Shown piece after piece: positions 1-64,000 of a stretch of DNA of 64,000 nucleotides. Made by a program: the position numbers and the translations under genes. Source of the stretch: Hyphomicrobiales bacterium (lineage in GTDB: Bacteria; Pseudomonadota; Alphaproteobacteria; Rhizobiales; Xanthobacteraceae). Location of the stretch: positions 1 to 64,000 of the forward strand of contig JAFKKG010000023.1 in the NCBI GenBank assembly GCA_017305715.1, given 5' to 3'. Each line of letters opens with the position of its first letter. Position 1 is the first letter of the stretch. Under the pieces are notes generated by a model that was not told where the DNA came from, searched no databases, and saw nothing but the letters and a program-made list of their open reading frames with translations.

Positions 1-265
<265 letters not shown>

Positions 266-500
266 GACTTGAAACTTCAAACCGGCTGATCACAACGTTT
301 GACGAGGTCCCACCATTCTTATGTCAGCCGAAGCCGACAAGCTGTCTGCGATTCACATCGCGGACAACGATGGTGTAACCTATGTAAACGTGTACCGCCG
401 AAGTCTTTCGTCCGGCCCCAACACTTCAATACTTGCGTATTCAAGCAATCGAGGCCCGCAAGGACTCCGCCGTCCACGTTTCTCTTTCTTCATCTTCACT

Positions 501-512
501 TGTCAAACAGCC
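501..512 (-). promoter_or_regulatory. boxA-like antitermination element in rrn leader
   Basis: On the minus strand the leader reads GGCTGTTTGACAAGTGAAG, close to the bacterial rrn boxA consensus TGCTCTTTGACA/TGCTCTTTAACA bound by NusB-S10. It lies downstream of the promoter at 687-716 and about 235 nt before mature 16S, where an antitermination site is expected. The TTGACA inside it has no matching -10 at a normal spacing, so boxA is preferred over a second promoter. Confidence 0.5.
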
Positions 513-686
513 CGGGACCCGAAGGACCCATCTCCCATGGCTGGGAGCTCCGAAAGCACTTTCACCGGACGACAAATAACAACCGACTTGTATCGGCTGT
601 TGATTCACTCATCGTAATGAGGAGCTTACGGGCGCGAACAGATGCCTTGGCCTCGGGGCCAATGCATCGCCGCGCTCAGTGGCCGG

Positions 687-716
687 GTTATAGGCCCACC
701 CGATCGGACCTGTCAA
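687..716 (-). promoter_or_regulatory. rrn operon promoter
   Basis: On the minus strand a perfect -35 TTGACA (716-711) is separated by 18 bases from TATAAC (692-687), giving a start of transcription near 680, about 415 nt before mature 16S. A perfect -35 with a near-consensus -10 and a GC-rich discriminator is what strong stable-RNA promoters of alphaproteobacteria look like. A second TTGACG lies at 730-725 but lacks a good -10. Confidence 0.7.
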
Positions 717-1117
717 CGGCCTTCGTCAAGAATTTGTCGTACGATGTGGAAGAATTTTACGGGGCGAAGAAGTCCATATATTTGGGACGCTTGCGCCGTA
801 CTTGAGCCACAATCCTGCGACGTTCTGGCTATATCGTAAGCATGGAACGGCCGGATGCCAGTGGGGGCTGCCGGTGTTTCTATCAGGGAACGGCGATCTC
901 AATGAACCCGTCGCCTTTCCCCACACGGCCGAGATACATCGAGAGATCTGCACCTCATTGACGTTCGAGATTGCGGCCAGTCTTCTGGCCTCTGATTCCC
1001 GAATATCGATTCGTGCGGCGCGCGATGCACCGGAATCCTCTCTGGTAGGGGACGGAAACCGGAACTGGATCGAGCGAAGGTTGATCGAATGTTGATGGAA
1101 TTTGGGGGGACACAGGG

Positions 1118-3187
1118 TTGAGCCAGAGGGCGTCACGCGGGAGCGGATATGGACGCGAGACCGGGATCATTGATCTCGGTCACGAGCCGCCGCTTTCCGT
1201 CGATGGGTCCGAGGCCGCGGTGATCGACCGCCGCCGTGTCTCCGTACAATGGTTTAGCGGTACTATCCTGACTGGTCTGTGCGGCGCGGCTCTGATCGGC
1301 GGCGCCGTTTTCGCGTCCCTCGACGGCGAAATGACCTTTGCCAAGGTGCCGGAGCGCGTCGAAGGTGCGTTGCGCGGCGCGTTCGGCGCCAATGATCGCA
1401 TGGCCAGCCTGCACAAGAGCGACCGCTTGCCGCCGCCCGGCGATTCGACCGCCGCCCGTAATGTGGTGAAAGTCTCGACCGTCACCCGCGTCGGCAACCG
1501 CGACGTGATGCGGGTACGCCCGTTCATCCGGATCTCCGGCAACCTGTCGATGACGACGAGCGACCTGTCGGCCAAGATTCCGCCGTTCAACGCCCAGCGC
1601 CTGCTGACCGATGTCGGCGCCCCTGCCGCCGCCGCCTCCGAGGATCCGAACAACCCCGATGCCGTCGAACCGGACGCCGAGGTTTCCTTCGTCACCAAGG
1701 ACCTCGCGACCGTGCTGCCGAAGGCGAAACTCGCCGCCGTGGTCGCGCTCGACGAAGTCCTGATGCGGGTGCGCGACGCCGCCAACTGGCGCGGCAATAC
1801 CGGTGGCGTACGCTACACCACCCTGGCCAACGCCACCGCGGATGCCAGCGGCGTGCAGTCCGACATGAAGCTGGCCTATGCCACCGAAGGCACCATCTCC
1901 GATCCCTATGCCGGCTTTGAAACCCGCGTGGTGCCGGAGAACGTCACGCTGCTGCCGAAGACCAAGGACCAGATCACCGGCGGCAATCCCTCCGGCGAGC
2001 GCGTTCACGTCGTCAAGAAGGCCGACACCGTCGTCTCGATCCTGCGCGACCAGGGCGCGACACCGGAAGAGGCCAGGGCGATCGCGGCAACGCTCGGCGC
2101 CCGCGGCCGTGACGGCGGCCTGAAGGAAGGCCAGAAGATCCGCATCCTGATGGCGCCCGCAGGTCCCGGCCCCGGCGTCCGGTTGCAGCCCTACCGGGTG
2201 ATCGTCGCCAACGAAAACACCATCGAAGCCGTCGCCGCGCTGTCCGACGTCGGCAAATATGTCGCCGTCGACGTCCAGAGCATGAATACGGTCGCCGAGG
2301 CCACCGCCGACAAGGACGACGACGATGATGACGACGGCACCGGCGTGCGGCTCTACCAGAGCATTTACGAGACCGCGCTGCGCAACAAGGTGCCGGCCAG
2401 CGTGATCGAGGACATGGTCAAGATCTATTCCTACGATGTCGACTTCCAGCGCAAGGTACAGCCCGGCGATTCCTTCGATGTGTTCTTCGCCGGCGAAGAC
2501 GAAGGCTCGACCATCACCGAAAAGACCGAAGTGCTGTTCGCCTCGCTCACGGTCGGCGGCGAAACCAAGAAATACTACCGCTTCCAGACCCCCGACGATT
2601 CCGTCGTCGACTATTACGACGAGACCGGCAAGAGCGCGAAGAAGTTCCTGGTGCGCAAACCTGTCAACAACGCGATCATGCGCTCGGGCTTCGGCGGACG
2701 CCGCCATCCGATCCTCGGCTATACCAAGATGCACACCGGCGTCGACTGGGCCACGCCCTACGGCACGCCGATCTTCGCTTCCGGCAACGGCGTGGTCGAG
2801 AAGGTCGGCTGGGAAGGCGGCTACGGCAAATATGTCCGCCTGAAACACAACAATGGTTACGAGACCGCCTACGGCCACATGTCGGCCTTTGCCAAGGGCA
2901 TGGAGCCCGGCAAGCGCGTGCGTCAGGGCCAGGTGATCGGCTTCGTAGGATCGACGGGCATGTCGACCGGCGCCCACGTCCATTACGAAATCCTGGTCAA
3001 CGGCCGCTTCGTCGATCCGATGCGCGTGAAGCTGCCGCGAGGCCGCTCGCTCGAAGGCCCTGTCATGGCGAGCTTCGAAAAAGAGCGCGATCGTCTCGAC
3101 GTGCAGATGAATAATCGCGGCGGCGCCGCGCGCGTCTCCGATGCCGCCGGCACCACGTCCTCGGTGCGGCAAGTCAGCAATCGCTGA
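1118..3187 (+). CDS. membrane-anchored M23 family metallopeptidase
   Basis: Predicted zinc peptidase (LytM/M23) acting on cross-linked peptidoglycan in the periplasm. The 689-residue product has a cytoplasmic N-terminus, one membrane segment at about residues 47-67, a long linker, a LysM/OapA-like segment at about 290-345 (HVVKKADTVVSILRDQG), and a C-terminal M23 domain from about 525. The zinc ligands are visible: His539 and Asp543 in HTGVDW, and the HVH motif with His620 and His622. An acidic run of seven Asp lies near residue 400. The start is TTG at 1118, preceded by a GGGGGA ribosome binding site; no upstream ATG fits. Such large M23 proteins usually act in cell separation or envelope remodelling; with active-site residues intact it should be an enzyme, not an EnvC-type activator. 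It is divergent from rrn and monocistronic. Confidence 0.9.
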   Translation: MSQRASRGSGYGRETGIIDLGHEPPLSVDGSEAAVIDRRRVSVQWFSGTILTGLCGAALIGGAVFASLDGEMTFAKVPERVEGALRGAFGANDRMASLHKSDRLPPPGDSTAARNVVKVSTVTRVGNRDVMRVRPFIRISGNLSMTTSDLSAKIPPFNAQRLLTDVGAPAAAASEDPNNPDAVEPDAEVSFVTKDLATVLPKAKLAAVVALDEVLMRVRDAANWRGNTGGVRYTTLANATADASGVQSDMKLAYATEGTISDPYAGFETRVVPENVTLLPKTKDQITGGNPSGERVHVVKKADTVVSILRDQGATPEEARAIAATLGARGRDGGLKEGQKIRILMAPAGPGPGVRLQPYRVIVANENTIEAVAALSDVGKYVAVDVQSMNTVAEATADKDDDDDDDGTGVRLYQSIYETALRNKVPASVIEDMVKIYSYDVDFQRKVQPGDSFDVFFAGEDEGSTITEKTEVLFASLTVGGETKKYYRFQTPDDSVVDYYDETGKSAKKFLVRKPVNNAIMRSGFGGRRHPILGYTKMHTGVDWATPYGTPIFASGNGVVEKVGWEGGYGKYVRLKHNNGYETAYGHMSAFAKGMEPGKRVRQGQVIGFVGSTGMSTGAHVHYEILVNGRFVDPMRVKLPRGRSLEGPVMASFEKERDRLDVQMNNRGGAARVSDAAGTTSSVRQVSNR

Positions 3188-3244
3188 GCCGCCCTACTTC
3201 CCGGCTTCTGATCTGCGAGCTTCGTCGGCGTGAAACCGACACCG

Positions 3245-3265
3245 TTCCGCGACGCGGAATGTTTT
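3245..3265 (+). terminator. possible weak terminator after M23 gene
   Basis: A six-base-pair hairpin TTCCGC/GCGGAA with a three-base loop is followed by TGTTTT. It lies about 60 bases after the peptidase stop codon and before the ABC transporter operon. The stem is short and the T tract poor, so this is only a suggestion. Confidence 0.3.
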
Positions 3266-3395
3266 GCGCGTGCATGGACTTAGTCGAAAGTTCCTCAGCG
3301 AAAAGGTCGCATCGCACGCGGCGCGATAATGCTTGCGGGCCTATCGGACGCGGTCCACTCTCGTTGCAGGGAGACGACGGTGGGGCGCGCGAGGC

Positions 3396-4352
3396 ATGCA
3401 GGCATATCTGGCACGGCGACTATTGGCGCTTGTCCCGGCGCTGTTCTTTGCCAGCCTGATCGTCTTCGTCATCGTACGGCTGGTACCGGGCAGCATCATC
3501 GACATGATGCTAGCCCAGAACGACGTCGGGGCCGACAAGCTCTCGCGTGAGCAGCTCATCAGCACCCTCGGTCTCGATCGGCCGATGTGGCTGCAATATT
3601 TCACCTGGATCGGCGGCATCCTGCTGCATGGCGATTTCGGCAAATCGCTGTGGCAGAACACGCCCGTGCGCGAGCTGCTGGCCGCGCGCATGCCGGTCAC
3701 GTTCGAACTCGGCTTCCTGGCGCTGATCGTGGCGCTGCTCACCGCACTCCCGATAGGAATCTATTCGGCGATCCGGCAGGACACCGCCGGCGACTATCTC
3801 ACGCGCTCGTTCTCGATTCTCATGCTGGCGGTGCCGAGTTTCTGGATGGGCACCATGGTGATGGTGTTCCCTTCGATCTGGTGGGGCTGGTCGCCGCAGG
3901 TCAAGTTCGTCGCCTTCACCGAAGACCCCCTGCAAAACCTCAAGCAGATGATCCTGCCGGCGCTGATCCTCGGCACCTCCCTCTCCGCCATCACCATGCG
4001 GCTGACCCGCACCATGATGCTTGAAGTGCTGCGGCAGGACTATATCCGCACCGCCTGGGCCAAGGGCCTGTCGGAACCACTGGTGGTGATCAGACATGCG
4101 CTGCGCAATGCGCTGATCCCGGTGGTGACGCTGATCGGCCTGCAGGCGCCGATCCTGATCGGCGGCGCCGTGATCGTCGAGCAGATCTTCGTCATTCCGG
4201 GCATGGGCCTGTTGCTGCTCGATGCCATCAGCCAGCGCGACTACCCGATCATTACCGGCGTCAGCCTCGTGATCGGCGCCTGCGTGATGCTGATCAATCT
4301 CGTGGTCGATCTGAGCTACGGCCTGCTCGATCCCAAGGTGAGATACCGCTGA
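3396..4352 (+). CDS. peptide-type ABC transporter permease, DppB/OppB family
   Basis: Inner-membrane permease of a binding-protein-dependent importer for oligopeptides, nickel or similar solutes. The product (318 residues from the ATG at 3396) begins MQAYLARRLLALVPALFF with a first membrane segment typical of DppB, followed by the family's large periplasmic loop (GLDRPMWLQYFTWIGGILLH) and five further membrane segments. The EAA-type coupling motif is visible in RTAWAKGLSEPLVVIRHAL. The ATG at 3396 was chosen because the protein then starts exactly like other DppB proteins; an in-frame ATG at 3333 would add 21 unlikely residues. Its stop codon overlaps the start of the next permease gene (TGATG), so the two are translationally coupled. 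First gene of a five-gene importer operon. Confidence 0.92.
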   Translation: MQAYLARRLLALVPALFFASLIVFVIVRLVPGSIIDMMLAQNDVGADKLSREQLISTLGLDRPMWLQYFTWIGGILLHGDFGKSLWQNTPVRELLAARMPVTFELGFLALIVALLTALPIGIYSAIRQDTAGDYLTRSFSILMLAVPSFWMGTMVMVFPSIWWGWSPQVKFVAFTEDPLQNLKQMILPALILGTSLSAITMRLTRTMMLEVLRQDYIRTAWAKGLSEPLVVIRHALRNALIPVVTLIGLQAPILIGGAVIVEQIFVIPGMGLLLLDAISQRDYPIITGVSLVIGACVMLINLVVDLSYGLLDPKVRYR

Positions 4353-5248
4353 TGACGCTGGCGATCGACATTCCGGCCGCGAGCGGCAAGACCCAGCGTA
4401 ACGGCGCGCTCCGCTTTATCCTGCGTCTGTTCCGCGAGAAGCCCCTGGGGGCGGCCGGCGGCGTGATCTTCATCCTGTTCCTGTTGTGCGGACTGTTCGC
4501 CGACGTGCTGGCGCCGTACGGCATGAACCAGATCAGCCCGCGCAACCGGCTGCTGGCGCCGTCATGGGCCCATCCGTTCGGAACCGACAATCTCGGCCGC
4601 GACATGCTGTCGCGCTGCCTCTACGGCGCGCAAATATCCGTCATCATCGCGTTCACGACCGCGACGCTGGCCACCGTGGTCTCGATCGCGATCGGAATCC
4701 TGACCGGCTATCTCGGCGGCAAGTTCGACCTGATCGTGCAGCGCTTCGTCGACGGCTGGATGAGTTTTCCCGACCTCATCATTCTGCTCGTCGTGGTGTC
4801 AGTGCTCGGTCCGGGCCTGCCGCAGATCATTTTCACCCTCGGACTGCTGCTGGGCATTGCCGGCTCGCGCATCATCCGCTCGGCGGTCGTCTCGGTGCGC
4901 GAGAACATGTATGTGCACGCCGCCCAGTCGATCGGCGCCTCGACCGGCCGCATCCTGTGGCGGCACATCCTGCCCAACATCATGCCGCCGATCATCGTGC
5001 TGTTCACGACCCGCGTCGGCACCGTGATCCTCGCCGAATCCAGCCTGTCGTTCCTCGGCCTCGGCGTGCCGCCGCCGACGCCGACCTGGGGCGGCATGCT
5101 GTCGGGTTCGGGCCGCACCTTCATGTTCCAGGGACCCTGGCTGGCGCTGGCGCCGGGCCTCTGCCTGACCGTCGTCGTCTACGCCACCAACGTATTCGGG
5201 GACGCGCTGCGCGATCTGCTCGATCCGCGCATGCGCGGCTCCAGATAG
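4352..5248 (+). CDS. peptide-type ABC transporter permease, DppC/OppC family
   Basis: Second permease of the importer, expected to form a heterodimer with the 3396-4352 product. 298 residues. The N-terminal cytoplasmic part and first membrane segment are followed by the OppC-type signature (APYGMNQISPRNRLLAPS and HPFGTDNLGRDMLSRCLYGA), which is diagnostic of DppC/OppC. The coupling helix is VHAAQSIGASTGRILWRHILPN. Its start codon shares one base with the stop codon of the upstream permease. 30 bases separate it from the binding-protein gene, which has its own strong ribosome binding site and is probably made in excess. Confidence 0.93.
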   Translation: MTLAIDIPAASGKTQRNGALRFILRLFREKPLGAAGGVIFILFLLCGLFADVLAPYGMNQISPRNRLLAPSWAHPFGTDNLGRDMLSRCLYGAQISVIIAFTTATLATVVSIAIGILTGYLGGKFDLIVQRFVDGWMSFPDLIILLVVVSVLGPGLPQIIFTLGLLLGIAGSRIIRSAVVSVRENMYVHAAQSIGASTGRILWRHILPNIMPPIIVLFTTRVGTVILAESSLSFLGLGVPPPTPTWGGMLSGSGRTFMFQGPWLALAPGLCLTVVVYATNVFGDALRDLLDPRMRGSR

Positions 5249-5278
5249 ACCCAGAAAATAATAATCGGGAGGGAAGTC

Positions 5279-6985
5279 ATGTCTTGTTCTCGCACTCCGC
5301 TACGGATCGCCGCGGCGTCGATCGCCGCAACGCTCGCCTTCTCCGCCCCCGGCTGGGCGCAATCGGAGCAACCGCCGAAACCCGGCGGCACGCTGGAAGT
5401 CGGGACCGTCTATGTCACGCTGTCGGCGCTGTCGTTCGATTCCGCGGACTGGAACTGGAAGCATAACCACGATACCGGCGCGGTTTACGAGCAGCTCTTC
5501 GTGGCCGATCTGTCCAAATCCAAACGACTCGGCGGCAAACATCCGTTCTATGCCGACGCCTGGCTGCCGTCGGACGCGATCAAGGGCGAACTCGCCGAGA
5601 CCTGGACCTGGAAACAGAATCCGCTGCGCCTGGAAATCAACCTGCGCAAGGGCGTGATGTTTCCCGACAAGCCCGGCGTGATGGCGGCCCGCGAAATGGT
5701 CGCTGACGACATCGTGTTCGCCTACAACCGGCTCGACAAGAGCCCGAAGAAAATTTCAGGCTATTTCGATCACCTCGACAAGGTCGAGGCCACCGACAAG
5801 CACACCGTGGTCTTCACCTTCAAGAACTACAACGCCGAATGGGACTATCGCTTCGGCTGGGGCTACTACTCCGCCATCATTCCGAAGGAAGTCGCCGACG
5901 CCGGCGCCGGCAACTGGAAGAACGTCAACGGCACCGGCCCGTTCATGCTCGGCGATTTCGTGCAGGGCAATTCCAACACCTATGTGAAGAATCCGAACTA
6001 TTGGGGCACCGAGAAGATCAACGGCGTCGAGACCAAACTGCCGCTGCTCGACAAGGTCGTGTATCGCACCATCAAGGATGAAGCGACCTTCCTCACCGCG
6101 TTGCGCACCGCAAAGCTCGACATCCTGGAGAACATCCGCTGGTCGGCGGTCGATGAGCTGAAGAAGAGCGCGCCGCAATTGCAGTGGTCGAAATGGCTGT
6201 CGATGAACGGCCAGTTCGTCGCGATGCGCGTCGACACCAAGCCGTTCGACGATATCCGCGTCCGCCGCGCGCTCAATCTCGCCGTCAACAAGCAGGAAAT
6301 CGTCAAGGAGTATTATGGCGGCAACGCCGAGCTCTTCGCCTATCCGCAACACCCTGATTATCTTGGCTATTTCGAGCCGCTGGAGGCGATGCCGGACTCG
6401 ATCAAGGAGCTCTATACCTACAATCCGGAGAAGGCGAAGAAGCTGCTGGCCGAGGCCGGCGTGCCGAAGGGATTTACCTTCAAGGTACAGGTCTGCTCCT
6501 GCTCGCCCGATCACATGGACCTGCTGCCGCTGATTGCGGCCTACCTGGAGCAGGTCGGCGTCAAGATGGACATTCAGCCGCTGGAATATGGCGCGTTTCT
6601 CTCGGCCATGACCAGCAAGACCAATGCGCCGGGCTATCTGATGAGCAACGGCCATACCAATCCGACCACCACCATCCGCAAGAGCTTCGTTCGCGGCCAG
6701 GTCTGGAATCCGTCGCAGTGGAACGATCCCGAATACGACAAGAAGATGGATGCGGCCTATCTCGAGCAGGATGAGACCAAGCGTCAGGCCATGCTCAAGG
6801 AGATGACGCGGGAGATCCTCGACAAGGCGCCCTATATCTGGCTGCCGACGCCCTACATCTTCACCGCGTGGTGGCCCTGGGTGAAGAATTACGGCGGCGA
6901 ACTCCGTGCCGGCGCCGTCCGTCCCGGACCGATCTACGCCCGGATCTGGATCGACCAGGATCTGAAGAAAAAGATGGGCCATTGA
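5279..6985 (+). CDS. peptide/nickel-type ABC transporter substrate-binding protein
   Basis: Periplasmic solute receptor of the SBP_bac_5 family (class C), 568 residues. A signal peptide is clear: basic start, hydrophobic core AAASIAATLAFSA and cleavage near GWAQ-SEQ. The mature part starts with the family pattern KPGGTLEVG, then DIVFAYNRL, NGTGPFML and FDDIRVRRALNLAVNKQEI, the last being the highly conserved DVRVRRAIxxAID-type motif. The ribosome binding site GGGAGGG precedes the ATG by six bases. The ligand cannot be read from sequence; the family takes peptides, nickel, opines, oligosaccharides and others. Two ATPase genes follow within 6 bases, completing the transporter. Confidence 0.92.
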   Translation: MSCSRTPLRIAAASIAATLAFSAPGWAQSEQPPKPGGTLEVGTVYVTLSALSFDSADWNWKHNHDTGAVYEQLFVADLSKSKRLGGKHPFYADAWLPSDAIKGELAETWTWKQNPLRLEINLRKGVMFPDKPGVMAAREMVADDIVFAYNRLDKSPKKISGYFDHLDKVEATDKHTVVFTFKNYNAEWDYRFGWGYYSAIIPKEVADAGAGNWKNVNGTGPFMLGDFVQGNSNTYVKNPNYWGTEKINGVETKLPLLDKVVYRTIKDEATFLTALRTAKLDILENIRWSAVDELKKSAPQLQWSKWLSMNGQFVAMRVDTKPFDDIRVRRALNLAVNKQEIVKEYYGGNAELFAYPQHPDYLGYFEPLEAMPDSIKELYTYNPEKAKKLLAEAGVPKGFTFKVQVCSCSPDHMDLLPLIAAYLEQVGVKMDIQPLEYGAFLSAMTSKTNAPGYLMSNGHTNPTTTIRKSFVRGQVWNPSQWNDPEYDKKMDAAYLEQDETKRQAMLKEMTREILDKAPYIWLPTPYIFTAWWPWVKNYGGELRAGAVRPGPIYARIWIDQDLKKKMGH

Positions 6986-6990
6986 GCGCA

Positions 6991-7962
6991 ATGACGCGCC
7001 CGCTGCTGCAAGTCAAAAACCTGACGACACGGTTCCGCACCGAGCGCGGAACCGTGACCGCGGTCGATGGCGTCTCGTTCCATGTCGATCCCGGCGAGAC
7101 CCTCGCGATCGTCGGCGAATCCGGCTCCGGCAAGAGCGTCACCGCACTGTCGGTGCTGCGCCTGATCCCGAACCCGCCAGGCCGGATCGAGAATGGCGAG
7201 ATCCTGTTCGACGGCACCGATCTCTTGAAACTCGACGATCCCGGCATCCGTGCGGTGCGCGGCAATAAGATCGCGATGATCTTCCAGGAGCCGATGTCCT
7301 CGCTCAATCCGGCGCTCACCGTCGGCCTCCAGGTCGCGGAGCCGATCAATGTGCATCGGGGCACGCCATGGGAGAAGGCCTACGAGGCCGCGACCGAACT
7401 GATCGGCCGCGTCCGCATCGGCGACGCCGCGAGCCGGCTCTCCTCCTATCCACACCAATATTCCGGCGGCATGCGCCAGCGCGTCATGATCGCGATGGCG
7501 CTGGCCTGCGCGCCGCGCCTGATCATCGCGGACGAGCCGACCACCGCGCTCGACGTCACCGTGCAGGCGCAGATTCTCGACCTCCTCAAGGAGGTTACGC
7601 GGGAGACCGGCTCGTCGCTGATCCTGATCACGCATGATCTCGGCGTCGTCGCCCGCTATGCCGACCGCGTCGCGGTGATGTATGGCGGCCGCATCGTCGA
7701 GGTCGCCCCTGCCCGCGATCTCTACAAGCACCCGCAGCATCCCTATACGTCGGGCCTGATGGCCTCCGTGCCGCGCCTCGATGGCGGCGGCGGCCGGCGG
7801 CTGATGCCGATCGAGGGCCAGCCGCCTGATCTTTCCAGCCTGCCGCCGGGATGCGCCTTCGCGCCGCGCTGCCGCTCGATCCTCGACCAATGCAAGACCG
7901 CAAAACCTGAGCTGGTTCAGGTCGCCGACCGTCACGCCAAAGCGTGTTTCGCCCATGTCTGA
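6991..7962 (+). CDS. peptide-type ABC transporter ATP-binding protein, DppD/OppD family
   Basis: First ATPase of the importer, 323 residues from the ATG at 6991, five bases after the binding-protein stop. It carries Walker [10 protein letters not shown], the Q-loop in [16 protein letters not shown], the ABC signature YSGGMRQR, Walker [13 protein letters not shown] and the H-loop ITHDLG. The C-terminal oligopeptide extension with four cysteines (GCAFAPRC and following) is present; in OppD/DppD this binds an iron-sulfur cluster or is a structural signature. A longer frame reaching back to 6868 overlaps the binding protein and is not used. It overlaps the next ATPase gene by 8 bases. Confidence 0.94.
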
Positions 7963-8962
7963 CGCGCTGCCTCAAACCCAGAGCGAACCCATCCTGCGGG
8001 TCGAGGACCTGAAGGTCCACTTCCCGATCACCAAGGGCATCATCCTTCAGCGCCAGGTCGCGACCGTCAAAGCGGTCGACGGCGTTTCCTTCACGATCCG
8101 GCGCGGCGAGACGCTGGGCCTGGTCGGCGAGAGCGGTTCGGGCAAATCGACGACCGGACTTGCCGTGCTGCGGATGCTGACGCCGACCGCGGGGCGGATC
8201 GTGTTCGAGGGACAGGACATCGCGCCACATCGCGGCGCCGAGCTCTTGGGCGTACGGCGCCGGATGCAGATGGTCTACCAGGACCCTTACGGCTCGCTCA
8301 ATCCGCGCATGACGATCCGCAACATCGTCGGCGAACCGCTCGCTGTGCATGGCCTCGACGGCGACAAGGCGGCGACCCGCGACAAGATCGCCTCCCTGAT
8401 CGCCTCCGTCGGCCTCTTGCCCGACATGGCCGATCGCTATCCGCACGAATTCTCCGGCGGCCAGCGCCAGCGCATCGGCATTGCGCGCGCACTGGCGCTG
8501 GAGCCGAGTCTTCTGATTGCCGACGAGCCGGTCTCCGCGCTCGACGTCTCGATCCAGGCCCAGGTCATCAATCTGTTCATGGACCTGCAGGAGCGCCTCG
8601 GGCTCACCTATCTGTTCATTGCGCATGATCTCGCCGTGGTTCGTCACATCTCGACCCGCATCGCCGTGATGTATCTCGGCCGCCTCGTCGAAATCGCCGA
8701 CCGCGACGATCTCTACCGCAATCCGCTGCACCCCTACACCGAGGCGTTGATGGCCGCGGTGCCGGTCGCCGATCCCGAGGTGGAAGCGATGCGGCCGCGG
8801 GCCGTCATCACGGGCGAAGTGCCGAGCGCGCTGCGGCCGCCACCCGGATGCAGCTTCCACACCCGCTGCCCCCGGGCGATGGCGGTGTGCAAGACCGACC
8901 AGCCGCCCTTGCGCGAACTCGGTCCGGGACGCGCGGTCGCCTGCCATCTGCACGCCGGCTGA
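7955..8962 (+). CDS. peptide-type ABC transporter ATP-binding protein, DppF/OppF family
   Basis: Second ATPase, 335 residues, expected to pair with the 6991-7962 product under the DppBC-like permeases. Motifs: Walker [11 protein letters not shown]-loop [13 protein letters not shown] (the DPYGSLNPR form is characteristic of DppF/OppF), signature [15 protein letters not shown], Walker [13 protein letters not shown]-loop IAHDLAVV, and the C-terminal cysteine-rich [15 protein letters not shown] extension. The start overlaps the previous gene by 8 bases. The following gene (9108) is separated by 145 bases, so it may be a separate unit or the last gene of this operon. Confidence 0.94.
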
Positions 8963-9075
8963 CCGCTCGACGCCACTTCCCGGCGAAGGGTTCTCGACGC
9001 AAGTCATTTTTGTGGCGGCCATGGCGCGCCACACCGACAAGTTTTGTTTGCCAAACTCCACAAGCGAACGAATAC

Positions 9076-9103
9076 TCACCTCCATAATAATAGCGGGAGG
9101 TGA
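9076..9103 (+). promoter_or_regulatory. hairpin that would hide the ribosome binding site of the propeller gene
   Basis: A perfect eight-base inverted repeat, TCACCTCC (9076-9083) and GGAGGTGA (9096-9103), with a 12-base loop rich in A and T, contains the whole Shine-Dalgarno sequence GGAGG that lies 7 bases before the ATG at 9108. If formed in the mRNA, translation would be blocked. The sequence alone does not say whether it opens with temperature, a ligand, a small RNA or a translating ribosome. Confidence 0.5.
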
Positions 9104-9107
9104 CGTC

Positions 9108-10733
9108 ATGACGAGCAAGCTTGCATTCGGTGCGACGGTGGCCGCGGCCATGCTTTTGGCCACCGGCGCTTCGGCGCAAACCTATGAAGTCACCAGGCTC
9201 GTTCCGGGCTCGGCGTTTCACGGCGTCCATGGCCTCGGGATCGACAAGACCGGGCGGCTGTTCGCCGGCAGCGTCGCAGGTGCGGCGCTCTACGAGGTCG
9301 ATCGCGCGGGCGGCACCGCCAAGATCGCAATCCCTTCGCCGGAAGGCATGGCCGACGACATCGCCTTCGCGCCCGACGGCACCATGGCGTGGACCGGCTT
9401 CCTGACCGGCGACCTCTATTCCCGCAAGGGCGACGGTCCGGTCAGGAAGCTGGCCTCGGGCCTGCCCGGCATCAACTCGCTGGCGTTCCGCAAGGACGGC
9501 CGGCTCTACGCGACGCAGGTGTTCCTCGGCGACGCGCTTTATGAGATCGATGTCGAAGGTGCAAAACCGCCGCGCAAGATCATGGAGAAGATGGGCGGCC
9601 TCAACGGCTTCGAGTTCGGGCCGGACGACCTGCTCTATGGCCCGCTCTGGTTCAAGGGCCAGGTCGCCAAGGTCGACGTCGACAAGGCCGAGTTGACGGT
9701 GGTCGCCGACGGCTTCAAGGTCCCGGCTGCGGCCAATTTCGATTCCAAGGGCAATCTCTGGGTGGTGGATACCGCGCTCGGGCAATTGGTGAAGGTCGAT
9801 CCGAAATCCGGCGCCAAGAAGATGGTCGCGCAGCTGAAACCCTCGCTCGACAATCTTGCAATCGACGACAAGGACCGCATCTTCGTCTCCAACATGGCCG
9901 ACAACGGCATCCAGGAGGTCGATCCGGAAACCGGCGCCGCCAAGCAGGTCATCATCGGCAAGCTGGCGTTGCCCGGCGGTATCGGCGTCGTTTCCGACGG
10001 CGGCAAAGACACCATCTATGTCGCCGACGTGTTCGCCTACCGGACCGTCGACGGCACCACCGGCGAGGTCACCGAGGTGGCCCGCATGCATGCCGACGGT
10101 GTGCCGCTGGAATATCCGATGAGCGCCACCGCGAGGGGCGACGACGTGATCCTGTCGAGCTGGTTCACCGGCACGGTGCAGCTGATCGACCGCAAGAGCG
10201 GCAAGAGCCGCGAGATGCTGCACGGCTTCAAGGCGCCGCATGACGCCGTCAAGCTCGGCGACGGCTCCATTCTCGTCAACGAGCTCGGCAGCAAATCGCT
10301 GGTCCGCGCCAGCGGCGAGCACGGCAAGGACCGCACGGTCCTGATCGGCGACCTCGAAGGCCCGGTCGGCATGGCCGCCACCGCATCCGGCGACGCGGTC
10401 TATGTCACCGAGGCCTTTGCCGGACGGATCTCGAAGATCGGCACCAATGGCGAGAAGACCGTCATCGCCAAGGATCTGAAAATGCCCGAGGGCCTCGCGC
10501 TCGCGCCCGACGGCATGCTGATCGTCGCCGAAGTCGGCGCCAAGCGCCTGGTCCGGATCGACCCCAAGGACGGGACCCTCACCGAGATCGCCGCCAATTT
10601 GCCGATCGGGATGCCGGCCGCACCGGGTGGATTGCCGACCAACATCCCGACCGGCGTCGGCGTCGGCGCGACGGGCGTGATCTATTTCTCGTCGGATATC
10701 GAGAATGCGATCTACAAGGTGACCAAAAAGTAG
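9108..10733 (+). CDS. secreted SMP-30/gluconolactonase-like beta-propeller protein
   Basis: 541 residues with a signal peptide (MTSKLAFGATVAAAMLLATGASAQ) and a mature part made of repeated propeller blades such as GLGIDKTGRLFAGS, NSLAFRKDGRLYATQ, NLAIDDKDRIFVSN and GLALAPDGMLIVAEVG. This pattern belongs to the SMP-30/LRE/vgb-like six- or seven-bladed propellers, some of which are calcium-dependent lactonases and many of which are uncharacterised periplasmic proteins. With more than 500 residues it may hold more than one propeller's worth of blades. The ATG at 9108 was chosen because it gives the signal peptide and has GGAGG 7 bases upstream. It follows the peptide-type importer on the same strand, so a role in processing or capture of the same solute is possible but is inference. 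Confidence 0.8.
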   Translation: MTSKLAFGATVAAAMLLATGASAQTYEVTRLVPGSAFHGVHGLGIDKTGRLFAGSVAGAALYEVDRAGGTAKIAIPSPEGMADDIAFAPDGTMAWTGFLTGDLYSRKGDGPVRKLASGLPGINSLAFRKDGRLYATQVFLGDALYEIDVEGAKPPRKIMEKMGGLNGFEFGPDDLLYGPLWFKGQVAKVDVDKAELTVVADGFKVPAAANFDSKGNLWVVDTALGQLVKVDPKSGAKKMVAQLKPSLDNLAIDDKDRIFVSNMADNGIQEVDPETGAAKQVIIGKLALPGGIGVVSDGGKDTIYVADVFAYRTVDGTTGEVTEVARMHADGVPLEYPMSATARGDDVILSSWFTGTVQLIDRKSGKSREMLHGFKAPHDAVKLGDGSILVNELGSKSLVRASGEHGKDRTVLIGDLEGPVGMAATASGDAVYVTEAFAGRISKIGTNGEKTVIAKDLKMPEGLALAPDGMLIVAEVGAKRLVRIDPKDGTLTEIAANLPIGMPAAPGGLPTNIPTGVGVGATGVIYFSSDIENAIYKVTKK

Positions 10734-10769
10734 ATTCTGTTCGCGCTTAGCGCGGCTACCAAACGATTT

Positions 10770-10856
10770 CATGGCCGGGCTGGTCCCGGCCATCCACGTC
10801 TTGCTTTGAGAGACTCCGAAAGACGTGGATGCCCGGGACAAGCCCGGGCATGACGA
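10770..10856. repeat. dispersed palindromic repeat, family A, copy 1
   Basis: Two hairpins flank a short spacer: ATGGCCGGGCTGGTCCCGGCCAT and, after GACGTGGATGCCCGGGACAAGCCCGGGCATGA, a second palindrome. Between them CCACGTC and GACGTGG are complementary, so the whole element can fold into a cruciform-like structure. Related copies lie at 37137-37222, 46222-46305 and 53470-53566. Located between the convergent propeller gene and clpB, where it may also act as a terminator. Confidence 0.8.
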
Positions 10857-10882
10857 CGTTCATTGCTTGATCGCGCCTCAAC

Positions 10883-13522
<2,640 letters not shown>

Positions 13523-13740
13523 TACTAGTTCCCTCGGCCTGCTGCCTCCGCCCCTAAGGCACGGATGCAGCATCTTCATTGGGTTTCCGCAGACCGCGTT
13601 GACATTCCTCAACCAGCCGGCGGTCGTCGCCGTCATTTTTCAGGCTTGACGCAAATGTGGGCATTATCGGCCAAAAACGGAAGAGGCCGTTTGCAATTTC
13701 GCGTGCTGGCGGGCGGCAAGGGAATCTCTTAAAATGCCGG

Positions 13741-14526
13741 ATGACCTCACCAAATCCCCCAAAAATCACCGGTATCTACCGCTATCCCGTCAAAGGCCTG
13801 ACCCCGGAACAGATCCCCGGCGCGACCCTCACCCCCGGCGAGACCCTCCTGGCCGACCGCCGCTACGCCATCGAAAACGGCCCGTCCGGTTTCGATCCGG
13901 CCGCACCGAAATGGCTGCCAAAGCCGCATTTCCTGATGTTGCAGCGGGACGGATGGCTGGCGGCGCTGCAGACCCATTTCGACGATGCCAGCCATGTGCT
14001 GACCATCCGCCACAACGGAGCGGTCGCGGCCCAGGGCAACCTCGAAACCGCCGAGGGCCGGGCCACGATCGAGCTGTTCTTTGCCACAGGCTATGCCAGC
14101 CAGATCAAGGGGCCGCCGAAAATCCTGACCAGCCCCGGCCATAGTTTCTCCGACGTCGCGCGCAAGGTGGTCTCGATCATCAACCTGGCAAGCGTTCGTG
14201 CCATCGAGAACATGGTCGACCATCCCGTGCATCCCTTGCGCTTTCGCGCCAACCTCTATGTCGAGGGCTGGCCGGCCTGGCACGAATTCGACCTGCTCGA
14301 CCGCACGCTGGCGATCGGGGACGCGCGCCTCAAGGTGGTGAAGCGGATCGTCCGCTGCGCCGCCGTCAATGTCGACCCGGACACGGCGGAGCGCGATCTT
14401 GCCATCCCGCAGGCCTTGCAGCGCAGGCTTGGCCATGGCGATTGCGGAATCTATGCGGAAGTGACCACCGGCGGCAGTATCGCGGTCGGCGATGCGGTTC
14501 TGGCGGAGCAGCCGGCGCTGTTGTAG
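13741..14526 (+). CDS. MOSC domain-containing protein
   Basis: 261 residues from the ATG at 13741. The N-terminal MOSC_N beta-barrel (ITGIYRYPVKGLTPEQI) is followed by a MOSC domain with LRFRANLYVEGWPAWHEFD and VKRIVRCAAVNVDPDTAERD. The RC in this last motif is the position of the conserved cysteine that ligates molybdenum in MOSC/mARC/YcbX enzymes. Such proteins reduce N-hydroxylated compounds or transfer sulfur to metals; the substrate here is unknown. An in-frame start at 13657 would add 28 residues without domain match. It is divergent from clpB. Confidence 0.85.
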   Translation: MTSPNPPKITGIYRYPVKGLTPEQIPGATLTPGETLLADRRYAIENGPSGFDPAAPKWLPKPHFLMLQRDGWLAALQTHFDDASHVLTIRHNGAVAAQGNLETAEGRATIELFFATGYASQIKGPPKILTSPGHSFSDVARKVVSIINLASVRAIENMVDHPVHPLRFRANLYVEGWPAWHEFDLLDRTLAIGDARLKVVKRIVRCAAVNVDPDTAERDLAIPQALQRRLGHGDCGIYAEVTTGGSIAVGDAVLAEQPALL

Positions 14527-14636
14527 TTGCGCGGGAGCGACGCGGCCACCTCAAGAATGAAACCGTCTTGAACTGCCCGCCGCCGACCAATAAATTGAAA
14601 TTCAACTGGTACGCCAAATTTTCGGAGCGCACCGAG

Positions 14637-14999
14637 ATGGCGCCTCATTTATTTCGTTCCGGATACGAAGTTCTGCAATACGAGATCGCCGAGGAGCGGG
14701 CATCGGCCCTCGCGCGGCTCGGCCAGCGCCTCGAGGACGCGCTGACGGCGCTCGCCGCATACCCGCCGACCGCCGATTTCGACCGGAAGATCCGCAATCG
14801 TCTCGTCGAACAGGCCGGCTATGCGCTCTGGATGTTCGTCGTGCAGCGCGAGTCCGTCGGGCTCAACAAGATCGACCACGTGATCCAGATCTATCGCGTG
14901 CCGAAAGAGGTGCTGGCCCGCATGGGGCCATTGCCCAAGGCGAGCATCGAGCCAACGAAACCCAGAGCGGTTGCCGAAGCGCGGGCGCCATTGTTCTGA
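14637..14999 (+). CDS. small DUF6665-like protein
   Basis: 120-residue soluble, mostly helical protein with no signal peptide. Features are YEVLQYEIAEERASALARLG, then LWMFVVQRESVGLNKIDHVIQIYRVPKEVLARMG. The combination of an N-terminal helix, a central LWxFVVQRExxGL and a C-terminal YxVPxEVxxRMG fits my memory of the DUF6665 family, which has no known function. The ATG at 14637 follows a GGAG at good spacing. It lies 110 bases after the MOSC gene on the same strand. Family assignment is tentative; that it is a real gene is more certain. Confidence 0.6.
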   Translation: MAPHLFRSGYEVLQYEIAEERASALARLGQRLEDALTALAAYPPTADFDRKIRNRLVEQAGYALWMFVVQRESVGLNKIDHVIQIYRVPKEVLARMGPLPKASIEPTKPRAVAEARAPLF

Positions 15000-15008
15000 G
15001 CCTCGCCA

Positions 15009-15093
15009 CATTGCGAGGAGCGATAGCGAGCAATCCATTGTTTCCTTGCGCGGAGAGATGGATAGCCTCGCTTCGCTTGCAATGACGGTCGAA
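15009..15093. repeat. dispersed repeat, family C, copy 1
   Basis: The sequence has the pattern CATTGCGAGGAGCGATAGCG, AGCAATCCATTG, then GCGCGGAGAGATGGATAGCCTCGCTTCGCTTGCAATGAC. The outer ends (CATTGCGAG and CTTGCAATG) are complementary. A related copy lies at 59035-59125. It sits between two convergent genes. Confidence 0.65.
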
Positions 15094-15094
15094 G

Positions 15095-15853
15095 TCAGTT
15101 CGTCGGCATCACGTAGGCATAGATCCGGCCGCGCGAGATCGGCGCTTCCTTGACCCGGTTGCCGTTGTTGCCGGAGATCATGATCGGATTGCCCTTGCCG
15201 TCGATGCCGGTGATGATTCCGACATGGCCGCCGCCGCGGCCGCGCGACATCACGGCGATGGCGCCGACCTGCGGACCGGAGACGCGCTGGCCGTAGCTCG
15301 CGAACGAGTTCGCCATGTCCGAGCCGGTGCCGCGGTGACCGGTCTTCTGCAGCACCATGTTCATGAAGCGCGCGCACCACAGGCTGCCGCGGCCGGTCGG
15401 GTTACCGCCGAGGTATCGGCGCGCCTCGGCGACGACGCTGGAAGAGCTGAAACTGGAAGCGCCGTAACTCGCCGGCGCCGGTCCCATCCTGCCACCGGGC
15501 GGCGTCAGGGTTGAATTGGGATCGCCAAAGCTTGCGTTGGAATCGGCAAAGCCGCCGGCCTGCATCCGCGCGACGCTGCGTTCCCAGCGCGAGACGCGCG
15601 ATTTTTGGTTGGACACGTTCTCCCGACGCGAACCGGTGTCCACCTCGCTGAAAGACGCTCTGGTGTGCCTGACATGCCGATGGCCATGGTGGCTTGCATA
15701 ATGTCTTGCATGATGTCCGGCGTGGTAGCCGCGGGCGTGACGCCCATGGTGAGGCCGTGCCGAGGCCGGCGAGACAATTACGGCGAAGGAAACCGAACAC
15801 AACGCCAGTGCAACGACACGAAGCAACCGGCGGAACGCAAACAACTTGAGCAT
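15095..15853 (-). CDS. secreted TIGR02594/CHAP-like protein with His-rich linker
   Basis: 252 residues from the ATG at 15853 (AGGG ribosome binding site). A signal peptide (LLRVVALALCSVSFAVIVSPASA) is followed by a very His-rich segment at about residues 42-75, then a linker, then a C-terminal domain with SVVAEARRYLGGNPTGRGSL, WCARFMNMVLQ and GHVGIITGIDGKGNPIMISG. The Cys in WCARF and the His in GHVG are the expected Cys/His pair of a CHAP or NlpC-like peptidase; the family is TIGR02594. Likely a periplasmic or secreted peptidoglycan amidase or endopeptidase. The linker contains a peptide SEVDTGSRRENV that is encoded by a palindromic repeat (15616-15658). Confidence 0.8.
   Translation of the reverse strand: MLKLFAFRRLLRVVALALCSVSFAVIVSPASARPHHGRHARGYHAGHHARHYASHHGHRHVRHTRASFSEVDTGSRRENVSNQKSRVSRWERSVARMQAGGFADSNASFGDPNSTLTPPGGRMGPAPASYGASSFSSSSVVAEARRYLGGNPTGRGSLWCARFMNMVLQKTGHRGTGSDMANSFASYGQRVSGPQVGAIAVMSRGRGGGHVGIITGIDGKGNPIMISGNNGNRVKEAPISRGRIYAYVMPTN
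15616..15658 (-). repeat. palindromic repeat, family D, inserted in frame inside a coding sequence
   Basis: Read on the minus strand GCGTCTTTCAGCGAGGTGGA and the following CACCGGTTCGCGTCGGGAGAACG match the intergenic element at 47277-47324 (GCGTTTTCAAGCGAAGTGGA, TACCGTTTCGCGTGAAGAAAACG) at about 33 of 43 positions. Here it is translated as the peptide SEVDTGSRRENV in the linker of the TIGR02594 protein, without breaking the frame. Confidence 0.75.
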
Positions 15854-15888
15854 CTCTGACCCTCTATGACACACCCCCATTCCCCGTA

Positions 15889-15910
15889 GCGTTCGTGGAC
15901 AAACGAACGC
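15889..15910. promoter_or_regulatory. inverted repeat in divergent intergenic region
   Basis: A perfect eight-base inverted repeat GCGTTCGT/ACGAACGC with a six-base spacer lies 36 bases before the start codon of the TIGR02594 protein and 190 bases before the divergent hydrolase. No T tract follows on either strand, so a regulator site or a 5' UTR hairpin is more likely than a terminator. The regulator is unknown. Confidence 0.4.
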
Positions 15911-16095
15911 GGTGCGGTTTTGCGATGCGGGATGTGACCAGAGGAAGATTTCATGCGGCGATGCGGAAACGATTTCGGGGTCATTCCGCGATCATTTCAT
16001 GACCAAAAAGAAACAAGTCTGCCGCATTGCGGACAAGAGCATTAACTGCGAATTTTGATGCGGGATAACGCGCCAAGACCAAGAGGAACCCTCAA

Positions 16096-16959
16096 ATGCC
16101 CTACGCCGTCACCAAGGATAATGTCCGCCTGCATTTCGAAGAGGCGGGAAGCGGGACGCCGATCATCTTCCTGCACGAATTCGCGGCCGATCACACCAAT
16201 TGGGAGCCGCAGATGCGCTACTTCTCGCGCGGCCACCGCTGCATCGCCTATTCGGCGCGCGGCTATACGCCCTCCGACGTGCCGGCCTCGCCAGAGGTCT
16301 ACACCTACAAGCATTTCTACACCGACGCATTCGCCGTGCTCGATCATCTCGGTATCGCAAAAGCGCATTTCGTCGGATTGTCGATGGGCTCCTATTCGTC
16401 GCTGCACGCGGCGATGAATGCGCCGGAGCGGGTGATGTCGATGACGCTCGCCGGTGTCGGCTCCGGCTCCAGTCTCGAAAACCTGGAAGCATTCCGGAAG
16501 ACGTGCCGCGAGAATGCCGAGCAGTTCGAGACGCTCGGCTCCGCCGAGGTTGCAAAAGTCACGCGCGAGGCGCCCGGCCGCATTCCCTTCCTGGTCAAGG
16601 ACCCGCGCGGCCACGCCGATTTCTATGCGGCGCTGGCGCGGCACGATGCGAAAGGGTCGGCCAACACCATGCGCGGCTTCCAGGGCGGCCGGCCGTCGAT
16701 CTACACCATGCCCGATGCCATCAGGAAAGTGGCGACACCGGCGCTGATCATCTGCGGTGACGAGGACGATGCCTGTGTCGAGCCGAGCCTGTTCCTGAAG
16801 AAGCACCTCCCCGCCTCCGGCCTGACCTTCTTCCCGAAATCGGGCCATGTGCTCAATCTGGAAGAGCCGGCGCTGTTCAACGAAATGGTCGAGCGGTTCA
16901 TCACGCTGGTCGAGGCCGGGCGGTGGCTGGCGCGGGATCCGCGGTCGATGATGGCGTAG
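16096..16959 (+). CDS. alpha/beta hydrolase
   Basis: 287 residues, no signal peptide. Alpha/beta hydrolase fold with the oxyanion strand IIFLHEFAADHTNWEPQM, the nucleophile elbow GLSMGS (Ser about residue 97), an acid region IICGDEDDACVEP and the catalytic His in KSGHVLNLEEPALFN. This arrangement resembles 3-oxoadipate enol-lactonase and related esterases, but the substrate cannot be read. The ATG at 16096 has AGAGGAACC upstream; an in-frame codon at 16055 is not used. It stands alone between the divergent TIGR02594 gene and a repeat. Confidence 0.85.
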   Translation: MPYAVTKDNVRLHFEEAGSGTPIIFLHEFAADHTNWEPQMRYFSRGHRCIAYSARGYTPSDVPASPEVYTYKHFYTDAFAVLDHLGIAKAHFVGLSMGSYSSLHAAMNAPERVMSMTLAGVGSGSSLENLEAFRKTCRENAEQFETLGSAEVAKVTREAPGRIPFLVKDPRGHADFYAALARHDAKGSANTMRGFQGGRPSIYTMPDAIRKVATPALIICGDEDDACVEPSLFLKKHLPASGLTFFPKSGHVLNLEEPALFNEMVERFITLVEAGRWLARDPRSMMA

Positions 16960-16980
16960 CGCTACGACGAGGCGGCTCCT

Positions 16981-17100
16981 TACCTCTCCCATCGGGAGAG
17001 GTCGCGAGCATCTTGCGAGTGGGTGAAGGGTTATAGCCTCACGATAGACCGTAACCCCTCACCCGGCGCTTCGCGTCGACCTCTCCCGATGGGAGAGGTA
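16981..17100. repeat. dispersed repeat, family B, copy 1
   Basis: A 120-base element with complementary ends: TACCTCTCCCATCGGGAGAGGT, then GCGAGCATCTTGCGAGTGGG, and on the right CTCACCCGGCGCTTCGCG followed by ACCTCTCCCGATGGGAGAGGTA. Each end is itself a hairpin, and inner parts (GGGTGAAGGGTT and AACCCCTCACCC) also pair. A second copy lies at 49889-50010 with only scattered differences. It separates the convergent hydrolase and metW genes. Confidence 0.85.
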
Positions 17101-17108
17101 CGGAAGCG

Positions 17109-17786
17109 TCACTTCCCTTCCCCACCCCGGCTGAGCAGAAACACGCCCTGTTCGCCGAACATGTTCCAGAACCACCATGGCAGATTGAGCCGCAGCGGAC
17201 GGCCGTAGAGGTCGAGCGCGACGGCGCGCTCCATCTTGACGTTGATCTCGTCGCAGAGCTGCACGAAATCCTTGATGGTGCAGAAATGGATGTTCGGCGT
17301 GTCATACCAGGTGGCGGGCAGGTTCTCGGTGCGCGGCATGTGACCGCCGACCAATAATTGCAGGCGCATCCGCCAGAACCCGAAATTCGGAAACGAAACG
17401 ATGGCGCGCCGGCCGATCCGCAGCAGGTTTTCCAGCACCACCTTCGGCTGCCGCGTTGCCTGCAGCGTCTGCGACAGGATCACGTAATCGAAGGCGTCGT
17501 CCGGATAATTGACGAGGTCGGTGTCGGCGTCGCCCTGCACCACCGCAAGCCCCTTGGCGACACAGCGGTTGACGCCCGCGCGCGACAGCTCGATGCCGCG
17601 GCCGTCGATGCCGCGGCTTTCCAGGAGTTGCAGCAATTCGCCGTCGCCGCAGCCGACGTCGAGCACTTTCGAGCCGCGCTGCACCATCTCGGCGACCAGC
17701 AGATGATCGCTGCGCGCATCCGCGGTGCGATGCGGCTCGACGCCGGTGAGCGGAAGGGTTTGTTGTTGCATCGACATCTCAGCCAC
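17109..17786 (-). CDS. metW: methionine biosynthesis protein MetW
   Basis: 225 residues (from GTG at 17786; ATG codons at 17777 and 17771 are alternatives). A SAM-dependent methyltransferase-like fold with motif I in [16 protein letters not shown], followed by [34 protein letters not shown] and [16 protein letters not shown], all typical of MetW. MetW acts with MetX in homoserine acylation and methionine synthesis in many proteobacteria; its own chemistry is unclear. It directly follows metX, with the GTG start overlapping the metX end by 8 bases, so both are made from the SAM-II-controlled transcript. Confidence 0.95.
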
Positions 17787-18981
17787 CCGTCTCTTTCAAG
17801 CCTCGGGCTTTGCCTGCGGATTGCAGAAAAGCGCGGGAAATGTCGAAGAATTCGGGCACGTCGAGCAGGAAGGCATCGTGGCCGCGATCGGTCTCGATCT
17901 CGGCGAACGACACCCGCGCGCTCGATGCGTTCAGCGCATGCACCAGCGCCCGCGATTCGGAGGTCGGGAACAGCCAGTCCGAGGTGAACGACACCACGCA
18001 GAACCGGGTCTGGATGCCGGTAAACGCTTTCGCCAGCACGCCCCCATGATCGGCGGCGATGTCGAAATAATCCATCGCCCGCGTCAGATACAGATAGGAA
18101 TTGGCATCGAAGCGCTCGACGAATGACGAACCCTGGTAGCGCAGATAGCTTTCGACCTGGAAATCGGCATCGAACGAAAACGTCGGCAGTTCGCGGTCCT
18201 GCATGCGCCGGCCGAACTTGCGATGCAAGGCGGCGTCCGACAGGTAGGTGATGTGCGCGGCCATGCGCGCCACGCCGAGGCCGCGATGCGGGTGCGTGTC
18301 ATGGTCGAAATAGCGCCCGCCGCGCCAATCCGGATCGGCCATCACAGCCTGGCGGCCGAGTTCGTGGAAGGCGATGTTCTGCGCCGAATGCCGCGTCGAG
18401 CAGGCGATCGCCAGCGTCGAGAACACACGTTTGGGATAGGCGGCTGTCCATTGCAGCGCCTGCATGCCGCCCATCGAGCCGCCGACCACGCAAAACAGCG
18501 TGTCGATGCCGAGGCGATCGATCAGCATGGTCTGCGCGCGCACCATGTCAGGGATGGTGATGATGGGAAAATCCAGCCCCCACAATTTTCCCGTGGCCGG
18601 ATTGGTCGAGGCCGGGCCGGTCGAGCCCATGCAGCCACCAATCACGTTGCTGCAGATGATGAAGTACAGATTGGTGTCGAGCGGCTTGCCCGGACCGACC
18701 ATGGTGTCCCACCAGCCTTGCTTGGAAGTGACGGGATGCACATTATTGACATGCTGATCGCCGGTCAGCGCATGGCAGACCAGGATGGCGTTGGACTTGT
18801 CGGCGTTGAGTTCGCCATAGGTCTGGTAGGCGATCTGGAACGGCGCCAGGTCGATGCCGCAATCGAGCTTGAGCGGCTGATCGACGCTGAACGTCACAAC
18901 CTGCGAGGTCGGATGGTCCGCCTCATGGGCCCGATCCTCATGATGGATCGAGGGGCTTGATATCGACTGAACGTTTGTCAT
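17779..18981 (-). CDS. metX: homoserine O-acetyltransferase MetX
   Basis: Transfers an acyl group from acyl-CoA to homoserine, the first committed step to methionine. About 400 residues of alpha/beta hydrolase fold: [12 protein letters not shown], the nucleophile elbow [12 protein letters not shown], the region [15 protein letters not shown] and the catalytic His in [10 protein letters not shown]. These are the standard MetX motifs. The ATG at 18981 is preferred; a GTG at 18990 would leave no room for a ribosome binding site. About 100 bases upstream lies a SAM-II riboswitch followed by a terminator, so methionine sufficiency should shut the gene down. In related bacteria the acyl group may be acetyl or succinyl; sequence does not settle this. 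Confidence 0.96.
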
Positions 18982-19033
18982 CTCGGCCACCGACCTCGTT
19001 CGCAGAGGTCCTCTCGGACAGAAATCAGGCCAT

Positions 19034-19067
19034 AAAAAAACCCGGCCTGAACAAAGGTTCGGCCGGG
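19034..19067 (-). terminator. intrinsic terminator in metX leader
   Basis: On the minus strand CCCGGCC (19067-19061), a 13-base loop and GGCCGGG (19047-19041) form a strong GC stem followed directly by seven T residues (19040-19034). It lies between the SAM-II aptamer and metX, so it is the probable expression platform: attenuation of transcription when SAM is bound. Confidence 0.85.
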
Positions 19068-19083
19068 ATCAACTCTGTCCCCG

Positions 19084-19141
19084 GCCTGTTTAGCGAGTTG
19101 TTTAACGTGGCTGCAAGCCGGCCGGCTCAAATGACCACGGA
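19084..19141 (-). promoter_or_regulatory. SAM-II riboswitch aptamer upstream of metX
   Basis: On the minus strand the region reads CCGTGGTCATTTGAGCCGGC, then CGGCTTGCAGCCACG, TTAAACAA and GCTAAAC. The CGTGG/CCACG pairing, the ATTTGA-CC joining strand, the invariant GCTTGCAGCCACGTTAAA and the final GCTAAA are the hallmarks of the SAM-II (metA/metX, SAM_alpha) pseudoknot known from alphaproteobacteria. It lies right before a strong terminator and metX, the classic context. Confidence 0.92.
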
Positions 19142-19204
19142 ATGGGCCAAAGCTAGTCCGAAGGGAGCTTTTCGTCAAGGCGGGCCCATGGTTAACCGGG
19201 CGGG

Positions 19205-19312
19205 CTGGCCTCATGGTGAGGCGGCGCCCTTGCGCCGTCTCGAACCATGGGTGAGAACGGGCCTTCATCCTTCGAGACGCGGCCAAGGGGCCGCTCCTCG
19301 GGATAAGGCTAA
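19205..19312. repeat. degenerate dispersed repeat, family E
   Basis: The segment contains CTCATGGTGAGGCGGCGCCC, GCGCCGTCTCGAACCATG, CATCCTTCGAGACGCGGCC and GGGGCCGCTCCTCGGGATAAGG. The CTCATGGTGAGG...CTCGAACCATG and CATCCTTCGAGACGC...CTCCTCGGGATAAGG parts are the building blocks of a repeat widespread in Rhizobiales genomes. Fragments recur at 36610-36652 and 40420-40445. It fills most of the gap between the metX leader and the chorismate mutase gene. Confidence 0.6.
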
Positions 19313-19332
19313 CAATTTTGCCGGGTTAGAAC

Positions 19333-20181
19333 ATGTCCAAAGCCCCTCCCGCCCCGCCCTCGCTCGCGGTACTGCGCAAGGAGATCGACGAGATCGACGA
19401 GCAGGTCCACCGCCTGCTGATGGCGCGTGGCGACATCATCGATCGGCTGATCCAGGTCAAGGAGACCCAGGAAGTCGGCTCGGCATTCCGCCCGGCGCGT
19501 GAGGCCGACATGATGCGGCGGCTGGTGGAGCGTCATCGCGGCATCCTGCCGATCGACACCATCGAAAGTATCTGGCGCGTCATCATCTCGACCTTCACCT
19601 ATGTCCAGGCGCCGTTCTCGGTGCATGCGGATGTCTCGGTCGGCGAATCCGCGATGCGGGATTCGGCGCGGTTTCATTTCGGCTTCGTGGTGCCCTATGT
19701 GGCGCATTTCAGCGCGCAGGCCGCGGTCGAGGCGGTCTCGAAATCGAAGGGCGATCTGGCTCTCGTCTCGGCGACCTCAAGCCGGACGCCGTGGTGGAAC
19801 GAGCTCGAAGCCGACGGCGCGCCCAAGATCATCGCGCGGCTACCGTTCCTCGAACGCGCCGATCATCCGGCGGCCTTGCCGGTGTTCGTGGTCTCGCGCG
19901 TCGCCGACAATGCGATGGTGACGGAGGTCGAGACCTGGAGCGTGCGCGTCTCCGGCTGGAATGCCGAGATCGCGCGCGCGGTGGCGCCGCTCGCCGAGAT
20001 CGTCGCCGTCCCCGACACTGCCTTCGACGGCGCGGCGCTGCTGGTGTCGATATCCGGCACCGGGCTGGAGAAGATCAAGACCGCCCTGATCGAGGCCGGC
20101 GCATCGGTGCGCTCCACGGCCCTCGTCGGCAGCCATGCAACGCGATATACCGTGCCCCCGAATGGGGCCAAATCCCAATAG
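19333..20181 (+). CDS. chorismate mutase with C-terminal domain
   Basis: 282 residues. Residues about 1-95 are an AroQ-type chorismate mutase helix bundle (LRKEIDEIDEQVHRLLMARGDIIDRLIQVKE, FRPAREADMMRRLVERH), which turns chorismate into prephenate. The remaining 185 residues (FHFGFVVPYVAHFSAQAAVEAVSKSKGDLALVSA onward, ending VSISGTGLEKIKTALIEAGASVRSTALVG) look like a degenerate prephenate-dehydratase/ACT arrangement, but the TRF catalytic motif of prephenate dehydratase is not visible. The protein is therefore probably only a mutase, perhaps with a regulatory C-terminus. It is the first gene of an operon with hisC and a prephenate dehydrogenase, which fits phenylalanine/tyrosine synthesis. 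Confidence 0.85.
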   Translation: MSKAPPAPPSLAVLRKEIDEIDEQVHRLLMARGDIIDRLIQVKETQEVGSAFRPAREADMMRRLVERHRGILPIDTIESIWRVIISTFTYVQAPFSVHADVSVGESAMRDSARFHFGFVVPYVAHFSAQAAVEAVSKSKGDLALVSATSSRTPWWNELEADGAPKIIARLPFLERADHPAALPVFVVSRVADNAMVTEVETWSVRVSGWNAEIARAVAPLAEIVAVPDTAFDGAALLVSISGTGLEKIKTALIEAGASVRSTALVGSHATRYTVPPNGAKSQ

Positions 20182-20202
20182 ACTGACGATCCGGAGCCCA
20201 AA

Positions 20203-21300
20203 ATGTCCCGCCCCGTGCCGAACCCCGGCATTCTCGATATTGCGCCCTACACCCCCGGCAAGAGTCCGGTGCCGGAGCCCGGCCGCAAGGTGTTCAAGCT
20301 TTCCGCCAACGAGACGCCGTTCGGCCCCTCGCCGAAGGCGCTTGCGGTCTACAGGGATGCGGCGGCGAGTTTGCACGATTATCCGGAAGGTACCTCGCGC
20401 GTGCTGCGCGAGGCGATCGGGCGTGCCTACGGCCTCGATCCGAACCGCATCATCTGCGGCGCGGGCTCGGACGAAATCCTCAACCTTCTGGCGCACACCT
20501 ATCTCAAGCAGGGCGACGAGGCGATATCCACCGCCCACGGCTTTCTGGTGTACCCGATCGCCACCATGGCGAACGGCGGCAAGAACGTCGTCGCACCCGA
20601 GACCAATTTCACCGCCGATGTCGATGCGATCCTGAAGCTGGTTTCGCCGCGTACCAAAATGGTGTGGCTCGCCAATCCGAACAACCCGACCGGAACCTAC
20701 ATTCCGTTCGACGAGGTCAAGCGGCTGCGCGCCGGATTGCCCGGTCACGTGCTGCTGGTGCTCGACGCCGCCTATGCCGACTACGTCTCGCGCAACGATT
20801 ACGAGCTCGGCCTGGAGCTGGTGGCGACCACGGAAAATACCGTGATGACGCACACATTCTCCAAGATCCACGGGCTGGCTTCTTTGCGGATCGGCTGGAT
20901 GTTCGGCCCGGCCAATATCGTCGACGCCGTCAACCGCATCCGCGGGCCCTTCAACGTCTCGACGCCGGCGATGCTGGCGGCGGTGGCCGCGATCGAGGAC
21001 ACCGCGCATGTCCAGATGTCGAAGGCTTTTACCGAGCAATGGCGCAACTGGCTGACGGAAGAAATTTCCAAACTCGGTCTGAAAGTCACGCCGAGCGTGG
21101 CGAATTTCGTGCTGATCCATTTCCCGCAGGAGAAGGGCAAGACGTCCGCCGACGCCGACGCCTATCTGACCAAGCGCGGGCTGGTGCTGCGCGCGCTGAA
21201 CAATTACGGCCTGCCGCATTCGCTGCGGATGACCATCGGCACCGAGGAGGCCAACCGCCTCGTCGTCGACGGCCTGCGCGACTTCATGGCCGGCAAATGA
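20203..21300 (+). CDS. hisC: histidinol-phosphate/aromatic aminotransferase
   Basis: 365-residue class I/II PLP aminotransferase. Motifs: KLSANETPFGPSPKA, AGSDEILNLLAHTYL, VWLANPNNPTGTY (substrate/PLP binding), VLDAAYADYV (PLP ring Asp) and HTFSKIHGLASLRIGW with the Schiff-base lysine in SKIHG. HisC-type enzymes transaminate imidazole-acetol phosphate and often also prephenate or phenylpyruvate. Because it sits between chorismate mutase and prephenate dehydrogenase, an aromatic role is likely here, possibly in addition to histidine synthesis. 21 bases separate it from the upstream gene; its last codons overlap the next start (ATGA). Confidence 0.92.
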   Translation: MSRPVPNPGILDIAPYTPGKSPVPEPGRKVFKLSANETPFGPSPKALAVYRDAAASLHDYPEGTSRVLREAIGRAYGLDPNRIICGAGSDEILNLLAHTYLKQGDEAISTAHGFLVYPIATMANGGKNVVAPETNFTADVDAILKLVSPRTKMVWLANPNNPTGTYIPFDEVKRLRAGLPGHVLLVLDAAYADYVSRNDYELGLELVATTENTVMTHTFSKIHGLASLRIGWMFGPANIVDAVNRIRGPFNVSTPAMLAAVAAIEDTAHVQMSKAFTEQWRNWLTEEISKLGLKVTPSVANFVLIHFPQEKGKTSADADAYLTKRGLVLRALNNYGLPHSLRMTIGTEEANRLVVDGLRDFMAGK

Positions 21301-22238
21301 GCAGCGATCCCCTTTTCAAACGCGTCACATTGATCGGCTTCGGCCTGATCGGCGGCTCGATTGCGCGCGCCGCGCGCGCGCAAGGTCTGGCGGGCGAGAT
21401 CGTCACCACGGCGCGTTCGGCGAAAACCCGCGCACGGGTGCAGGAACTCGGCATCGTCGATCAGGTGCTGGAGACCAACGCGGAAGCGGTCAAAGGCGCC
21501 GACCTCGTCATCCTCTGCATTCCCGTCGGCGCCTGCGGACCGGTCGCCGAAGAGATCGCGCCGTTCCTCGAGAAGGGCGCCATCGTATCCGACGTCGGCT
21601 CGGTCAAGGGCGCCATCGCGAGGGACATGGGGCCGCATATTCCCGCTGGTGTCCACTTCGTTCCCGCGCATCCCGTCGCCGGCACCGAACATTCCGGTCC
21701 CGATTCCGGCTTCCCTGAACTGTTCATCAACCGCTGGTGCATTCTGACGCCGCCGGAAGGCACGGACGCGGCGGCAGTCGAGAAGCTGCGCGCGTTCTGG
21801 GCCGGCCTCGGCGCCAGGGTCGAGATCATGACGCCGGATCACCATGACCTCGTGCTGGCAATCACCAGCCATCTGCCGCATCTGATCGCCTACACCATCG
21901 TCGGCACCGCCGATGAACTGGCGCAGGTGACGTCGTCGGAAGTCATCAAATTCTCCGCCGGCGGGTTTCGCGATTTCACCCGCATCGCGGCCTCGGACCC
22001 GACGATGTGGCGCGACGTGTTCCTGGCCAACAAGGAAGCGGTGCTGGAAATGCTCGGCACCTTCAACGAGGATCTCTCAAAGCTCACGCGCGCGATCCGG
22101 CGCAACGATGGCGAGGCGCTGTTCGAGCATTTCACGCGCACCCGTGCCATCCGCCGCGGTATAGTCGAGATCGGCCAGGATTCGGCGGCGCCCGACTTCG
22201 GCCGCCCGCACGCGAATTTGACCAAGAAGACGGAATAG
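21297..22238 (+). CDS. prephenate/arogenate dehydrogenase
   Basis: 313 residues. NAD(P)-binding Rossmann motif near the start (VTLIGFGLIGGSIARAARA), then DLVILCIPVGACGPV, IVSDVGSVKGAI, HFVPAHPVAGTEHSGPDSGF and the helical C-terminal domain with HHDLVLAITSHLPHLIAYTIV. These are standard TyrA/TyrC features; the enzyme oxidatively decarboxylates prephenate or arogenate to make the tyrosine precursor. No ACT domain is fused. The start overlaps the hisC stop codon by four bases, so the two are coupled. The sequence does not decide between prephenate and arogenate as substrate. Confidence 0.93.
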   Translation: MSSDPLFKRVTLIGFGLIGGSIARAARAQGLAGEIVTTARSAKTRARVQELGIVDQVLETNAEAVKGADLVILCIPVGACGPVAEEIAPFLEKGAIVSDVGSVKGAIARDMGPHIPAGVHFVPAHPVAGTEHSGPDSGFPELFINRWCILTPPEGTDAAAVEKLRAFWAGLGARVEIMTPDHHDLVLAITSHLPHLIAYTIVGTADELAQVTSSEVIKFSAGGFRDFTRIAASDPTMWRDVFLANKEAVLEMLGTFNEDLSKLTRAIRRNDGEALFEHFTRTRAIRRGIVEIGQDSAAPDFGRPHANLTKKTE

Positions 22239-22295
22239 ACCGGCCGAGGACTTTGACAAGGCGCGCGCAGACGCGCCGTGGAACGGGAGTGAAGC

Positions 22296-23345
22296 ATGAT
22301 CATCGACCATTCGAAACTTCTTGGGCTGGCGAACCGCATCGTCACGGCCGGCGGCAGCTCGGCCGCGGAAGCCGCCATCGTGGCCGAGCATCTGGTGGAA
22401 GCCAATCTGCGCGGCCATGACAGCCATGGCGTCGGCATGCTGGTCGCCTATGTGCGCGACCTCGACAATGGCACGCTGAAGATCAACCAGACGCCCGAGA
22501 TCGTCTCCGACACCGGCACCATCTCGGTGTGGGATGCCCGCGCCGGCTACGGCCAGGTGGTGGCGCGCCAGGCGGTGGAATGGGCGATTGAAGCGGCGAA
22601 GAAACACGGCGTCGCCGTCAATGGCTTGCGCAACGCGCACCATATCGGCCGCGTCGGCACCTATGGCGAGATCGCCGCCCGCGCCGGCATGGTGGCGCTG
22701 CATTTCGTCAATGTCGCCTCGGGCCCGCCGGGCGTCGCGCCCTTTCGGGGCCGCGAGGGACGATTCCTGACTAACCCTGTCTGCATCGCGATCCCCGGCA
22801 CCGACCAAAACGAACCGATCCTGCTCGATTTTGCCACCAGCCGCGTGGCGCTCGGAAAAGTGCGGGTGGCGCATAATGCCGGCAAGCCGATGCTCGACGG
22901 CGCGCTGCTGGATCACGCCGGCCAGCCCACCACCAATCCATCCGTGATGTACACCGAGCCGCGCGGCGTGGTGCTGCCGTTCGGCGAGCACAAGGGCTCC
23001 GGCCTCGCGCTGGTCTGCGAACTATTGGCCGGCGCGATTGTCGGCTCGCCCAGCGTCACCACGTCGACGCCGCCCGATCTCGGCATCATCAACGGCATGC
23101 TGAGCATCGTGATCGATCCGGCGCGTCTGTCCGCGCGCGACAGCATGATGGCCGAGATCGACGACATGCTCGCTTGGGTGAAGTCCGCCAAGCCCGCCGA
23201 TGCCGATCTGCCGGTGCTGGTTGCCGGTGAGCCCGAGCGCCTGGCGCGGGCGCAGCGCATCACTGACGGTATCGAGATCGACGACACGACCTGGGGCCAG
23301 CTGTCTGATATCGCGCAGCGCTATCAGATCCGGATCGACAGCTGA
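22296..23345 (+). CDS. Ldh family (malate/L-lactate dehydrogenase type) oxidoreductase
   Basis: 349 residues of the type-2 malate/lactate dehydrogenase family (ComC/YlbC/DpkA fold). Motifs are ANLRGHDSHGVGMLVAYVRD near the N-terminus (the RGxxSHG signature with the catalytic His), NAHHIGRVGTYGEIAARAGM, and PFGEHKGSGLALVCELLAGA in the C-terminal half. These NAD(P)H enzymes reduce 2-oxoacids such as oxaloacetate, 2,3-diketogulonate, ureidoglycolate precursors or cyclic imines. The substrate is not clear. GAACGGGAGTG precedes the ATG. HutD and an amino-acid binding protein follow on the same strand, which hints at amino-acid catabolism. Confidence 0.88.
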   Translation: MIIDHSKLLGLANRIVTAGGSSAAEAAIVAEHLVEANLRGHDSHGVGMLVAYVRDLDNGTLKINQTPEIVSDTGTISVWDARAGYGQVVARQAVEWAIEAAKKHGVAVNGLRNAHHIGRVGTYGEIAARAGMVALHFVNVASGPPGVAPFRGREGRFLTNPVCIAIPGTDQNEPILLDFATSRVALGKVRVAHNAGKPMLDGALLDHAGQPTTNPSVMYTEPRGVVLPFGEHKGSGLALVCELLAGAIVGSPSVTTSTPPDLGIINGMLSIVIDPARLSARDSMMAEIDDMLAWVKSAKPADADLPVLVAGEPERLARAQRITDGIEIDDTTWGQLSDIAQRYQIRIDS

Positions 23346-23365
23346 GCAAACTCGAGCGTGGTGCC

Positions 23366-23983
23366 ATGAAATCCTCTGCCGGCGGGATTCAGCTAACGGC
23401 GCTCGATCCCGCCTCCTATCGGCACATGCCGTGGAAGAATGGCGGCGGGGTCACGACCGATATCGCCGTCACCATGCTCCCGGGATTCGAACTGGGCAGT
23501 TGGGAGGGCATCGTCTGGCGCTTCAGCCGGACCGCCATCGCGACACCGGGCGCATTTTCCGATTTGAGTGGCTATGACCGTGAACTGGCGCTGGTTGCCG
23601 GCGAAGGGCTCGTGCTCGAAACGGCCGATGGCGAGATCGACGTCCGGCGGCCGCTCAAGCCGGTGCGCTTTGCCGGAGAAGCGTCGATCGTCAGCCGGCT
23701 CGAGGCCGGGCCGGTCGAAGTCGTCAATCTGATCGGCGACCGCGCGCGAGTGTCGATCGCTCTCTCCTGCCTGTCGGACGGCGCAACGCACGCCTGTCCG
23801 GCCGGTATTTACATCATCTATGCCGCAACTGGCTCCTGCAAACTGCTGATCGGCGACAAGGCCTGCGAGATCCCCACCGGCTACGCGGTGCGCATGGACT
23901 CCGACGAAGATATCGCCATCGCTCGCCAGTTGGGCACCGCGATCATCGCCAGTATTGTTCCCGTCGCGCAAGCCGGGAAATAG
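23366..23983 (+). CDS. HutD family protein
   Basis: 205 residues, cupin-like double beta-barrel (HutD/Ves family). The signature YRHMPWKNGGGVTTDIAV near the N-terminus and WRFSRTAIATPGAFSDLSGYDRELALVAGEGL are typical. HutD proteins are linked to histidine-utilisation operons in other bacteria, where they may tune the flux through urocanate; their exact action is unclear. No hut genes lie nearby, so the link here is only by family. 20 bases separate it from the Ldh-type gene. Confidence 0.85.
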   Translation: MKSSAGGIQLTALDPASYRHMPWKNGGGVTTDIAVTMLPGFELGSWEGIVWRFSRTAIATPGAFSDLSGYDRELALVAGEGLVLETADGEIDVRRPLKPVRFAGEASIVSRLEAGPVEVVNLIGDRARVSIALSCLSDGATHACPAGIYIIYAATGSCKLLIGDKACEIPTGYAVRMDSDEDIAIARQLGTAIIASIVPVAQAGK

Positions 23984-23984
23984 A

Positions 23985-24020
23985 TTGGTAACGCTTCCAA
24001 CTATGTTAGCTTGCCAACAT
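23985..24020. promoter_or_regulatory. two adjacent palindromes, possible operator region
   Basis: TTGGTAACGCTTCCAA (23985-24000) resembles the centre-CG palindromes bound by LacI/GalR-family repressors, and ATGTTAGCTTGCCAACAT (24003-24020) is a second imperfect palindrome right next to it. They lie directly after the hutD stop and 60 bases before the binding-protein start. No regulator gene is adjacent. The reading as an operator is inference from symmetry alone. Confidence 0.35.
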
Positions 24021-24079
24021 CCCTTCTGCTGAACAACTTGCGTCACCGAAGAACGTGCGCCACCGATCGCGGGATCAAA

Positions 24080-25114
24080 ATGTCCGATTTCAAGAGACGA
24101 CCTGCCTTCCTTCCCCTCCTCGCGTTGCTGGCCCTGCTGTTCGCAGGCGGCGATCCAGCGCGGGCCCAGACCCTGAAGGCCGTCATGGAACGCGGCACCC
24201 TCAATTGCGGCGTCGGCCAGGGGCTGCTCGGCTTTTCCAGCATGGACGACAAGAATGCCTGGAGCGGTTTTGACGTCGATATCTGCCGTGCCGTGGCGGC
24301 GGCGATCTTCGGCGACCCGGCAAAAGTGACGTTCACGCCGCTCGATGCGGGCACGCGCTTTTCCGCGCTGCAATCCAGCAAGATCGATCTGCTGTCGCGC
24401 AACTCGACCTGGACGATGTCGCGGGAAAGTTCGCTCGGCCTGATGTTTGCCGGCGTCGCCTATTATGACGGCCAGGGTTTCCTGCTGCGCCGCGAGGCCA
24501 AGATCGACACCGCCCTGCAGCTCGGCGGCAAGACCGTGTGCACCCAGACCGGCACCACGACCGAACTCAATCTAGCGGATTATTTCCGCGCCAACGACAT
24601 GCCGCTGAAGGTGCTCACGCTCGCCACCGCCGAGGAAAGCCGGCAAGCTTATGACGATCGCAAATGCGACGTGCTGACCAGCGACGTCTCGCAGCTCTAC
24701 GCCGAACGCCTCAAACTCTCCGCGCCCGACAGCCACATGATCCTGCCGGAAGTGATTTCAAAGGAGCCGCTCGGACCCGCGGTGCGGCAGGGCGACGACC
24801 AGTGGTTCAACCTGGTGAAGTGGACGCTCTATGCCCTGATCAATGCCGAGGAGTTCGGCGTCAAGCAGGCCGCGATCGACGATGCGCTGAAATCCTCCAA
24901 TCCCAACATCAAGCGCCTCGTCGGCACCGAGGGCGAATTCGGCGCGCAATTGGGCCTTGCCAATGACTGGGCCGTGCGCGCCGTCCGTGCCGTCGGCAAT
25001 TACGGCGAGATCTATGAACGGAACGTCGGCACGCAATCCAAACTCAGCATCCCGCGCGGGCTGAATGCGCTCTGGACCCAGGGCGGCATCCAGTACGCGC
25101 CTCCCGTCAGATAG
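24080..25114 (+). CDS. amino-acid ABC transporter substrate-binding protein (AapJ-like)
   Basis: 344 residues from the ATG at 24080, with a signal peptide (PAFLPLLALLALLFAGGDPARAQ). The mature part follows the general amino-acid binding protein pattern: TLKAVMERGTLNCGVGQGLLGFS, WSGFDVDICRAVAAAIFGD, RFSALQSSKIDLLSRNSTWTMSRE and CTQTGTTTELNLADYF. This matches AapJ of rhizobia, a class F SBP_bac_3 receptor with broad L-amino-acid specificity. No permease or ATPase genes lie next to it, so it must work with a transporter encoded elsewhere or act alone. It is followed after 15 bases by the L,D-transpeptidase gene, so the two are probably one transcript. Confidence 0.9.
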   Translation: MSDFKRRPAFLPLLALLALLFAGGDPARAQTLKAVMERGTLNCGVGQGLLGFSSMDDKNAWSGFDVDICRAVAAAIFGDPAKVTFTPLDAGTRFSALQSSKIDLLSRNSTWTMSRESSLGLMFAGVAYYDGQGFLLRREAKIDTALQLGGKTVCTQTGTTTELNLADYFRANDMPLKVLTLATAEESRQAYDDRKCDVLTSDVSQLYAERLKLSAPDSHMILPEVISKEPLGPAVRQGDDQWFNLVKWTLYALINAEEFGVKQAAIDDALKSSNPNIKRLVGTEGEFGAQLGLANDWAVRAVRAVGNYGEIYERNVGTQSKLSIPRGLNALWTQGGIQYAPPVR

Positions 25115-25129
25115 TTCGAGGGTCGGGCC

Positions 25130-26017
25130 ATGACCGTGGATTATTACGCGCTGCTGACCAAAGCCGTTGCCGGCAAGGACACGCTGGGACGCGACAAGGT
25201 CTACAAGGACGCCTACGACCTCATCACAAAATCCCATCTGAACCCTGAGGTCGCCGCCTCGCATGTCGCCGCCCTCGAAGCTGCGATCCGGCGGATCGAG
25301 GATGACGTCGCCGCCGAGAACGAGCGCGCTGCCGCAGAAATCAACGAGGTGCTGTCGGAAGGCCCCAACTGGAAGCCATGGGCGGTGGGCGCCACAGCGC
25401 TCGCCCTCGCCATTGCGTTAGCCGCCTTCATGTATGGATATGTCGCGACCAAAGGTCCCGCCGTCGTCGCCGCCGGCGTCACCACGCCAGCGCCGAAGAT
25501 CGAGCGCGTGCGCGAAGAGGTCGTGATGGCCGACCTCAGGGCCGGCGAGGACGGCGGCTCCACCGGCGAAGGCCTGCCCTATGCGCTGCAGCGGCAAGTG
25601 GTGTTTTATCGCACCACCGTGGTGCCCGGCTCGATCGTGGTCGACCGCGAAAACCGCTTTCTCTATCTGATCGACGCCAACAATTCCGCACGCCGCTACG
25701 GCATCGGGATCGCGAAGGAGTGCCTCAAGGGCGGCAGCTTCTTCCGCGTCACCAACAAGCTCGAATGGCCCGACTGGCGCGCTTCGGCCGCGAGCCGGGA
25801 CGCCGACGCCCTGGCCGCGTCGGCCGGTAAGCCCGGCAGTCCGCTCGGCGCCCGCGCGTTGCTGCTCGACAAGCCGGGCCTGCTCATTCACGGGACGAAT
25901 TCTCCCAAGACGATCGGCCATCTCGTCGCCTCCGGCTGCATCCGCCTCGTCAACGACGACGTCGAGGATCTGTATCGGCGGGTGTCGCTGGAGACTCGCG
26001 TGGTGTTCGTGAGTTAA
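25130..26017 (+). CDS. L,D-transpeptidase (YkuD family) with membrane anchor
   Basis: 295 residues. A cytoplasmic helical N-terminus of about 85 residues is followed by one membrane segment (about 85-105, WAVGATALALAIALAAFMYGY) and a periplasmic YkuD domain from about 160 (VPGSIVVDRENRFLYLID). The catalytic signature is LLIHGTNSPKTIGHLVASGC, then IRL: the active Cys is in SGCIRL. The usual SHGCIR motif reads ASGCIRL here, a variant also seen in other members. These enzymes make 3-3 cross-links in peptidoglycan or attach lipoproteins. A long cytoplasmic N-terminus on a LDT is uncommon. Confidence 0.82.
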   Translation: MTVDYYALLTKAVAGKDTLGRDKVYKDAYDLITKSHLNPEVAASHVAALEAAIRRIEDDVAAENERAAAEINEVLSEGPNWKPWAVGATALALAIALAAFMYGYVATKGPAVVAAGVTTPAPKIERVREEVVMADLRAGEDGGSTGEGLPYALQRQVVFYRTTVVPGSIVVDRENRFLYLIDANNSARRYGIGIAKECLKGGSFFRVTNKLEWPDWRASAASRDADALAASAGKPGSPLGARALLLDKPGLLIHGTNSPKTIGHLVASGCIRLVNDDVEDLYRRVSLETRVVFVS

Positions 26018-26082
26018 AGGCGACGGCACACCAGTCCATTGCCGCCCTCTCGTAACCTCCTCCACACAGCCAGTGACGCGCC

Positions 26083-26466
26083 CTACACAACCCGCCGCCA
26101 GCCGTCGACCGACCAGCGCCCTGCGCCGCACACGACGAGTACGAACAGGCCGCCGGCGATGGCGATGTCCTTTTCGAAATGCAACAGTTCGTTGCGAACA
26201 GCAAAATTCGTGTGAAAGAGCCCAGCGGTCGCGAGGCAAAACAGCCCGAGCGCGAGCGCGCCGCACCGCGTGTACCAGCCGGCCGCGATGCTGAGCCCTG
26301 CGGCGAGTTGCAAGGCAATCACCGGCGCCAGCACGAAAGCAGGCGCGCCCATCTTCGCCATGGCGGCCGATGACGCGCTGTAATTGGCGAGCAGGAAGGC
26401 GCCCTCGTGGAGGAATATCCAGGCCAGCAGCAGGCGCCCCATGAGCAGGACGATGTCGTCGCGCAT
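26083..26466 (-). CDS. DoxX family integral membrane protein
   Basis: 127 residues with four hydrophobic segments: LLMGRLLLAWIFLHEGAFLL, FVLAPVIALQLAAGLSIAAGW, RCGALALGLFCLATAGLFH and IAIAGGLFVLVVCGAG. The pattern and the FEKDIAIAGGL motif are typical of DoxX/SURF4-like proteins, which are often in stress regulons and linked to redox balance. Last gene of the MBL-TPR-DoxX set on the minus strand, 81 bases after the TPR gene. It is likely controlled by the ECF-type promoter before the MBL gene. Confidence 0.85.
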   Translation of the reverse strand: MRDDIVLLMGRLLLAWIFLHEGAFLLANYSASSAAMAKMGAPAFVLAPVIALQLAAGLSIAAGWYTRCGALALGLFCLATAGLFHTNFAVRNELLHFEKDIAIAGGLFVLVVCGAGRWSVDGWRRVV

Positions 26467-26547
26467 GGCGGATTCTCCGGATCAAGCATGGCGGAATGCG
26501 ATCGGGACGAGCGAAGCGGGCGCTCTCGCACCCGCTTCGCCTGGCCG

Positions 26548-27003
26548 TCAGTTGCTGGCTGATTTGGCGTTGATCGCCTTTTGCAGGTCCTCACGCTCCT
26601 CGCAGCCGCCGGGGCAGAGCTTTGCGAGGACGGCGAGTTGCTCCCTGGCCTTTTCCATGTTGCCGGTCTCGACATAGAGCTCGCCGAGATATTCGCGGGC
26701 GGCCTTGTGATCCGGCTGCATCTCGATCGCCTTGTTGTAGTAGGTCAGCGAAGTCTTGAAATCGCCGGTCTTGCGCAGCGTGAAGCCCATCAGGTTGTAG
26801 ACATCGGCATGCTGAACGTCGTCGGCGAGTTCGCGCAATTGCGCCAGCGCGCCGGCATAGTCCTTGGCCTTGATCTTGGCGCGCACCGAGGTCAGGTCCG
26901 GCGCGTCGGTCGATGTCATGTTGTCGACGGCACGGGCTGGCGAAAGGCCGAGTCCGGCGATCAACGCAAGAGCGGCCAGGGCGGAGGTGAATTTCGTCGT
27001 CAT
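26548..27003 (-). CDS. periplasmic tetratricopeptide-repeat protein
   Basis: 151 residues with a signal peptide (SALAALALIAGLGLSPARA) and two to three TPR motifs: YAGALAQLRELADDVQHADVYNL, MGFTLRKTGDFKTSLTYYNKAIEM, HKAAREYLGELYVETGNMEKARE. A C-terminal CPGGCEEREDLQKAI holds two cysteines (CxxxC). TPR proteins of this size in the periplasm mediate protein contacts; the partner is unknown. It lies 22 bases after the MBL-hydrolase gene and before the DoxX gene, so it is part of the same operon. Confidence 0.85.
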   Translation of the reverse strand: MTTKFTSALAALALIAGLGLSPARAVDNMTSTDAPDLTSVRAKIKAKDYAGALAQLRELADDVQHADVYNLMGFTLRKTGDFKTSLTYYNKAIEMQPDHKAAREYLGELYVETGNMEKAREQLAVLAKLCPGGCEEREDLQKAINAKSASN

Positions 27004-27025
27004 CGTGGGTTACTCCTTCTCGTGA

Positions 27026-28003
27026 TCAGGATTGCGCGAGCGGCGCGAATGCGTAGGCGTTGCCGTCCTTTGTAAACGTGCCGCGGCCGGGGAACGGGAA
27101 ATGCGCGCCGCAGATCATCATCTTGTCGGCGATGACACGATCGATCAGCTTGCGGCGGCTCGTAATCGCCATGGCGCCGTCCTGGTCATAGGCGCCCTGC
27201 CAGTCCGGATGCGGCGCCAGCAGCGCCGGCACATACATGGTGTCGTTCGACGCCATCAATTGATCCTTGCCCGAGGTGACGAGAAACGCCGCGTGGCCCG
27301 GGGTGTGGCCGGGCGCTGCGATCATGCGGACGCCGGGGGCGACTTCGGCGTTGTCCTCGACCAGTTTCCAGTTCTTCCAGGTCGGGAATACGTCCGAGAT
27401 GCGCTTGCCCGCGGGGCGGCGGCCTTCCGCCAGCTTTTCGACACGGCCGGGCTCGGTCCACCAATTATATTCGGTGCTGCTGACGATCAGCTCGGCATTG
27501 GGGAAGACGGCGGCGTTGGTGCCCTTCTCCATCAGGCCCCAGACATGGTCGGGATGGAAATGCGACACCAGGATGGTGGAGATCTTCTCGCGGTCGATCC
27601 CGGCGGCCTTCATGTTGGCCGGCAGGTTGGTGGCGTTGGCCTGCCACTGGCCGACGCCCGACCCGGAATCGATCATGATGTACTTGTCGCCGATCTTGAG
27701 CACGGTCACGGTGAGCGGGATCGGCATGAATTCGGTGGTGAGGCCGGCTTTCGAAAGCGCCTCCTTGGTGTCCTCGATCGAGGCATTCTTGATGAAGGTC
27801 GGATCGTGCGGCTTGCGCCAGATGCCGTCATAGACGGCGGTGACTTCGATCGAACCGACCTTGTATTTGTAGACGCCATTGGCCGGCTCGAGCGGCGCCT
27901 CGGCGTGGGCTGGATTGATGAGTGCAAGCTTCTTGCCGTGCAGCCCGAAGGCTGCGGCGACGGCAGCGGTAGCCAGGACACCCCGGCGGGACATTGACAG
28001 CAT
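27026..28003 (-). CDS. exported MBL-fold metallo-hydrolase
   Basis: 325 residues from the ATG at 28003 (GGGAG ribosome binding site). The N-terminus MSRRGVLATAAVAAAFGL is a twin-arginine-like signal, so the enzyme is probably exported folded. The metallo-beta-lactamase core has the HFHPDH metal motif, followed by AAPGHTPGHAAFLV and CGAHFPFPGRGTF. These give the ligands of a binuclear metal site. The substrate is not predictable (lactones, thioesters and others are known). First gene of an operon with the TPR and DoxX genes and divergent from the ECF sigma factor gene; its promoter region carries a site like that of the sigma gene. Confidence 0.88.
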   Translation of the reverse strand: MLSMSRRGVLATAAVAAAFGLHGKKLALINPAHAEAPLEPANGVYKYKVGSIEVTAVYDGIWRKPHDPTFIKNASIEDTKEALSKAGLTTEFMPIPLTVTVLKIGDKYIMIDSGSGVGQWQANATNLPANMKAAGIDREKISTILVSHFHPDHVWGLMEKGTNAAVFPNAELIVSSTEYNWWTEPGRVEKLAEGRRPAGKRISDVFPTWKNWKLVEDNAEVAPGVRMIAAPGHTPGHAAFLVTSGKDQLMASNDTMYVPALLAPHPDWQGAYDQDGAMAITSRRKLIDRVIADKMMICGAHFPFPGRGTFTKDGNAYAFAPLAQS

Positions 28004-28067
28004 TGAATTTCTCCCGGTTCGTAGCGGACGAAGCCCATTGCGCCGAACGCGCAACGCTTCCGATCAG

Positions 28068-28096
28068 GGAGACCGTGGTGATCGGGGATTTATTCG
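28068..28096 (-). promoter_or_regulatory. candidate ECF-type promoter of the MBL-TPR-DoxX operon
   Basis: On the minus strand CGAATA (28096-28091), a 17-base spacer and GTCTCC (28073-28068) stand about 65 bases before the MBL gene start codon. The site parallels the one before the sigma factor gene (GGAATA, 17 bases, GTCTAT), including ATCC before the -35 and a run of C after AATAAAY. Same spacing and shared bases suggest recognition by the neighbouring sigma factor. Confidence 0.5.
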
Positions 28097-28154
28097 GATG
28101 CCGGCAAAGATTTTTCGCTGGCGCCATAACACGACGATTTTTCTTCAAAAATCC

Positions 28155-28183
28155 GGAATAAACCCGGCCGGGCCAAGGTCTAT
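28155..28183 (+). promoter_or_regulatory. candidate ECF-type promoter of the sigma/anti-sigma operon
   Basis: GGAATA (28155-28160), 17 bases, GTCTAT (28178-28183), about 75 bases before the first possible start codon of the sigma factor gene. The GGAAT -35 type is common for ECF sigma factors, which usually drive their own gene. Two related sites lie at 28068-28096 and 30173-30201 on the other strand. Confidence 0.55.
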
Positions 28184-28256
28184 CTAGCTGTCACAGGTTC
28201 GTAACCGGTCATCCGGGGCCGCGCCGAAAGACAGAATAACGAGGCAGAACCACGTC

Positions 28257-29042
28257 ATGACGAGATCGCAGGCCGCGTACGGCAAGGCGCAGGAACCGTT
28301 GCTCGACGTACTTATCGCACTCGCAGCCCGGCTTGCCGGCGCGGGCAGGAATTTCGGACTTCGCGCGATGGCGGCCGGCGCCAGCGATGGCTTTCGTCAT
28401 GCGACGCGGCCCGGCACCCGTGAAGCCAAACCGGCCGCCAACGCGTCGGACCGCGCGGATGCCACGGCCAGCCGTCGATCGGCCGGCAGCAACGACAAAT
28501 ATGGCCGGTTCCAGCGCGAGATCGTGCCGCATCTGGATGCGGCCTATAATTTCGCGCGCTTTCTCAGCCGCAACCCCGATGCGGCCCAGGACATCGTGCA
28601 GGACAGTTTCTTGCGCGCCTATCGGGGCTTCGATGGCTATCAGGGCGGCGACGCCCGCGCCTGGATCTTCTCCATCGTGCGCAACTGCTATCACAATTGG
28701 TTGCTGGAAGGCCGACGCAAGGCACGGCTGGAGGTTGACGTCCATCACCGCGACGATGCCGCCGATTTTTCCGTCGACGACGTGCCCTCCGATGACGACA
28801 CGCCGGAAGCGGCCCTGCTGCGAAGCTCGGAGGCCGGTAAGGTGCGCAGCGTTCTCAATTTGCTGCCGCGCGCCTTGCGCGAGGTGCTGGTGCTGCGCGA
28901 ACTGGAAGGGTTGTCCTATCGCGAAATCGCCCAGACGGCGGCGTTGCCAATCGGCACCGTGATGTCGCGGCTGGCCCGCGCGCGCGATCACTTTGCGGCC
29001 GTATGGCACAGCCAGGCCAGGCTGCAGGAGGAACGGAAGTGA
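28257..29042 (+). CDS. ECF-type RNA polymerase sigma factor
   Basis: 261 residues from the ATG at 28257. The core starts near residue 83: sigma region 2 (FQREIVPHLDAAYNFARFLSR, DAAQDIVQDSFLRAYRGF, ARAWIFSIVRNCYHNWL) and region 4 (LPRALREVLVLRELEGLSYR, EIAQTAALPIGTVMSRLARA). There is no region 3, as in ECF factors. About 80 residues before region 2 are unusual for the family (ECF factors are often 170-200 residues); translation might start later, for example at the ATG at 28368. The stop overlaps the anti-sigma start (GTGA). A zinc-type anti-sigma factor next door points to a redox or envelope stress signal. Candidate self-regulated promoter at 28155-28183. Confidence 0.9.
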   Translation: MTRSQAAYGKAQEPLLDVLIALAARLAGAGRNFGLRAMAAGASDGFRHATRPGTREAKPAANASDRADATASRRSAGSNDKYGRFQREIVPHLDAAYNFARFLSRNPDAAQDIVQDSFLRAYRGFDGYQGGDARAWIFSIVRNCYHNWLLEGRRKARLEVDVHHRDDAADFSVDDVPSDDDTPEAALLRSSEAGKVRSVLNLLPRALREVLVLRELEGLSYREIAQTAALPIGTVMSRLARARDHFAAVWHSQARLQEERK

Positions 29043-29839
29043 ATACCGCCACTGCCCGACCCTGCTCCGAGTGGGAACTGATGCTGCACGGTTTTGTCGA
29101 CAACGAACTCGACGCCGCGCATTCCCTTCAGATCGAACGGCACATTGCGACCTGTCCGCATTGCGCCCAGCAACTGGAAAGCCTCAAAACCTTGAAACAG
29201 CGGATCGCTCAGCCGGGCGTTCATTGGCGCACGCCGGATCACGTCAGGGCGCAGGTCCTGGCGGCGATCGCGCAGGAGGCGGCCCAGCCCGCGCGCGTAT
29301 CGGCGCCCCGAGGCTTCAGCGCGCTCGAATTCGTCAGGAAATGGCTGTTCGTGCCGTCGCTGGCCGCGCTCGCCGCCAGCCTGTTCCTGGTGATCGGGCC
29401 GATGAACGATCGCTCGACCGTCAGCGACGAGGTCGTCGCGAGCCATGTCCGCTCGCTGCTGGTCGATCATCTCACCGATGTCGCGACCTCCGATCAGCAT
29501 ACGGTAAAGCCCTGGTTCAACGGCAAGATCGATTTCGCGCCGCCGGTGGTCGATCTGGTGCGCGAGGGATTTCCGCTGGCCGGCGGCCGTGTCGATTATA
29601 TCGGCGGCCGCGTCGTCGCCGCTCTGGTCTACAAGCGGCAGTCGCACGTCATCAATCTGTTCGTCTGGCCGGCGCAATCGGACGCAGCGGCTGCAACCGT
29701 GCGAACCGCCTCGTCCCGCGACGGCTACAATCTCGAGAACTGGCAGGCAGGCGGCCTGAACTTCTGGGCCGTTTCCGACGGCAATGCCGACGATCTCGCA
29801 CGCTTCCGGGATGCGTTTATCAACCGGACTTCCAAATAA
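29039..29839 (+). CDS. zinc-type anti-sigma factor (zf-HC2), membrane anchored
   Basis: 266 residues from GTG at 29039, overlapping the sigma stop codon by four bases. The N-terminal anti-sigma domain has the zinc motif His-x3-Cys-x2-Cys in ERHIATCPHCAQQLE, preceded by HGFVDNELD, a classic ZAS pattern. A single membrane segment (LFVPSLAALAASLFLVIGPM, about 105-125) leads to a periplasmic domain of about 140 residues with DHLTDVATSDQHTVKPWFNG and GGRVDYIGGRVVAALVYKRQ, a pattern seen in many ECF-linked membrane anti-sigma factors. It should hold the sigma factor inactive until a signal in the cytoplasm (oxidation of zinc thiols) or periplasm releases it. Confidence 0.9.
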   Translation: MNTATARPCSEWELMLHGFVDNELDAAHSLQIERHIATCPHCAQQLESLKTLKQRIAQPGVHWRTPDHVRAQVLAAIAQEAAQPARVSAPRGFSALEFVRKWLFVPSLAALAASLFLVIGPMNDRSTVSDEVVASHVRSLLVDHLTDVATSDQHTVKPWFNGKIDFAPPVVDLVREGFPLAGGRVDYIGGRVVAALVYKRQSHVINLFVWPAQSDAAAATVRTASSRDGYNLENWQAGGLNFWAVSDGNADDLARFRDAFINRTSK

Positions 29840-29843
29840 CGAA

Positions 29844-29875
29844 AGGGCGGATCGAGGCTTTGCCCGATCCGCCCT
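29844..29875. terminator. bidirectional terminator-like hairpin
   Basis: An 11-base perfect stem AGGGCGGATCG/CGATCCGCCCT with a 10-base loop lies 4 bases after the anti-sigma stop, between two convergent genes. On the minus strand it is followed by TTTCGTTATTT, a modest T-rich tract. It probably ends transcription from one or both sides. Confidence 0.6.
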
Positions 29876-29896
29876 CCACTTCCGTCACTTCGCCGG

Positions 29897-30124
29897 TTAC
29901 TTGCGCGCCTTGGGATGCCGCGCGGGCAGCGGGTGACGCATGATCATTCGCGGCGCCATCGCCATCGCATCGGCCGGCGGCCGCGAGGTGCCGATGCCGA
30001 GATCGCCGTTGGGATAAACGAATGCGAACATTCCGGGCTCATCGATCATGTGCGACTGCGCCGAAGCGGGCGATGCGATCAGCGCCAACAGGACAGCCGC
30101 GCCGAGAAATTTGATCTTGGTCAT
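29897..30124 (-). CDS. small secreted protein of unknown function
   Basis: 75 residues from the ATG at 30124, preceded by GAGGAGAAC. The signal peptide MTKIKFLGAAVLLALIASPA ends at ASAQ, leaving a mature protein of about 52 residues with FAFVYPNGDLGIGTSRPP, a Met/Ala/Pro-rich middle (PADAMAMAPRMIMRHP) and a basic C-terminus (RHPKARK). I do not recognise a family. It is convergent with the anti-sigma gene and its upstream region has a GGAATG-N17-GTCTTG site like the ECF promoters, so it may be a member of the same regulon. Confidence 0.7.
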   Translation of the reverse strand: MTKIKFLGAAVLLALIASPASAQSHMIDEPGMFAFVYPNGDLGIGTSRPPADAMAMAPRMIMRHPLPARHPKARK

Positions 30125-30172
30125 TGATGTTCTCCTCATTACCGACCCACATCGAAGTGGATCGTCAGAGAA

Positions 30173-30201
30173 CAAGACCACCGTCGCTGCGGCGACATTC
30201 C
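30173..30201 (-). promoter_or_regulatory. candidate ECF-type promoter of the small secreted protein gene
   Basis: On the minus strand GGAATG (30201-30196), 17 bases, GTCTTG (30178-30173), about 50 bases before the start codon at 30124. The -35 keeps GGAAT and the -10 keeps GTCT of the site before the sigma factor gene, with identical spacing. This is the third site of this type within 2.2 kb. Confidence 0.45.
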
Positions 30202-30350
30202 GCTCGCCGCCATCACGCTTCGTCGATCATTATTTTACGGCGCGCGCGGGGATGTGATGGAATGCAGGGGCGTGATTAACTTTCGTCGCCCCGGCGAAAG
30301 TTTCAGCCCATTCATGACGTCATCCCGGCGCTGCGCCAGGACGGCAAGAA

Positions 30351-31538
30351 TCAAAACAGCGGCGGGACTTGTCCGACCTTCAGCGGGCCGAAGAACACCG
30401 CGCCGTCGACGAAGCGCAGCGGGAAGCTGCGCGCCTTCTTGCCTTCGAGTTCGGCCGGCGTGCCGAGCGCGTTGATGCCGACGGCGACGCCGACATTGGT
30501 GTTCTGCTTTACAACTTTGCCGAGGCCCGGAATGGCCTTGTCGAGCGCGCCGAACAGATTGGTGAGGTCCTGGCTCTTCACCCCCGGCGCCACGCGATCG
30601 AGCGTTGCCTGCGGCACGCCCTGCTCCAGCATTTTATCGATGCCGAGTGCCGGAATGATCCGCTCCAGCCCCGTTACCGTCATCTGCAGTTCGCCCTCGA
30701 TCCGCCCCTCGGCGTTGAGACCGAGCGTTCCGGCTGAAATGGCGATCAGTTCGCCCTGCTCGACGCGCGAGCGCACGATCTCGACCTTGCCGCCGGCGGC
30801 CTGGATCTCGCGGAAGCGCGCGGGCCACGGCTTTGGCGAGAAATCCTTCAGACCGCTGAGCTTGACCTGAATGTCGGATTTGAACGGCGCCGCCAGCAGC
30901 GGATGCAGTTCCTGGATGCTGCCGTCGGAAATCTGCAAGACGGCTTCGATCACGGGATCGGCTTTCACCGATCCATCCACCAGCCGGCCATGCAGTTCGA
31001 CATGATTGGCCTTCGCCAGCGGCGTCTGCACCGGGCCGTTGACGCGGTCGATCGAGGGATTGTCGAACGCGAGATCAACGCGCTCCGGCGCGGTGGGCAG
31101 GCCCGCGATGCTGCTGCGGCCCACGGTCCAGCTCACTTTCATCGACGGCGGCTGGCCGCGATCGGCAATCGTCGCTGGCGACTTGAATTCGGCGATCAGC
31201 AATTTCGGCTGGTAAATCGAGGCGATTACCATGATCTCGCCGAGTTGCGCCGTGAACGGCGCCGGCGCCCCGGCGGTCTGCGACACCAGCGTGACGCTGG
31301 CGTCCTCGCAACTCACTTCGAGGCGGAACGGATAACCCGCGACCGAGCGCTTGGCGCAATCATAAATCCGGCCGGACTTCGCTTCCCGCGCGCGCCATTC
31401 GTCGGCGCGGACGCCGACCTCGGACGCCGCATAGAACCAGAATCCGCTCCAGACGATGGCGGCGACCACCAGAAGAGCGGGCATGATGAAAAGGCGCCAA
31501 AGCGGGCGCCGGCGCGGCGCAGGGGTCATGTCAGGCAT
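30351..31538 (-). CDS. DUF2125 domain-containing protein
   Basis: 395 residues, one N-terminal membrane segment (LFIMPALLVVAAIVWSGFWFYA) and a large periplasmic part. The family pattern is clear: RIYDCAKRSVAGYPFRLEVSCEDASVTL near residue 55-85, with two cysteines, then long beta-rich stretches. DUF2125 proteins are common in alphaproteobacteria and their function is not known; the fold resembles envelope lipid-binding or AsmA-like proteins, which is inference. The gene stands between a region without genes (30202-30350) and the divergent ChaC gene. Confidence 0.88.
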   Translation of the reverse strand: MPDMTPAPRRRPLWRLFIMPALLVVAAIVWSGFWFYAASEVGVRADEWRAREAKSGRIYDCAKRSVAGYPFRLEVSCEDASVTLVSQTAGAPAPFTAQLGEIMVIASIYQPKLLIAEFKSPATIADRGQPPSMKVSWTVGRSSIAGLPTAPERVDLAFDNPSIDRVNGPVQTPLAKANHVELHGRLVDGSVKADPVIEAVLQISDGSIQELHPLLAAPFKSDIQVKLSGLKDFSPKPWPARFREIQAAGGKVEIVRSRVEQGELIAISAGTLGLNAEGRIEGELQMTVTGLERIIPALGIDKMLEQGVPQATLDRVAPGVKSQDLTNLFGALDKAIPGLGKVVKQNTNVGVAVGINALGTPAELEGKKARSFPLRFVDGAVFFGPLKVGQVPPLF

Positions 31539-31638
31539 GTGGCGACCTTTGGATCATGATTTTGTCAAATGTAAGCGAGCGGCCCTTCCAACAAAAGGCG
31601 TTGAATTTGCTTCACTTTGCCGGTAGCCGTGGCGCCTA

Positions 31639-32226
31639 ATGTCCAACATTACTCTGGCAGATTCGGAATTCGGGGGCGGCGACCTCTGGGTGTTCGGCTA
31701 TGGCTCGCTGATATGGCGGCCAGGCTTCGAATTCCTCGAACGGGTGCCGGCCCGGCTGATCGGCGAACACCGCGCGCTCTGCGTCTATTCGTTCGTCCAT
31801 CGCGGCACGCCGGAAAAGCCCGGTCTCGTGCTCGGGCTCGATCGCGGCGGCGCCTGCCGCGGCGTTGCGTTCCGCGTCGCGGAAAAGAACCGCGCCGCCA
31901 CGATCGCCTATTTGCGCGAGCGCGAACAGGTCACCTCCGTCTACCGTGAGGTGAAGCGCTCGGTGTGGCTGGAGAACGAGGCGCGGCAACGCGTCAGCGC
32001 GCTGGCCTACGTCGTCGATCGCGGCCATGTGCAATATGCCGGACGGCTGTCGCTGGCGGACCAGTTGCGCCACGTGCTGCAGGGGCACGGCCAGTCCGGC
32101 GTCAACCGCGATTATGTGCTGGCGACCGTCAAGGCGATCGAGGCCGAAGGGTTTCGCGACTCGCAGTTGCATCAACTGGCGATCATGCTGCACGATTCGC
32201 ACCCGGCGTCGCACCGGCCGCGGTGA
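31639..32226 (+). CDS. gamma-glutamylcyclotransferase (ChaC family)
   Basis: 195 residues. The ChaC signature VFGYGSLIWRPGFEFLER starts the domain; the catalytic Glu is expected in the REREQVTSVYREV region (residues about 93-106). These enzymes cleave the gamma-glutamyl bond of glutathione, giving 5-oxoproline and Cys-Gly. The YVVDRGHVQYAGRLSLADQLRHVLQGHGQSGVNRDYVLATV stretch agrees with the family. Divergent from the DUF2125 gene; about 150 bases precede the next gene on the same strand. Confidence 0.9.
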   Translation: MSNITLADSEFGGGDLWVFGYGSLIWRPGFEFLERVPARLIGEHRALCVYSFVHRGTPEKPGLVLGLDRGGACRGVAFRVAEKNRAATIAYLREREQVTSVYREVKRSVWLENEARQRVSALAYVVDRGHVQYAGRLSLADQLRHVLQGHGQSGVNRDYVLATVKAIEAEGFRDSQLHQLAIMLHDSHPASHRPR

Positions 32227-32302
32227 AAACCGCCCGGCCATTCGCTATCTCGATACCGGCTCTGCGGATGTGTAAAACCTTACGGAATAGGCGTTTGCGG
32301 CA

Positions 32303-32333
32303 TTTTCGCCACCCTGCATTGACGGGGCGAAAA
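32303..32333. terminator. inverted repeat, possible terminator after ChaC gene
   Basis: TTTTCGCC (32303-32310) and GGCGAAAA (32326-32333) form an eight-base stem with a 15-base loop in the gap between the ChaC and GrlR-like genes. No T tract follows the stem on the plus strand, but the stem's AT-rich outer end could serve either strand. It may be a terminator or a site in the leader of the next gene. Confidence 0.3.
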
Positions 32334-32372
32334 ACGGATGACGCACATGGCGTTCTGGGCTAGGTGTGCCGC

Positions 32373-33095
32373 ATGGGCAACACATCAGGCCGTTTCGACG
32401 GCTTCTTCAAAAGCGAGTTCAAGGTCGATGAGGCGGTCGGACGTAGCGTGAGCTACATCCGCGACGGCAAGCTATTGGGCGGTAATTCCGGATTCGCCCA
32501 TATCGGAACCTATCGGTTCGACGGCGACATGATCGCCGTCGAAGTGACGAGCCGCCGGCACAATTTTGGCGCCGCGCATCAATCGCTGCTCGGCTCCGAC
32601 GTTTCGACGATTGCGGTGACCGGGCGGGCGGTCGGGAAAGCGTTTTGCTTCGAGGGCAGCTCGCCGCAAATGCCCCATGCCATTTTCCGGTCGGTGATGA
32701 CGCCGCTGGACGAAAGCGAACTCGCAGCCCCCGGTCCGATCGGCGAGGGCGCCATTTCCAACGGGCTCTACTCGATCCATCTCCAGATTCTCGACGGCCT
32801 GAAGGGCGGATTGACCGGGGTGATGCTGTTGAACAATGGCCGCATCCTCGGCGGCGACGCCTTCTTCTATTATCTCGGGTCGTATTCCTCCTCGAACGGC
32901 CGCTGGAAGGGCCAGATGGTCAATCAGGAACACACTCCCGCGCGCGGCGAAGATCCGGTCTTCGGCGGCCACGAAATCGGCATCGGGTTTTCCGGGACCT
33001 GCGATGCGGAGGGCGGCACCCTCGAGGGCACCGCGCTGGCGGGCAAGCGCAGCATCCGCTTCGAAGCCGAGCTCAAGCTGATCTGCGCGGCTTAG
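32373..33095 (+). CDS. GrlR-like protein with duplicated domain
   Basis: 240 residues, no signal peptide. The C-terminal half (ISNGLYSIHLQILDGLKGGL, TGVMLLNNGRILGGDAFFYY, LGSYSSSNGRWKGQMV) matches the GrlR fold, a small lipocalin-like regulator first known as negative regulator of type III secretion in enteropathogens. The N-terminal half repeats the core: SYIRDGKLLGGNSGFAHIGT against LLNNGRILGGDAFFYYLGS. Rhizobial GrlR-like proteins occur without a type III system and their role is unknown. ATG 32373 has AGG 8 bases upstream; a GTG at 32364 is the alternative. It has no GrlA partner nearby. Confidence 0.8.
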   Translation: MGNTSGRFDGFFKSEFKVDEAVGRSVSYIRDGKLLGGNSGFAHIGTYRFDGDMIAVEVTSRRHNFGAAHQSLLGSDVSTIAVTGRAVGKAFCFEGSSPQMPHAIFRSVMTPLDESELAAPGPIGEGAISNGLYSIHLQILDGLKGGLTGVMLLNNGRILGGDAFFYYLGSYSSSNGRWKGQMVNQEHTPARGEDPVFGGHEIGIGFSGTCDAEGGTLEGTALAGKRSIRFEAELKLICAA

Positions 33096-33113
33096 GAAGC
33101 GTCGTCGCCTGCC

Positions 33114-33830
33114 TCAATTCGCCTGCGCGGTGGCCGGGCGGCGCGGCGGCAGTGAGCCGGTCGATTGATCGAAATCAGGCACCAGATCGATGCCGAGGCC
33201 GGCCAGTGTCACCCGCACTTCGGCGGCGACGAATTTCACATATTCCGACAACAGCAGGCGCAACGTCGCGCCCGAGGTCCACCATGGCTCATCCCGCCAT
33301 CGGTCGCCGACCACCGAGAACGGGATCAGTTCGATTTCCGGCATCGCATGCGATAATTCGACGATCGCGCGCGGCATGTGGTAGTTCGAGGTCACCACGA
33401 TCAGCGACTTGAAGCCACGATCCTTGACCCAGCGCCGCGTCTCGGCCGCATTGCTTCGGGTATTGACCGCGGAGCGGTCGAGATCGACGCAGCAGCCGAG
33501 CAGCGATTGATTGTCCGGCAGTGATCGGGAGATATCGCTGGTGGCGTTGGCCGGGTGCACGCCCGAAATCAAGAGCCGCTTGCCGTAACCGCCGGCCAGC
33601 AATTCCATCGCATCCGACACCCGCGACGAGCCGCCGGTCAGCACCACGATGCCATCGGCATTGCGGGCCGGCTTGACTTCGACGCCGCGCAGTTGCGAGA
33701 GGAACGCGACAAAACCCACTGCCGCGCCGACGAAGCCGATCGCCAGCACACCCACGATGGTCGCGCGCAGCCACCCGCGCGGCCTCGCGGCCGGCGCTTT
33801 CGGCGACGTATCGTCGGACTGCACGCTCAT
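33114..33830 (-). CDS. YdcF/SanA family (DUF218) membrane protein
   Basis: 238 residues. One N-terminal membrane segment (ATIVGVLAIGFVGAAVGFVAF) is followed by a DUF218 domain: DGIVVLTGGSSRVSDAMELLAGGYGKRLLISG, with SNAAETRRWVKDRGFKSLIVVTSNYHMPRA. The conserved acidic and TSxYHMxRA motifs mark the YdcF/SanA/ElyC group, which is involved in envelope integrity and handling of lipid carrier intermediates. It lies directly upstream (in transcription: after) of ftsE-ftsX on the minus strand, with 65 bases between, so co-transcription is likely. Confidence 0.88.
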   Translation of the reverse strand: MSVQSDDTSPKAPAARPRGWLRATIVGVLAIGFVGAAVGFVAFLSQLRGVEVKPARNADGIVVLTGGSSRVSDAMELLAGGYGKRLLISGVHPANATSDISRSLPDNQSLLGCCVDLDRSAVNTRSNAAETRRWVKDRGFKSLIVVTSNYHMPRAIVELSHAMPEIELIPFSVVGDRWRDEPWWTSGATLRLLLSEYVKFVAAEVRVTLAGLGIDLVPDFDQSTGSLPPRRPATAQAN

Positions 33831-33895
33831 GTGGCTCCGGTATTCCTCTCCCCGCGCAATTCTAGAACTTTTTTGGGCGAAGTGGAGTCCGGTTG

Positions 33896-34867
33896 CTACT
33901 CGATATCATCCAGCGTCGCGAATAGCGTCCGCCGCGAGGCCCAGGCCGTGATCGCGGCGATCAGCAGCGCCTGTACCGCCAGCACCAGATAGCCGGACGG
34001 ACGCAGCGAAAACGTGCCCAGCAATGCGGCGAATTGATCGCCGACCGGCGTGCCCGAGAACCAGCTTGCGATCGATTCGGAGAAGCCAAAACCCAGCATT
34101 GCAGCGCCGCCGCCGATCAACCCGCCTTCGAGACCCAGCCGCAGAAAATGCCGCAGGAAGCGGTTGGCGATGAAGCTGTCGCCGGCGCCTACGAAATGCA
34201 GCACCTCGACGATCGGGCGGTTCGCCGCCATCGCGCCGCGGGTTGCAAACGACACCGAAATGATGGTCGCCACGATCACCAGCGCCAGGATGCCGATGCC
34301 GGCGAAGACCGTCGCTCCGGTCATCGAGCGCATGCGCTCGATCCAGGCGCGATGATCGTCGACGCTGGCGGAGGGCGCGGCTTGCAGCACCCGCGCCCGG
34401 AGCGCAGCGAGATCAGGCGTGCCGCCGGGCGACACGCGCGCGACGATGACGCGCGGCACGGGCAGTTGATCGATCGACAATCCGCTGCCGAGCCACGGCT
34501 CCAGTAATTTCGCCGACTCGTCCTTGCTGAAGGGCCGGACCTCGACGATGCCTGGTTGGGTCCGCATCGCTTCGGCGGCGGCCGCAGTATCGCGGTCGAG
34601 ATCGCGGCCGGCCTGCGGGCGGACCTGGATGGTGATTTCGCTGGCTACTTCCGACTGCCATTCCGCCGCCGACGCGCTCACCAGGAGCACGGCACCCGTC
34701 GTGATCGAGGCGAGGAACGTCATGATGGCGACGACGGCGACCAGCGCACGGCCGGAGATCGAAGCGCGCGGCACGATCGGCGACATGTTGCGCGCCCGCG
34801 CCGGGACCTGCGGACGTTCGTTGCCGAGATCGACCAGCGGACCATGCTCGTCACCGGTCCTACTCAT
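33896..34867 (-). CDS. ftsX: cell division protein FtsX
   Basis: 323 residues from the ATG at 34867, overlapping the end of ftsE by 8 bases. Topology is that of FtsX: one membrane segment (LVAVVAIMTFLASITTGAVLL), a periplasmic domain of about 120 residues, then three segments (GIGILALVIVATIISVSFATRG, LEGGLIGGGAAMLGFGF, YLVLAVQALLIAAITAWAS). FtsX with FtsE forms a type VII ABC complex at the division site that activates peptidoglycan hydrolases through periplasmic coiled-coil partners. The M23 peptidase at 1118 may be a related target, but this is inference. Confidence 0.92.
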   Translation of the reverse strand: MSRTGDEHGPLVDLGNERPQVPARARNMSPIVPRASISGRALVAVVAIMTFLASITTGAVLLVSASAAEWQSEVASEITIQVRPQAGRDLDRDTAAAAEAMRTQPGIVEVRPFSKDESAKLLEPWLGSGLSIDQLPVPRVIVARVSPGGTPDLAALRARVLQAAPSASVDDHRAWIERMRSMTGATVFAGIGILALVIVATIISVSFATRGAMAANRPIVEVLHFVGAGDSFIANRFLRHFLRLGLEGGLIGGGAAMLGFGFSESIASWFSGTPVGDQFAALLGTFSLRPSGYLVLAVQALLIAAITAWASRRTLFATLDDIE

Positions 34868-35519
34868 AGAGATGCAACCGTCCCTGATGCAGCACCAGGC
34901 GCCGCGCTTCATACTGGTCCATCAGCGTGATGTCGTGGGTCGCGATGATCACGGCGGTACCCGACTTGTTGAGCTCGATGAACAGCCGCAGCAAGCGCCG
35001 GCCCAGCGTCGGATCGACGCTGCCGGTCGGCTCATCGGCCAGCAGCAATTGCGGCCGCGAGATCACCGCGCGCGCGATCGCCGCACGTTGCTTTTCGCCG
35101 CCGGACAGGATCGGCGGCAATGCGTCCATGCGCTCGCCGAGCCCGACCCATTTCAACAAATCGATCACCTCGCGGCGGTAGGTGGATTCCTCGCGACCCA
35201 TCACGCGGAACGGCAGCGCGACGTTTTCATATGTCGTCATGTGATCGAGCAGACGAAAATCCTGCAGCACGATGCCGATGCGCTTGCGCAAATCCGCAAC
35301 CTGGTCCTTGCCGAGCAGCGAGACGTCGTGGCCGAACAGATTGACCAGACCGCGCGTCGGCCGCAGCGACAGGAACAACAACCGGAGTAGCGAGGTCTTG
35401 CCGGCGCCCGACGGGCCGGTAAGGAACTGGAAGGAATGGGCCGGGATCAGGAACGACAGGTCGCGCAAAATCTCCGGGCCGAGCCCGTAGCGCAAACCGA
35501 CATTTTCGAACCGAACCAA
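34860..35519 (-). CDS. ftsE: cell division ATP-binding protein FtsE
   Basis: 219 residues when started at TTG 35519, which matches the usual FtsE length and begins MVRFENVGLRYGLGPEILRD. GGAG lies 6 bases before this TTG; longer frames would add a Arg/Gly/Pro-rich tail without precedent. Walker A GPSGAGKTS, Q-loop VLQDFRLLDHMTTYENVALP, signature LSGGEKQRAAIARAV, Walker B LLLADEPTG, H-loop IATHD. FtsE hydrolyses ATP to drive FtsX at the septum. The TTG start could keep its level low relative to FtsX. Confidence 0.93.
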   Translation of the reverse strand: MVRFENVGLRYGLGPEILRDLSFLIPAHSFQFLTGPSGAGKTSLLRLLFLSLRPTRGLVNLFGHDVSLLGKDQVADLRKRIGIVLQDFRLLDHMTTYENVALPFRVMGREESTYRREVIDLLKWVGLGERMDALPPILSGGEKQRAAIARAVISRPQLLLADEPTGSVDPTLGRRLLRLFIELNKSGTAVIIATHDITLMDQYEARRLVLHQGRLHLYE

Positions 35520-35723
35520 GCTCAGCTCCGCTCGAGATGGGCCTCGACTTCTGCCCCGACTTCGACTTTTGCCTGGGCCGTGGCCGGGAACCCGGACCGT
35601 GGGACCTGCACCCCCGGACTTCGGGCGCGCGCCGGACAAAACGGTTGTGCGACCGTTATGGTTTCCGATTCGTTAACGGTCGCTCTGTAGCATCCCGGCA
35701 AAGCCACTGTGGAAACGGGCTCC

Positions 35724-36599
35724 ATGCACATCGTTTGCCCCCATTGTACAACATCCTTCGCGATCAAGCTGGCCACCCTGGGTGCCGCTGGCCGCAACGT
35801 CCGCTGTTCCCGTTGCAAGGAGATCTGGCTGGCGCGCCCCGAGGACGCGATCGACGCCGCGGCACCGATACCTGCGATGGCGGACGCGAGCCAGGGGACC
35901 GGGAATGCCGAGGCAGCCGCCGCCGAGTGGGAAGCCATGGCGCGCCAGGAAGAGGCGCAGGACACCCCCGTGGTCGACAGTCCCTCGATCTCGGCGGATT
36001 GGCCGGCCGAGGGCGAAGGTTCCCGGGGAAATGGAGCCGACTGGCCGGCGGTCGCGCAAGCGGACGCCGAAGCCCATCAGGAGGCGGTTTCCACCCATCG
36101 TTCGCGGCTGGCCCGCCTGTTCAGGCTGCCGAAATTTCCGCCGATTCCGGGAATGCCGTCCATCAGCGCCCGCATCGCGTGCATCGCGATGGGCGCCCTG
36201 ATCGCGGCACTGATGTTCTGGCGCGCTGACGTGGTGCGGCTGCTGCCGCAGACCGCGACGTTCTACAAGATGGTCGGGCTGGACGTGAATTTGCGCGGGC
36301 TGGCGTTCAAGGACATCAAGATCACCAACGAAACCGTGGACGGCAAGCCGGTGCTCGTCATCGAAGGCGTGATCGTCGGCGAGACCCGCAAGCCGGTCGA
36401 ATTGCCGCGGCTGCGCTTTAGCGTTCGCGACGAACAGGGCGCGGAGATCTATGCCTGGAATGCGGTGCTCGAGCAGCCGGTGCTGAATCCCGGCGAGCGC
36501 GCCTATTTCAAGTCGCGCCTGGCGTCGCCGCCGCCCGAAGGCCGCAATATTGACGTACGCTTCTTCAACAAGCGGGATCTGGCCGCCGGCCGCGCGTAA
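35724..36599 (+). CDS. MJ0042-type zinc-ribbon protein with DUF3426-like C-terminus
   Basis: 291 residues from the ATG at 35724 (a GTG at 35709 is possible). The first 40 residues form a zinc ribbon: MHIVCPHCTTSFAIKLATLG then VRCSRCKEIW, CxxC...CxxC. A 90-residue acidic, Ala-rich linker follows, then a membrane segment (ARIACIAMGALIAALMFW, about 148-166), then a periplasmic domain (YKMVGLDVNLRGLAFKDIKI, NPGERAYFKSRLASPP) like DUF3426. Function is unknown; the family is common in alphaproteobacteria. It is divergent from ftsE and sits before the CpdR-like gene, as in related genomes. Confidence 0.85.
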   Translation: MHIVCPHCTTSFAIKLATLGAAGRNVRCSRCKEIWLARPEDAIDAAAPIPAMADASQGTGNAEAAAAEWEAMARQEEAQDTPVVDSPSISADWPAEGEGSRGNGADWPAVAQADAEAHQEAVSTHRSRLARLFRLPKFPPIPGMPSISARIACIAMGALIAALMFWRADVVRLLPQTATFYKMVGLDVNLRGLAFKDIKITNETVDGKPVLVIEGVIVGETRKPVELPRLRFSVRDEQGAEIYAWNAVLEQPVLNPGERAYFKSRLASPPPEGRNIDVRFFNKRDLAAGRA

Positions 36600-36609
36600 G
36601 CGGGCGTTA

Positions 36610-36652
36610 TGGTTCGAAACGCGCGGCGGTACCGCGCTCCTCACCATGAGGA
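36610..36652. repeat. fragment of dispersed repeat, family E
   Basis: ATGGTTCGAAACGCGCGGCGGTACCGCGCTCCTCACCATGAGG is a short form of the repeat at 19205-19312: a GGTTCGAgACGCGC arm, a GCGGTACCGC centre and a CTCCTCACCATGAGG arm. ATGGT at the left pairs with ACCAT at the right. It separates the zinc-ribbon gene and the response regulator gene. Confidence 0.55.
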
Positions 36653-36755
36653 ACCAGGATCTTCATGCTGCCAAGCCAGACTTGCGGAGCGCGAAGCACG
36701 TCTTGAAGGACGAAGTCACTGAAGTCGCAACCGGGTTTGCGAAAGAGTAGAGCCC

Positions 36756-37130
36756 ATGCCGCGTGTACTGATAGCCGACGACGAGGATTCCATGCGCTTG
36801 CTGGTGGCGCGCGCCATCGCCATGGATGGCCATGACACCGTCACCGCCGAGGACGGCGCCGAGGCGCTCGACATCCTGACGCGGGAAGCCGGCCGGTTCG
36901 ATTTGCTGCTCACCGACATCCAGATGCCGGTGATGGACGGGATCGCGCTGGCGCTGGCGGCGGCGCGCGATTTTCCGAACCTGAAGATCCTGCTGATGAC
37001 CGGCTTTGCCGACCAGCGCGAACGCGCCTCGGGCCTCAATGCGATCGTGCACGACGTGGTGACCAAACCGTTCTCGGTGGCCGATATCCGCACCGCGGTG
37101 GCGGATGCGCTGGCGGCGAGGGGTAGCTGA
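36756..37130 (+). CDS. cpdR: CpdR-like single-domain response regulator
   Basis: 124 residues, a single receiver domain: acidic pair in VLIADDEDSMRLLVARAI, phospho-acceptor Asp in FDLLLTDIQMPVMDG (about residue 52), LLMTGFADQRERA and the conserved Lys in VVTKPFSVADIRTA. In alphaproteobacteria the stand-alone CpdR directs substrates to ClpXP in a phosphorylation-dependent way and controls the cell cycle. LLLTDIxMPxMDG and MTGFA agree with CpdR, and the neighbourhood (ftsE/X, zinc-ribbon, TIGR02302) fits. The family name is likely but rests on memory of motifs. Confidence 0.75.
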   Translation: MPRVLIADDEDSMRLLVARAIAMDGHDTVTAEDGAEALDILTREAGRFDLLLTDIQMPVMDGIALALAAARDFPNLKILLMTGFADQRERASGLNAIVHDVVTKPFSVADIRTAVADALAARGS

Positions 37131-37136
37131 ACTTGT

Positions 37137-37222
37137 CATGGCCGGGCTTGACTAGGCCATCCATCCCGCTGGAGAAACTCTTTTGAAGCGGTGGATACGC
37201 GGGTCAAGCCCGCGTATGACGA
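37137..37222. repeat. dispersed palindromic repeat, family A, copy 2
   Basis: CATGGCCGGGCTTGACTAGGCCAT is the left hairpin; TACGCGGGTCAAGCCCGCGTATGACGAATGA is the right palindrome. The middle is degenerate compared with the copies at 10770-10856 and 53470-53566. It lies between the convergent response regulator gene and the TIGR02302 gene. Confidence 0.75.
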
Positions 37223-37260
37223 ATGAGGCAGGCGATAACGCCCGCGACAACAAACCCGCC

Positions 37261-39852
37261 TCAATAATCCTTCAGCAGCCGCTCGATGTAATCGAGTTCG
37301 ATTTGCGGACGGGCGGGATCGGCGAGCCGCCGGCGCAGTTCTTCCAGGATGCGGCGGACGCGTTGCACGTCGATCTCGCCGGGAATCTTCACCGAATAAT
37401 CATCGTTGAAATCGTTGTGCTTCAACGGCCGACCGAGCGGGTCGGTGCCGTTTTGCGCGCCCTGCTGGCGACCCCTGGGATTGCCAGGGCCGTCGCCCGG
37501 CTGTTCGCCATCGCCCTGCTGCATCGCCTCGGCGAGGCTCTGCGCACCCTTGCGCAGCGCTTCCAGCGCGCGGCCTTGCGAGTCCACCGCGCCATCGGCA
37601 TTGCCTTCGCCGAGCCGGCCGGTGGCGTCGCCCATCGCGCCGTCGGCCTGCTCCAGGCCGTCCTCGCCGTCGCCCTGATCGCCGCCGGGCTGACCCTGCT
37701 GGCCTTTTTCGCCGCGCTGACCTTTATCGCCGCGCTGGGCCGGCCCCATGCCGCGCTTGGCGAGTTCTTCCTGCAACTTCTTCAGACGATCGCGCAGGCC
37801 CTGCTGGTCCTGCTGCAGGTCGCCCATGCTCTGCTCGCCCTGCTTGCCGCGCATCCGGTCGCGCCGCGAATCCTGGCCCTGCTTGAAGGTCTTGTCGCGC
37901 AATTGCTGCTGCTTGCGGATCATGTCGCCGAGCTCGTTCAGCGCCTGCTCCATGTCGTCGCCGCCCTGGCCGGGCTGCGCCATCTGCAGGTTTTCCAGCA
38001 TCTGCTGCAGCTGTTCCAGGAGCTGCCTTGCCGCGTCCTTGTCGCCGGAGCGTGACAGCCGCTCCAGCCGGTCGAGCATGCTCTTGAGATCCTGCTGGCT
38101 CAGCATCCTGGTATTGGGATCGAGCGGCCGCGCCAGTTGCTGCGGATTGTTCTTGAGCTGTTCGGCGAGCTGACGCAGGAAATTATCCAGCGCGGCGCGC
38201 AGATTGTCGGTGAGCTTCTTGATCTCCTCGTCGCTGGCGCCGCGCTCCAGCGCCTGCTTCAGCGCCTCCTGCGCCGCGCGCAACGCCTTGTCGACATCGG
38301 TGATGTTGCCGTCCTCGATGGTGACCGCGAGCGCCCACAGGCTGGCAACGACCTCGCGCATCGCATCATCGGTGCGCGCCGCCTCGAGCTGGCGCGCGAC
38401 GCTGTAGAGGCCGAGATAGTGCCCGGCTTCCGGCGTGAACAATTCCGGCGCGATCATCAGTGCATCGAGCGCGGCATAGACCTGGCTATTCTGGTTGGCG
38501 TCGAGCGCCAGGATGCGGCGCTGCTCGATCAGCGCGCGCGCGAGCGGCTTGGTGAACAGCCGCTCCGGCAGCCGCATGTTGAACGGCTCGCTCTTGCCTT
38601 CATTGCCGGCCTCGTCCTTTGCCGTCAGCGTCAGCGTGACGTCGGCGCCGGCATAGGGATCCTCGCTGAGATCCTTCACCGTCTGGCCGACACCGTTGCG
38701 GGTGCGCGCATTCGGCATGACAAGCGGAAACTGCGGCGCCGGGAACAGCGGCCGGGCTTCGACCGTCTTCTCGCCGGCCTTGGTACCCTTCGTGGCTTCC
38801 TTGCCCGCATCGGACGGCCGGACGGCGAACGCCGCGCGGGCTTCGGTGACGCCGTAATCATCCTCGAGCTTGTAGGACATCTGCAGCGAGCCGCGGGCCT
38901 GGCGCTCGGGATCCTTGACCAGCGAAATCGTCGGTGGCCGGTCGGGCGTCGCGGCAAATTTCCATTGCGGCTGGCCAGCCGGTGCGCGGACATGCGCGGT
39001 GCCGTCGCCGGTGATCTTGAAATGACGTTCGTTGGTGCCCTTGGGCGCCTGCTCGCTGGGCGCGACTTCGCTGACGCCGCCGCCGACCACGACATCGATC
39101 GAGCCGCCGCTCGAACGCACCAGAAGCGTGCTGCCGGCCGGCACCGCCAGCGGGCCGCTGTCGGGGCCCGCCGCGTCCTTGTTGGCGGCCGACAAAATGA
39201 TCGGAGGCTTGCTGGTGTAGACCGGCGGCGTCACCCAGGCGTCGACCCGGACATTGGCCGGCGCCAGCACGCCGTTCCAGTCGAAGGCCGCGGCGACCCG
39301 CATCGCCCGTTCGTCACCGGCGGCAAACCAGGCCGCCGCCACCATCACCATGACCAGCGCACGCAGCGCCCAGGGATCGTGGATCGGCAGCCGCGGCGAC
39401 GGCAGGCCGGCGCGGATGCGCTTGATCGAAGCAAGCGTGCGCACGCGCTGTTCCTGCCACAAGGCCAGCGCAATCGGATCCTTGCTCGCCAGCGTGTCGG
39501 TGAGCGCGGTCGCCGGGCGATGGCGAATGCCGGTGCCGCGGTCGAGCCGGCTCAGGCCCTCTTCGCGGGTCGGCCAGCGATAGCGCAGCAGCGGGAACAG
39601 CGCGCCAAGCGCCAGGCCTGCGAACACGGCAATCCCGACGACGCGGGCAAGGAATGGCAGCGCCAGCCACAATCCGGCCCAGGACACCACCAAAAACAGG
39701 CCGATGACGGTGAGGAGTCGGGCCAGAATCGGCCAACTGCGTTCCCACGCGATCGCGTATTGGGCCCGTTGCAAGGCCTGCGTCAGTTGCAGCCGCGCGA
39801 TCGAATCGGGCTCGCGCGATGGCTCCGTGGGGTCAGGGCTGACGCCGTTCAT
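37261..39852 (-). CDS. TIGR02302 family (DUF4175) large membrane protein
   Basis: 863 residues from the ATG at 39852 (GGAGAG ribosome binding site). Two membrane segments near the N-terminus (ILARLLTVIGLFLVVSWAGLW/FLARVVGIAVFAGLALGAL), another at about 145-165, then a large periplasmic region with IPAGSTLLVRSSGG-like beta-structure. The C-terminal third is rich in Gln, Gly, Asp and Glu with coiled-coil stretches (LNELGDMIRKQQQLRDKTFK; LQQDQQGLRDRLKKLQEELA) and a low-complexity segment of QG/DG repeats. The end (YDYIERLLKDY-like, LDYIERLLKDY) is typical of the family, which is restricted to alphaproteobacteria and has no known function. Confidence 0.88.
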   Translation of the reverse strand: MNGVSPDPTEPSREPDSIARLQLTQALQRAQYAIAWERSWPILARLLTVIGLFLVVSWAGLWLALPFLARVVGIAVFAGLALGALFPLLRYRWPTREEGLSRLDRGTGIRHRPATALTDTLASKDPIALALWQEQRVRTLASIKRIRAGLPSPRLPIHDPWALRALVMVMVAAAWFAAGDERAMRVAAAFDWNGVLAPANVRVDAWVTPPVYTSKPPIILSAANKDAAGPDSGPLAVPAGSTLLVRSSGGSIDVVVGGGVSEVAPSEQAPKGTNERHFKITGDGTAHVRAPAGQPQWKFAATPDRPPTISLVKDPERQARGSLQMSYKLEDDYGVTEARAAFAVRPSDAGKEATKGTKAGEKTVEARPLFPAPQFPLVMPNARTRNGVGQTVKDLSEDPYAGADVTLTLTAKDEAGNEGKSEPFNMRLPERLFTKPLARALIEQRRILALDANQNSQVYAALDALMIAPELFTPEAGHYLGLYSVARQLEAARTDDAMREVVASLWALAVTIEDGNITDVDKALRAAQEALKQALERGASDEEIKKLTDNLRAALDNFLRQLAEQLKNNPQQLARPLDPNTRMLSQQDLKSMLDRLERLSRSGDKDAARQLLEQLQQMLENLQMAQPGQGGDDMEQALNELGDMIRKQQQLRDKTFKQGQDSRRDRMRGKQGEQSMGDLQQDQQGLRDRLKKLQEELAKRGMGPAQRGDKGQRGEKGQQGQPGGDQGDGEDGLEQADGAMGDATGRLGEGNADGAVDSQGRALEALRKGAQSLAEAMQQGDGEQPGDGPGNPRGRQQGAQNGTDPLGRPLKHNDFNDDYSVKIPGEIDVQRVRRILEELRRRLADPARPQIELDYIERLLKDY

Positions 39853-40031
39853 AGCTCTCCAGGCTGCAAAACTCCGGGTTACCGGCAAAACAGCCTAGCA
39901 CAGCGGCGGCAATGAGGCACCCGCCCCAAGGCGTAACCCACACCCGGAAATACGCATAACACGAAGGCGTGACTGCGGCCCTTCGACCCCCTAACGTCCG
40001 CCCGCCCCGTAAAAACACCGAAGGAAGCGTC

Positions 40032-40412
40032 ATGGACAAGAAGACCTACGACAAGGGACTCGAAGTGCGCAAAGCCGTGCTCGGCGAGGCCTATGTCAAC
40101 AACGCCCTGAAGAACGTCGACGATTTCAACCGCCCGTTTCAGGAAATGCTCACCGAATATTGCTGGGGCGCGGTGTGGGGCCGCGATGAATTGCCGCGCA
40201 AGACCCGCAGCATGCTCAACCTCGCCATGATCTCGATCCTCAACCGGCCGCATGAACTGCGCACCCACATCAAGGGCGCGCTGACCAACGGCGTCACCAG
40301 GGACGAAATCCGCGAAATCTTCATGCAGGTCGCGATCTATGCCGGCGCCCCCGCCGGCGTCGACAGTTTCAGAATTGCCCGCGAGGTGTTCGCGGAAATG
40401 GAAAAGGCCTAG
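40032..40412 (+). CDS. carboxymuconolactone decarboxylase family protein
   Basis: 126 residues of the CMD/PcaC fold. Motifs: GLEVRKAVLGEAYVNNALKN at the start, LTEYCWGAVWGRDELPRKTRSM, LNRPHELRTHIKGALTNGVT and EIREIFMQVAIYAGAPAGVD. The catalytic His of PcaC-type 4-carboxymuconolactone decarboxylases is expected in the RTHIKGA segment. The AhpD-type CxxC motif is absent, so a peroxidase role is unlikely. GAAGGAAG precedes the ATG at good spacing. A dehydrogenase gene follows after 53 bases, so the two may act in one aromatic or dicarboxylate pathway. Confidence 0.87.
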   Translation: MDKKTYDKGLEVRKAVLGEAYVNNALKNVDDFNRPFQEMLTEYCWGAVWGRDELPRKTRSMLNLAMISILNRPHELRTHIKGALTNGVTRDEIREIFMQVAIYAGAPAGVDSFRIAREVFAEMEKA

Positions 40413-40419
40413 CTCTCAC

Positions 40420-40445
40420 CCCTCATGGTGAGGAGCGCGTCTCCA
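40420..40445. repeat. short remnant of dispersed repeat, family E
   Basis: CCTCATGGTGAGGAGCGCGTCTCC carries the CTCATGGTGAGGAGCGC arm of the repeat at 19205-19312. It is only about 25 bases long and lies in the gap between two co-directional genes. Confidence 0.45.
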
Positions 40446-40465
40446 ACAACAAGGACAACGACATT

Positions 40466-41377
40466 ATGGAAATCGGATTCATTGGCCTCGGCAAGATGGG
40501 CTTCCCGATGGCGCGGCGGCTGATCGAGGCCGGCCATCAGCTCACCGTGTTCGACACGCGCAAGGAAGCCACCGACAAGCTCATAGCACTCGGCGCGCAG
40601 GCGGCGTCATCGCCGAAGGATATCGCCGACCGTTGCGAGACGGTGCTGGCGAGCCTGCCGTCGCTGCAGGCTTCGCTCGATGTCGCCACCGGCGCCGGCG
40701 GCGTGATCGAAGGCAAGCTTGTAAAACGCTTCGTCGATCTCTCCACCGTCGGCTCGCAGATGGCGACGAAGATTCACGGCCTGCTGGCCAAGAAGAACAT
40801 CGTGCAGATCGACTGTCCCGTCAGCGGCGGGGTCGGCGGCGCCGAGAAGGGAACGCTGGCCGTGATGGTGTCGGGCCCGCGCGCCGATTGCGACATGTTG
40901 ACGCCCGCGCTCGGTGTGATCGGAAAAGTGTTCTTCATCGGCGAGAAGCCGGGTTCGGCGCAGACCATGAAGCTCGCCAACAATTTCCTGTCGGCGACCG
41001 CGATGGTGGCGACGTCGGAAGCGGTGGTGATGGGCGTCAAGTCGGGACTCGATCCGGCCGTGATGGTCGACGTGATCAATGCCGGCTCGGGGCTGAACAC
41101 CGCGAGCCGCGACAAGTTTCCCCGCGCCGTGCTGCCGCGGACCTTCGATTTCGGCTTCGCCACCGGCTTGATGGTGAAGGACGTCCGGCTCGCGCTGGAC
41201 GAGATGAAATCGCTGGGGCTGTCGATGGAAGTTGCCGAGGCGGTCGGCCGTTTGTGGGAAGTCGTGATCCGCGACCAGGGCCCGGAATCCGATTTCACCG
41301 AGGCGATCAAGCCGATCGAGAAGGCGGCGGGCGTGATCGTCGGCGGCGCCAAGGGCGGCAGCCACGCGGCGAAGTAA
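40466..41377 (+). CDS. 3-hydroxyisobutyrate dehydrogenase-like NAD(P) oxidoreductase
   Basis: 303 residues of the beta-hydroxyacid dehydrogenase family. Rossmann motif IGFIGLGKMGFPMARRLIEA at the N-terminus, the substrate motif DCPVSGGVGGAEKGTLAVMV, catalytic Lys in TMKLANNFLSATAM (about residue 172), and SRDKFPRAVLPRTFDFGF. The family includes 3-hydroxyisobutyrate dehydrogenase, tartronate semialdehyde reductase and glyoxylate/succinic semialdehyde reductase; the sequence does not choose between them. The ATG has AAGGACAACG upstream. It follows the carboxymuconolactone decarboxylase-like gene. Confidence 0.9.
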   Translation: MEIGFIGLGKMGFPMARRLIEAGHQLTVFDTRKEATDKLIALGAQAASSPKDIADRCETVLASLPSLQASLDVATGAGGVIEGKLVKRFVDLSTVGSQMATKIHGLLAKKNIVQIDCPVSGGVGGAEKGTLAVMVSGPRADCDMLTPALGVIGKVFFIGEKPGSAQTMKLANNFLSATAMVATSEAVVMGVKSGLDPAVMVDVINAGSGLNTASRDKFPRAVLPRTFDFGFATGLMVKDVRLALDEMKSLGLSMEVAEAVGRLWEVVIRDQGPESDFTEAIKPIEKAAGVIVGGAKGGSHAAK

Positions 41378-41510
41378 GCGGCCTCCCATGCCGGTCTGAA
41401 CACCCGTTCATCAATATTAAATTTTGCGGGAACCCTTTCGAAACCGGCACTTATCGGAAACTATCGCTGATCTGACGAGTTGGCGCTTCGGAGAAATGGA
41501 GATTTTGGGC

Positions 41511-41855
41511 ATGAAAAAAGCACTAATGGCATTGGCAGCCGTCGTGACGATCGGTGTCAGTGCCGTGGCAACCACGTCGCCCGCTCAGGCGTGGCGCGGT
41601 GGCTGGGGTCCCGGTCTCGCCGGCGGATTGATTGCCGGCGCGGTTGTCGGCGGCATCGCGTCGAGCGCCTACGGCTATGGTCCGGGTTACGGCTACTACG
41701 GTCCTCGGTACTACGGTCCGGCATACGCCTACGCGCCGGGGTATTACGCACCGGCCTATTATGGGCCGCGGTACCGGCGCATCGTTCGCCCGGCCTACTA
41801 TTACGGCGGTCCTCGGTATTACGGTCCCCGGTATTACGGGTATCGTGGCTGGTGA
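41511..41855 (+). CDS. secreted Gly/Tyr-rich small protein
   Basis: 114 residues from the ATG at 41511 (an ATG at 41496 would add five residues). Signal peptide KKALMALAAVVTIGVSAVAT ending near AQAW, then a hydrophobic glycine stretch (GPGLAGGLIAGAVVGGIASS) and a tail of GYGPGYGYYGPRYYGP-type repeats to the end. Proteins of this shape are abundant in Bradyrhizobium and Rhizobium; they are probably exported and glycine-zipper-like, but without known function. An intrinsic terminator follows at 41888, so it is a short, probably well-expressed transcript. Confidence 0.78.
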   Translation: MKKALMALAAVVTIGVSAVATTSPAQAWRGGWGPGLAGGLIAGAVVGGIASSAYGYGPGYGYYGPRYYGPAYAYAPGYYAPAYYGPRYRRIVRPAYYYGGPRYYGPRYYGYRGW

Positions 41856-41887
41856 TCCCAGCGCGACGCGCAAACACGGAAACAAGA

Positions 41888-41913
41888 GGCCGCAGACATC
41901 TGCGGCCTTTTTT
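41888..41913. terminator. intrinsic terminator after Gly/Tyr-rich protein gene
   Basis: GGCCGCAGACATCTGCGGCC forms a GC-rich stem and is followed by TTTTTT on the plus strand (41908-41913). It lies 32 bases after the stop codon. The convergent lysA ends at 41944, so the same hairpin may also stop its transcript, though the minus strand lacks a comparable T tract. Confidence 0.8.
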
Positions 41914-41943
41914 GTGGCAATCAGCGTCGCCCAGGCTGGATCC

Positions 41944-43209
41944 TCACAGCCACGGCGCCGTTCGGTCCATCGCGATCAGTTCTTCGACTTCGATGCGCGG
42001 GCGCACCACCGCATATTGGTCGTCCTTGACCAGCACTTCCGGCACCAGCGCGCGGGTGTTGTAGAAGCCGGACTGTACCGCGCCGTAAGCGCCCGCGGTC
42101 ATGATCGCCAGGAGATCGCCGGCCTTGGGCTCGGGCATGCTGCGGTCGAGCGCGAGATAATCGCCGGTTTCGCAGACCGGCCCGACCACGTCCGCCGTGA
42201 TCGTGCGCGCACCCTTGGCGGCCTCGCGCACCGGCAGGACGTCGTGATGCGCTTCATACAGCGTGGGGCGGATCAGATCGTTCATCGCGGCATCGATGAC
42301 GACGAAATTCTTGGCGTCGCCCGGCTTCACATAGATCACGCGCGCCACCAGGATGCCGGCATTGCCGACGATCATCCGGCCCGGCTCGAACATCAGCGTG
42401 CAGCCGAGATTGTGCGTCACCCGCTTGACCATCGCGGCATAGGCGGACGGCAGCGGCGGCGCTTCGCGGTCCATGTGATAGGGGATGCCGAGCCCGCCAC
42501 CGAAATCGATATGCGAGATGTTGTGGCCGTCGGCGCGCAGCGTGCGGACGAATTCGGAGAGAATCCGGAACGCGGTCTCCATGCGGCCGAGATCGGTGAT
42601 CTGGCTGCCGATATGCATGTCGGTGCCGGTGACCTCGATGCCCGGCAGTTTGGCGGCGCGGGCATAGACTTCGCGGGCGCGGGCGATCGGCACGCCGAAC
42701 TTGTTCTCCGACTTGCCGGTGGCGATCTTGGCGTGGGTGCCGGCGTCGACGTCCGGATTGACGCGCACCGAAATCCGCGCGGTGCGGCCGGCCTCGACCG
42801 CCAGCCGCGACAGCAGCTCGAGCTCGGGTTCGGACTCGACGTTGATGCAGAGGATATCCGCCGCCAGCGCCGCGCGCAGTTCGCTCTCGGTCTTGCCGAC
42901 GCCGGAAAACAGGATCTTGCTCGCGGGAATTCCCGCCGACAGCGCGCGCTTCAATTCGCCGCCCGACACCACGTCGGCGCCGGCGCCGAGCTTTGCCAGC
43001 GTGCGCAGCACCGACTGGTTGGAGTTCGCCTTCATGGCGTAGCAGACCAGCGTCTTCTCGCCGGCGAAGGCTTCCGTGAACACCCGGTAGTGGCGCTCCA
43101 GCGTCGCGGTCGAATAGCAATAGAACGGCGTGCCCACGGCATCCGCGAGATCGGAAAGATTGACCGCCTCGGCGTGCAGCACGCCGTTGCGATAGTCGAA
43201 ATGATTCAT
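41944..43209 (-). CDS. lysA: diaminopimelate decarboxylase
   Basis: Last step of lysine synthesis: meso-diaminopimelate to L-lysine, PLP-dependent. 421 residues from the ATG at 43209 (MNHFDYRNGVLHAEAVNLSD). Motifs: the PLP lysine in VCYAMKANSNQSVLRTLAKLG, GAGADVVSGGELKRAL, the phosphate loop HIDFGGGLGIPYH, FEPGRMIVGNAGIL and the GPVCETGDYLALDR segment with the substrate-binding Cys and Glu. An upstream in-frame extension to 43401 runs into lptM and is not credible. It follows lptM after 7 bases, the standard argH-lptM-lysA order. Confidence 0.96.
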   Translation of the reverse strand: MNHFDYRNGVLHAEAVNLSDLADAVGTPFYCYSTATLERHYRVFTEAFAGEKTLVCYAMKANSNQSVLRTLAKLGAGADVVSGGELKRALSAGIPASKILFSGVGKTESELRAALAADILCINVESEPELELLSRLAVEAGRTARISVRVNPDVDAGTHAKIATGKSENKFGVPIARAREVYARAAKLPGIEVTGTDMHIGSQITDLGRMETAFRILSEFVRTLRADGHNISHIDFGGGLGIPYHMDREAPPLPSAYAAMVKRVTHNLGCTLMFEPGRMIVGNAGILVARVIYVKPGDAKNFVVIDAAMNDLIRPTLYEAHHDVLPVREAAKGARTITADVVGPVCETGDYLALDRSMPEPKAGDLLAIMTAGAYGAVQSGFYNTRALVPEVLVKDDQYAVVRPRIEVEELIAMDRTAPWL

Positions 43210-43216
43210 GGCGCGC

Positions 43217-43498
43217 TCAATTACCCAGGAGCGGGTCGAGTATGAATGATTTCTTTTTGCCTTTGGGCGCCTCTGGCGCGGCGTCGGAGCCGAAGGCCGG
43301 ATTGAACACGCCCGGCTGGGCGGCACGCTGGGTCTCGGAATCGGTGGCCGTCGCTTGCGGCGCCGAAGTTGAAGCGTTCGACGCATTCGGCGGCAAATCA
43401 AGGCCGCCCTTGCGGCCGCAGCCGGCGAGCGCGAGCGCGGTGACGCTCAGCAGGATGATGGCCCATCCCGACGATGTCGGTCGGTAGTTACGTGTCAC
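43217..43498 (-). CDS. lptM: LptM-like lipoprotein
   Basis: 93 residues. Signal peptide with a lipobox (TALALAGCGRKGGLDLPPNA): the Cys is lipidated. The GCGRKGxLxLPP motif right after the Cys is the hallmark of YifL/LptM, a small lipoprotein that helps LptD mature in the lipopolysaccharide exporter. The rest is low-complexity, Ala/Ser/Thr/Pro-rich, ending with a conserved SFILDPLL segment. The position between argH and lysA is the usual one. Confidence 0.88.
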   Translation of the reverse strand: MTRNYRPTSSGWAIILLSVTALALAGCGRKGGLDLPPNASNASTSAPQATATDSETQRAAQPGVFNPAFGSDAAPEAPKGKKKSFILDPLLGN

Positions 43499-43567
43499 GA
43501 CGAAATCCCCACTAGAGCGTGACGACGCTTCTTCGAATCGTCATCCCGCCCTGTCTTCTTCGATGTG

Positions 43568-43616
43568 AGCATGATCTTTTCGGAAAACCGGTGCCCACTT
43601 TTCCGGATCATGCTCT
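43568..43616. repeat. dispersed palindromic repeat, family D variant
   Basis: GAGCATGATCTTTTCGGAAA, ACCGGTGCCCACTTTTCCGG and ATCATGCTC form a large palindrome: the outer arms GAGCATGATC/GATCATGCTC are complementary, as are TCGGAAAA/TTTTCCGG in part. The centre ACCGGTGCCCACTT is shared with the copies at 15616, 47277 and 50336. It lies in the leader of lptM-lysA after argH. Confidence 0.75.
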
Positions 43617-43703
43617 ACGCGCCGCACCATACAAAGATTGTTATGCGATGGCGAGACCTGACAACCCCGAGATGGCCATGGAATTGCAGCGAAATTCTTG
43701 TCC

Positions 43704-45101
43704 TCAGCCCAATTTTCGCTCTTTTTCCAGCCGCTTCAGCCAGGCCTTGGCCTGCGCCGCCACGTTCTTTGGCGCAGTGCCGCCATAGCTGGTGCGGCTT
43801 TTGACGGAGGCTTCCACCGACAGCACGCCGAGCGCCGCGGCGGTGATTTTTGGCTCGACCTCCTGCATCGCCTTCAGCGGCAGTTCGTGCAGCGCGACGC
43901 CCTGTTTGGAGGCCAGGGCGACGATTCGTCCCGTGACATGATGCGCCTCGCGGAACGGCATTTTCAGCGTCCGCACCAGCCAGTCGGCCAGATCGGTGGC
44001 GGTGGCATAGCCCTCGCCGGCCGCCGCCTTCATCCGCGCCTCATCCGGCACGAGGTCGGCAACCATCCCGGTCATCGCACGGATCGCCAGCGACAACGCA
44101 GCAAAAGCTTCCATCGCGCCCTGCTTGTCCTCCTGCATGTCCTTTTGATAGGCAAGCGGCAGTCCCTTCATCACAATCAACAGCGCGGTCAGCGCGCCGA
44201 TCACCCGCCCGGTCTTGGCGCGCACCAGTTCGGCCGCATCGGGATTGCGCTTTTGCGGCATGATCGAGGAGCCGGTGGTGAACTTGTCGCTGAGCCGCAC
44301 CAGACCCACCAGCGGCGAGGTCCAGATCACGATCTCCTCGGCGAAGCGCGACATGTGCACGGCCGCGATCGACGCCGCCGACAGGGTTTCCAGCACGAAG
44401 TCGCGGTCCGAGACCGCATCGAGCGAATTGGCCATCGGCCGGTCGAAGCCGAGCGCCTTGGCGGTCGCCACGCGGTCGATCGGGAACGAGGTGCCGGCGA
44501 GTGCGGCGGCCCCCAGCGGCGATTCGTTGAGGCGCTTGCGCGCGTCGGCAAAGCGGCCGCGGTCGCGCGCGGCCATCTCGACATAAGCGAGCAGATGGTG
44601 CCCGAGCGTCACCGGTTGCGCGGTCTGCAGATGGGTGAAGCCCGGCATCACGGTGCCGGCATGTTCCAGCGCCCGTTCCACCAGGGCGCGCTGGAACGCG
44701 GCCAGCGCCGCATCGGTCTCATCGATGATATCGCGCACATAGAGCCGGAAGTCGGTCGCGACCTGGTCGTTGCGCGAGCGCGCGGTGTGCAGCCGGCCCG
44801 CGGCGGGGCCGATCAGGTCGGTGAGCCGGCTCTCGACATTCATATGGATGTCTTCGAGCGCGCGCTTGAAATCGAACGCGCCTTTTTCGATTTCTGACAG
44901 AATCGTGTCTAGACCTTTACCGATATTTTTCGCATCACCCGCAGTGATAATGCCCTGTGCCGACAGCATCGCGGCGTGCGCCTTGGACGCGGCGATGTCC
45001 TGGGCATACATGTGACGATCGACGTCGATGGAGACGTTGATTTCCTCCATGATCGCATCGGGTCGCTCCGAGAACCGGCCGCCCCACATCTTGTTACTCA
45101 T
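43704..45101 (-). CDS. argH: argininosuccinate lyase
   Basis: Splits argininosuccinate to arginine and fumarate. 465 residues, fumarase/aspartase superfamily. [53 protein letters not shown] (with the HTARSRNDQ motif), [21 protein letters not shown] (catalytic His) and the superfamily loop [15 protein letters not shown] are all intact. lptM and lysA follow on the same strand after a 205-base gap that holds a repeat. tlpA is divergent. Confidence 0.97.
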
Positions 45102-45246
45102 GACTTCTCGCTCACGACTTTGTATTCAGGCTTTGATGGATCAGGGTTCGGATTCTTCAGGCTCTGGCTTTTATCGACGAAACCGGCGAAACGCGGTGCC
45201 GGTCCCGGCCGTAACATGAGCACTGCATAGCCGTATCTGATACAGG

Positions 45247-45936
45247 ATGACAAACGATATGCCCGAAACTTCAGCCCCTCGCCCGGCCGCCACGCGCCGG
45301 ATCCCCATTGTCATCGGCGCCGTCCTGGCTGGCGTTGCGATCGGCTTTGCCGGGGTCTACGGCTTCGGCGGCCTGAAGCGCGGTTCGGCCGGCGATTCCG
45401 CCTGTGCCGGGGCGGTCGACCTGGCGCGGAAAATTGGCCCTCTGGCGCATGGCGAGGTGGCCGCGCTGACCATGGCCACCAGCCCGCTCAGGCTGCCCGA
45501 CCTCGCCTTCGAGGACGCCGAGGGCAAGCCGCGGAAACTGTCCGACTGGCGCGGCAAGACCGTGCTGGTCAATCTGTGGGCCACCTGGTGCGTGCCCTGC
45601 CGCAAGGAAATGCCGGCGCTGGACAGCCTGCAAACCAAGCTCGGCGGCAAGGATTTCGAGGTGGTGGCGATCAACATCGACACCCGCGACCCCGAAAAGC
45701 CCAAGAACTTCCTGAAAGAGGCCAATCTGACCCAATTGGGCTATTTCACCGACGCGAAAGCCAAGGTTTTTCAAGATCTTAAGAGCATAGGCAAGGCGCT
45801 GGGGATGCCGACCTCGATCCTGGTCGACAGCCAGGGTTGCGAAATCGCCAATCTGGCCGGCCCGGCCGAATGGGCCAGCGACGATGCCATCAAGCTGATC
45901 AAGGCCGCGGTGCAGCCGAAGACGGCGGGATTCTGA
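45247..45936 (+). CDS. tlpA: thiol-disulfide oxidoreductase TlpA
   Basis: 229 residues, membrane-anchored periplasmic thioredoxin. One N-terminal membrane segment (IPIVIGAVLAGVAIGFAGVYGF), then a thioredoxin domain with the WATWCVPCRKEMPALD active site (CVPC), INIDTRDPEKPKNFLKEANL and the cis-Pro in LGMPTSILVD. The CVPC motif and flanking text agree closely with TlpA of Bradyrhizobium, a reductase that keeps CoxB and ScoI reduced for copper-centre assembly of cytochrome oxidase aa3. The extra Cys pair outside the active site (DSACAG and GCEIANLAG) is also a TlpA feature. It is divergent from argH. Confidence 0.94.
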   Translation: MTNDMPETSAPRPAATRRIPIVIGAVLAGVAIGFAGVYGFGGLKRGSAGDSACAGAVDLARKIGPLAHGEVAALTMATSPLRLPDLAFEDAEGKPRKLSDWRGKTVLVNLWATWCVPCRKEMPALDSLQTKLGGKDFEVVAINIDTRDPEKPKNFLKEANLTQLGYFTDAKAKVFQDLKSIGKALGMPTSILVDSQGCEIANLAGPAEWASDDAIKLIKAAVQPKTAGF

Positions 45937-45941
45937 GGGAT

Positions 45942-46130
45942 TTACGCGACAGCGTTCAGATTGCCGCCGATGCCGGCGCCGAGATTGGCGGTCGAGGGCG
46001 CGCCGAGCAGGGTCTGCACCGCGAATTTCTCGGCATCGTTGTTCTGTTTGATGATCGAGGTCTGAATCTGCTGCTGCAGACCGCCCGCCTGCATCGCGAG
46101 CATGCTCGAGACCATAGCCATCATATCCAT
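45942..46130 (-). CDS. YjfB-type putative motility protein
   Basis: 62 residues from the ATG at 46130, with GGAG 8 bases upstream. MDMMAMVSSMLAMQAGGLQQ, then QIQTSIIKQNNDAEKFAVQTL, then a glycine/alanine/asparagine tail. This is the pattern of the small YjfB-like family (putative motility protein) found in many flagellated bacteria; the function is unproven. It is convergent with tlpA, six bases apart. Confidence 0.75.
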   Translation of the reverse strand: MDMMAMVSSMLAMQAGGLQQQIQTSIIKQNNDAEKFAVQTLLGAPSTANLGAGIGGNLNAVA

Positions 46131-46221
46131 ACGCAGAACTCCCACACGACGCCGCGGACCCTAGCGGGCGGTGGTTAACGAATTCTCCAAAAGGAAGTTG
46201 GTGTGGCAAACAGCCCAACTC

Positions 46222-46305
46222 GCCATACGCGGGCTTGACCCGCCTATCCACCTTTCGAACGGATTGGGGAGATGGATTGCCGGGTCAAGCCCGGCAAGGA
46301 CGCGT
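46222..46305. repeat. dispersed palindromic repeat, family A, copy 3
   Basis: Left palindrome TACGCGGGCTTGACCCGCCTA, centre TCCACCTTTCGAACGGATTGGGGAGATGGA, right palindrome TTGCCGGGTCAAGCCCGGCAAGGACGCG. TCCACC and the GATGGA centre flank pair across. Located between the YjfB and 3-hydroxybutyryl-CoA dehydrogenase genes. Confidence 0.75.
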
Positions 46306-46307
46306 TA

Positions 46308-47189
46308 TCAGCGGGTCGGGACCGGCTTGTCGCCGCGGTAGTCGTAGAAGCCGCGCTGGGTCTTGCGGCCGAGCCAGCCGGCTTCGACATATTTCACCAG
46401 CAGCGGACAGGGCCGGTATTTCGAATCCGCCAGCCCTTCATGCAGCACCTGCATGATCGACAGACAGGTATCGAGGCCGATGAAATCGGCCAGTTCCAGC
46501 GGCCCCATCGGATGGTGCGCGCCGAGTTTCATCGCCGCATCGATCGCCTCGACATTGCCGACGCCTTCATACAGCGTGTAGATCGCCTCGTTGATCATCG
46601 GCAGCAGGATGCGGTTGACGATGAAGGCCGGGAAATCCTCCGACACCGCGATCTGCTTGCCGAGCCTGGTCACCAGGGCCTTGGCGGTGTCGAAAGTCTC
46701 GTCATCGGTGGCGATGCCGCGGATCAGTTCGACCAGCTCCATCGCCGGCACCGGATTCATGAAATGAATGCCGATGAATTTTTCGGGGCGGTCGGTCGAG
46801 GCGGCGAGCCGCGTGATCGAAATCGACGAGGAGTTGGTGGCGACGATCGCTTCCGGCTTCAGCACGGCGCAGACGTCGTGGAAGATCTTGCGCTTGGTCT
46901 CTTCCTTTTCGACCGCGGTCTCGATCACCAGATCGCAATCGGACAGGCCATCGATGGTCTCGGCGGAGACGATGCGATCCAACGCCTGCTTGCGGGCGTC
47001 CTCGGTGATCATCTTCTTGACCACCTGGCGCGACAGGTTGCCGTTGATGGTCGCCATCGCCGATTTCAGCCGGTCGGCCGAGATGTCGTTCAGCACCACG
47101 TCGAAGCCGGCCAGCGCCGCCACATGGGCAATGCCGTTGCCCATCTGGCCCGAGCCGATCACGCCGACCTTCTTGATTGTCACCGCCAT
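46308..47189 (-). CDS. 3-hydroxybutyryl-CoA dehydrogenase
   Basis: 293 residues from the ATG at 47189; longer frames only add an unmatched stretch. NAD-binding KKVGVIGSGQMGNGIAHVAA, then LVIETAVEKEETKRKIF, ATNSSSISITRLAA, the catalytic His in GIHFMNPVPAMELVELIRG, and the C-terminal domain FPAFIVNRILLPMINEAIYT with HHPMGPLELADFIGLD. It oxidises (S)-3-hydroxybutyryl-CoA to acetoacetyl-CoA (or the reverse) in fatty acid, butanoate or polyhydroxybutyrate turnover. It lies downstream of etfB-etfA on the same strand, 190 bases apart with a repeat between. Confidence 0.95.
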   Translation of the reverse strand: MAVTIKKVGVIGSGQMGNGIAHVAALAGFDVVLNDISADRLKSAMATINGNLSRQVVKKMITEDARKQALDRIVSAETIDGLSDCDLVIETAVEKEETKRKIFHDVCAVLKPEAIVATNSSSISITRLAASTDRPEKFIGIHFMNPVPAMELVELIRGIATDDETFDTAKALVTRLGKQIAVSEDFPAFIVNRILLPMINEAIYTLYEGVGNVEAIDAAMKLGAHHPMGPLELADFIGLDTCLSIMQVLHEGLADSKYRPCPLLVKYVEAGWLGRKTQRGFYDYRGDKPVPTR

Positions 47190-47276
47190 CTTGCCATCCA
47201 CCGGAACGGCGCGCACATCGCGCCAGTTCATCGCTAAAACCCCGGTCCGGCCGGGGCTTGGCCTATATTTGAGGCG

Positions 47277-47324
47277 TTTTCTTCACGCGAAACGGTATCC
47301 ACTTCGCTTGAAAACGCCGTCCCT
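47277..47324. repeat. dispersed palindromic repeat, family D, intergenic copy
   Basis: On the plus strand GCGTTTTCTTCACGCGAAAC, GGTATCCACTTCGCTTGAAAACGC. The ends GCGTTTTC and GAAAACGC are perfectly complementary and the centre holds ACGGTATCCACTTCGC. This is the best preserved intergenic member of the family whose translated copy lies at 15616-15658. It separates etfA from the dehydrogenase gene. Confidence 0.75.
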
Positions 47325-47379
47325 CAGAGAAGTGTAACACCGGCCGGAGCATACGCATCCGGCCGGGGTTTGACTGCTG

Positions 47380-48324
47380 TTATTTTCCGAGCTTGCCGAG
47401 CGCCTCGGTCAATTCCGGAACCGCCTGGTACAAATCGGCGACCAGGCCGTAATCGGCGACCTGGAAGATCGGCGCGTCCTCATCCTTGTTGATCGCGACG
47501 ATCACCTTGGAATCCTTCATGCCTGCCAGATGCTGGATCGCGCCGGAGATGCCGATCGCGACATAGAGTTCCGGCGCCACCACCTTGCCGGTCTGGCCGA
47601 CCTGCCAGTCGTTCGGTGCATAGCCGGCATCGACGGCGGCGCGCGAGGCGCCGACGCCTGCGCCGAGCTTGTCGGCGAGCGGTTCGATGTATTTGGCAAA
47701 ATTCTCGCGGCTCTGCATCGCCCGGCCGCCGGAGACGATGATCTTGGCGGACGTCAGTTCGGGGCGGTCGCTTTTTGCGACTTCCTCGCCGACGAAGCTG
47801 GAGAGGCCGGGATCGGCCGCAGCGGCGGCATTCTCGATCGCAGCGCTGCCGCCGTCACCGGCCGCGGCGAAGGTCGAGGTCCGCACCGTGATGACCTTCT
47901 TGGCGTCCTTGGACTTCACGGTCTGGATCGCATTGCCGGCATAGATCGGCCGCTCGAAGGTGTCGGGCGAGACCACCTTGATGATCTCGGACACCTGCAT
48001 CACGTCGAGCAGGGCGGCGACGCGCGGCATCACGTTCTTGAAGCGCGAGGTCGCGGGCGCGACGAAGGCGTCATAGCCGGGTGCCAGCGCAACGATCAGC
48101 GCGGCCAGCGGCTCGGCGAGATCGTGGGCATAGGCGGCACCGTCCGCCAGCAGCACCTTCTTGACGCCGGCGAGCTTGGCGGCGGCTTCAGCCGCGCCCT
48201 TGGCGTTTTCACCGGCGACCAGCACGTGAACCTCGGCGCCCAGCTGGGTGGCCGCGGTCAGCGCCTTGTTGGTGGCGTCCTTGATCGACGCATTGTCGTG
48301 TTCGGCAATCAACAGCGTGGTCAT
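47380..48324 (-). CDS. etfA: electron transfer flavoprotein alpha subunit
   Basis: 314 residues. N-terminal alpha/beta domain ([24 protein letters not shown]) and the C-terminal FAD domain with the signature [64 protein letters not shown]. With EtfB it carries electrons from acyl-CoA dehydrogenases to the quinone pool through ETF-QO. Its start codon overlaps the etfB stop (ATGA). Confidence 0.96.
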
Positions 48325-49073
48325 CAGAGAACCCCGGCTTCGGTCTTGAGCTTCGAGATAAGTTCGGCGACGTCCTTGACCTTGACGCCTCCCTTGCGGC
48401 CGGGCGGTTCGGTGGTCTTGAGCACTTCGAGATGCGGCGTGAGATCGACGCCGTAATCGGCCGCGCCCTTGTCGGCGATCGGCTTCTTCTTCGCCTTCAT
48501 GATGTTGGGCAGCGAGGCATAGCGCGGCTCGTTGAGCCGCAGATCGGTCGTGACGATGGCCGGCCCCTTCAGCTTGACGGTCTGCAGGCCGCCATCGACT
48601 TCGCGCGTCACCTTGAAATCGGCGCCGTCGACTTCGAGCTTGGAAGCGAAGGTCGCCTGCGACCAGCCGAGCAAGGCGGCCAGCATCTGGCCGGTCTGGT
48701 TCGAGTCGTCGTCGATCGCCTGCTTGCCGAGAATGACGAGGCCGGGCTTCTCTTCGTCGACCACGGCCTTCAGGATCTTGGCGACCGCCAGCGGTTCGAC
48801 ATTGCCTTCGGCCTTGACCAGGATGCCGCGGTCGGCGCCCATCGCAAGACCGGTGCGGATGGTCTCCGAGGCCTGTGCGGGGCCGATCGACACCACCACC
48901 ACTTCGGTCGCCTTGCCGGCTTCCTTCAGCCGCAGCGCTTCCTCGACGGCGATTTCGTCGAACGGATTCATCGACATCTTCACGTTGGCGAGTTCGACGC
49001 CCGTTCCGTCGCTCTTGACGCGGACCTTGACGTTGTAATCAACCACCCGTTTTACCGGCACAAGAACCTTCAT
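48324..49073 (-). CDS. etfB: electron transfer flavoprotein beta subunit
   Basis: 249 residues from the ATG at 49073 (AGAGG 4-5 bases upstream). [60 protein letters not shown] and the AMP-binding signature [20 protein letters not shown] (about 114-133) are canonical. It pairs with the overlapping etfA product. The gene for the cobalamin adenosyltransferase lies upstream, separated by 220 bases that contain an inverted repeat. Confidence 0.97.
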
Positions 49074-49203
49074 CGATCCTCTTTCGCTTGAATTCTGGGG
49101 TTTGGGCTCTTTAATAGCTTGGGCGCGGAACCTAAAGGTCCCGCTATCGCCGGTCAACGCGCGAAAGCCAAAAATCGCCCTCTTTGGAAGGCCAGGGCCT
49201 GTT

Positions 49204-49295
49204 CCGTTTCGATGCTCGAAACGGGGCTCCGGGTCGCTTTTTTTGACGCGTTTTCTAGGCGCGAACCCGGTCCGCTGCGCGGGAAAACGCCATGT
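49204..49295. repeat. perfect inverted repeat plus degenerate family D-like element
   Basis: CCGTTTCGA-TGC-TCGAAACGG (49204-49224) is a perfect nine-base stem with a three-base loop. It is followed by CTTTTTTTGACGCGTTTTCTAGGCGCGAACCCGGTCC and GCTGCGCGGGAAAACGCCATG, whose GCGTTTTC and GAAAACGC ends match family D, with a degenerate centre. The hairpin may be part of the end of the cobalamin adenosyltransferase transcript. Confidence 0.5.
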
Positions 49296-49868
49296 TTAGC
49301 GGTTCTGGCCGGGCACCCACAACACGTCCCCGGCTCCATTATCGTTCATGGCGCGGCTGGCCACGAACAGGAAATCCGACAGGCGGTTCATATATTGTAT
49401 GGCAGGGTCGCTGACCGGCTCGTCGGGCCTGGCGGCGAGTTCCACCATCATCCGTTCCGCCCGGCGACATATGGTACGGGCGAGATGCAGGTATGCCGCA
49501 GCGGGGGTGCCGCCGGGGAGCACGAACGAGGTCAGGGGCGCCAGATTGGCGTTGAGCGTGTCGATGTCGCGCTCGAGCCGTTCGACCTGGCTCGACAGCA
49601 TGCGCAGGCGTTCGGCCTTGCCGTCGCGCTGCGGCACCGCCAGATCGGCGCCGAGATCGAACAGATCGTTCTGGATCAGGCCCAGCATCGCATCGAGCGC
49701 GCGGTCGTCCTTCAAATGCAGCCGCACCACGCCGATCGCGGCATTGGTCTCGTCCACGGTTCCATAGGCGCTGACGCGCAGATCGTGTTTCGGACGGCGT
49801 TCGCCGCTGCCGAGCGCGGTGGTGCCGTCATCGCCGGTCCGGGTATAGATTCGATTGAGGATGACCAT
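49296..49868 (-). CDS. PduO-type cob(I)yrinic acid a,c-diamide adenosyltransferase
   Basis: 190 residues from the second ATG (49868), which has GGAG at six bases; the adjacent ATG at 49871 is too close to it. PduO-type ATP:cob(I)alamin adenosyltransferase: ILNRIYTRTGDDGTTALGSG (ATP-binding N-terminus), AYGTVDETNAAIGVVR, FVLPGGTPAAAYLHLARTIC and RRAERMMVELAA. It attaches adenosine to cobalt, making coenzyme B12. The location next to etf and 3-hydroxybutyryl-CoA dehydrogenase fits B12-dependent acyl-CoA mutases such as methylmalonyl-CoA mutase elsewhere in the genome. Confidence 0.94.
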   Translation of the reverse strand: MVILNRIYTRTGDDGTTALGSGERRPKHDLRVSAYGTVDETNAAIGVVRLHLKDDRALDAMLGLIQNDLFDLGADLAVPQRDGKAERLRMLSSQVERLERDIDTLNANLAPLTSFVLPGGTPAAAYLHLARTICRRAERMMVELAARPDEPVSDPAIQYMNRLSDFLFVASRAMNDNGAGDVLWVPGQNR

Positions 49869-49888
49869 CATCAGCTCCAGTCTTTGTT

Positions 49889-50010
49889 CTTATCTCTCCC
49901 ATCGGGAGAGGTCGCGAGCATCTTGCGAGCGGATGAGGGGTTATGGTCCCTCGATAGGCCGGAACCCCTCACCCGGCGCTACGCGCCGACCTCTCCCAAT
50001 GGAGAGGTGA
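49889..50010. repeat. dispersed repeat, family B, copy 2
   Basis: Nearly the same as 16981-17100: CTCTCCCATCGGGAGAGGTC, GCGAGCATCTTGCGAGCGGA, TGAGGGGTTATGG, CCGGAACCCCTCACCCGGCG and GACCTCTCCCAATGGAGAGGT. It occupies the gap between the cobalamin adenosyltransferase and HIG1 genes. Confidence 0.85.
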
Positions 50011-50042
50011 CGTCCCAGTTTCCACCAGCGCACAACGGCTAA

Positions 50043-50237
50043 CTATTTGCCCGTCGCCCAGACCACCAGCATCGTGATGACGATGGCGATGAATTGCAGC
50101 AATACCCGCAGCCGCATCAGATTCTGCGAACGGCTGGGCGAACCACCTCGCATCATGTTGATGAGACCTAATAACAGAACGATTGCAACGGCCGCGACCG
50201 CAATGGGGAGGATAATCGAACCAAAAAAGGATGCCAT
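50043..50237 (-). CDS. small twin-transmembrane HIG1-like protein
   Basis: 64 residues from the ATG at 50237. Two membrane segments (FFGSIILPIAVAAVAIVLLLGLI and LRVLLQFIAIVITMLVVWATG) flank a basic loop NMMRGGSPSRSQNLMRLR. The pattern LGLxNMMRGGSPxxSQxLMRxRVxLQ is that of the HIG1/twin-transmembrane group of alphaproteobacteria; the eukaryotic relatives help assemble respiratory supercomplexes. It lies upstream of the cobalamin adenosyltransferase gene on the same strand. An earlier start (50258) adds seven residues of no note. Confidence 0.82.
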   Translation of the reverse strand: MASFFGSIILPIAVAAVAIVLLLGLINMMRGGSPSRSQNLMRLRVLLQFIAIVITMLVVWATGK

Positions 50238-50335
50238 CGGCGCTACATAACACCGCACCGGGCGGACCGCTATACGTTCACAAATAGCCCAACGATATGG
50301 CCTTTAGCCCAATAGTATCAGAAGCCGGATTCATG

Positions 50336-50388
50336 TTTTGACGCGTTTTCTCGACTTGAACTGGTACCCACTTCGCTTGAAAACGTTA
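50336..50388. repeat. dispersed palindromic repeat, family D, copy before brkB-like gene
   Basis: GTTTTGACGCGTTTTCTCGA, CTTGAACTGGTACCCACTTC, GCTTGAAAACGTTATG. The GCGTTTTC/GAAAACGT arms and the centre CTGGTACCCACTTCGCTTG match the copy at 47277-47324. Its reading frame is open into the downstream gene (residues FLDLNWYPLRLKTL), so a start in the repeat is formally possible, but the likely start lies 46 bases further on. Confidence 0.7.
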
Positions 50389-50433
50389 TGGTATCGCGGA
50401 TCGCGCACCGTCGATCGCCAGCCAGGGTGGTAT

Positions 50434-51318
50434 GTGAGGCACATCAGCTACGTCTATCACGTCGTGATGGATGCATTTTATACGTTCCTCGCCGATGACG
50501 GCTGGGCGATCGCCAGCCACATCGCGCTGTCGACGCTGATGGCGCTGTTTCCGTTCCTGATCGTGCTGACGTCGCTGGCCGCCTTTGTCGGCTCCAAGCA
50601 ACTCGCCGACCAGGCGGTTGAACTGTTGTTGCAGGTCTGGCCGCAACAGGTCGCCGATTCGCTTTCAAGCGAAATCCACGACGTACTGACGACGACCCGC
50701 GGCGACTTGCTGACCATCGGCGCTGTGCTCGCGGTGTATTTTGCATCCAATGGCGTCGAGGCCCTGCGGGTGGCGCTCAACCGTGCCTATTCCGTGATCG
50801 AACCGCGCAGATGGTACTGGCTGCGGCTGGAATCGATCGGCTACACGCTGGTCGCCGCCTTCACGGCGCTCGCGATGGCATTCCTGATCGTGCTGTTTCC
50901 TCTGGGACTGGAAGCGGCGCGGCGCCACATTCCGTTCTTCGTCGAGACCAACGAGCACTTCCTCAACGTCACCCGCTACAGCATCACCATCGGCGCACTG
51001 ATCATCGCCCTCTTCATCCTGCACGCCTGGCTGCCGGCGGGCCGACGCAGCTTCCTGCAGATCCTGCCCGGCATCATCTTCACCATGGCGGCGTCGCTGC
51101 TGTCGGGCATCGTGTTCGGCCAGTATTTGACGCGCTTCGCCAGCAATTACGTGACGATGTATGCGGGACTGGCCTCGGTGATCATCGCGCTGGTGTTTCT
51201 GTATTTCATCGCCGCGATCTTCGTCTACGGCGGCGAACTGAACGCCGCGATCATCAAGTCGCGGTTGCCGCGCGGCGTGTCGCTTCAAGCAGCGCAGTCG
51301 CTAGCGCACGTGGACTGA
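50434..51318 (+). CDS. YihY/BrkB-type integral membrane protein
   Basis: 294 residues from GTG at 50434, which starts VRHISYVYHVVMDAFYTFLADDGWAIASHIAL-type sequence and has AGGGTGG close upstream. Six membrane segments in BrkB order: ALSTLMALFPFLIVLTSLAAF, LLTIGAVLAVYFASNGVEAL, LVAAFTALAMAFLIVLFPLG, ITIGALIIALFILHAWLPAG, IIFTMAASLLSGIVFGQYLT and VIIALVFLYFIAAIFVYGGE. The family (UPF0761/BrkB, once taken for RNase BN) is of unclear function. An open extension upstream to 50338 is made of a repeat and was not used. The last 65 bases overlap the convergent kinase gene. Confidence 0.85.
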   Translation: MRHISYVYHVVMDAFYTFLADDGWAIASHIALSTLMALFPFLIVLTSLAAFVGSKQLADQAVELLLQVWPQQVADSLSSEIHDVLTTTRGDLLTIGAVLAVYFASNGVEALRVALNRAYSVIEPRRWYWLRLESIGYTLVAAFTALAMAFLIVLFPLGLEAARRHIPFFVETNEHFLNVTRYSITIGALIIALFILHAWLPAGRRSFLQILPGIIFTMAASLLSGIVFGQYLTRFASNYVTMYAGLASVIIALVFLYFIAAIFVYGGELNAAIIKSRLPRGVSLQAAQSLAHVD

Positions 51319-52501
51319 CCGGCTTGACCAGGAAGGCGTCGGCGCCGGCGGCGCGCGAGGCCGCCTCGTCCTCGCCGCGGCCGGACACGCCGATGATGGC
51401 GATGCGGCCGTGCGGGGAGGTCAGCGCGCGGATGCGCCGGATTGCCTCGACGCCGCTGATGCCCGGCAGCACCATGTCCATCAGCACCGCATCGAAATTG
51501 CCTTGCGCGATGCGCTCCGGCGCGGCTTCGCCCTGGCCGATGAATTCGGTCTGATGACCGAGTTCGGTCAGGATGGCGTTGAGCACGACGCGGCCGAACG
51601 GATTGTCCTCGACGCTGAGCAGACGCAGCGGCCGCGAGGCGTCCGCCGACGGCTCGCCGTCCGCCCCCGCCATGATGGTCACCGGACCCTTGGCCGGCGC
51701 CATCACGACGCTGAGGGTGAAAATGGTGCCGCCACCGCGCCGCCCTGTCACGGTGATATCGCCGCCCATGGCGCGCGCGAGTTGCTTGACCGACGACAGC
51801 CCGAGTCCGGAGCCCCCGAATCGCGACGCGATCGAGACGTTGGCCTGCGAGAACGGGCGGAACAGCCGCCTGACCTCGCCGAGCGTGAGGCCGATGCCAC
51901 TGTCGGAGACCGCAAAGGCAACGCCGATCTTGCCCTTTGGCGCCCGCAGCGCCGACACCTGCAAATCGACGCTGCCCTGTTCGGTGAATTTCACCGCATT
52001 GTCGATCAGGTTCTCCAGCGCCGCGCGCAAGCGCACGGGATCGCCGACGGCAAAGGCCGGGAGTTTCTCGGAAATCTCGACCGACGATTGCAGGCCCTTC
52101 GCCGCCGCCCGCCCGGTCAGCGAATCGCCGGCGTTGCGCGCCAGCGTGCGCAGGTCGAAGAAGTCGTGGCGCACCGTGAGGCCCGGACCGCTGCTGCGCG
52201 CGGCATCGACGAACAAAGTCGCCAGACTGGCCAGATGCTCCGCGCCGGCCCTGATGGTGTCGACCCAGCGCCGTTCGCGCTCGTCGAGGTCGGAGGTCGC
52301 CAGCAGATTGCTGATCGCAAGGATGCCGGTCAGCGGCGTCCGCACCTCGTGGGCAAACGCCGCCAAGGCAGTTTCGACCACGCCGGGCCCGGCCACGGCT
52401 TTCGGCGTGGCGCGCTTGTTAGCAGCGGCGCCGGGCACGCGCTTCTTGTTCGGCTGTTTTTTGGCCAGCCGTGTACGCCTCGAACGCGGTGATGCCGCCA
52501 T
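51254..52501 (-). CDS. hybrid histidine kinase with receiver domain
   Basis: 415 residues, soluble (no membrane segment). A basic N-terminus is followed by a histidine kinase core: H-box ETALAAFAHEVRTPLTGILA, N-box LRAALENLIDNAVKFTEQGS, G1 AFAVSDSGIGLTLGEVRRLF, G2 RFGGSGLGLSSVKQLARAMGG. Then a receiver domain: LRLLSVEDNPFGRVVL, phospho-acceptor Asp in FDAVLMDMVLPGISG, LVKPVSPRALATAL. No sensor domain is visible, so it must take its signal through a partner or the short N-terminus. The 3' end overlaps the convergent BrkB-like gene by 65 bases. No response regulator gene with output domain is adjacent. Confidence 0.92.
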   Translation of the reverse strand: MAASPRSRRTRLAKKQPNKKRVPGAAANKRATPKAVAGPGVVETALAAFAHEVRTPLTGILAISNLLATSDLDERERRWVDTIRAGAEHLASLATLFVDAARSSGPGLTVRHDFFDLRTLARNAGDSLTGRAAAKGLQSSVEISEKLPAFAVGDPVRLRAALENLIDNAVKFTEQGSVDLQVSALRAPKGKIGVAFAVSDSGIGLTLGEVRRLFRPFSQANVSIASRFGGSGLGLSSVKQLARAMGGDITVTGRRGGGTIFTLSVVMAPAKGPVTIMAGADGEPSADASRPLRLLSVEDNPFGRVVLNAILTELGHQTEFIGQGEAAPERIAQGNFDAVLMDMVLPGISGVEAIRRIRALTSPHGRIAIIGVSGRGEDEAASRAAGADAFLVKPVSPRALATALLEATRRAATAT

Positions 52502-52584
52502 GATCCCCTAACCCATCGCGGAACCAAGCATGGCATGCCACCGCGGCCGGAGTCACGATGGCTTTGGGGCAACCCTCGGTACAA

Positions 52585-53457
52585 TTACGGAAATCCGACC
52601 AGACGACGGATATCTCCGGGTGTGGCGCCATCGCGGCGTAATTCGCGCAAGGCGGTGGCTTTTGTCGACTTCGAGAGCTTCTGTCCGGCCCCGTCCAGCA
52701 CCAGCCGGTGATGCCGGTAGGCCGGTTGCGGGATACCGAGCAGGGATTGCAGCAACCGGTGCACGCTGGTCGACCAGAACAGGTCCTGGCCGCGCACCAC
52801 ATCCGTGACGCCCTGCAGTGCGTCGTCGATCACAACCGACAGATGGTAGCTGGTCGGCGTTTCCTTGCGCGCCAGGATGACATCGCCCCAGGCCCCGGGC
52901 CGCGCTGCCACGATGCCGGTCTCGCCATCGGGCCCTTCGCCGTGCTCGACCCAGTTCAGGTGTGGTACTTGCGCGCAAGCCGCAGCCATGTCGAGACGCA
53001 ACGCATAAGGCATCCCCTGTTCGATCAGTTGCCGGCGTGCGGCTGCGGAAAACGACTTCGCCGCGCCAGGATACAGCGGCGCACCGTCGGGATCGCGCGG
53101 CCAAGGTGAGGCGGTTTCGCGCTCGTTGACCAGACGGGCTATTTCGGCGCGGCTTTCGAAGGCGGGATAGATCAGGCCGCGATCCGACAGTTTTTCCACC
53201 GCTGCGCTAAAATCGGAAAGATGCTCGGATTGCCGCCGCACCGGGGTTTCCCAGGATATCCCGAGCCAGCCGAGATCTTCATGGATCGCCGCCTCGAATT
53301 CCGGCCGGCACCGCGTCGCGTCGATATCCTCGATGCGCAGCAGAAACCGCCCACCGCTCTGGCGCGCCAGTTCGTAATTCAACAACGCCGAAAAAGCGTG
53401 GCCGAGATGGAGGAAGCCATTGGGACTTGGCGCAAACCGGAACACGGGTGGCGGCAT
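52585..53457 (-). CDS. gluQRS: tRNA glutamyl-Q(34) synthetase
   Basis: 290 residues, a short glutamyl-tRNA synthetase paralogue without the anticodon-binding domain. MPPPVFRFAPSPNGFLHLGH has the class I HIGH-type motif as HLGH (residues 17-20), then FLLRIEDIDATRCRPEFE, and the KMSKS-type loop as KLSKSTKA. It attaches glutamate to queuosine at position 34 of tRNA-Asp. The zinc-binding Cys set of some members is only partly visible (no CxC near YPAF), so this is the zinc-free type. Between it and the kinase lie 83 bases. Confidence 0.93.
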   Translation of the reverse strand: MPPPVFRFAPSPNGFLHLGHAFSALLNYELARQSGGRFLLRIEDIDATRCRPEFEAAIHEDLGWLGISWETPVRRQSEHLSDFSAAVEKLSDRGLIYPAFESRAEIARLVNERETASPWPRDPDGAPLYPGAAKSFSAAARRQLIEQGMPYALRLDMAAACAQVPHLNWVEHGEGPDGETGIVAARPGAWGDVILARKETPTSYHLSVVIDDALQGVTDVVRGQDLFWSTSVHRLLQSLLGIPQPAYRHHRLVLDGAGQKLSKSTKATALRELRRDGATPGDIRRLVGFP

Positions 53458-53469
53458 CGATCTCGCCTC

Positions 53470-53566
53470 CTGTCATTGCCGGGCTTGACCCGGCAAGCCA
53501 TCCTTCTCAAGAGTCTGTTACGATAGGAGATGGATGCGCGGGTCAAGCCCGCGCATGACAAGCCCT
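53470..53566. repeat. dispersed palindromic repeat, family A, copy 4
   Basis: TGTCATTGCCGGGCTTGACC, CGGCAAGCCATCCTTCTCAA, GAGATGGATGCGCGGGTCAA, GCCCGCGCATGACAAG. The left TTGCCGGGCTTGACCCGGCAA and right TGCGCGGGTCAAGCCCGCGCA palindromes are near perfect and the ends TGTCAT/ATGACA pair. This is the clearest copy of family A. It lies between divergent gluQ and the glycosylase gene. Confidence 0.85.
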
Positions 53567-53585
53567 GCAAGTTGATTGACCTTTC

Positions 53586-54233
53586 ATGACCGTCCATCTC
53601 TCCTCCCAGTCCGACCTCGAAGACGCGATTGCCGCCCTCGTCAAGCAAGACAGGCGGCTCAAGCCGATTCTCGCACTCACGGGCATGCCGGCGCTGCGGC
53701 AGCGCGAGCCGGGCTTTGCAGGGCTGGCGCATATCGTGTGCGGCCAGCAGCTCTCCACCGCGAGTGCGGGCGCGATCTGGGGACGCCTCACGGCCGCGTT
53801 CGATCCGTTCGATCCCGAACTGATCCGCAAGGCGCGCGCCGAGCGGCTCGGGCGGCTCGGCCTGTCGGCCGCCAAGATCAAGACGCTGAAGAACATCGCC
53901 CGCGAACTGGCGGCCGAGCGCTTGAACCTCGACGTGCTGGCGGAAGAGGACGCCGACGCCGCGCACCATACGCTGACGGCGCTGCATGGCATCGGCCCCT
54001 GGACCGCCGACGTCTATCTGCTGTTCTGCCTCGGCCATGGCGACGCCTGGCCGGCCGGCGATATCGCGATCCAGGAAGCGATCAGGGTCGGGCTCGGCCT
54101 GCAGGCGCGCCCGACCGCAAGGCAGATGGCGCCGCTGGCGGAGCCGTGGCGTCCGCTCCGGGGGGCCGCGGCACATCTGTGGTGGAGCTATTATCGCGTG
54201 TTGAAGAACCGCGAGGGCGTGATCGCGAAATGA
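53586..54233 (+). CDS. AlkA-type DNA-3-methyladenine glycosylase
   Basis: 215 residues of the HhH-GPD superfamily. GFAGLAHIVCGQQLSTASAGAIWGRL, the helix-hairpin-helix LTALHGIGPWTADVYLLFCL and the catalytic Asp in WPAGDIAIQEAI. It should remove 3-methyladenine and related alkylated bases, starting base-excision repair. The short length and absence of the AlkA N-terminal domain make it a compact AlkA/MAG-type enzyme. It is convergent with the broken LysR gene, one base apart. Confidence 0.92.
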   Translation: MTVHLSSQSDLEDAIAALVKQDRRLKPILALTGMPALRQREPGFAGLAHIVCGQQLSTASAGAIWGRLTAAFDPFDPELIRKARAERLGRLGLSAAKIKTLKNIARELAAERLNLDVLAEEDADAAHHTLTALHGIGPWTADVYLLFCLGHGDAWPAGDIAIQEAIRVGLGLQARPTARQMAPLAEPWRPLRGAAAHLWWSYYRVLKNREGVIAK

Positions 54234-54234
54234 T

Positions 54235-55124
54235 TCAGCCGCGCAGGCGCACCCGGTCCTCGCGGGCGCAGGCCGTGACGAAGTCGAGCACCGCGCGCAC
54301 CGCCGGCAGGTTGACGAGGTCCGGATGGGCCAGCAGCCAGAGATCGGCGACGCTGACGAGTTTTTGCGGGGCGACCCGGACCAGATCGGGATCGTGGGCG
54401 GCGACAAAACACGACAGCGCCGAAATCCCGAGACCGGCCTTCGCGGCCGCGAGCATATCGCCCTGCGACGAGCAGCGCAGCACCACCGATCCCTGCCGGG
54501 TGATGACGTCGCTCCAGCGCGCCAGCCGCTCATTCGACAACCGGTCGTGGCAAAGCCGATCACGCTGTGCCCCTTCCATTCGTCGCGCCGTTCCGGCAGC
54601 CGCCGCCGCGCGGCGTAATCGCGCGAGGCGTAGAAGCCGGTGCCGAGCCGGCCGATCCGGCGTCCGATCAGATTCTCGTCCCCGCTGTCGACCGGACGCA
54701 GCACGACATCGGCTTCACGCCGCCGCACGCTGGCCGGAAACGGATGGGTGATGATTTCGAGCTGGATGTGATCATGCGCGCGCAAAAACGGCCCGAGCCG
54801 CGGCATCAGCCAATGCGAGGCCAGCGTCGCCCCGATCGACAGCTTGACCACGCCGCGGGCGTCCGCGCCGGTCGCCGACACCGCGGCCTCGGCGCGCAGG
54901 GCGGCCGCCGCCATCGCATCGACATGCTCGCGGAATTTGCGGCCCTGCGCGGTCAGCGACAGGCCTTCATGGGAGCGCGCGAACAGGGGAATGCCGAGCT
55001 GGCTCTCCAGTTCGGCGATCTGGCGGCCGACGGTCGGATGGCTGGAGCGGAGCTGGCGCGCCGCCGCGGCAAAGCTGCGGGTTTCGGCGACGGCGGTGAA
55101 GGTCTTGCACAGGTCCCAGTCCAT
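54235..55124 (-). pseudogene. LysR family regulator with one-base frameshift
   Basis: The N-terminus is intact from the ATG at 55124: MDWDLCKTFTAVAETRSFAA, helix-turn-helix SSHPTVGRQIAELESQLG, then the effector domain up to WKGHSVIGFAT. From there the family sequence continues in another frame (LSNERLARWSDVITRQGSVV, LRCSSQGDMLAAAKAGLGIS, PDLVRVAPQKLVSVADLWLL) down to a stop at 54235. The shift lies at about 54543-54549 and corresponds to one missing base. With one base restored the protein would have 296 residues, a normal LysR length. It is either a recent loss or a sequencing error. It is divergent from the nitronate monooxygenase-like gene, and a two-site LysR operator between them is preserved. 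Confidence 0.85.
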
Positions 55125-55140
55125 CGCGATCAGGCGCCTA

Positions 55141-55206
55141 TGTTCAATACTGAGTATCTACCTGTTCAATATTGAACAACCGAGGACGTCCGTCCAGCCC
55201 TATAAT
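55141..55206 (+). promoter_or_regulatory. LysR operator pair and -10 box of the nitronate monooxygenase-like gene
   Basis: TGTTCAATATTGAACA (55163-55178) is a perfect 16-base palindrome of the LysR T-N11-A type, and TGTTCAATACTGAGTA (55141-55156) is a weaker copy 22 bases (two helix turns) away. TATAAT (55201-55206) follows on the plus strand with no good -35, as expected for an activator-dependent promoter. The sites lie 17-54 bases from the lysR start and about 100 bases from the divergent start at 55275. Confidence 0.7.
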
Positions 55207-55274
55207 GCAGCGCATCAGCAAGCCGGCTGGAGCGGCACCGCTCGCCGGCCCCCAAACCCCAGAGGGAGGATGAA

Positions 55275-56249
55275 ATGCCGTTACCCCCGTCGCTTGCCCG
55301 TTCGCTCGAACTGCCGGTGGTCGGCTCACCGCTGTTCATCGTGTCCGGACCGGAACTGGTCATCGCGCAGTGCCAGGCCGGCATCGTCGGATCGTTTCCG
55401 GCGCTGAATGCGCGCCCGGTCGAAAAGCTCGACGAATGGCTGAGCCGAATCGAGAACGAACTCGGCGAGTACAAGGCGCTGAACCCGACGAAAAAGGTCG
55501 CGCCCTACGCCGTCAACCAGATCTGCCACGCCTCCAACGACCGGCTGATGAAGGACATGGAAACCTGCGTCAAGCACCGGGTTCCGATCATCATCACCTC
55601 GCTGCGGCCGCCGTCCGAGATCGTCGAGGCCGCGCATTCCTATGGCGGCGTGGTGTTCCACGACGTCATCAACGTCAAGCATGCGCGCAAGGCCGCCGAA
55701 CAGGGCGTTGACGGGTTGATCCTGGTCTGCGCCGGCGCCGGCGGCCATGCCGGCACGCTGTCGCCGTTCGCGCTGCTGCGCGAGGTCAAGCAATGGTTCA
55801 AGGGCACCATCCTGCTGTCGGGCGCGATCTCCGACGGCTGGACCATCGCCTCCGCGCTCGCGCTCGGCGCCGACCTCGCTTACATCGGCACGCGCTTCAT
55901 CGCGACCGAGGAAGCCAATGCCGACCTCGCCTACAAGAAGGCGCTCACCGAGCACGCCGCGCACGACATCGTCTATTCGAACCTGTTCACCGGCGTGCAC
56001 GGCAATTATCTCGGGCCCTCGATCGTGGCCGCGGGCCTCGATCCCGACAATCTGCCGGTCGCCGACAAGACCAAGATGAATTTCGGCTCCGGCGGCAACA
56101 CCAAGTCCAAGGCGTGGCGCGACATCTGGGGCTCGGGCCAGGGCATCGGCCAGATCAACGACGCGCCGCCGGTCGCCGAACTGGTCGCGCGCCTGAAGGC
56201 CGAATTCGACGATGCCAGCGGTGACTTTCTGAAGCGGGCGCGCGCGTAA
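55275..56249 (+). CDS. nitronate monooxygenase-like NAD(P)H flavin oxidoreductase
   Basis: 324 residues, 2-nitropropane dioxygenase/nitronate monooxygenase family, TIM-barrel with FMN. Motifs: LELPVVGSPLFIVSGPELVIA, AGIVGSFPALNARP, VPIIITSLRPPSEIVEAAH, VDGLILVCAGAGGHAGTLSP (FMN phosphate and the conserved AGGHxG) and ISDGWTIASALALGADLAYIGTRF. The catalytic His of class I nitronate monooxygenases is the His in AGGHAG. GAGGGAGGATGAA precedes the ATG. Divergent from the broken LysR; the operator pair between suggests regulation by it. The true substrate may be a nitroalkane, a propionate-3-nitronate-like toxin or an enoyl compound. Confidence 0.88.
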   Translation: MPLPPSLARSLELPVVGSPLFIVSGPELVIAQCQAGIVGSFPALNARPVEKLDEWLSRIENELGEYKALNPTKKVAPYAVNQICHASNDRLMKDMETCVKHRVPIIITSLRPPSEIVEAAHSYGGVVFHDVINVKHARKAAEQGVDGLILVCAGAGGHAGTLSPFALLREVKQWFKGTILLSGAISDGWTIASALALGADLAYIGTRFIATEEANADLAYKKALTEHAAHDIVYSNLFTGVHGNYLGPSIVAAGLDPDNLPVADKTKMNFGSGGNTKSKAWRDIWGSGQGIGQINDAPPVAELVARLKAEFDDASGDFLKRARA

Positions 56250-56301
56250 ACCGCGCGCCACTCGGTTTCGGCAAACAAATCAAAAATGAGGGACGGAAAT
56301 A

Positions 56302-57483
56302 ATGAGCGTGTCGCGCATTGCATTGGGGATGGTTTTCGCGTTGTTGGGAAACGCGGCTGCCGCCGCCGACAAGGGCGAAATCCGCATCGGCCAGACCCTG
56401 CCCTATAGCGGCCCGGTGTCCGGCTTCGGCATCATCGGCCGGGCGCAGGAGGCCTATTTCGAGAAGATCAATGCGGAGGGCGGCATCAACGGCCGCAAGA
56501 TCAGGTTCATCACCCTCGATGACGCCTATTCGCCGCCGAAGACGGTGGAGCAGACCCGAAAGCTGGTCGAGCAGGAAGAGGTGCTGGTCATGTTCGGCTC
56601 GCTCGGCACCGCGACCAACAACGCCGTGCACCGCTATCTCAACGGCAAGAAGGTGCCACAGCTGTTCGTGCTGAGCGGCGCCGCCAAATGGGCGGACCCG
56701 AAGAACTTCCCGTGGACCATGCCGGGCATGGCGACCTATCAGTCCGAAGGCGTCGTCTACGCCAAATACATTCTGCAGACCAAGCCCGACGCGAAAATCG
56801 CGATCCTCGCCCAGAACGACGATTTCGGCCGCGACTATGTCGCCGGCTTCAAGCGCGCGCTGGGCGACAAGGCCGCGACCATGATCGTCTCGGAGGCGAG
56901 CTACGAGACCAGCGCGCCGACCATCTCATCGCAACTCGCGACGCTGAAGGCCTCCGGCGCCAACGTGATGTTCGGCGTCGTGCTCGGCAAATTCACCTCG
57001 CAGATGATCAAGGGCATCGCCGAGCTGAACTGGAAGCCCGATCTGTTCTTCGTGCCGACCTCGGCTTCATCGATCTCGTTCCTGGAGCCCGGCGGGCTGG
57101 AAAACGCAGTCGGGCTGATCTCGTCGAGCAACCAGAAGGACACGATGGACGCGCAATGGGCCGATGATCCCGGCGTGAAGGACTATTTTGCCTTCATGAA
57201 GCAGTATTTGCCCAATGCGGACCTGAACAATTCGAACTACGCTGCCGGCTATCACTATGCGAACCTGATGGTAAAGGTGCTGACGGCGTGCAAGGACGAT
57301 TTGAGCCGCGAGAACATCATCCGGCAGGCCGCCTCGCTGCGCGAGGTGGCGCTGCCGCTGCTGCTCCCGGGAATTACGGTATCGACCGACGCCGAGGACT
57401 ATTTGCCGTTCCAGCAATTGCGGCTGCGGCGCTTCGACGGCAAGAGCTGGGTCGGTTTTGGCGACATTCTGGACGACCGCTAA
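56302..57483 (+). CDS. branched-chain-type ABC transporter substrate-binding protein
   Basis: 393 residues with a signal peptide (SRIALGMVFALLGNAAAAAD). Type I periplasmic binding fold of the LivK/Peripla_BP_6 family: IRIGQTLPYSGPVSGFGIIG, YFEKINAEGGINGRKIRFIT, VLVMFGSLGTATNNAVHRYL, IAILAQNDDFGRDYVAGFKRAL. Such receptors with GTATNNAV-type motifs often bind aromatic acids or other non-amino-acid ligands. No liv permease or ATPase genes are near, so it is an orphan receptor placed between catabolic genes. 52 bases after the nitronate monooxygenase-like gene and 13 bases before the acyl-CoA synthetase gene, so one operon. Confidence 0.9.
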   Translation: MSVSRIALGMVFALLGNAAAAADKGEIRIGQTLPYSGPVSGFGIIGRAQEAYFEKINAEGGINGRKIRFITLDDAYSPPKTVEQTRKLVEQEEVLVMFGSLGTATNNAVHRYLNGKKVPQLFVLSGAAKWADPKNFPWTMPGMATYQSEGVVYAKYILQTKPDAKIAILAQNDDFGRDYVAGFKRALGDKAATMIVSEASYETSAPTISSQLATLKASGANVMFGVVLGKFTSQMIKGIAELNWKPDLFFVPTSASSISFLEPGGLENAVGLISSSNQKDTMDAQWADDPGVKDYFAFMKQYLPNADLNNSNYAAGYHYANLMVKVLTACKDDLSRENIIRQAASLREVALPLLLPGITVSTDAEDYLPFQQLRLRRFDGKSWVGFGDILDDR

Positions 57484-57496
57484 GGAGAACGAAGCA

Positions 57497-59023
57497 GTGA
57501 TCATCGGCGGCGAACGCACCATCACCTATCCGGAGATCCATGCCCGCATCGCCCGCGCGGCGACGGGATTGCAAAGCCTCGGCCTTGGCGGCGGCACGCC
57601 GGCCGCCATGATGCTGCGCAATGATTTTGCGCTGTTCGAGGTTTCCGGCGCCGCCGCCGCGCTCGGCAGTCCGGTGGTGCCGATCAACTGGCACCTGAAG
57701 GCCGAAGAGGTCGCCTATATCCTGGCCGACAGCGGCGCCAAGATTCTGGTCTGCCACGCCGATCTGCTGCCGCAGATCGAGGACGGGCTTTCAGCGGATA
57801 TCCGGCTCCTGATCGTGACGACGCCGCCGGAGATCGCCACCGCGTTCGGCATCGCGCCTTCGCTGACGCTGGTGCCCGGCGGCATGACCGACTGGGACGT
57901 CTGGCGCGACACCCACGCCGCCTTGCAGGCGCCGCCGATCGGCAGCGCGCCGATGTTCTACACGTCGGGCACCACCGGTCTGCCCAAGGGGGTGCGGCGC
58001 AAGCCGATGAAGCCTGAACAGCAGGCGGCTTCGGCCCGCGTCGGCTCCATCGCCTACGGCATCAAGGCCGGTGACGACCAGGTGATCCTGATGAACGGGC
58101 CGATGTACCATTCGGCGCCGAATTCCTACGGCATGCTGGCGTTCCGCAGCGGCTGCAAGATCGTGCTCGAACCGCGCTTCGACCCCGAGGACATGCTGCA
58201 ACTGATCGCGCGCCACGGCGTCACCCACATGCATATGGTGCCGACCATGTTCGTGCGCCTGTTGCGGCTGCCGGACGAGGTCAAGCAACGTTACGATTTG
58301 TCGTCGCTGCGCTTCATCGTGCATGGCGCGGCCCCCTGCCCGCCGCAGGTCAAGCGCGCCATGATCGACTGGTGGGGCCCTGTGGTCCACGAATATTTCG
58401 GCTCGACCGAGACCGGAATCCCCGTTTGGCACTCGGCCGAGGAAGCCCTGGCGAAGCCCGGCACCGTCGGCCGCGCGATCGAAGGCGGCATCGTCAAGAT
58501 CTTCCGGCCCGATGGAACACTCTGCGACGTCAACGAGCCCGGCGAAATCTTCATGCGCCAGGTCGCGACCTCTGATTTCGACTACCACGGCAAGGCCGAA
58601 GCGCGCGCCGAGGCCGGGCGTGACGGCCTGGTCAGCGTCGGCGACGTCGGTTATCTCGACGAGGACGGCTATCTGTTCCTGTGCGACCGCAAACGCGACA
58701 TGGTGATCTCGGGCGGCGTCAACATCTATCCGGCCGAAATCGAGAATGCGCTGATCGGCATGGACGGCGTGCGCGACTGCGCGGTGTTCGGCATCCCCGA
58801 CGACGAGTTCGGCGAGCGGCTGTTTGCCTGCATCGAGCCGGAGCCGAAGGCCGCGCTCTCGCCCGCCACCGTGCAGGATTTTTTGCGCAGCCGCCTCGCC
58901 AATTTCAAGGTGCCGAAGGACATCCAGTTCATGGACGCGATGCCGCGTGAGGCCACCGGCAAGATTTTCAAGCGCAAGCTGCGTGATCTGCATGCCGAGG
59001 GGGTGCTGCGGGCGATTGTGTGA
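57497..59023 (+). CDS. acyl-CoA synthetase (AMP-binding)
   Basis: 508 residues from GTG at 57497 with GGAG nine bases upstream; an earlier ATG at 57458 overlaps the binding-protein gene. Domains of the ANL superfamily: MFYTSGTTGLPKGVRRKP (P-loop), VHEYFGSTETGIPVWHSAEE, SVGDVGYLDEDGYLFLCDRK (Asp and Arg of the hinge), and REATGKIFKRKLRD with the catalytic Lys. It activates a carboxylic acid as its acyl-AMP and then CoA thioester. Substrate unknown. It is cotranscribed with the orphan binding protein, so the imported solute may be the carboxylic acid it activates. Confidence 0.92.
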   Translation: MIIGGERTITYPEIHARIARAATGLQSLGLGGGTPAAMMLRNDFALFEVSGAAAALGSPVVPINWHLKAEEVAYILADSGAKILVCHADLLPQIEDGLSADIRLLIVTTPPEIATAFGIAPSLTLVPGGMTDWDVWRDTHAALQAPPIGSAPMFYTSGTTGLPKGVRRKPMKPEQQAASARVGSIAYGIKAGDDQVILMNGPMYHSAPNSYGMLAFRSGCKIVLEPRFDPEDMLQLIARHGVTHMHMVPTMFVRLLRLPDEVKQRYDLSSLRFIVHGAAPCPPQVKRAMIDWWGPVVHEYFGSTETGIPVWHSAEEALAKPGTVGRAIEGGIVKIFRPDGTLCDVNEPGEIFMRQVATSDFDYHGKAEARAEAGRDGLVSVGDVGYLDEDGYLFLCDRKRDMVISGGVNIYPAEIENALIGMDGVRDCAVFGIPDDEFGERLFACIEPEPKAALSPATVQDFLRSRLANFKVPKDIQFMDAMPREATGKIFKRKLRDLHAEGVLRAIV

Positions 59024-59034
59024 TCCGTTTGCCG

Positions 59035-59125
59035 TCACTGCGAGGCGCGACGCGACGAAGCAATCCATCTATCGCCGCGCGGAAAGGTGGACTGCTTGCC
59101 TCGCTCGCCATGACGGACTGATCGA
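59035..59125. repeat. dispersed repeat, family C, copy 2
   Basis: GTCACTGCGAGGCGCGACGC, GACGAAGCAATCCATCTATC, GCCGCGCGGAAAGGTGGACTG, CTTGCCTCGCTCGCCATGAC. It shares the TGCGAGG-GCGAnGCAATCCAT arm and the CCTCGCT-GCnATGAC arm with the copy at 15009-15093. It fills the gap between the acyl-CoA synthetase and the DUF2855 genes. Confidence 0.65.
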
Positions 59126-59237
59126 ACAGCGTTTGAAACGGACGGCGTTTTAAACGTCCTCTCCGAATATACTTTCTGTTGCAAAACATTCATCGCAGCG
59201 CGCAAGGATCGTGGCACGCAAACCAGGGATCAAGCAC

Positions 59238-60320
59238 ATGCACGCCACCGACTTCATCGTCGCCCGCAATGACCTGCAGCACTGCAAGCTGATCGAAACG
59301 CGGTTGCCCGACGCCGCGGCGCTGCCCGCCGACGCCCTGCTGGTCAGGGTCACGCGCTTTGCCTTCACCGCCAACAACATCACCTATGCCGTGGCCGGCT
59401 ATCAGTTGAAGTACTGGGAGCTGTTTCCGGCGCCGAAGGATTTTGGCAACATTCCGGTGTGGGGATTTGGCGAGGTGATCACCTCGAATCATCCTGATGT
59501 CGCCATCGGCGAAACCCTGTTCGGCTATTTCCCGATGGCGACGCATCTGGTGATCGAAGCCGCCGATGTGACCAGGCGCGGTTTGCGCGACGGCGCCGCG
59601 CACCGGCAGGGCGTCGCCCCCGTCTACAACGCCTATGCGCGCGTCAGCGGCGATCCGGTGTTTACCGGCAAGCAGGGCGACTATCAGGCGCTGCTGCGGC
59701 CGCTGTTCATGCTGTCGTTCCTGGTCGACGACTTGCTGGGGGAAAATGAATTCTACGGCGCACGGCGCGTGATGCTCTCCTCGGCCTCCAGCAAGACCGC
59801 CTTTGGCCTTGCCCATCTGCTGCACAAGCGAAGCGGCATCCAGGTGATCGGGCTCACCTCGGCGCCGAATGTGGAGTTCGTCAAATCGCTCGGCTGCTAT
59901 CATGAGGTCGTGACCTATGACGCCGTGACGTCGATGCCTGACGATTCGCCGGTCGCTTATGTCGACATGGCCGGCAACAGTGGCCTGCGAGAAAAATTGC
60001 ACCGGCATTTCGGCGACCGGATGAAGTATTCCGGGCAGATCGGCCTCACCCACCGCAGCACGTCCCCCAATGAGCCGACGTTGCCCGGCGCCAAGCCGGT
60101 CTGGTTCTTCGCGCCCGACCAGATCCGCAAGCGCGCCAGGGAGTGGGGCCCCGGCGGCGTCGACATGCGGTTTGCCGCGGCGTGGGCGGGCTTTGCGCCC
60201 AACCTCGATCGATGGCTCACCGTGACCGAAGGTCGCGGACCTGCCGTCGTGCAACAGGTCTATCTCGACACCCTCAACGGCCGCGTGCCGCCGGATCAGG
60301 GGCACATCCTGTCCCTCTAG
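59238..60320 (+). CDS. DUF2855 family protein (MDR-like)
   Basis: 360 residues from the ATG at 59238; an earlier GTG at 59211 is too close to its AGGA. Family pattern: LLVRVTRFAFTANNITYAVAG near the N-terminus, VWGFGEVITSNHPDVAIGET, GYFPMATHLVIE, and GARRVMLSSASSKTAFGLAH, which looks like a Rossmann segment of medium-chain dehydrogenases without the usual zinc ligands. DUF2855 has no proven reaction; the fold suggests reduction or oxidation of a ketone or enoyl group. Beginning of the second part of the putative catabolic cluster. Confidence 0.85.
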   Translation: MHATDFIVARNDLQHCKLIETRLPDAAALPADALLVRVTRFAFTANNITYAVAGYQLKYWELFPAPKDFGNIPVWGFGEVITSNHPDVAIGETLFGYFPMATHLVIEAADVTRRGLRDGAAHRQGVAPVYNAYARVSGDPVFTGKQGDYQALLRPLFMLSFLVDDLLGENEFYGARRVMLSSASSKTAFGLAHLLHKRSGIQVIGLTSAPNVEFVKSLGCYHEVVTYDAVTSMPDDSPVAYVDMAGNSGLREKLHRHFGDRMKYSGQIGLTHRSTSPNEPTLPGAKPVWFFAPDQIRKRAREWGPGGVDMRFAAAWAGFAPNLDRWLTVTEGRGPAVVQQVYLDTLNGRVPPDQGHILSL

Positions 60321-60424
60321 CGAATAACCGCTATCTCCTCGCGCCCTTCCTGCGGTCTGCCGAATGGGTATAGGCTCGCAGGCAGGGATAACGCCGCATA
60401 GACGGCCGGTGACGAGAAACGCGC

Positions 60425-62206
60425 ATGCTCGACAAAACGGAGGATCTTTCGGTGGCCGCCGAGAACTGGCTGGCGCAGTTCGAGGAGGCGCTGGCGAAGT
60501 CCGATAACGGCGCGCTGACGACGTTGTTTCATCCCGACAGCCATTGGCGCGACGTGCTGGCATTGAGCTGGAACATCCAGACCGTCAATGGCGCCGACGC
60601 GATCCTGAAAGAGCTCGCGTATTACGCCCCGGCCGCCGGCCCCAGCAAATTTACCGTCGATCCCGACCGCGCCGCGCCGCGAAAAGTGATGCGCGCGGGC
60701 ACCAACGCGATCGAGGCGATCTTCAAGTTCGAGACCAAAGTCGGTCGCGGCAGCGGCATCATCCGGCTGATCCCGGATGCCGACAACGTCCTGAAAGCCT
60801 GGACGCTGCTGACCGAACTTGGCGAACTCAAGGGTTTTGAGGAGCAGGTCGGCGTCGCGCGCCCGCGCGGCAACGCCTATTCGCGCGATTTTCGCGGCCC
60901 CAACTGGCTCGACCTGCGCAAGGCTTCCGCCGGCTATGTCGGACACGACCCCACCGTGCTGGTGATCGGCGGCGGACAATCCGGCTTGTCGATCGCCGCG
61001 CGGCTGAAGCAACTGAATGTCGACACGCTGATCGTCGACCGCGAAAAGCGCATCGGCGATAATTGGCGCAAGCGCTACCACGCGCTGACGCTGCACAACC
61101 AGGTGCAGGTCAATCATCTGCCCTACATGCTGTTCCCGCCGAACTGGCCGACCTACATCCCCAAGGACAAGCTCGCCAACTGGTTCGAGGCCTATGTCGA
61201 CGCGATGGAGCTGAACTTCTGGACCGAGACCGAGTTCGAGGGCGGCAGCTATGACGAGAAGGAACAGCGCTGGACGGTGACGCTGCGCCGCGCCGACGGC
61301 AGCAGGCGCATCATGCATCCGCGCCATGTCGTGCTCGCGACCGGTGTCAGCGGCATTCCGAGCGTGCCCGAGATTGCCGGCCTGAAGGATTTCAAGGGCA
61401 CCGTGATGCATTCCAGCCAGTACGACGACGGCGAGAACTGGAAGGGCAAGCGCGCGATCGTGATCGGCACCGGCAACAGCGGCCACGATATCGCGCAGGA
61501 TCTGCATTCGAGCGGCGCCGACGTGACGCTGTTTCAGCGCTCGTCGACGCTCGTCGTCAGCATCGAACCGTCGGCGCAACTGGTCTATACGCCCTATAAT
61601 GAGGGCACGCTGGAAGACAACGACCTGATCGCGACCTCGATGCCGCTGATGGTGGCGCGCAAGAGCCACGCGCTGACCTGCGAGAAATCGAAAGAGCTCG
61701 ACAAGGAATTGCTCGACGGGCTGGCACGCGCTGGCTTCAAGCTCGATTTCGGCGAGGACAACACCGGCTGGCAATTCAAATATTTGACGCGCGGCGGCGG
61801 CTATTATTTCAACGTCGGCTGTTCCGACCTGATCGTGAAGGGTGACGTCAAGCTGAAGCAATTCGCCGATGTCGAAGGCTTCGTGGTGGATGGCATCAGG
61901 ATGAAGGACGGCGAAACCATCGCGGCCGACCTCGTCGTGCTGGCGACCGGCTACAAGCGGCAGGAGGAACTGGTGCGGCTGTTGTTCGGCGAAGCCGTCA
62001 TGAACCGCGTCGGCACCATCTGGGGCTTTGGCGACGGCCAGGAACTGCGCAACATGTACACCCGCACCGGCCAGCCAGGCCTGTGGTTCATCGCCGGCGG
62101 CCTCGCGCAATGCCGGATCGGGTCGAAACACCTGGCATTGCAGATCAAGGCGATCGAGGAAGGGCTGCTGCCGCGCGGGGCGAAGCCTGTCGCGGCCGTC
62201 GCGTGA
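60425..62206 (+). CDS. flavin-containing monooxygenase with N-terminal NTF2-like domain
   Basis: 593 residues. About the first 140 residues form a SnoaL/NTF2-like domain (ALTTLFHPDSHWRDVLALSW, IIRLIPDADNVLKAW). Then a class B flavoprotein: FAD site VLVIGGGQSGLSIAARLK, substrate/FAD region KRYHALTLHNQVQVNHLPYM, NADP site AIVIGTGNSGHDIAQDLHSS, and LVVLATGYKRQEELVRLLFG near the end. The fingerprint LATGY is that of Baeyer-Villiger or N-hydroxylating monooxygenases. The NTF2-like domain fused in front is a known but uncharacterised arrangement in alphaproteobacteria. It follows the DUF2855 gene by about 100 bases. Confidence 0.9.
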   Translation: MLDKTEDLSVAAENWLAQFEEALAKSDNGALTTLFHPDSHWRDVLALSWNIQTVNGADAILKELAYYAPAAGPSKFTVDPDRAAPRKVMRAGTNAIEAIFKFETKVGRGSGIIRLIPDADNVLKAWTLLTELGELKGFEEQVGVARPRGNAYSRDFRGPNWLDLRKASAGYVGHDPTVLVIGGGQSGLSIAARLKQLNVDTLIVDREKRIGDNWRKRYHALTLHNQVQVNHLPYMLFPPNWPTYIPKDKLANWFEAYVDAMELNFWTETEFEGGSYDEKEQRWTVTLRRADGSRRIMHPRHVVLATGVSGIPSVPEIAGLKDFKGTVMHSSQYDDGENWKGKRAIVIGTGNSGHDIAQDLHSSGADVTLFQRSSTLVVSIEPSAQLVYTPYNEGTLEDNDLIATSMPLMVARKSHALTCEKSKELDKELLDGLARAGFKLDFGEDNTGWQFKYLTRGGGYYFNVGCSDLIVKGDVKLKQFADVEGFVVDGIRMKDGETIAADLVVLATGYKRQEELVRLLFGEAVMNRVGTIWGFGDGQELRNMYTRTGQPGLWFIAGGLAQCRIGSKHLALQIKAIEEGLLPRGAKPVAAVA

Positions 62207-62234
62207 ATCAAGCAGACATCATGGGGGAATACAC

Positions 62235-63203
62235 ATGCCGTCGATTCTAGGCTCGGGAGAGCATCGTTACCGCGTGGTGGAAAACTGGGCGAAGCTGCCG
62301 GCGGGGTGGAGCCTTACCGACGTCGCCTCCGTCGCGGTCGACAGCAAGGACCGCATCTACGTGTTCAACCGCGGCGCCCATCCGATGGTGGTGCTGGACC
62401 GCGACGGCAATTTCCTCCGGAGCTGGGGCGAAGGCCTGTTCAACCGGGCGCATGGCCTGCACATCGACGCCGACGACAATCTCTATTGCACCGATGACGG
62501 CGACCATACGGTGCGCAAGTGCTCGACCGACGGGAAAGTGCTGCTGACGATCGGAATTCCGAACCGGCCCAAACCCTATATGAGCGGCGAGCCGTTCCAC
62601 CGCTGCACCCATACCGCGCTGTCGCCGAAGGGCGAGATCTATGTCTCGGACGGCTACGGCAATGCCTGCGTCCACAAATACACGCCCGACGGCAAACTGA
62701 TGAAGACCTGGGGCGAGCCGGGCAGCGACCCCGGCCAGTTCAACATCGTCCACAATATCGCGACCGATGCCGACGGCTTCGTCTATGTCGCCGACCGCGA
62801 GAACCACCGCGTGCAGGTGTTCGACGGCAACGGCAAATACGAGGCGCAGTGGAATAACCTGCACCGGCCCTGCGCGCTGCATTGCTGCGGCGGCAAGCAT
62901 CCGACCTTCATTGTCGGCGAGCTTGGCCCGGGCATGCCGGTCAATTTGAACGTTCCGAATCTCGGGCCGCGGCTCTCGATCGTCGATTCGAAGGGCAATC
63001 GTATCGCCCGGCTCGGCGGCGAGCACGGCCCGGGGATCGAGACCGGTAAATTCCTCGCCCCCCACGGCCTGGCGCTGGATTCGAAGGGCGATATCTATGT
63101 CGGCGAGGTCGGCGTCACCAACTGGAAGACCAGCTTTCCGGACACGCCGATGCCTTCGGAGGTCGGCGTGGCCCGCTGCCTGCAGAAGCTGGAGAAGGTC
63201 TAG
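62235..63203 (+). CDS. NHL-repeat beta-propeller protein (peptidyl-hydroxyglycine lyase-like)
   Basis: 322 residues, no signal peptide. Repeated NHL blades: SVAVDSKDRIYVFNRGAHPM, GLHIDADDNLYCTDDGDHTV, ALSPKGEIYVSDGYGNACVH, NIATDADGFVYVADRENHRV and GLALDSKGDIYVGEVGVTNW. The blade sequences resemble the lyase domain of peptidylglycine alpha-amidating enzymes (PAL), including DGDHTV and YGNACVH. Whether it is a lyase or a scaffold is not known. The start ATG at 62235 follows GGGG at about 9 bases, 28 bases after the monooxygenase stop, so it is in the same operon. Confidence 0.85.
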   Translation: MPSILGSGEHRYRVVENWAKLPAGWSLTDVASVAVDSKDRIYVFNRGAHPMVVLDRDGNFLRSWGEGLFNRAHGLHIDADDNLYCTDDGDHTVRKCSTDGKVLLTIGIPNRPKPYMSGEPFHRCTHTALSPKGEIYVSDGYGNACVHKYTPDGKLMKTWGEPGSDPGQFNIVHNIATDADGFVYVADRENHRVQVFDGNGKYEAQWNNLHRPCALHCCGGKHPTFIVGELGPGMPVNLNVPNLGPRLSIVDSKGNRIARLGGEHGPGIETGKFLAPHGLALDSKGDIYVGEVGVTNWKTSFPDTPMPSEVGVARCLQKLEKV

Positions 63204-63410
63204 CCCGGGCCACGCTGCGCCCGGGGGTGAAGCGCCGATCACGATGGATTGACCTCGGAAAGCCCGCCCGCCGGGCCTGCGGAACCATGGCGATTCGCGG
63301 TCGGCCCATGCTGGATAAGGTCCGGAACGCTCTTCACAATCCCGTCACGCTGCCTGTAGTATGCAGGGTACACGCTGCTTCGCAGCTAGCATGGGAGTCA
63401 GGAGCGTTAC
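63204..63410. other. gap without gene before HNH endonuclease gene
   Basis: About 200 bases without a recognisable gene or terminator. It begins GCCCGGGCCACGCTGCGCCC, which can fold (GCCCGGG...CCCGGG), a possible weak terminator for the propeller gene. TTCACAATCCCGTCACGCTGCCTGTAGTATG upstream of the HNH gene may hold its promoter, but I cannot support a clear -35/-10 pair. Confidence 0.3.
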
Positions 63411-63968
63411 TTGAACGCACACGTCTCGCAAGGCGGTTGGCCGGTACTGGTGCTGAACGCGGATTTCCGGCCGCTGAGTTACTACCCGCTGTCTCTCTGG
63501 TCGTGGCAGGACGCGATCAAGGCGGTGTTCCTCGACCGCGTCAACATCGTCGAGCACTACGACCGCGCGGTGCATAGCCCGAGCTTCGAGATCCAGCTGC
63601 CGAGCGTGGTGTCGCTGAAATCCTTCGTCAAGCCGACCACCCACCCCGCCTTCACCCGGTTCAACGTCTTCCTGCGCGATCGCTTCTCCTGCCAGTATTG
63701 CCTGGCGCATGACGATCTCACCTTCGATCACATCATTCCGCGCAGCAAGGGCGGCCAGACCACGTGGGAGAACGTCGTCGCGGCCTGTTCGCCGTGCAAT
63801 CTGCGCAAGGGCAATTTGACGCCGCAGCAGGCGCGGATGTTTCCGCGGCAGGCACCGTTCGCCCCGACCGTGCATCAACTGCACCGCAACGGACGCCTGT
63901 TCCCGCCGAACTATCTGCACGATAGCTGGCTGGATTATTTGTATTGGGATACGGAGCTCGATCCGTAG
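63411..63968 (+). CDS. HNH endonuclease
   Basis: 185 residues from TTG at 63411, with GGAG six bases upstream. WPVLVLNADFRPLSYYPLSL, then an HNH core: FSCQYCLAHDDLTFDHIIPRSKGGQTTWEN with CxxC, the catalytic His in FDHIIPRSKGG, and CSPCNLRKGNLTP with a second CxxC, a zinc ribbon. This is a widespread chromosomal HNH family (DUF1534/HNH_5-like) of unknown natural role in many proteobacteria. No methylase or phage gene lies near in the visible part, so a restriction role is not supported. It is the last complete gene in the window. Confidence 0.9.
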   Translation: MNAHVSQGGWPVLVLNADFRPLSYYPLSLWSWQDAIKAVFLDRVNIVEHYDRAVHSPSFEIQLPSVVSLKSFVKPTTHPAFTRFNVFLRDRFSCQYCLAHDDLTFDHIIPRSKGGQTTWENVVAACSPCNLRKGNLTPQQARMFPRQAPFAPTVHQLHRNGRLFPPNYLHDSWLDYLYWDTELDP

Positions 63969-64000
63969 GCGTTATGGGCGATCCATAAAGTAACTAGTGG

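Follow-up and report, generated by a model that had tools for sequence, protein, structure and literature searches.

Results

The window, i.e., the whole stretch of 64,000 nucleotides that was analyzed, encodes an ECF sigma factor (28257..29042, forward strand) and an anti-sigma factor (29039..29839, forward strand), the genes of which overlap by 4 nt. Regions 2 and 4 (Pfam Sigma70_r2 and Sigma70_r4_2; residues 92-151 and 195-245) are the sole domains found above the Pfam cut-offs in the sigma protein, which scores 78.3 bits against TIGR02937 (cut-off 42.9). Its first ~80 residues are poorly conserved, and most ortholog matches start near residue 80. The anti-sigma factor comprises a zf-HC2 domain (H35, C39, C42), a membrane segment (identified by eye) and a periplasmic domain. 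The zf-HC2 domain is present in 14 of the 15 members of the anti-sigma set A2; the alignment, made without L075, whose stretch contains a stop, has conserved columns, and the profile matches RsiW and RsrA chains. Conserved residues of the periplasmic domain include H154, K157, W159 and H203.

On the reverse strand lies an operon for an MBL-fold hydrolase (27026..28003), a TPR protein (26548..27003) and a DoxX membrane protein (26083..26466), each recognized by Pfam. The hydrolase has a twin-arginine start and a complete dizinc ligand set, with R7 R8 and H149 H151 D153 H154 H234 D255 H302 invariant in 7/7 sequences; as read by eye, these residues probably serve in export and as zinc ligands. 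The nearest solved chains are 7y7u, organophosphorus hydrolase and methyl parathion hydrolase; the latter two enzymes and the AidB-type lactonases have the MBL fold in common with it by sequence. Scores fall below the NCBIfam cut-offs both for AidB-type AHL lactonases (NF047979; 156 bits, cut-off 360) and for subclass B3 metallo-beta-lactamases (NF033105; 39.6 bits, cut-off 240). The TPR protein, with a signal peptide seen by eye, is probably periplasmic, and its gene is found close behind that of the hydrolase in 34 of 80 MBL loci, DoxX being the usual third gene of the operon. Finally, a putative secreted protein of 75 residues (29897..30124, reverse strand; signal peptide by eye) has the family core IDEPGM(Y/F)AF..PNGDLGIG and no Pfam or NCBIfam match. 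The earlier note called it Met-rich, a trait that is not kept in relatives.

The three sites with 17-nt spacing that the earlier note had described near the sigma, MBL and small genes are all found at the positions given there. GGAATA-N17-GTCTAT (28155..28183, forward strand) is located 73 nt 5' of the ATG at 28257 of the sigma/anti-sigma operon, CGAATA-N17-GTCTCC (28096-28068, reverse strand) 64 nt 5' of the ATG at 28003 of the MBL-TPR-DoxX operon, and GGAATG-N17-GTCTTG (30201-30173, reverse strand) 48 nt 5' of the ATG at 30124 of the small gene. The count of GAAT-N18-GTCT in the window (4 copies versus 1.33 expected) is weak by itself, because 7 of 100 shuffles reach 4. The fourth copy (19463-19489, reverse strand) is situated within an ORF on the opposite strand, which we read as a putative chorismate mutase gene; it looks like chance and was rejected as a promoter.

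Genome-wide there are 36 copies of GGAAT-N18-GTCT, with a chance rate of ~0.0003 per 120-nt strand-matched upstream region. The comparison with the reversed pattern (36 versus 5) was excluded as evidence, because that pattern contains TAA and is underrepresented in coding sequence; the 76 versus 22 obtained in the genomes of relatives calls for the same reserve. For the narrower pattern GAATAA-N16-GTCT, the 7.45-Mb genome has just two copies, and both lie in the MBL-sigma intergenic region (reversed control 0). It is the placing and the conservation of the sites that are not due to chance.

Scanning relatives for the motif, as the earlier note had proposed, gave a positive result for the sigma and MBL genes. 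GAATA-N17-RTCT is present 5' of the MBL gene in 26 of the 34 TPR-linked loci versus 0 of 46 MBL relatives without TPR, and among 19 related sigma loci it precedes the gene in 15; the reversed control gives 0 and shuffles expect 0.07, 0.09 and 0.06, relatives being non-independent samples (L040 and L077 are the same locus, as are L271 and L076). When the spacing 5' of MBL was varied from 10 to 24, matches were obtained at 17 alone, with zero at 10-16 and 18-24. Among the 8 MBL loci lacking the strict pattern, 2 have it further upstream, 4 have GGAATAA with an altered -10, and 2 have none; the four sigma loci without a strict site retain GGAATAAA and have a changed -10. In the window's genus, the site precedes the sigma gene in three sister loci, and their MBL sites start with AGAATA, AGAATA and CGAATA.

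The two sites also accompany their genes when these are unlinked. In all nine Mesorhizobium genomes searched, the site is found both ahead of the MBL operon and ahead of a single sigma gene, whose product is 39-43% identical to that of the window, and in 8/9 no sigma gene is present in the fetched MBL flanks. In Labrys the MBL and sigma sites are on two contigs (L155, L219). Plasmid pWSM1497 has the gene row sigma, anti-sigma, DUF680, DUF680, MBL, TPR, DoxX, with sites 5' of the sigma gene and of the first DUF680 gene, and all 5 plasmids with an MBL gene (E 1e-60) have a related sigma gene no more than 2 kb away. In G138 and L076 the sigma factor beside MBL is just 35-38% identical and there are boxes on both sides, so that the promoter follows the module more closely than it follows any single sigma lineage. 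Other loci depart from this arrangement: L058/G267 (Rhizobium) has the MBL site and no sigma gene behind any site; L025-L027, of the same family, encode a 53-56% identical sigma factor and an anti-sigma factor, but have no site and no MBL gene within 1.5 kb; and G154 keeps a 60% identical sigma factor with no anti-sigma or MBL gene nearby. The genome-wide site search covered the genomes of 22 of the 80 loci, with L063 and L066 (Mesorhizobium) outside it, and the MBL copies of G213 (52%) lie outside the comparison. Overall, the earlier note's proposal of a promoter common to the sigma gene and the MBL-TPR-DoxX operon facing it is supported: the site recurs at constant spacing across several families, which comprise root-nodule bacteria and their kin.

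The promoter of the small gene is broadly similar in type and is kept with at most 1 mismatch at 16 of 22 places of the family (window included). At 12 such places, in 11 genomes of the window's genus, the best sigma match is at most 42% identical or absent (no match at E 1e-25 in G119, G150 and G168). In the sample of the genus, four genomes (window included) encode a sigma factor at least 66% identical, and in each of them a small-family gene bearing GGAAT-N18-GTCT is found no more than about 4 kb from the sigma gene. A sigma factor matching at E 1e-25 is found in 109 of 146 genomes of the genus, mostly 35-45% identical and in our reading probably a second sigma clade; being this widespread, its presence tells little about a link to the small-gene promoter. 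Loci L191, L193 and L198 were re-examined on account of a nearby small-family gene; of 11 second-clade loci inspected in the genus, these 3 have such a gene within 1.5 kb of the sigma gene.

A conserved box, CGACGAAGCGTGAT (30212..30225, reverse strand), lies upstream of the small-gene site and is a possible activator site. Its distance to GGAAT is 9-10 nt in 6 and 19-20 nt in 13 of the 19 rows bearing GGAAT, i.e., the two classes are one helical turn apart and in the phase that a bound activator would need. By eye, no such box precedes the sigma and MBL sites of the window. A DUF2125 gene adjoins the small gene in ten loci, nine without a sigma gene (L137, L139, L140, L144-L148, L150) and the window with one. 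The small-gene box, GGAATG-N17-(G/C)TCTTG, differs from GGAATAAA-N15-GTCT. In G171, G148 and G215, the module is flanked on its DoxX side by a small-family gene that has GGAATA-N17-GTCT, and in Mesorhizobium small secreted DUF680 proteins are encoded behind the same type of site.

Discussion

Comparison of related loci establishes the existence of the box pairs, the distance between the boxes and their association with the sigma and MBL-operon genes. Very probably, these two sites act as promoters for the sigma factor of the adjoining gene, and with good confidence we propose an ECF sigma factor with a membrane zinc-finger anti-sigma factor that would drive two divergent GGAATA-N17-GTCT promoters, those of its own and of the MBL-TPR-DoxX operon. 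We infer the reading of the boxes by the sigma factor, its release and the functions of the proteins. The membrane-bound anti-sigma factor would hold the sigma factor until a signal, read by its conserved periplasmic domain, sets it free; the freed sigma factor would then amplify itself through its own operon promoter and place more exported MBL hydrolase, TPR and DoxX protein in the envelope.

Chance resemblance of the sites has a negligible probability. The window count would allow it, but for the sigma and MBL sites it is ruled out by the two copies in the genome, the relatives' loci, the spacing scan and the control sets. That the boxes are bound by a transcription factor instead of being -35 and -10 elements is also very unlikely: they form no palindrome, have a single orientation towards each gene and a spacing fixed at 17 5' of MBL, and fit the -35 GGAATA and -10 GT of the ECF26 consensus (PMC6180224; PMC6527743). 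Another ECF sigma factor of the cell might read the paired boxes, given that the sigma factors found next to MBL come from two clades, both with boxes of this kind, and that GGAATAAA-N15-GTCT also occurs in Rhizobium RpoE1-like operons. We regard this as improbable, if less so than a transcription factor, since the site precedes the sigma gene itself and accompanies it when unlinked, the next sigma match in the own genome is 41% identical, and 21 of 22 other-clade tree rows are without the site, the exception (L076) being beside MBL.

For the third promoter the weighing is closer. It may belong to another regulon, read by another sigma factor with an activator at the CGAAGCGTGAT box, the small gene simply being at its usual place beside DUF2125. 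Conservation largely in genomes without a close relative of this sigma factor, the nine DUF2125 loci, the deviating box sequence and the helically phased upstream element favor this, whereas the small-family genes with GGAATA-N17-GTCT beside DoxX and the Mesorhizobium DUF680 proteins behind the same site count against it; we give it slightly less than an even chance. That the neighboring sigma factor reads the small-gene promoter is about an even bet. The earlier note had joined all three promoters in one regulon: the shared sigma and MBL sites and the small-family gene near the sigma gene in all four genomes with a sigma factor at least 66% identical agree with this, but the small-gene promoter is conserved mostly in genomes that lack a close relative of this sigma factor.

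More broadly, and as a tentative reading somewhat short of even, one ECF sigma factor may govern a widely shared envelope response of the Hyphomicrobiales, linking a zinc hydrolase, TPR and DoxX to lineage-specific tiny secreted proteins, which would be the IDEPGM family in Bradyrhizobium-like genomes and DUF680 in Mesorhizobium. In the open-licence literature we found no description of a sigma factor with this output set and no report of DUF680 in such a regulatory context. What began as a guess from one sequence becomes a regulon that is conserved and open to testing; its promoter rule is usable in many rhizobia, and it ties an exported MBL hydrolase and DUF680, a family lacking an assigned function, to one kind of regulator. 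The module's signal and the hydrolase's substrate can now be asked about directly. If true, the lineage-wise response would give DUF680 a regulatory context.

For ECF26 sigma factors, promoters of the GGAATA/GT type have been published before (PMC6180224), and the boxes in the window match them. The likeness to ECF26 here is by promoter type; a plasmid search at E 1e-10 gave one Sinorhizobium record, Sinorhizobium sp. B11. According to the available parts of the sources, RpoE1 and RpoE4 of Sinorhizobium meliloti share with our proposed module the promoter type, the sigma-anti-sigma operon, self-activation, a membrane anti-sigma factor with a periplasmic domain and nearby exported targets (PMC3511301; PMC6180224; PMC6527743). 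Their targets differ, being sulfite oxidase SorT with a cytochrome and pseudoazurin, or a lipoprotein, and their signal is sulfite. No sulfite-oxidizing enzyme, as linked to part of ECF26, is found among the ten Pfam-scanned proteins at 24.1-32.2 kb. In Haemophilus influenzae (RpoE2) and Neisseria (SigE), ECF sigma factors likewise control a DoxX operon, in an envelope-stress response to hypochlorite; unlike in the window, the Haemophilus anti-sigma factor is small and cytoplasmic, and the partners are msrAB and DUF proteins, with no mention of MBL or TPR in the available parts of the report (PMC7907618).

Bradyrhizobium, the likely genus of the window, has the ECF sigma factors EcfQ and EcfF, which respond to reactive oxygen; as given in the available parts of the source, the EcfF box, GTAAC(g,a)-N14-15-(t,c)CG, and the ecfQ promoter boxes, GCAGAC and TAACAAT, are unlike the window sites (PMC3420878). 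Other published rhizobial or Brucella ECF boxes were compared and do not fit either. In Rhizobium, sites were also observed before the genes for a PF03640-type protein and a sigma factor (8 genomes; one protein scanned). These sigma factors, taken as RpoE1 relatives, are 27-32% identical to that of the window, and the sites, probably the promoter of RpoE1 itself, were left out of the comparison.

A conserved regulon with two promoters secure by comparison

Three ECF-type promoters with N17 spacing had been claimed in the earlier note, and all three were found in their places: ahead of the sigma gene (28155-28183 (+)), of the divergent MBL-TPR-DoxX operon (28096-28068 (-)) and of the gene for a 75-aa secreted protein (site 30201-30173 (-), gene 29897-30124 (-)). 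The gaps to the start codons (73, 64 and 48 nt) are close to the 50-75 given there. The proposal that one regulon unites them stands for two promoters, which are secure by sequence comparison, and is an even bet for the third. The regulon is real, conserved and of a known kind, and its promoter class is already known as the ECF26 consensus. No description of its output set was found in the open-licence literature; one elsewhere is possible.

The count of GAAT-N18-GTCT in the window would not convince by itself, with four copies (one within an ORF) against 1.33 expected; 7 of 100 shuffles also reach four. The 7.45-Mb genome holding the window (51 contigs) has 36 copies of GGAAT-N18-GTCT. GAATAA-N16-GTCT occurs exactly twice genome-wide, both times between the MBL and sigma genes and facing one each; the site ahead of the small gene, with its GGAATG, does not fit this sharper pattern.

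Conservation upstream of orthologous genes was the check proposed for the motif. Starting from seven aligned MBL proteins, MBL loci were collected (the best 80 of 151) and divided into 34 in which a TPR match of more than 60 bits closely follows MBL and 46 in which it does not. Within 650 nt upstream of MBL, GAATA-N17-RTCT was present in 26/34 loci with TPR vs 0/46 without, and ahead of the sigma gene in 15/19, although many of these loci are close kin and the counts are not independent. The reversed pattern gave 0 matches, and shuffles expect 0.07, 0.09 and 0.06. When spacings of 10-24 were allowed, matches upstream of MBL occurred at 17 only, and those upstream of sigma at 17 (15), 22 (one) and 24 (two). 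Among the eight MBL misses, L074 and L103 have the site further upstream, ahead of DUF680-type genes, four (L072, L075, L076, L079) keep GGAATAA with an altered -10, and L082 and L112 have no site; the four sigma misses (L072, L075, L076, L077) keep GGAATAAA, again with an altered -10.

The order MBL, TPR, DoxX, often with the divergent sigma/anti-sigma pair ahead of MBL, is found in Rhizobium, Methylobacterium, Bosea, Devosia, Aestuariivirga and others, and in Microvirga the pair sits behind DoxX. On a Rhizobium leguminosarum Vaf10 plasmid (L236 2807-4187), both divergent boxes lie ahead of the sigma gene and an IS5-like element occupies the expected MBL place; MBL is not among the matches listed for this record.

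Sites at unlinked genes

Across 22 of the genomes that hold the 80 loci, GGAATAA-N16-RTCT gave 76 matches, zero to six per genome, vs 22 for the reversed pattern, a control to be read with caution since the reversed pattern holds TAA and is itself depleted in coding DNA. The nine Mesorhizobium genomes in this set have one match ahead of the MBL operon and one ahead of a sigma gene that shares 39-43% identity with that of the window, and in eight of them the fetched MBL flanks contain no sigma match. In Labrys the two sites lie on two contigs. MBL and sigma thus keep the site even when parted, as a shared regulator predicts. Against this, the L058 genome (G267) carries the MBL site and none of its sites was seen to precede a sigma gene; many of the remaining single matches in the 22 genomes are without a clear target. 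The L064 genome has zero matches because both its sites start with A.

In 6/9 Mesorhizobium genomes a further match precedes a DUF680-type small secreted protein away from the MBL operon (L156, L160, L162, L211, L212, L216). Pfam confirms DUF680 in three sequences, L160 and the L065 and L103 proteins heading MBL operons, and the annotated order on pWSM1497 is sigma, anti-sigma, DUF680, DUF680, MBL, TPR, DoxX. Eight Rhizobium-type genomes (L166, L168, L171, L205-L209) carry GGAATAA-N16-GTCT ahead of a PF03640-type secreted protein (one scanned) and a sigma gene whose identity to the window's is 27-32%. As S. meliloti RpoE1 is reported to activate its own operon, which begins with a lipoprotein gene (PMC6180224), we take this site for RpoE1's own promoter.

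The sigma factor and its anti-sigma partner

The sigma gene (28257-29042) encodes regions 2 and 4 (Pfam) and overlaps by 4 nt the anti-sigma gene, whose product has a zf-HC2 domain followed by a membrane segment (by eye) and a periplasmic domain. Across 15 aligned anti-sigma sequences, H35, C39 and C42 of zf-HC2 are nearly invariant, and D152, H154, K157-P158-W159-F160 and H203 of the periplasmic domain are invariant or nearly so. No conserved cysteine was found in the periplasmic domain of these sequences, which speaks against a trigger that oxidises periplasmic thiols; oxidation may still take place at the zinc site on the cytoplasmic side. At profile level, solved anti-sigma factors match the N-terminal part only. 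By analogy with the family, the anti-sigma factor would keep the sigma factor at the membrane at rest, a signal would free it, and RNA polymerase would then initiate at both divergent promoters.

A tree of 86 sigma rows places the window's sigma on a side of 75, with bootstrap not settled. Counting (A/C/G)GAATA-N17-RTC within 600 nt, one clade among the 75 is without the site in 21/22 (the exception, L076, adjoins MBL), and 44/53 of the others carry it; rows without it include L025-L027, 53-56% identical to the window's sigma. In G138 a 38% sigma adjoins MBL, with boxes on both sides and a GATC -10.

The clade mostly without the site is preceded by a gene whose translation reads, by eye, as a cupredoxin. 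A second pair of sigma and anti-sigma genes, at roughly 35-42% identity, lies behind such a cupredoxin-like gene (L186-L195, L198, L041-L049), with a small-family gene at most 1.5 kb away in 3/11 loci examined in the window's own genus (L191, L193, L198).

MBL, TPR and DoxX proteins and possible signals

In the MBL protein a twin-arginine start is combined with what reads, by eye, as a complete set of dizinc ligands, invariant in 7/7; TPR and DoxX genes follow (Pfam). The solved chains closest to the MBL protein carry the names MBL-fold hydrolase, organophosphorus hydrolase, methyl parathion hydrolase and lactonase, and the protein scores under the NCBIfam cut-offs set for named lactonases and beta-lactamases. 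Indications of the signal are leads, none of them a test: sulfite, reported for ECF26 relatives (PMC3511301), hypochlorite, reported for other DoxX regulons (PMC7907618), and, in G171 (L199 4054-5495), genes for a cytochrome c' and a cytochrome c that separate DoxX from the gene of the small secreted protein, a hint that the module may have a redox role.

The small secreted protein and the third promoter

The 75-aa protein has no family match in Pfam or NCBIfam. Its description as Met-rich did not carry over to its relatives, among which (8 sequences) the methionines are not kept and the core IDEPGM(Y/F)AF largely is. The family was found in 52/146 genomes of the genus (E 1e-4). At 22 places in 20 loci, the gene is preceded by exact GGAAT-N18-GTCT in nine (window included) and by a site one base off in seven, six of those CTCT.

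Whether the window's sigma reads this promoter is an even bet. Five sampled genomes have a sigma at least 59% identical; four have the MBL module, and in each of these four no more than about 4 kb separates the sigma gene from a small-family gene that carries GGAAT-N18-GTCT. In the fifth, G154, the sigma gene (L273 4136-4678, 60% identical) may be a leftover of the module or encode a sigma factor that has become free; anti-sigma and MBL are absent nearby, and a weak small-family match (35.5%) lies about 2.2 kb behind it. On the other side, 12 of the 16 places within one base belong to 11 genomes whose best match to the window's sigma is at most 42% or absent (absent in three at E 1e-25), which indicates a conserved promoter without need for that sigma.

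Upstream of the small-gene GGAAT there is another conserved box (consensus TCGCCGAAGCGTGAT), also written TCG(C/A)CGAAGCGTGAT; it occurs at 30212-30225 (-) in the window and ahead of the small-family genes of L134-L150 and L200, as variants in L137 and L150. In the 19 aligned rows with GGAAT, GTGA(T/A) stands 9-10 nt (6 rows) or 19-20 nt (13 rows) ahead of GGAAT, and there is no other fit to the box. These classes are one helical turn apart, the spacing that a bound activator would ask for, and the box may be an activator site. Near the module of G148, a perfect GGAATAAA-N15-GTCT (L200 5716 (-)) has a 76-aa ORF downstream.
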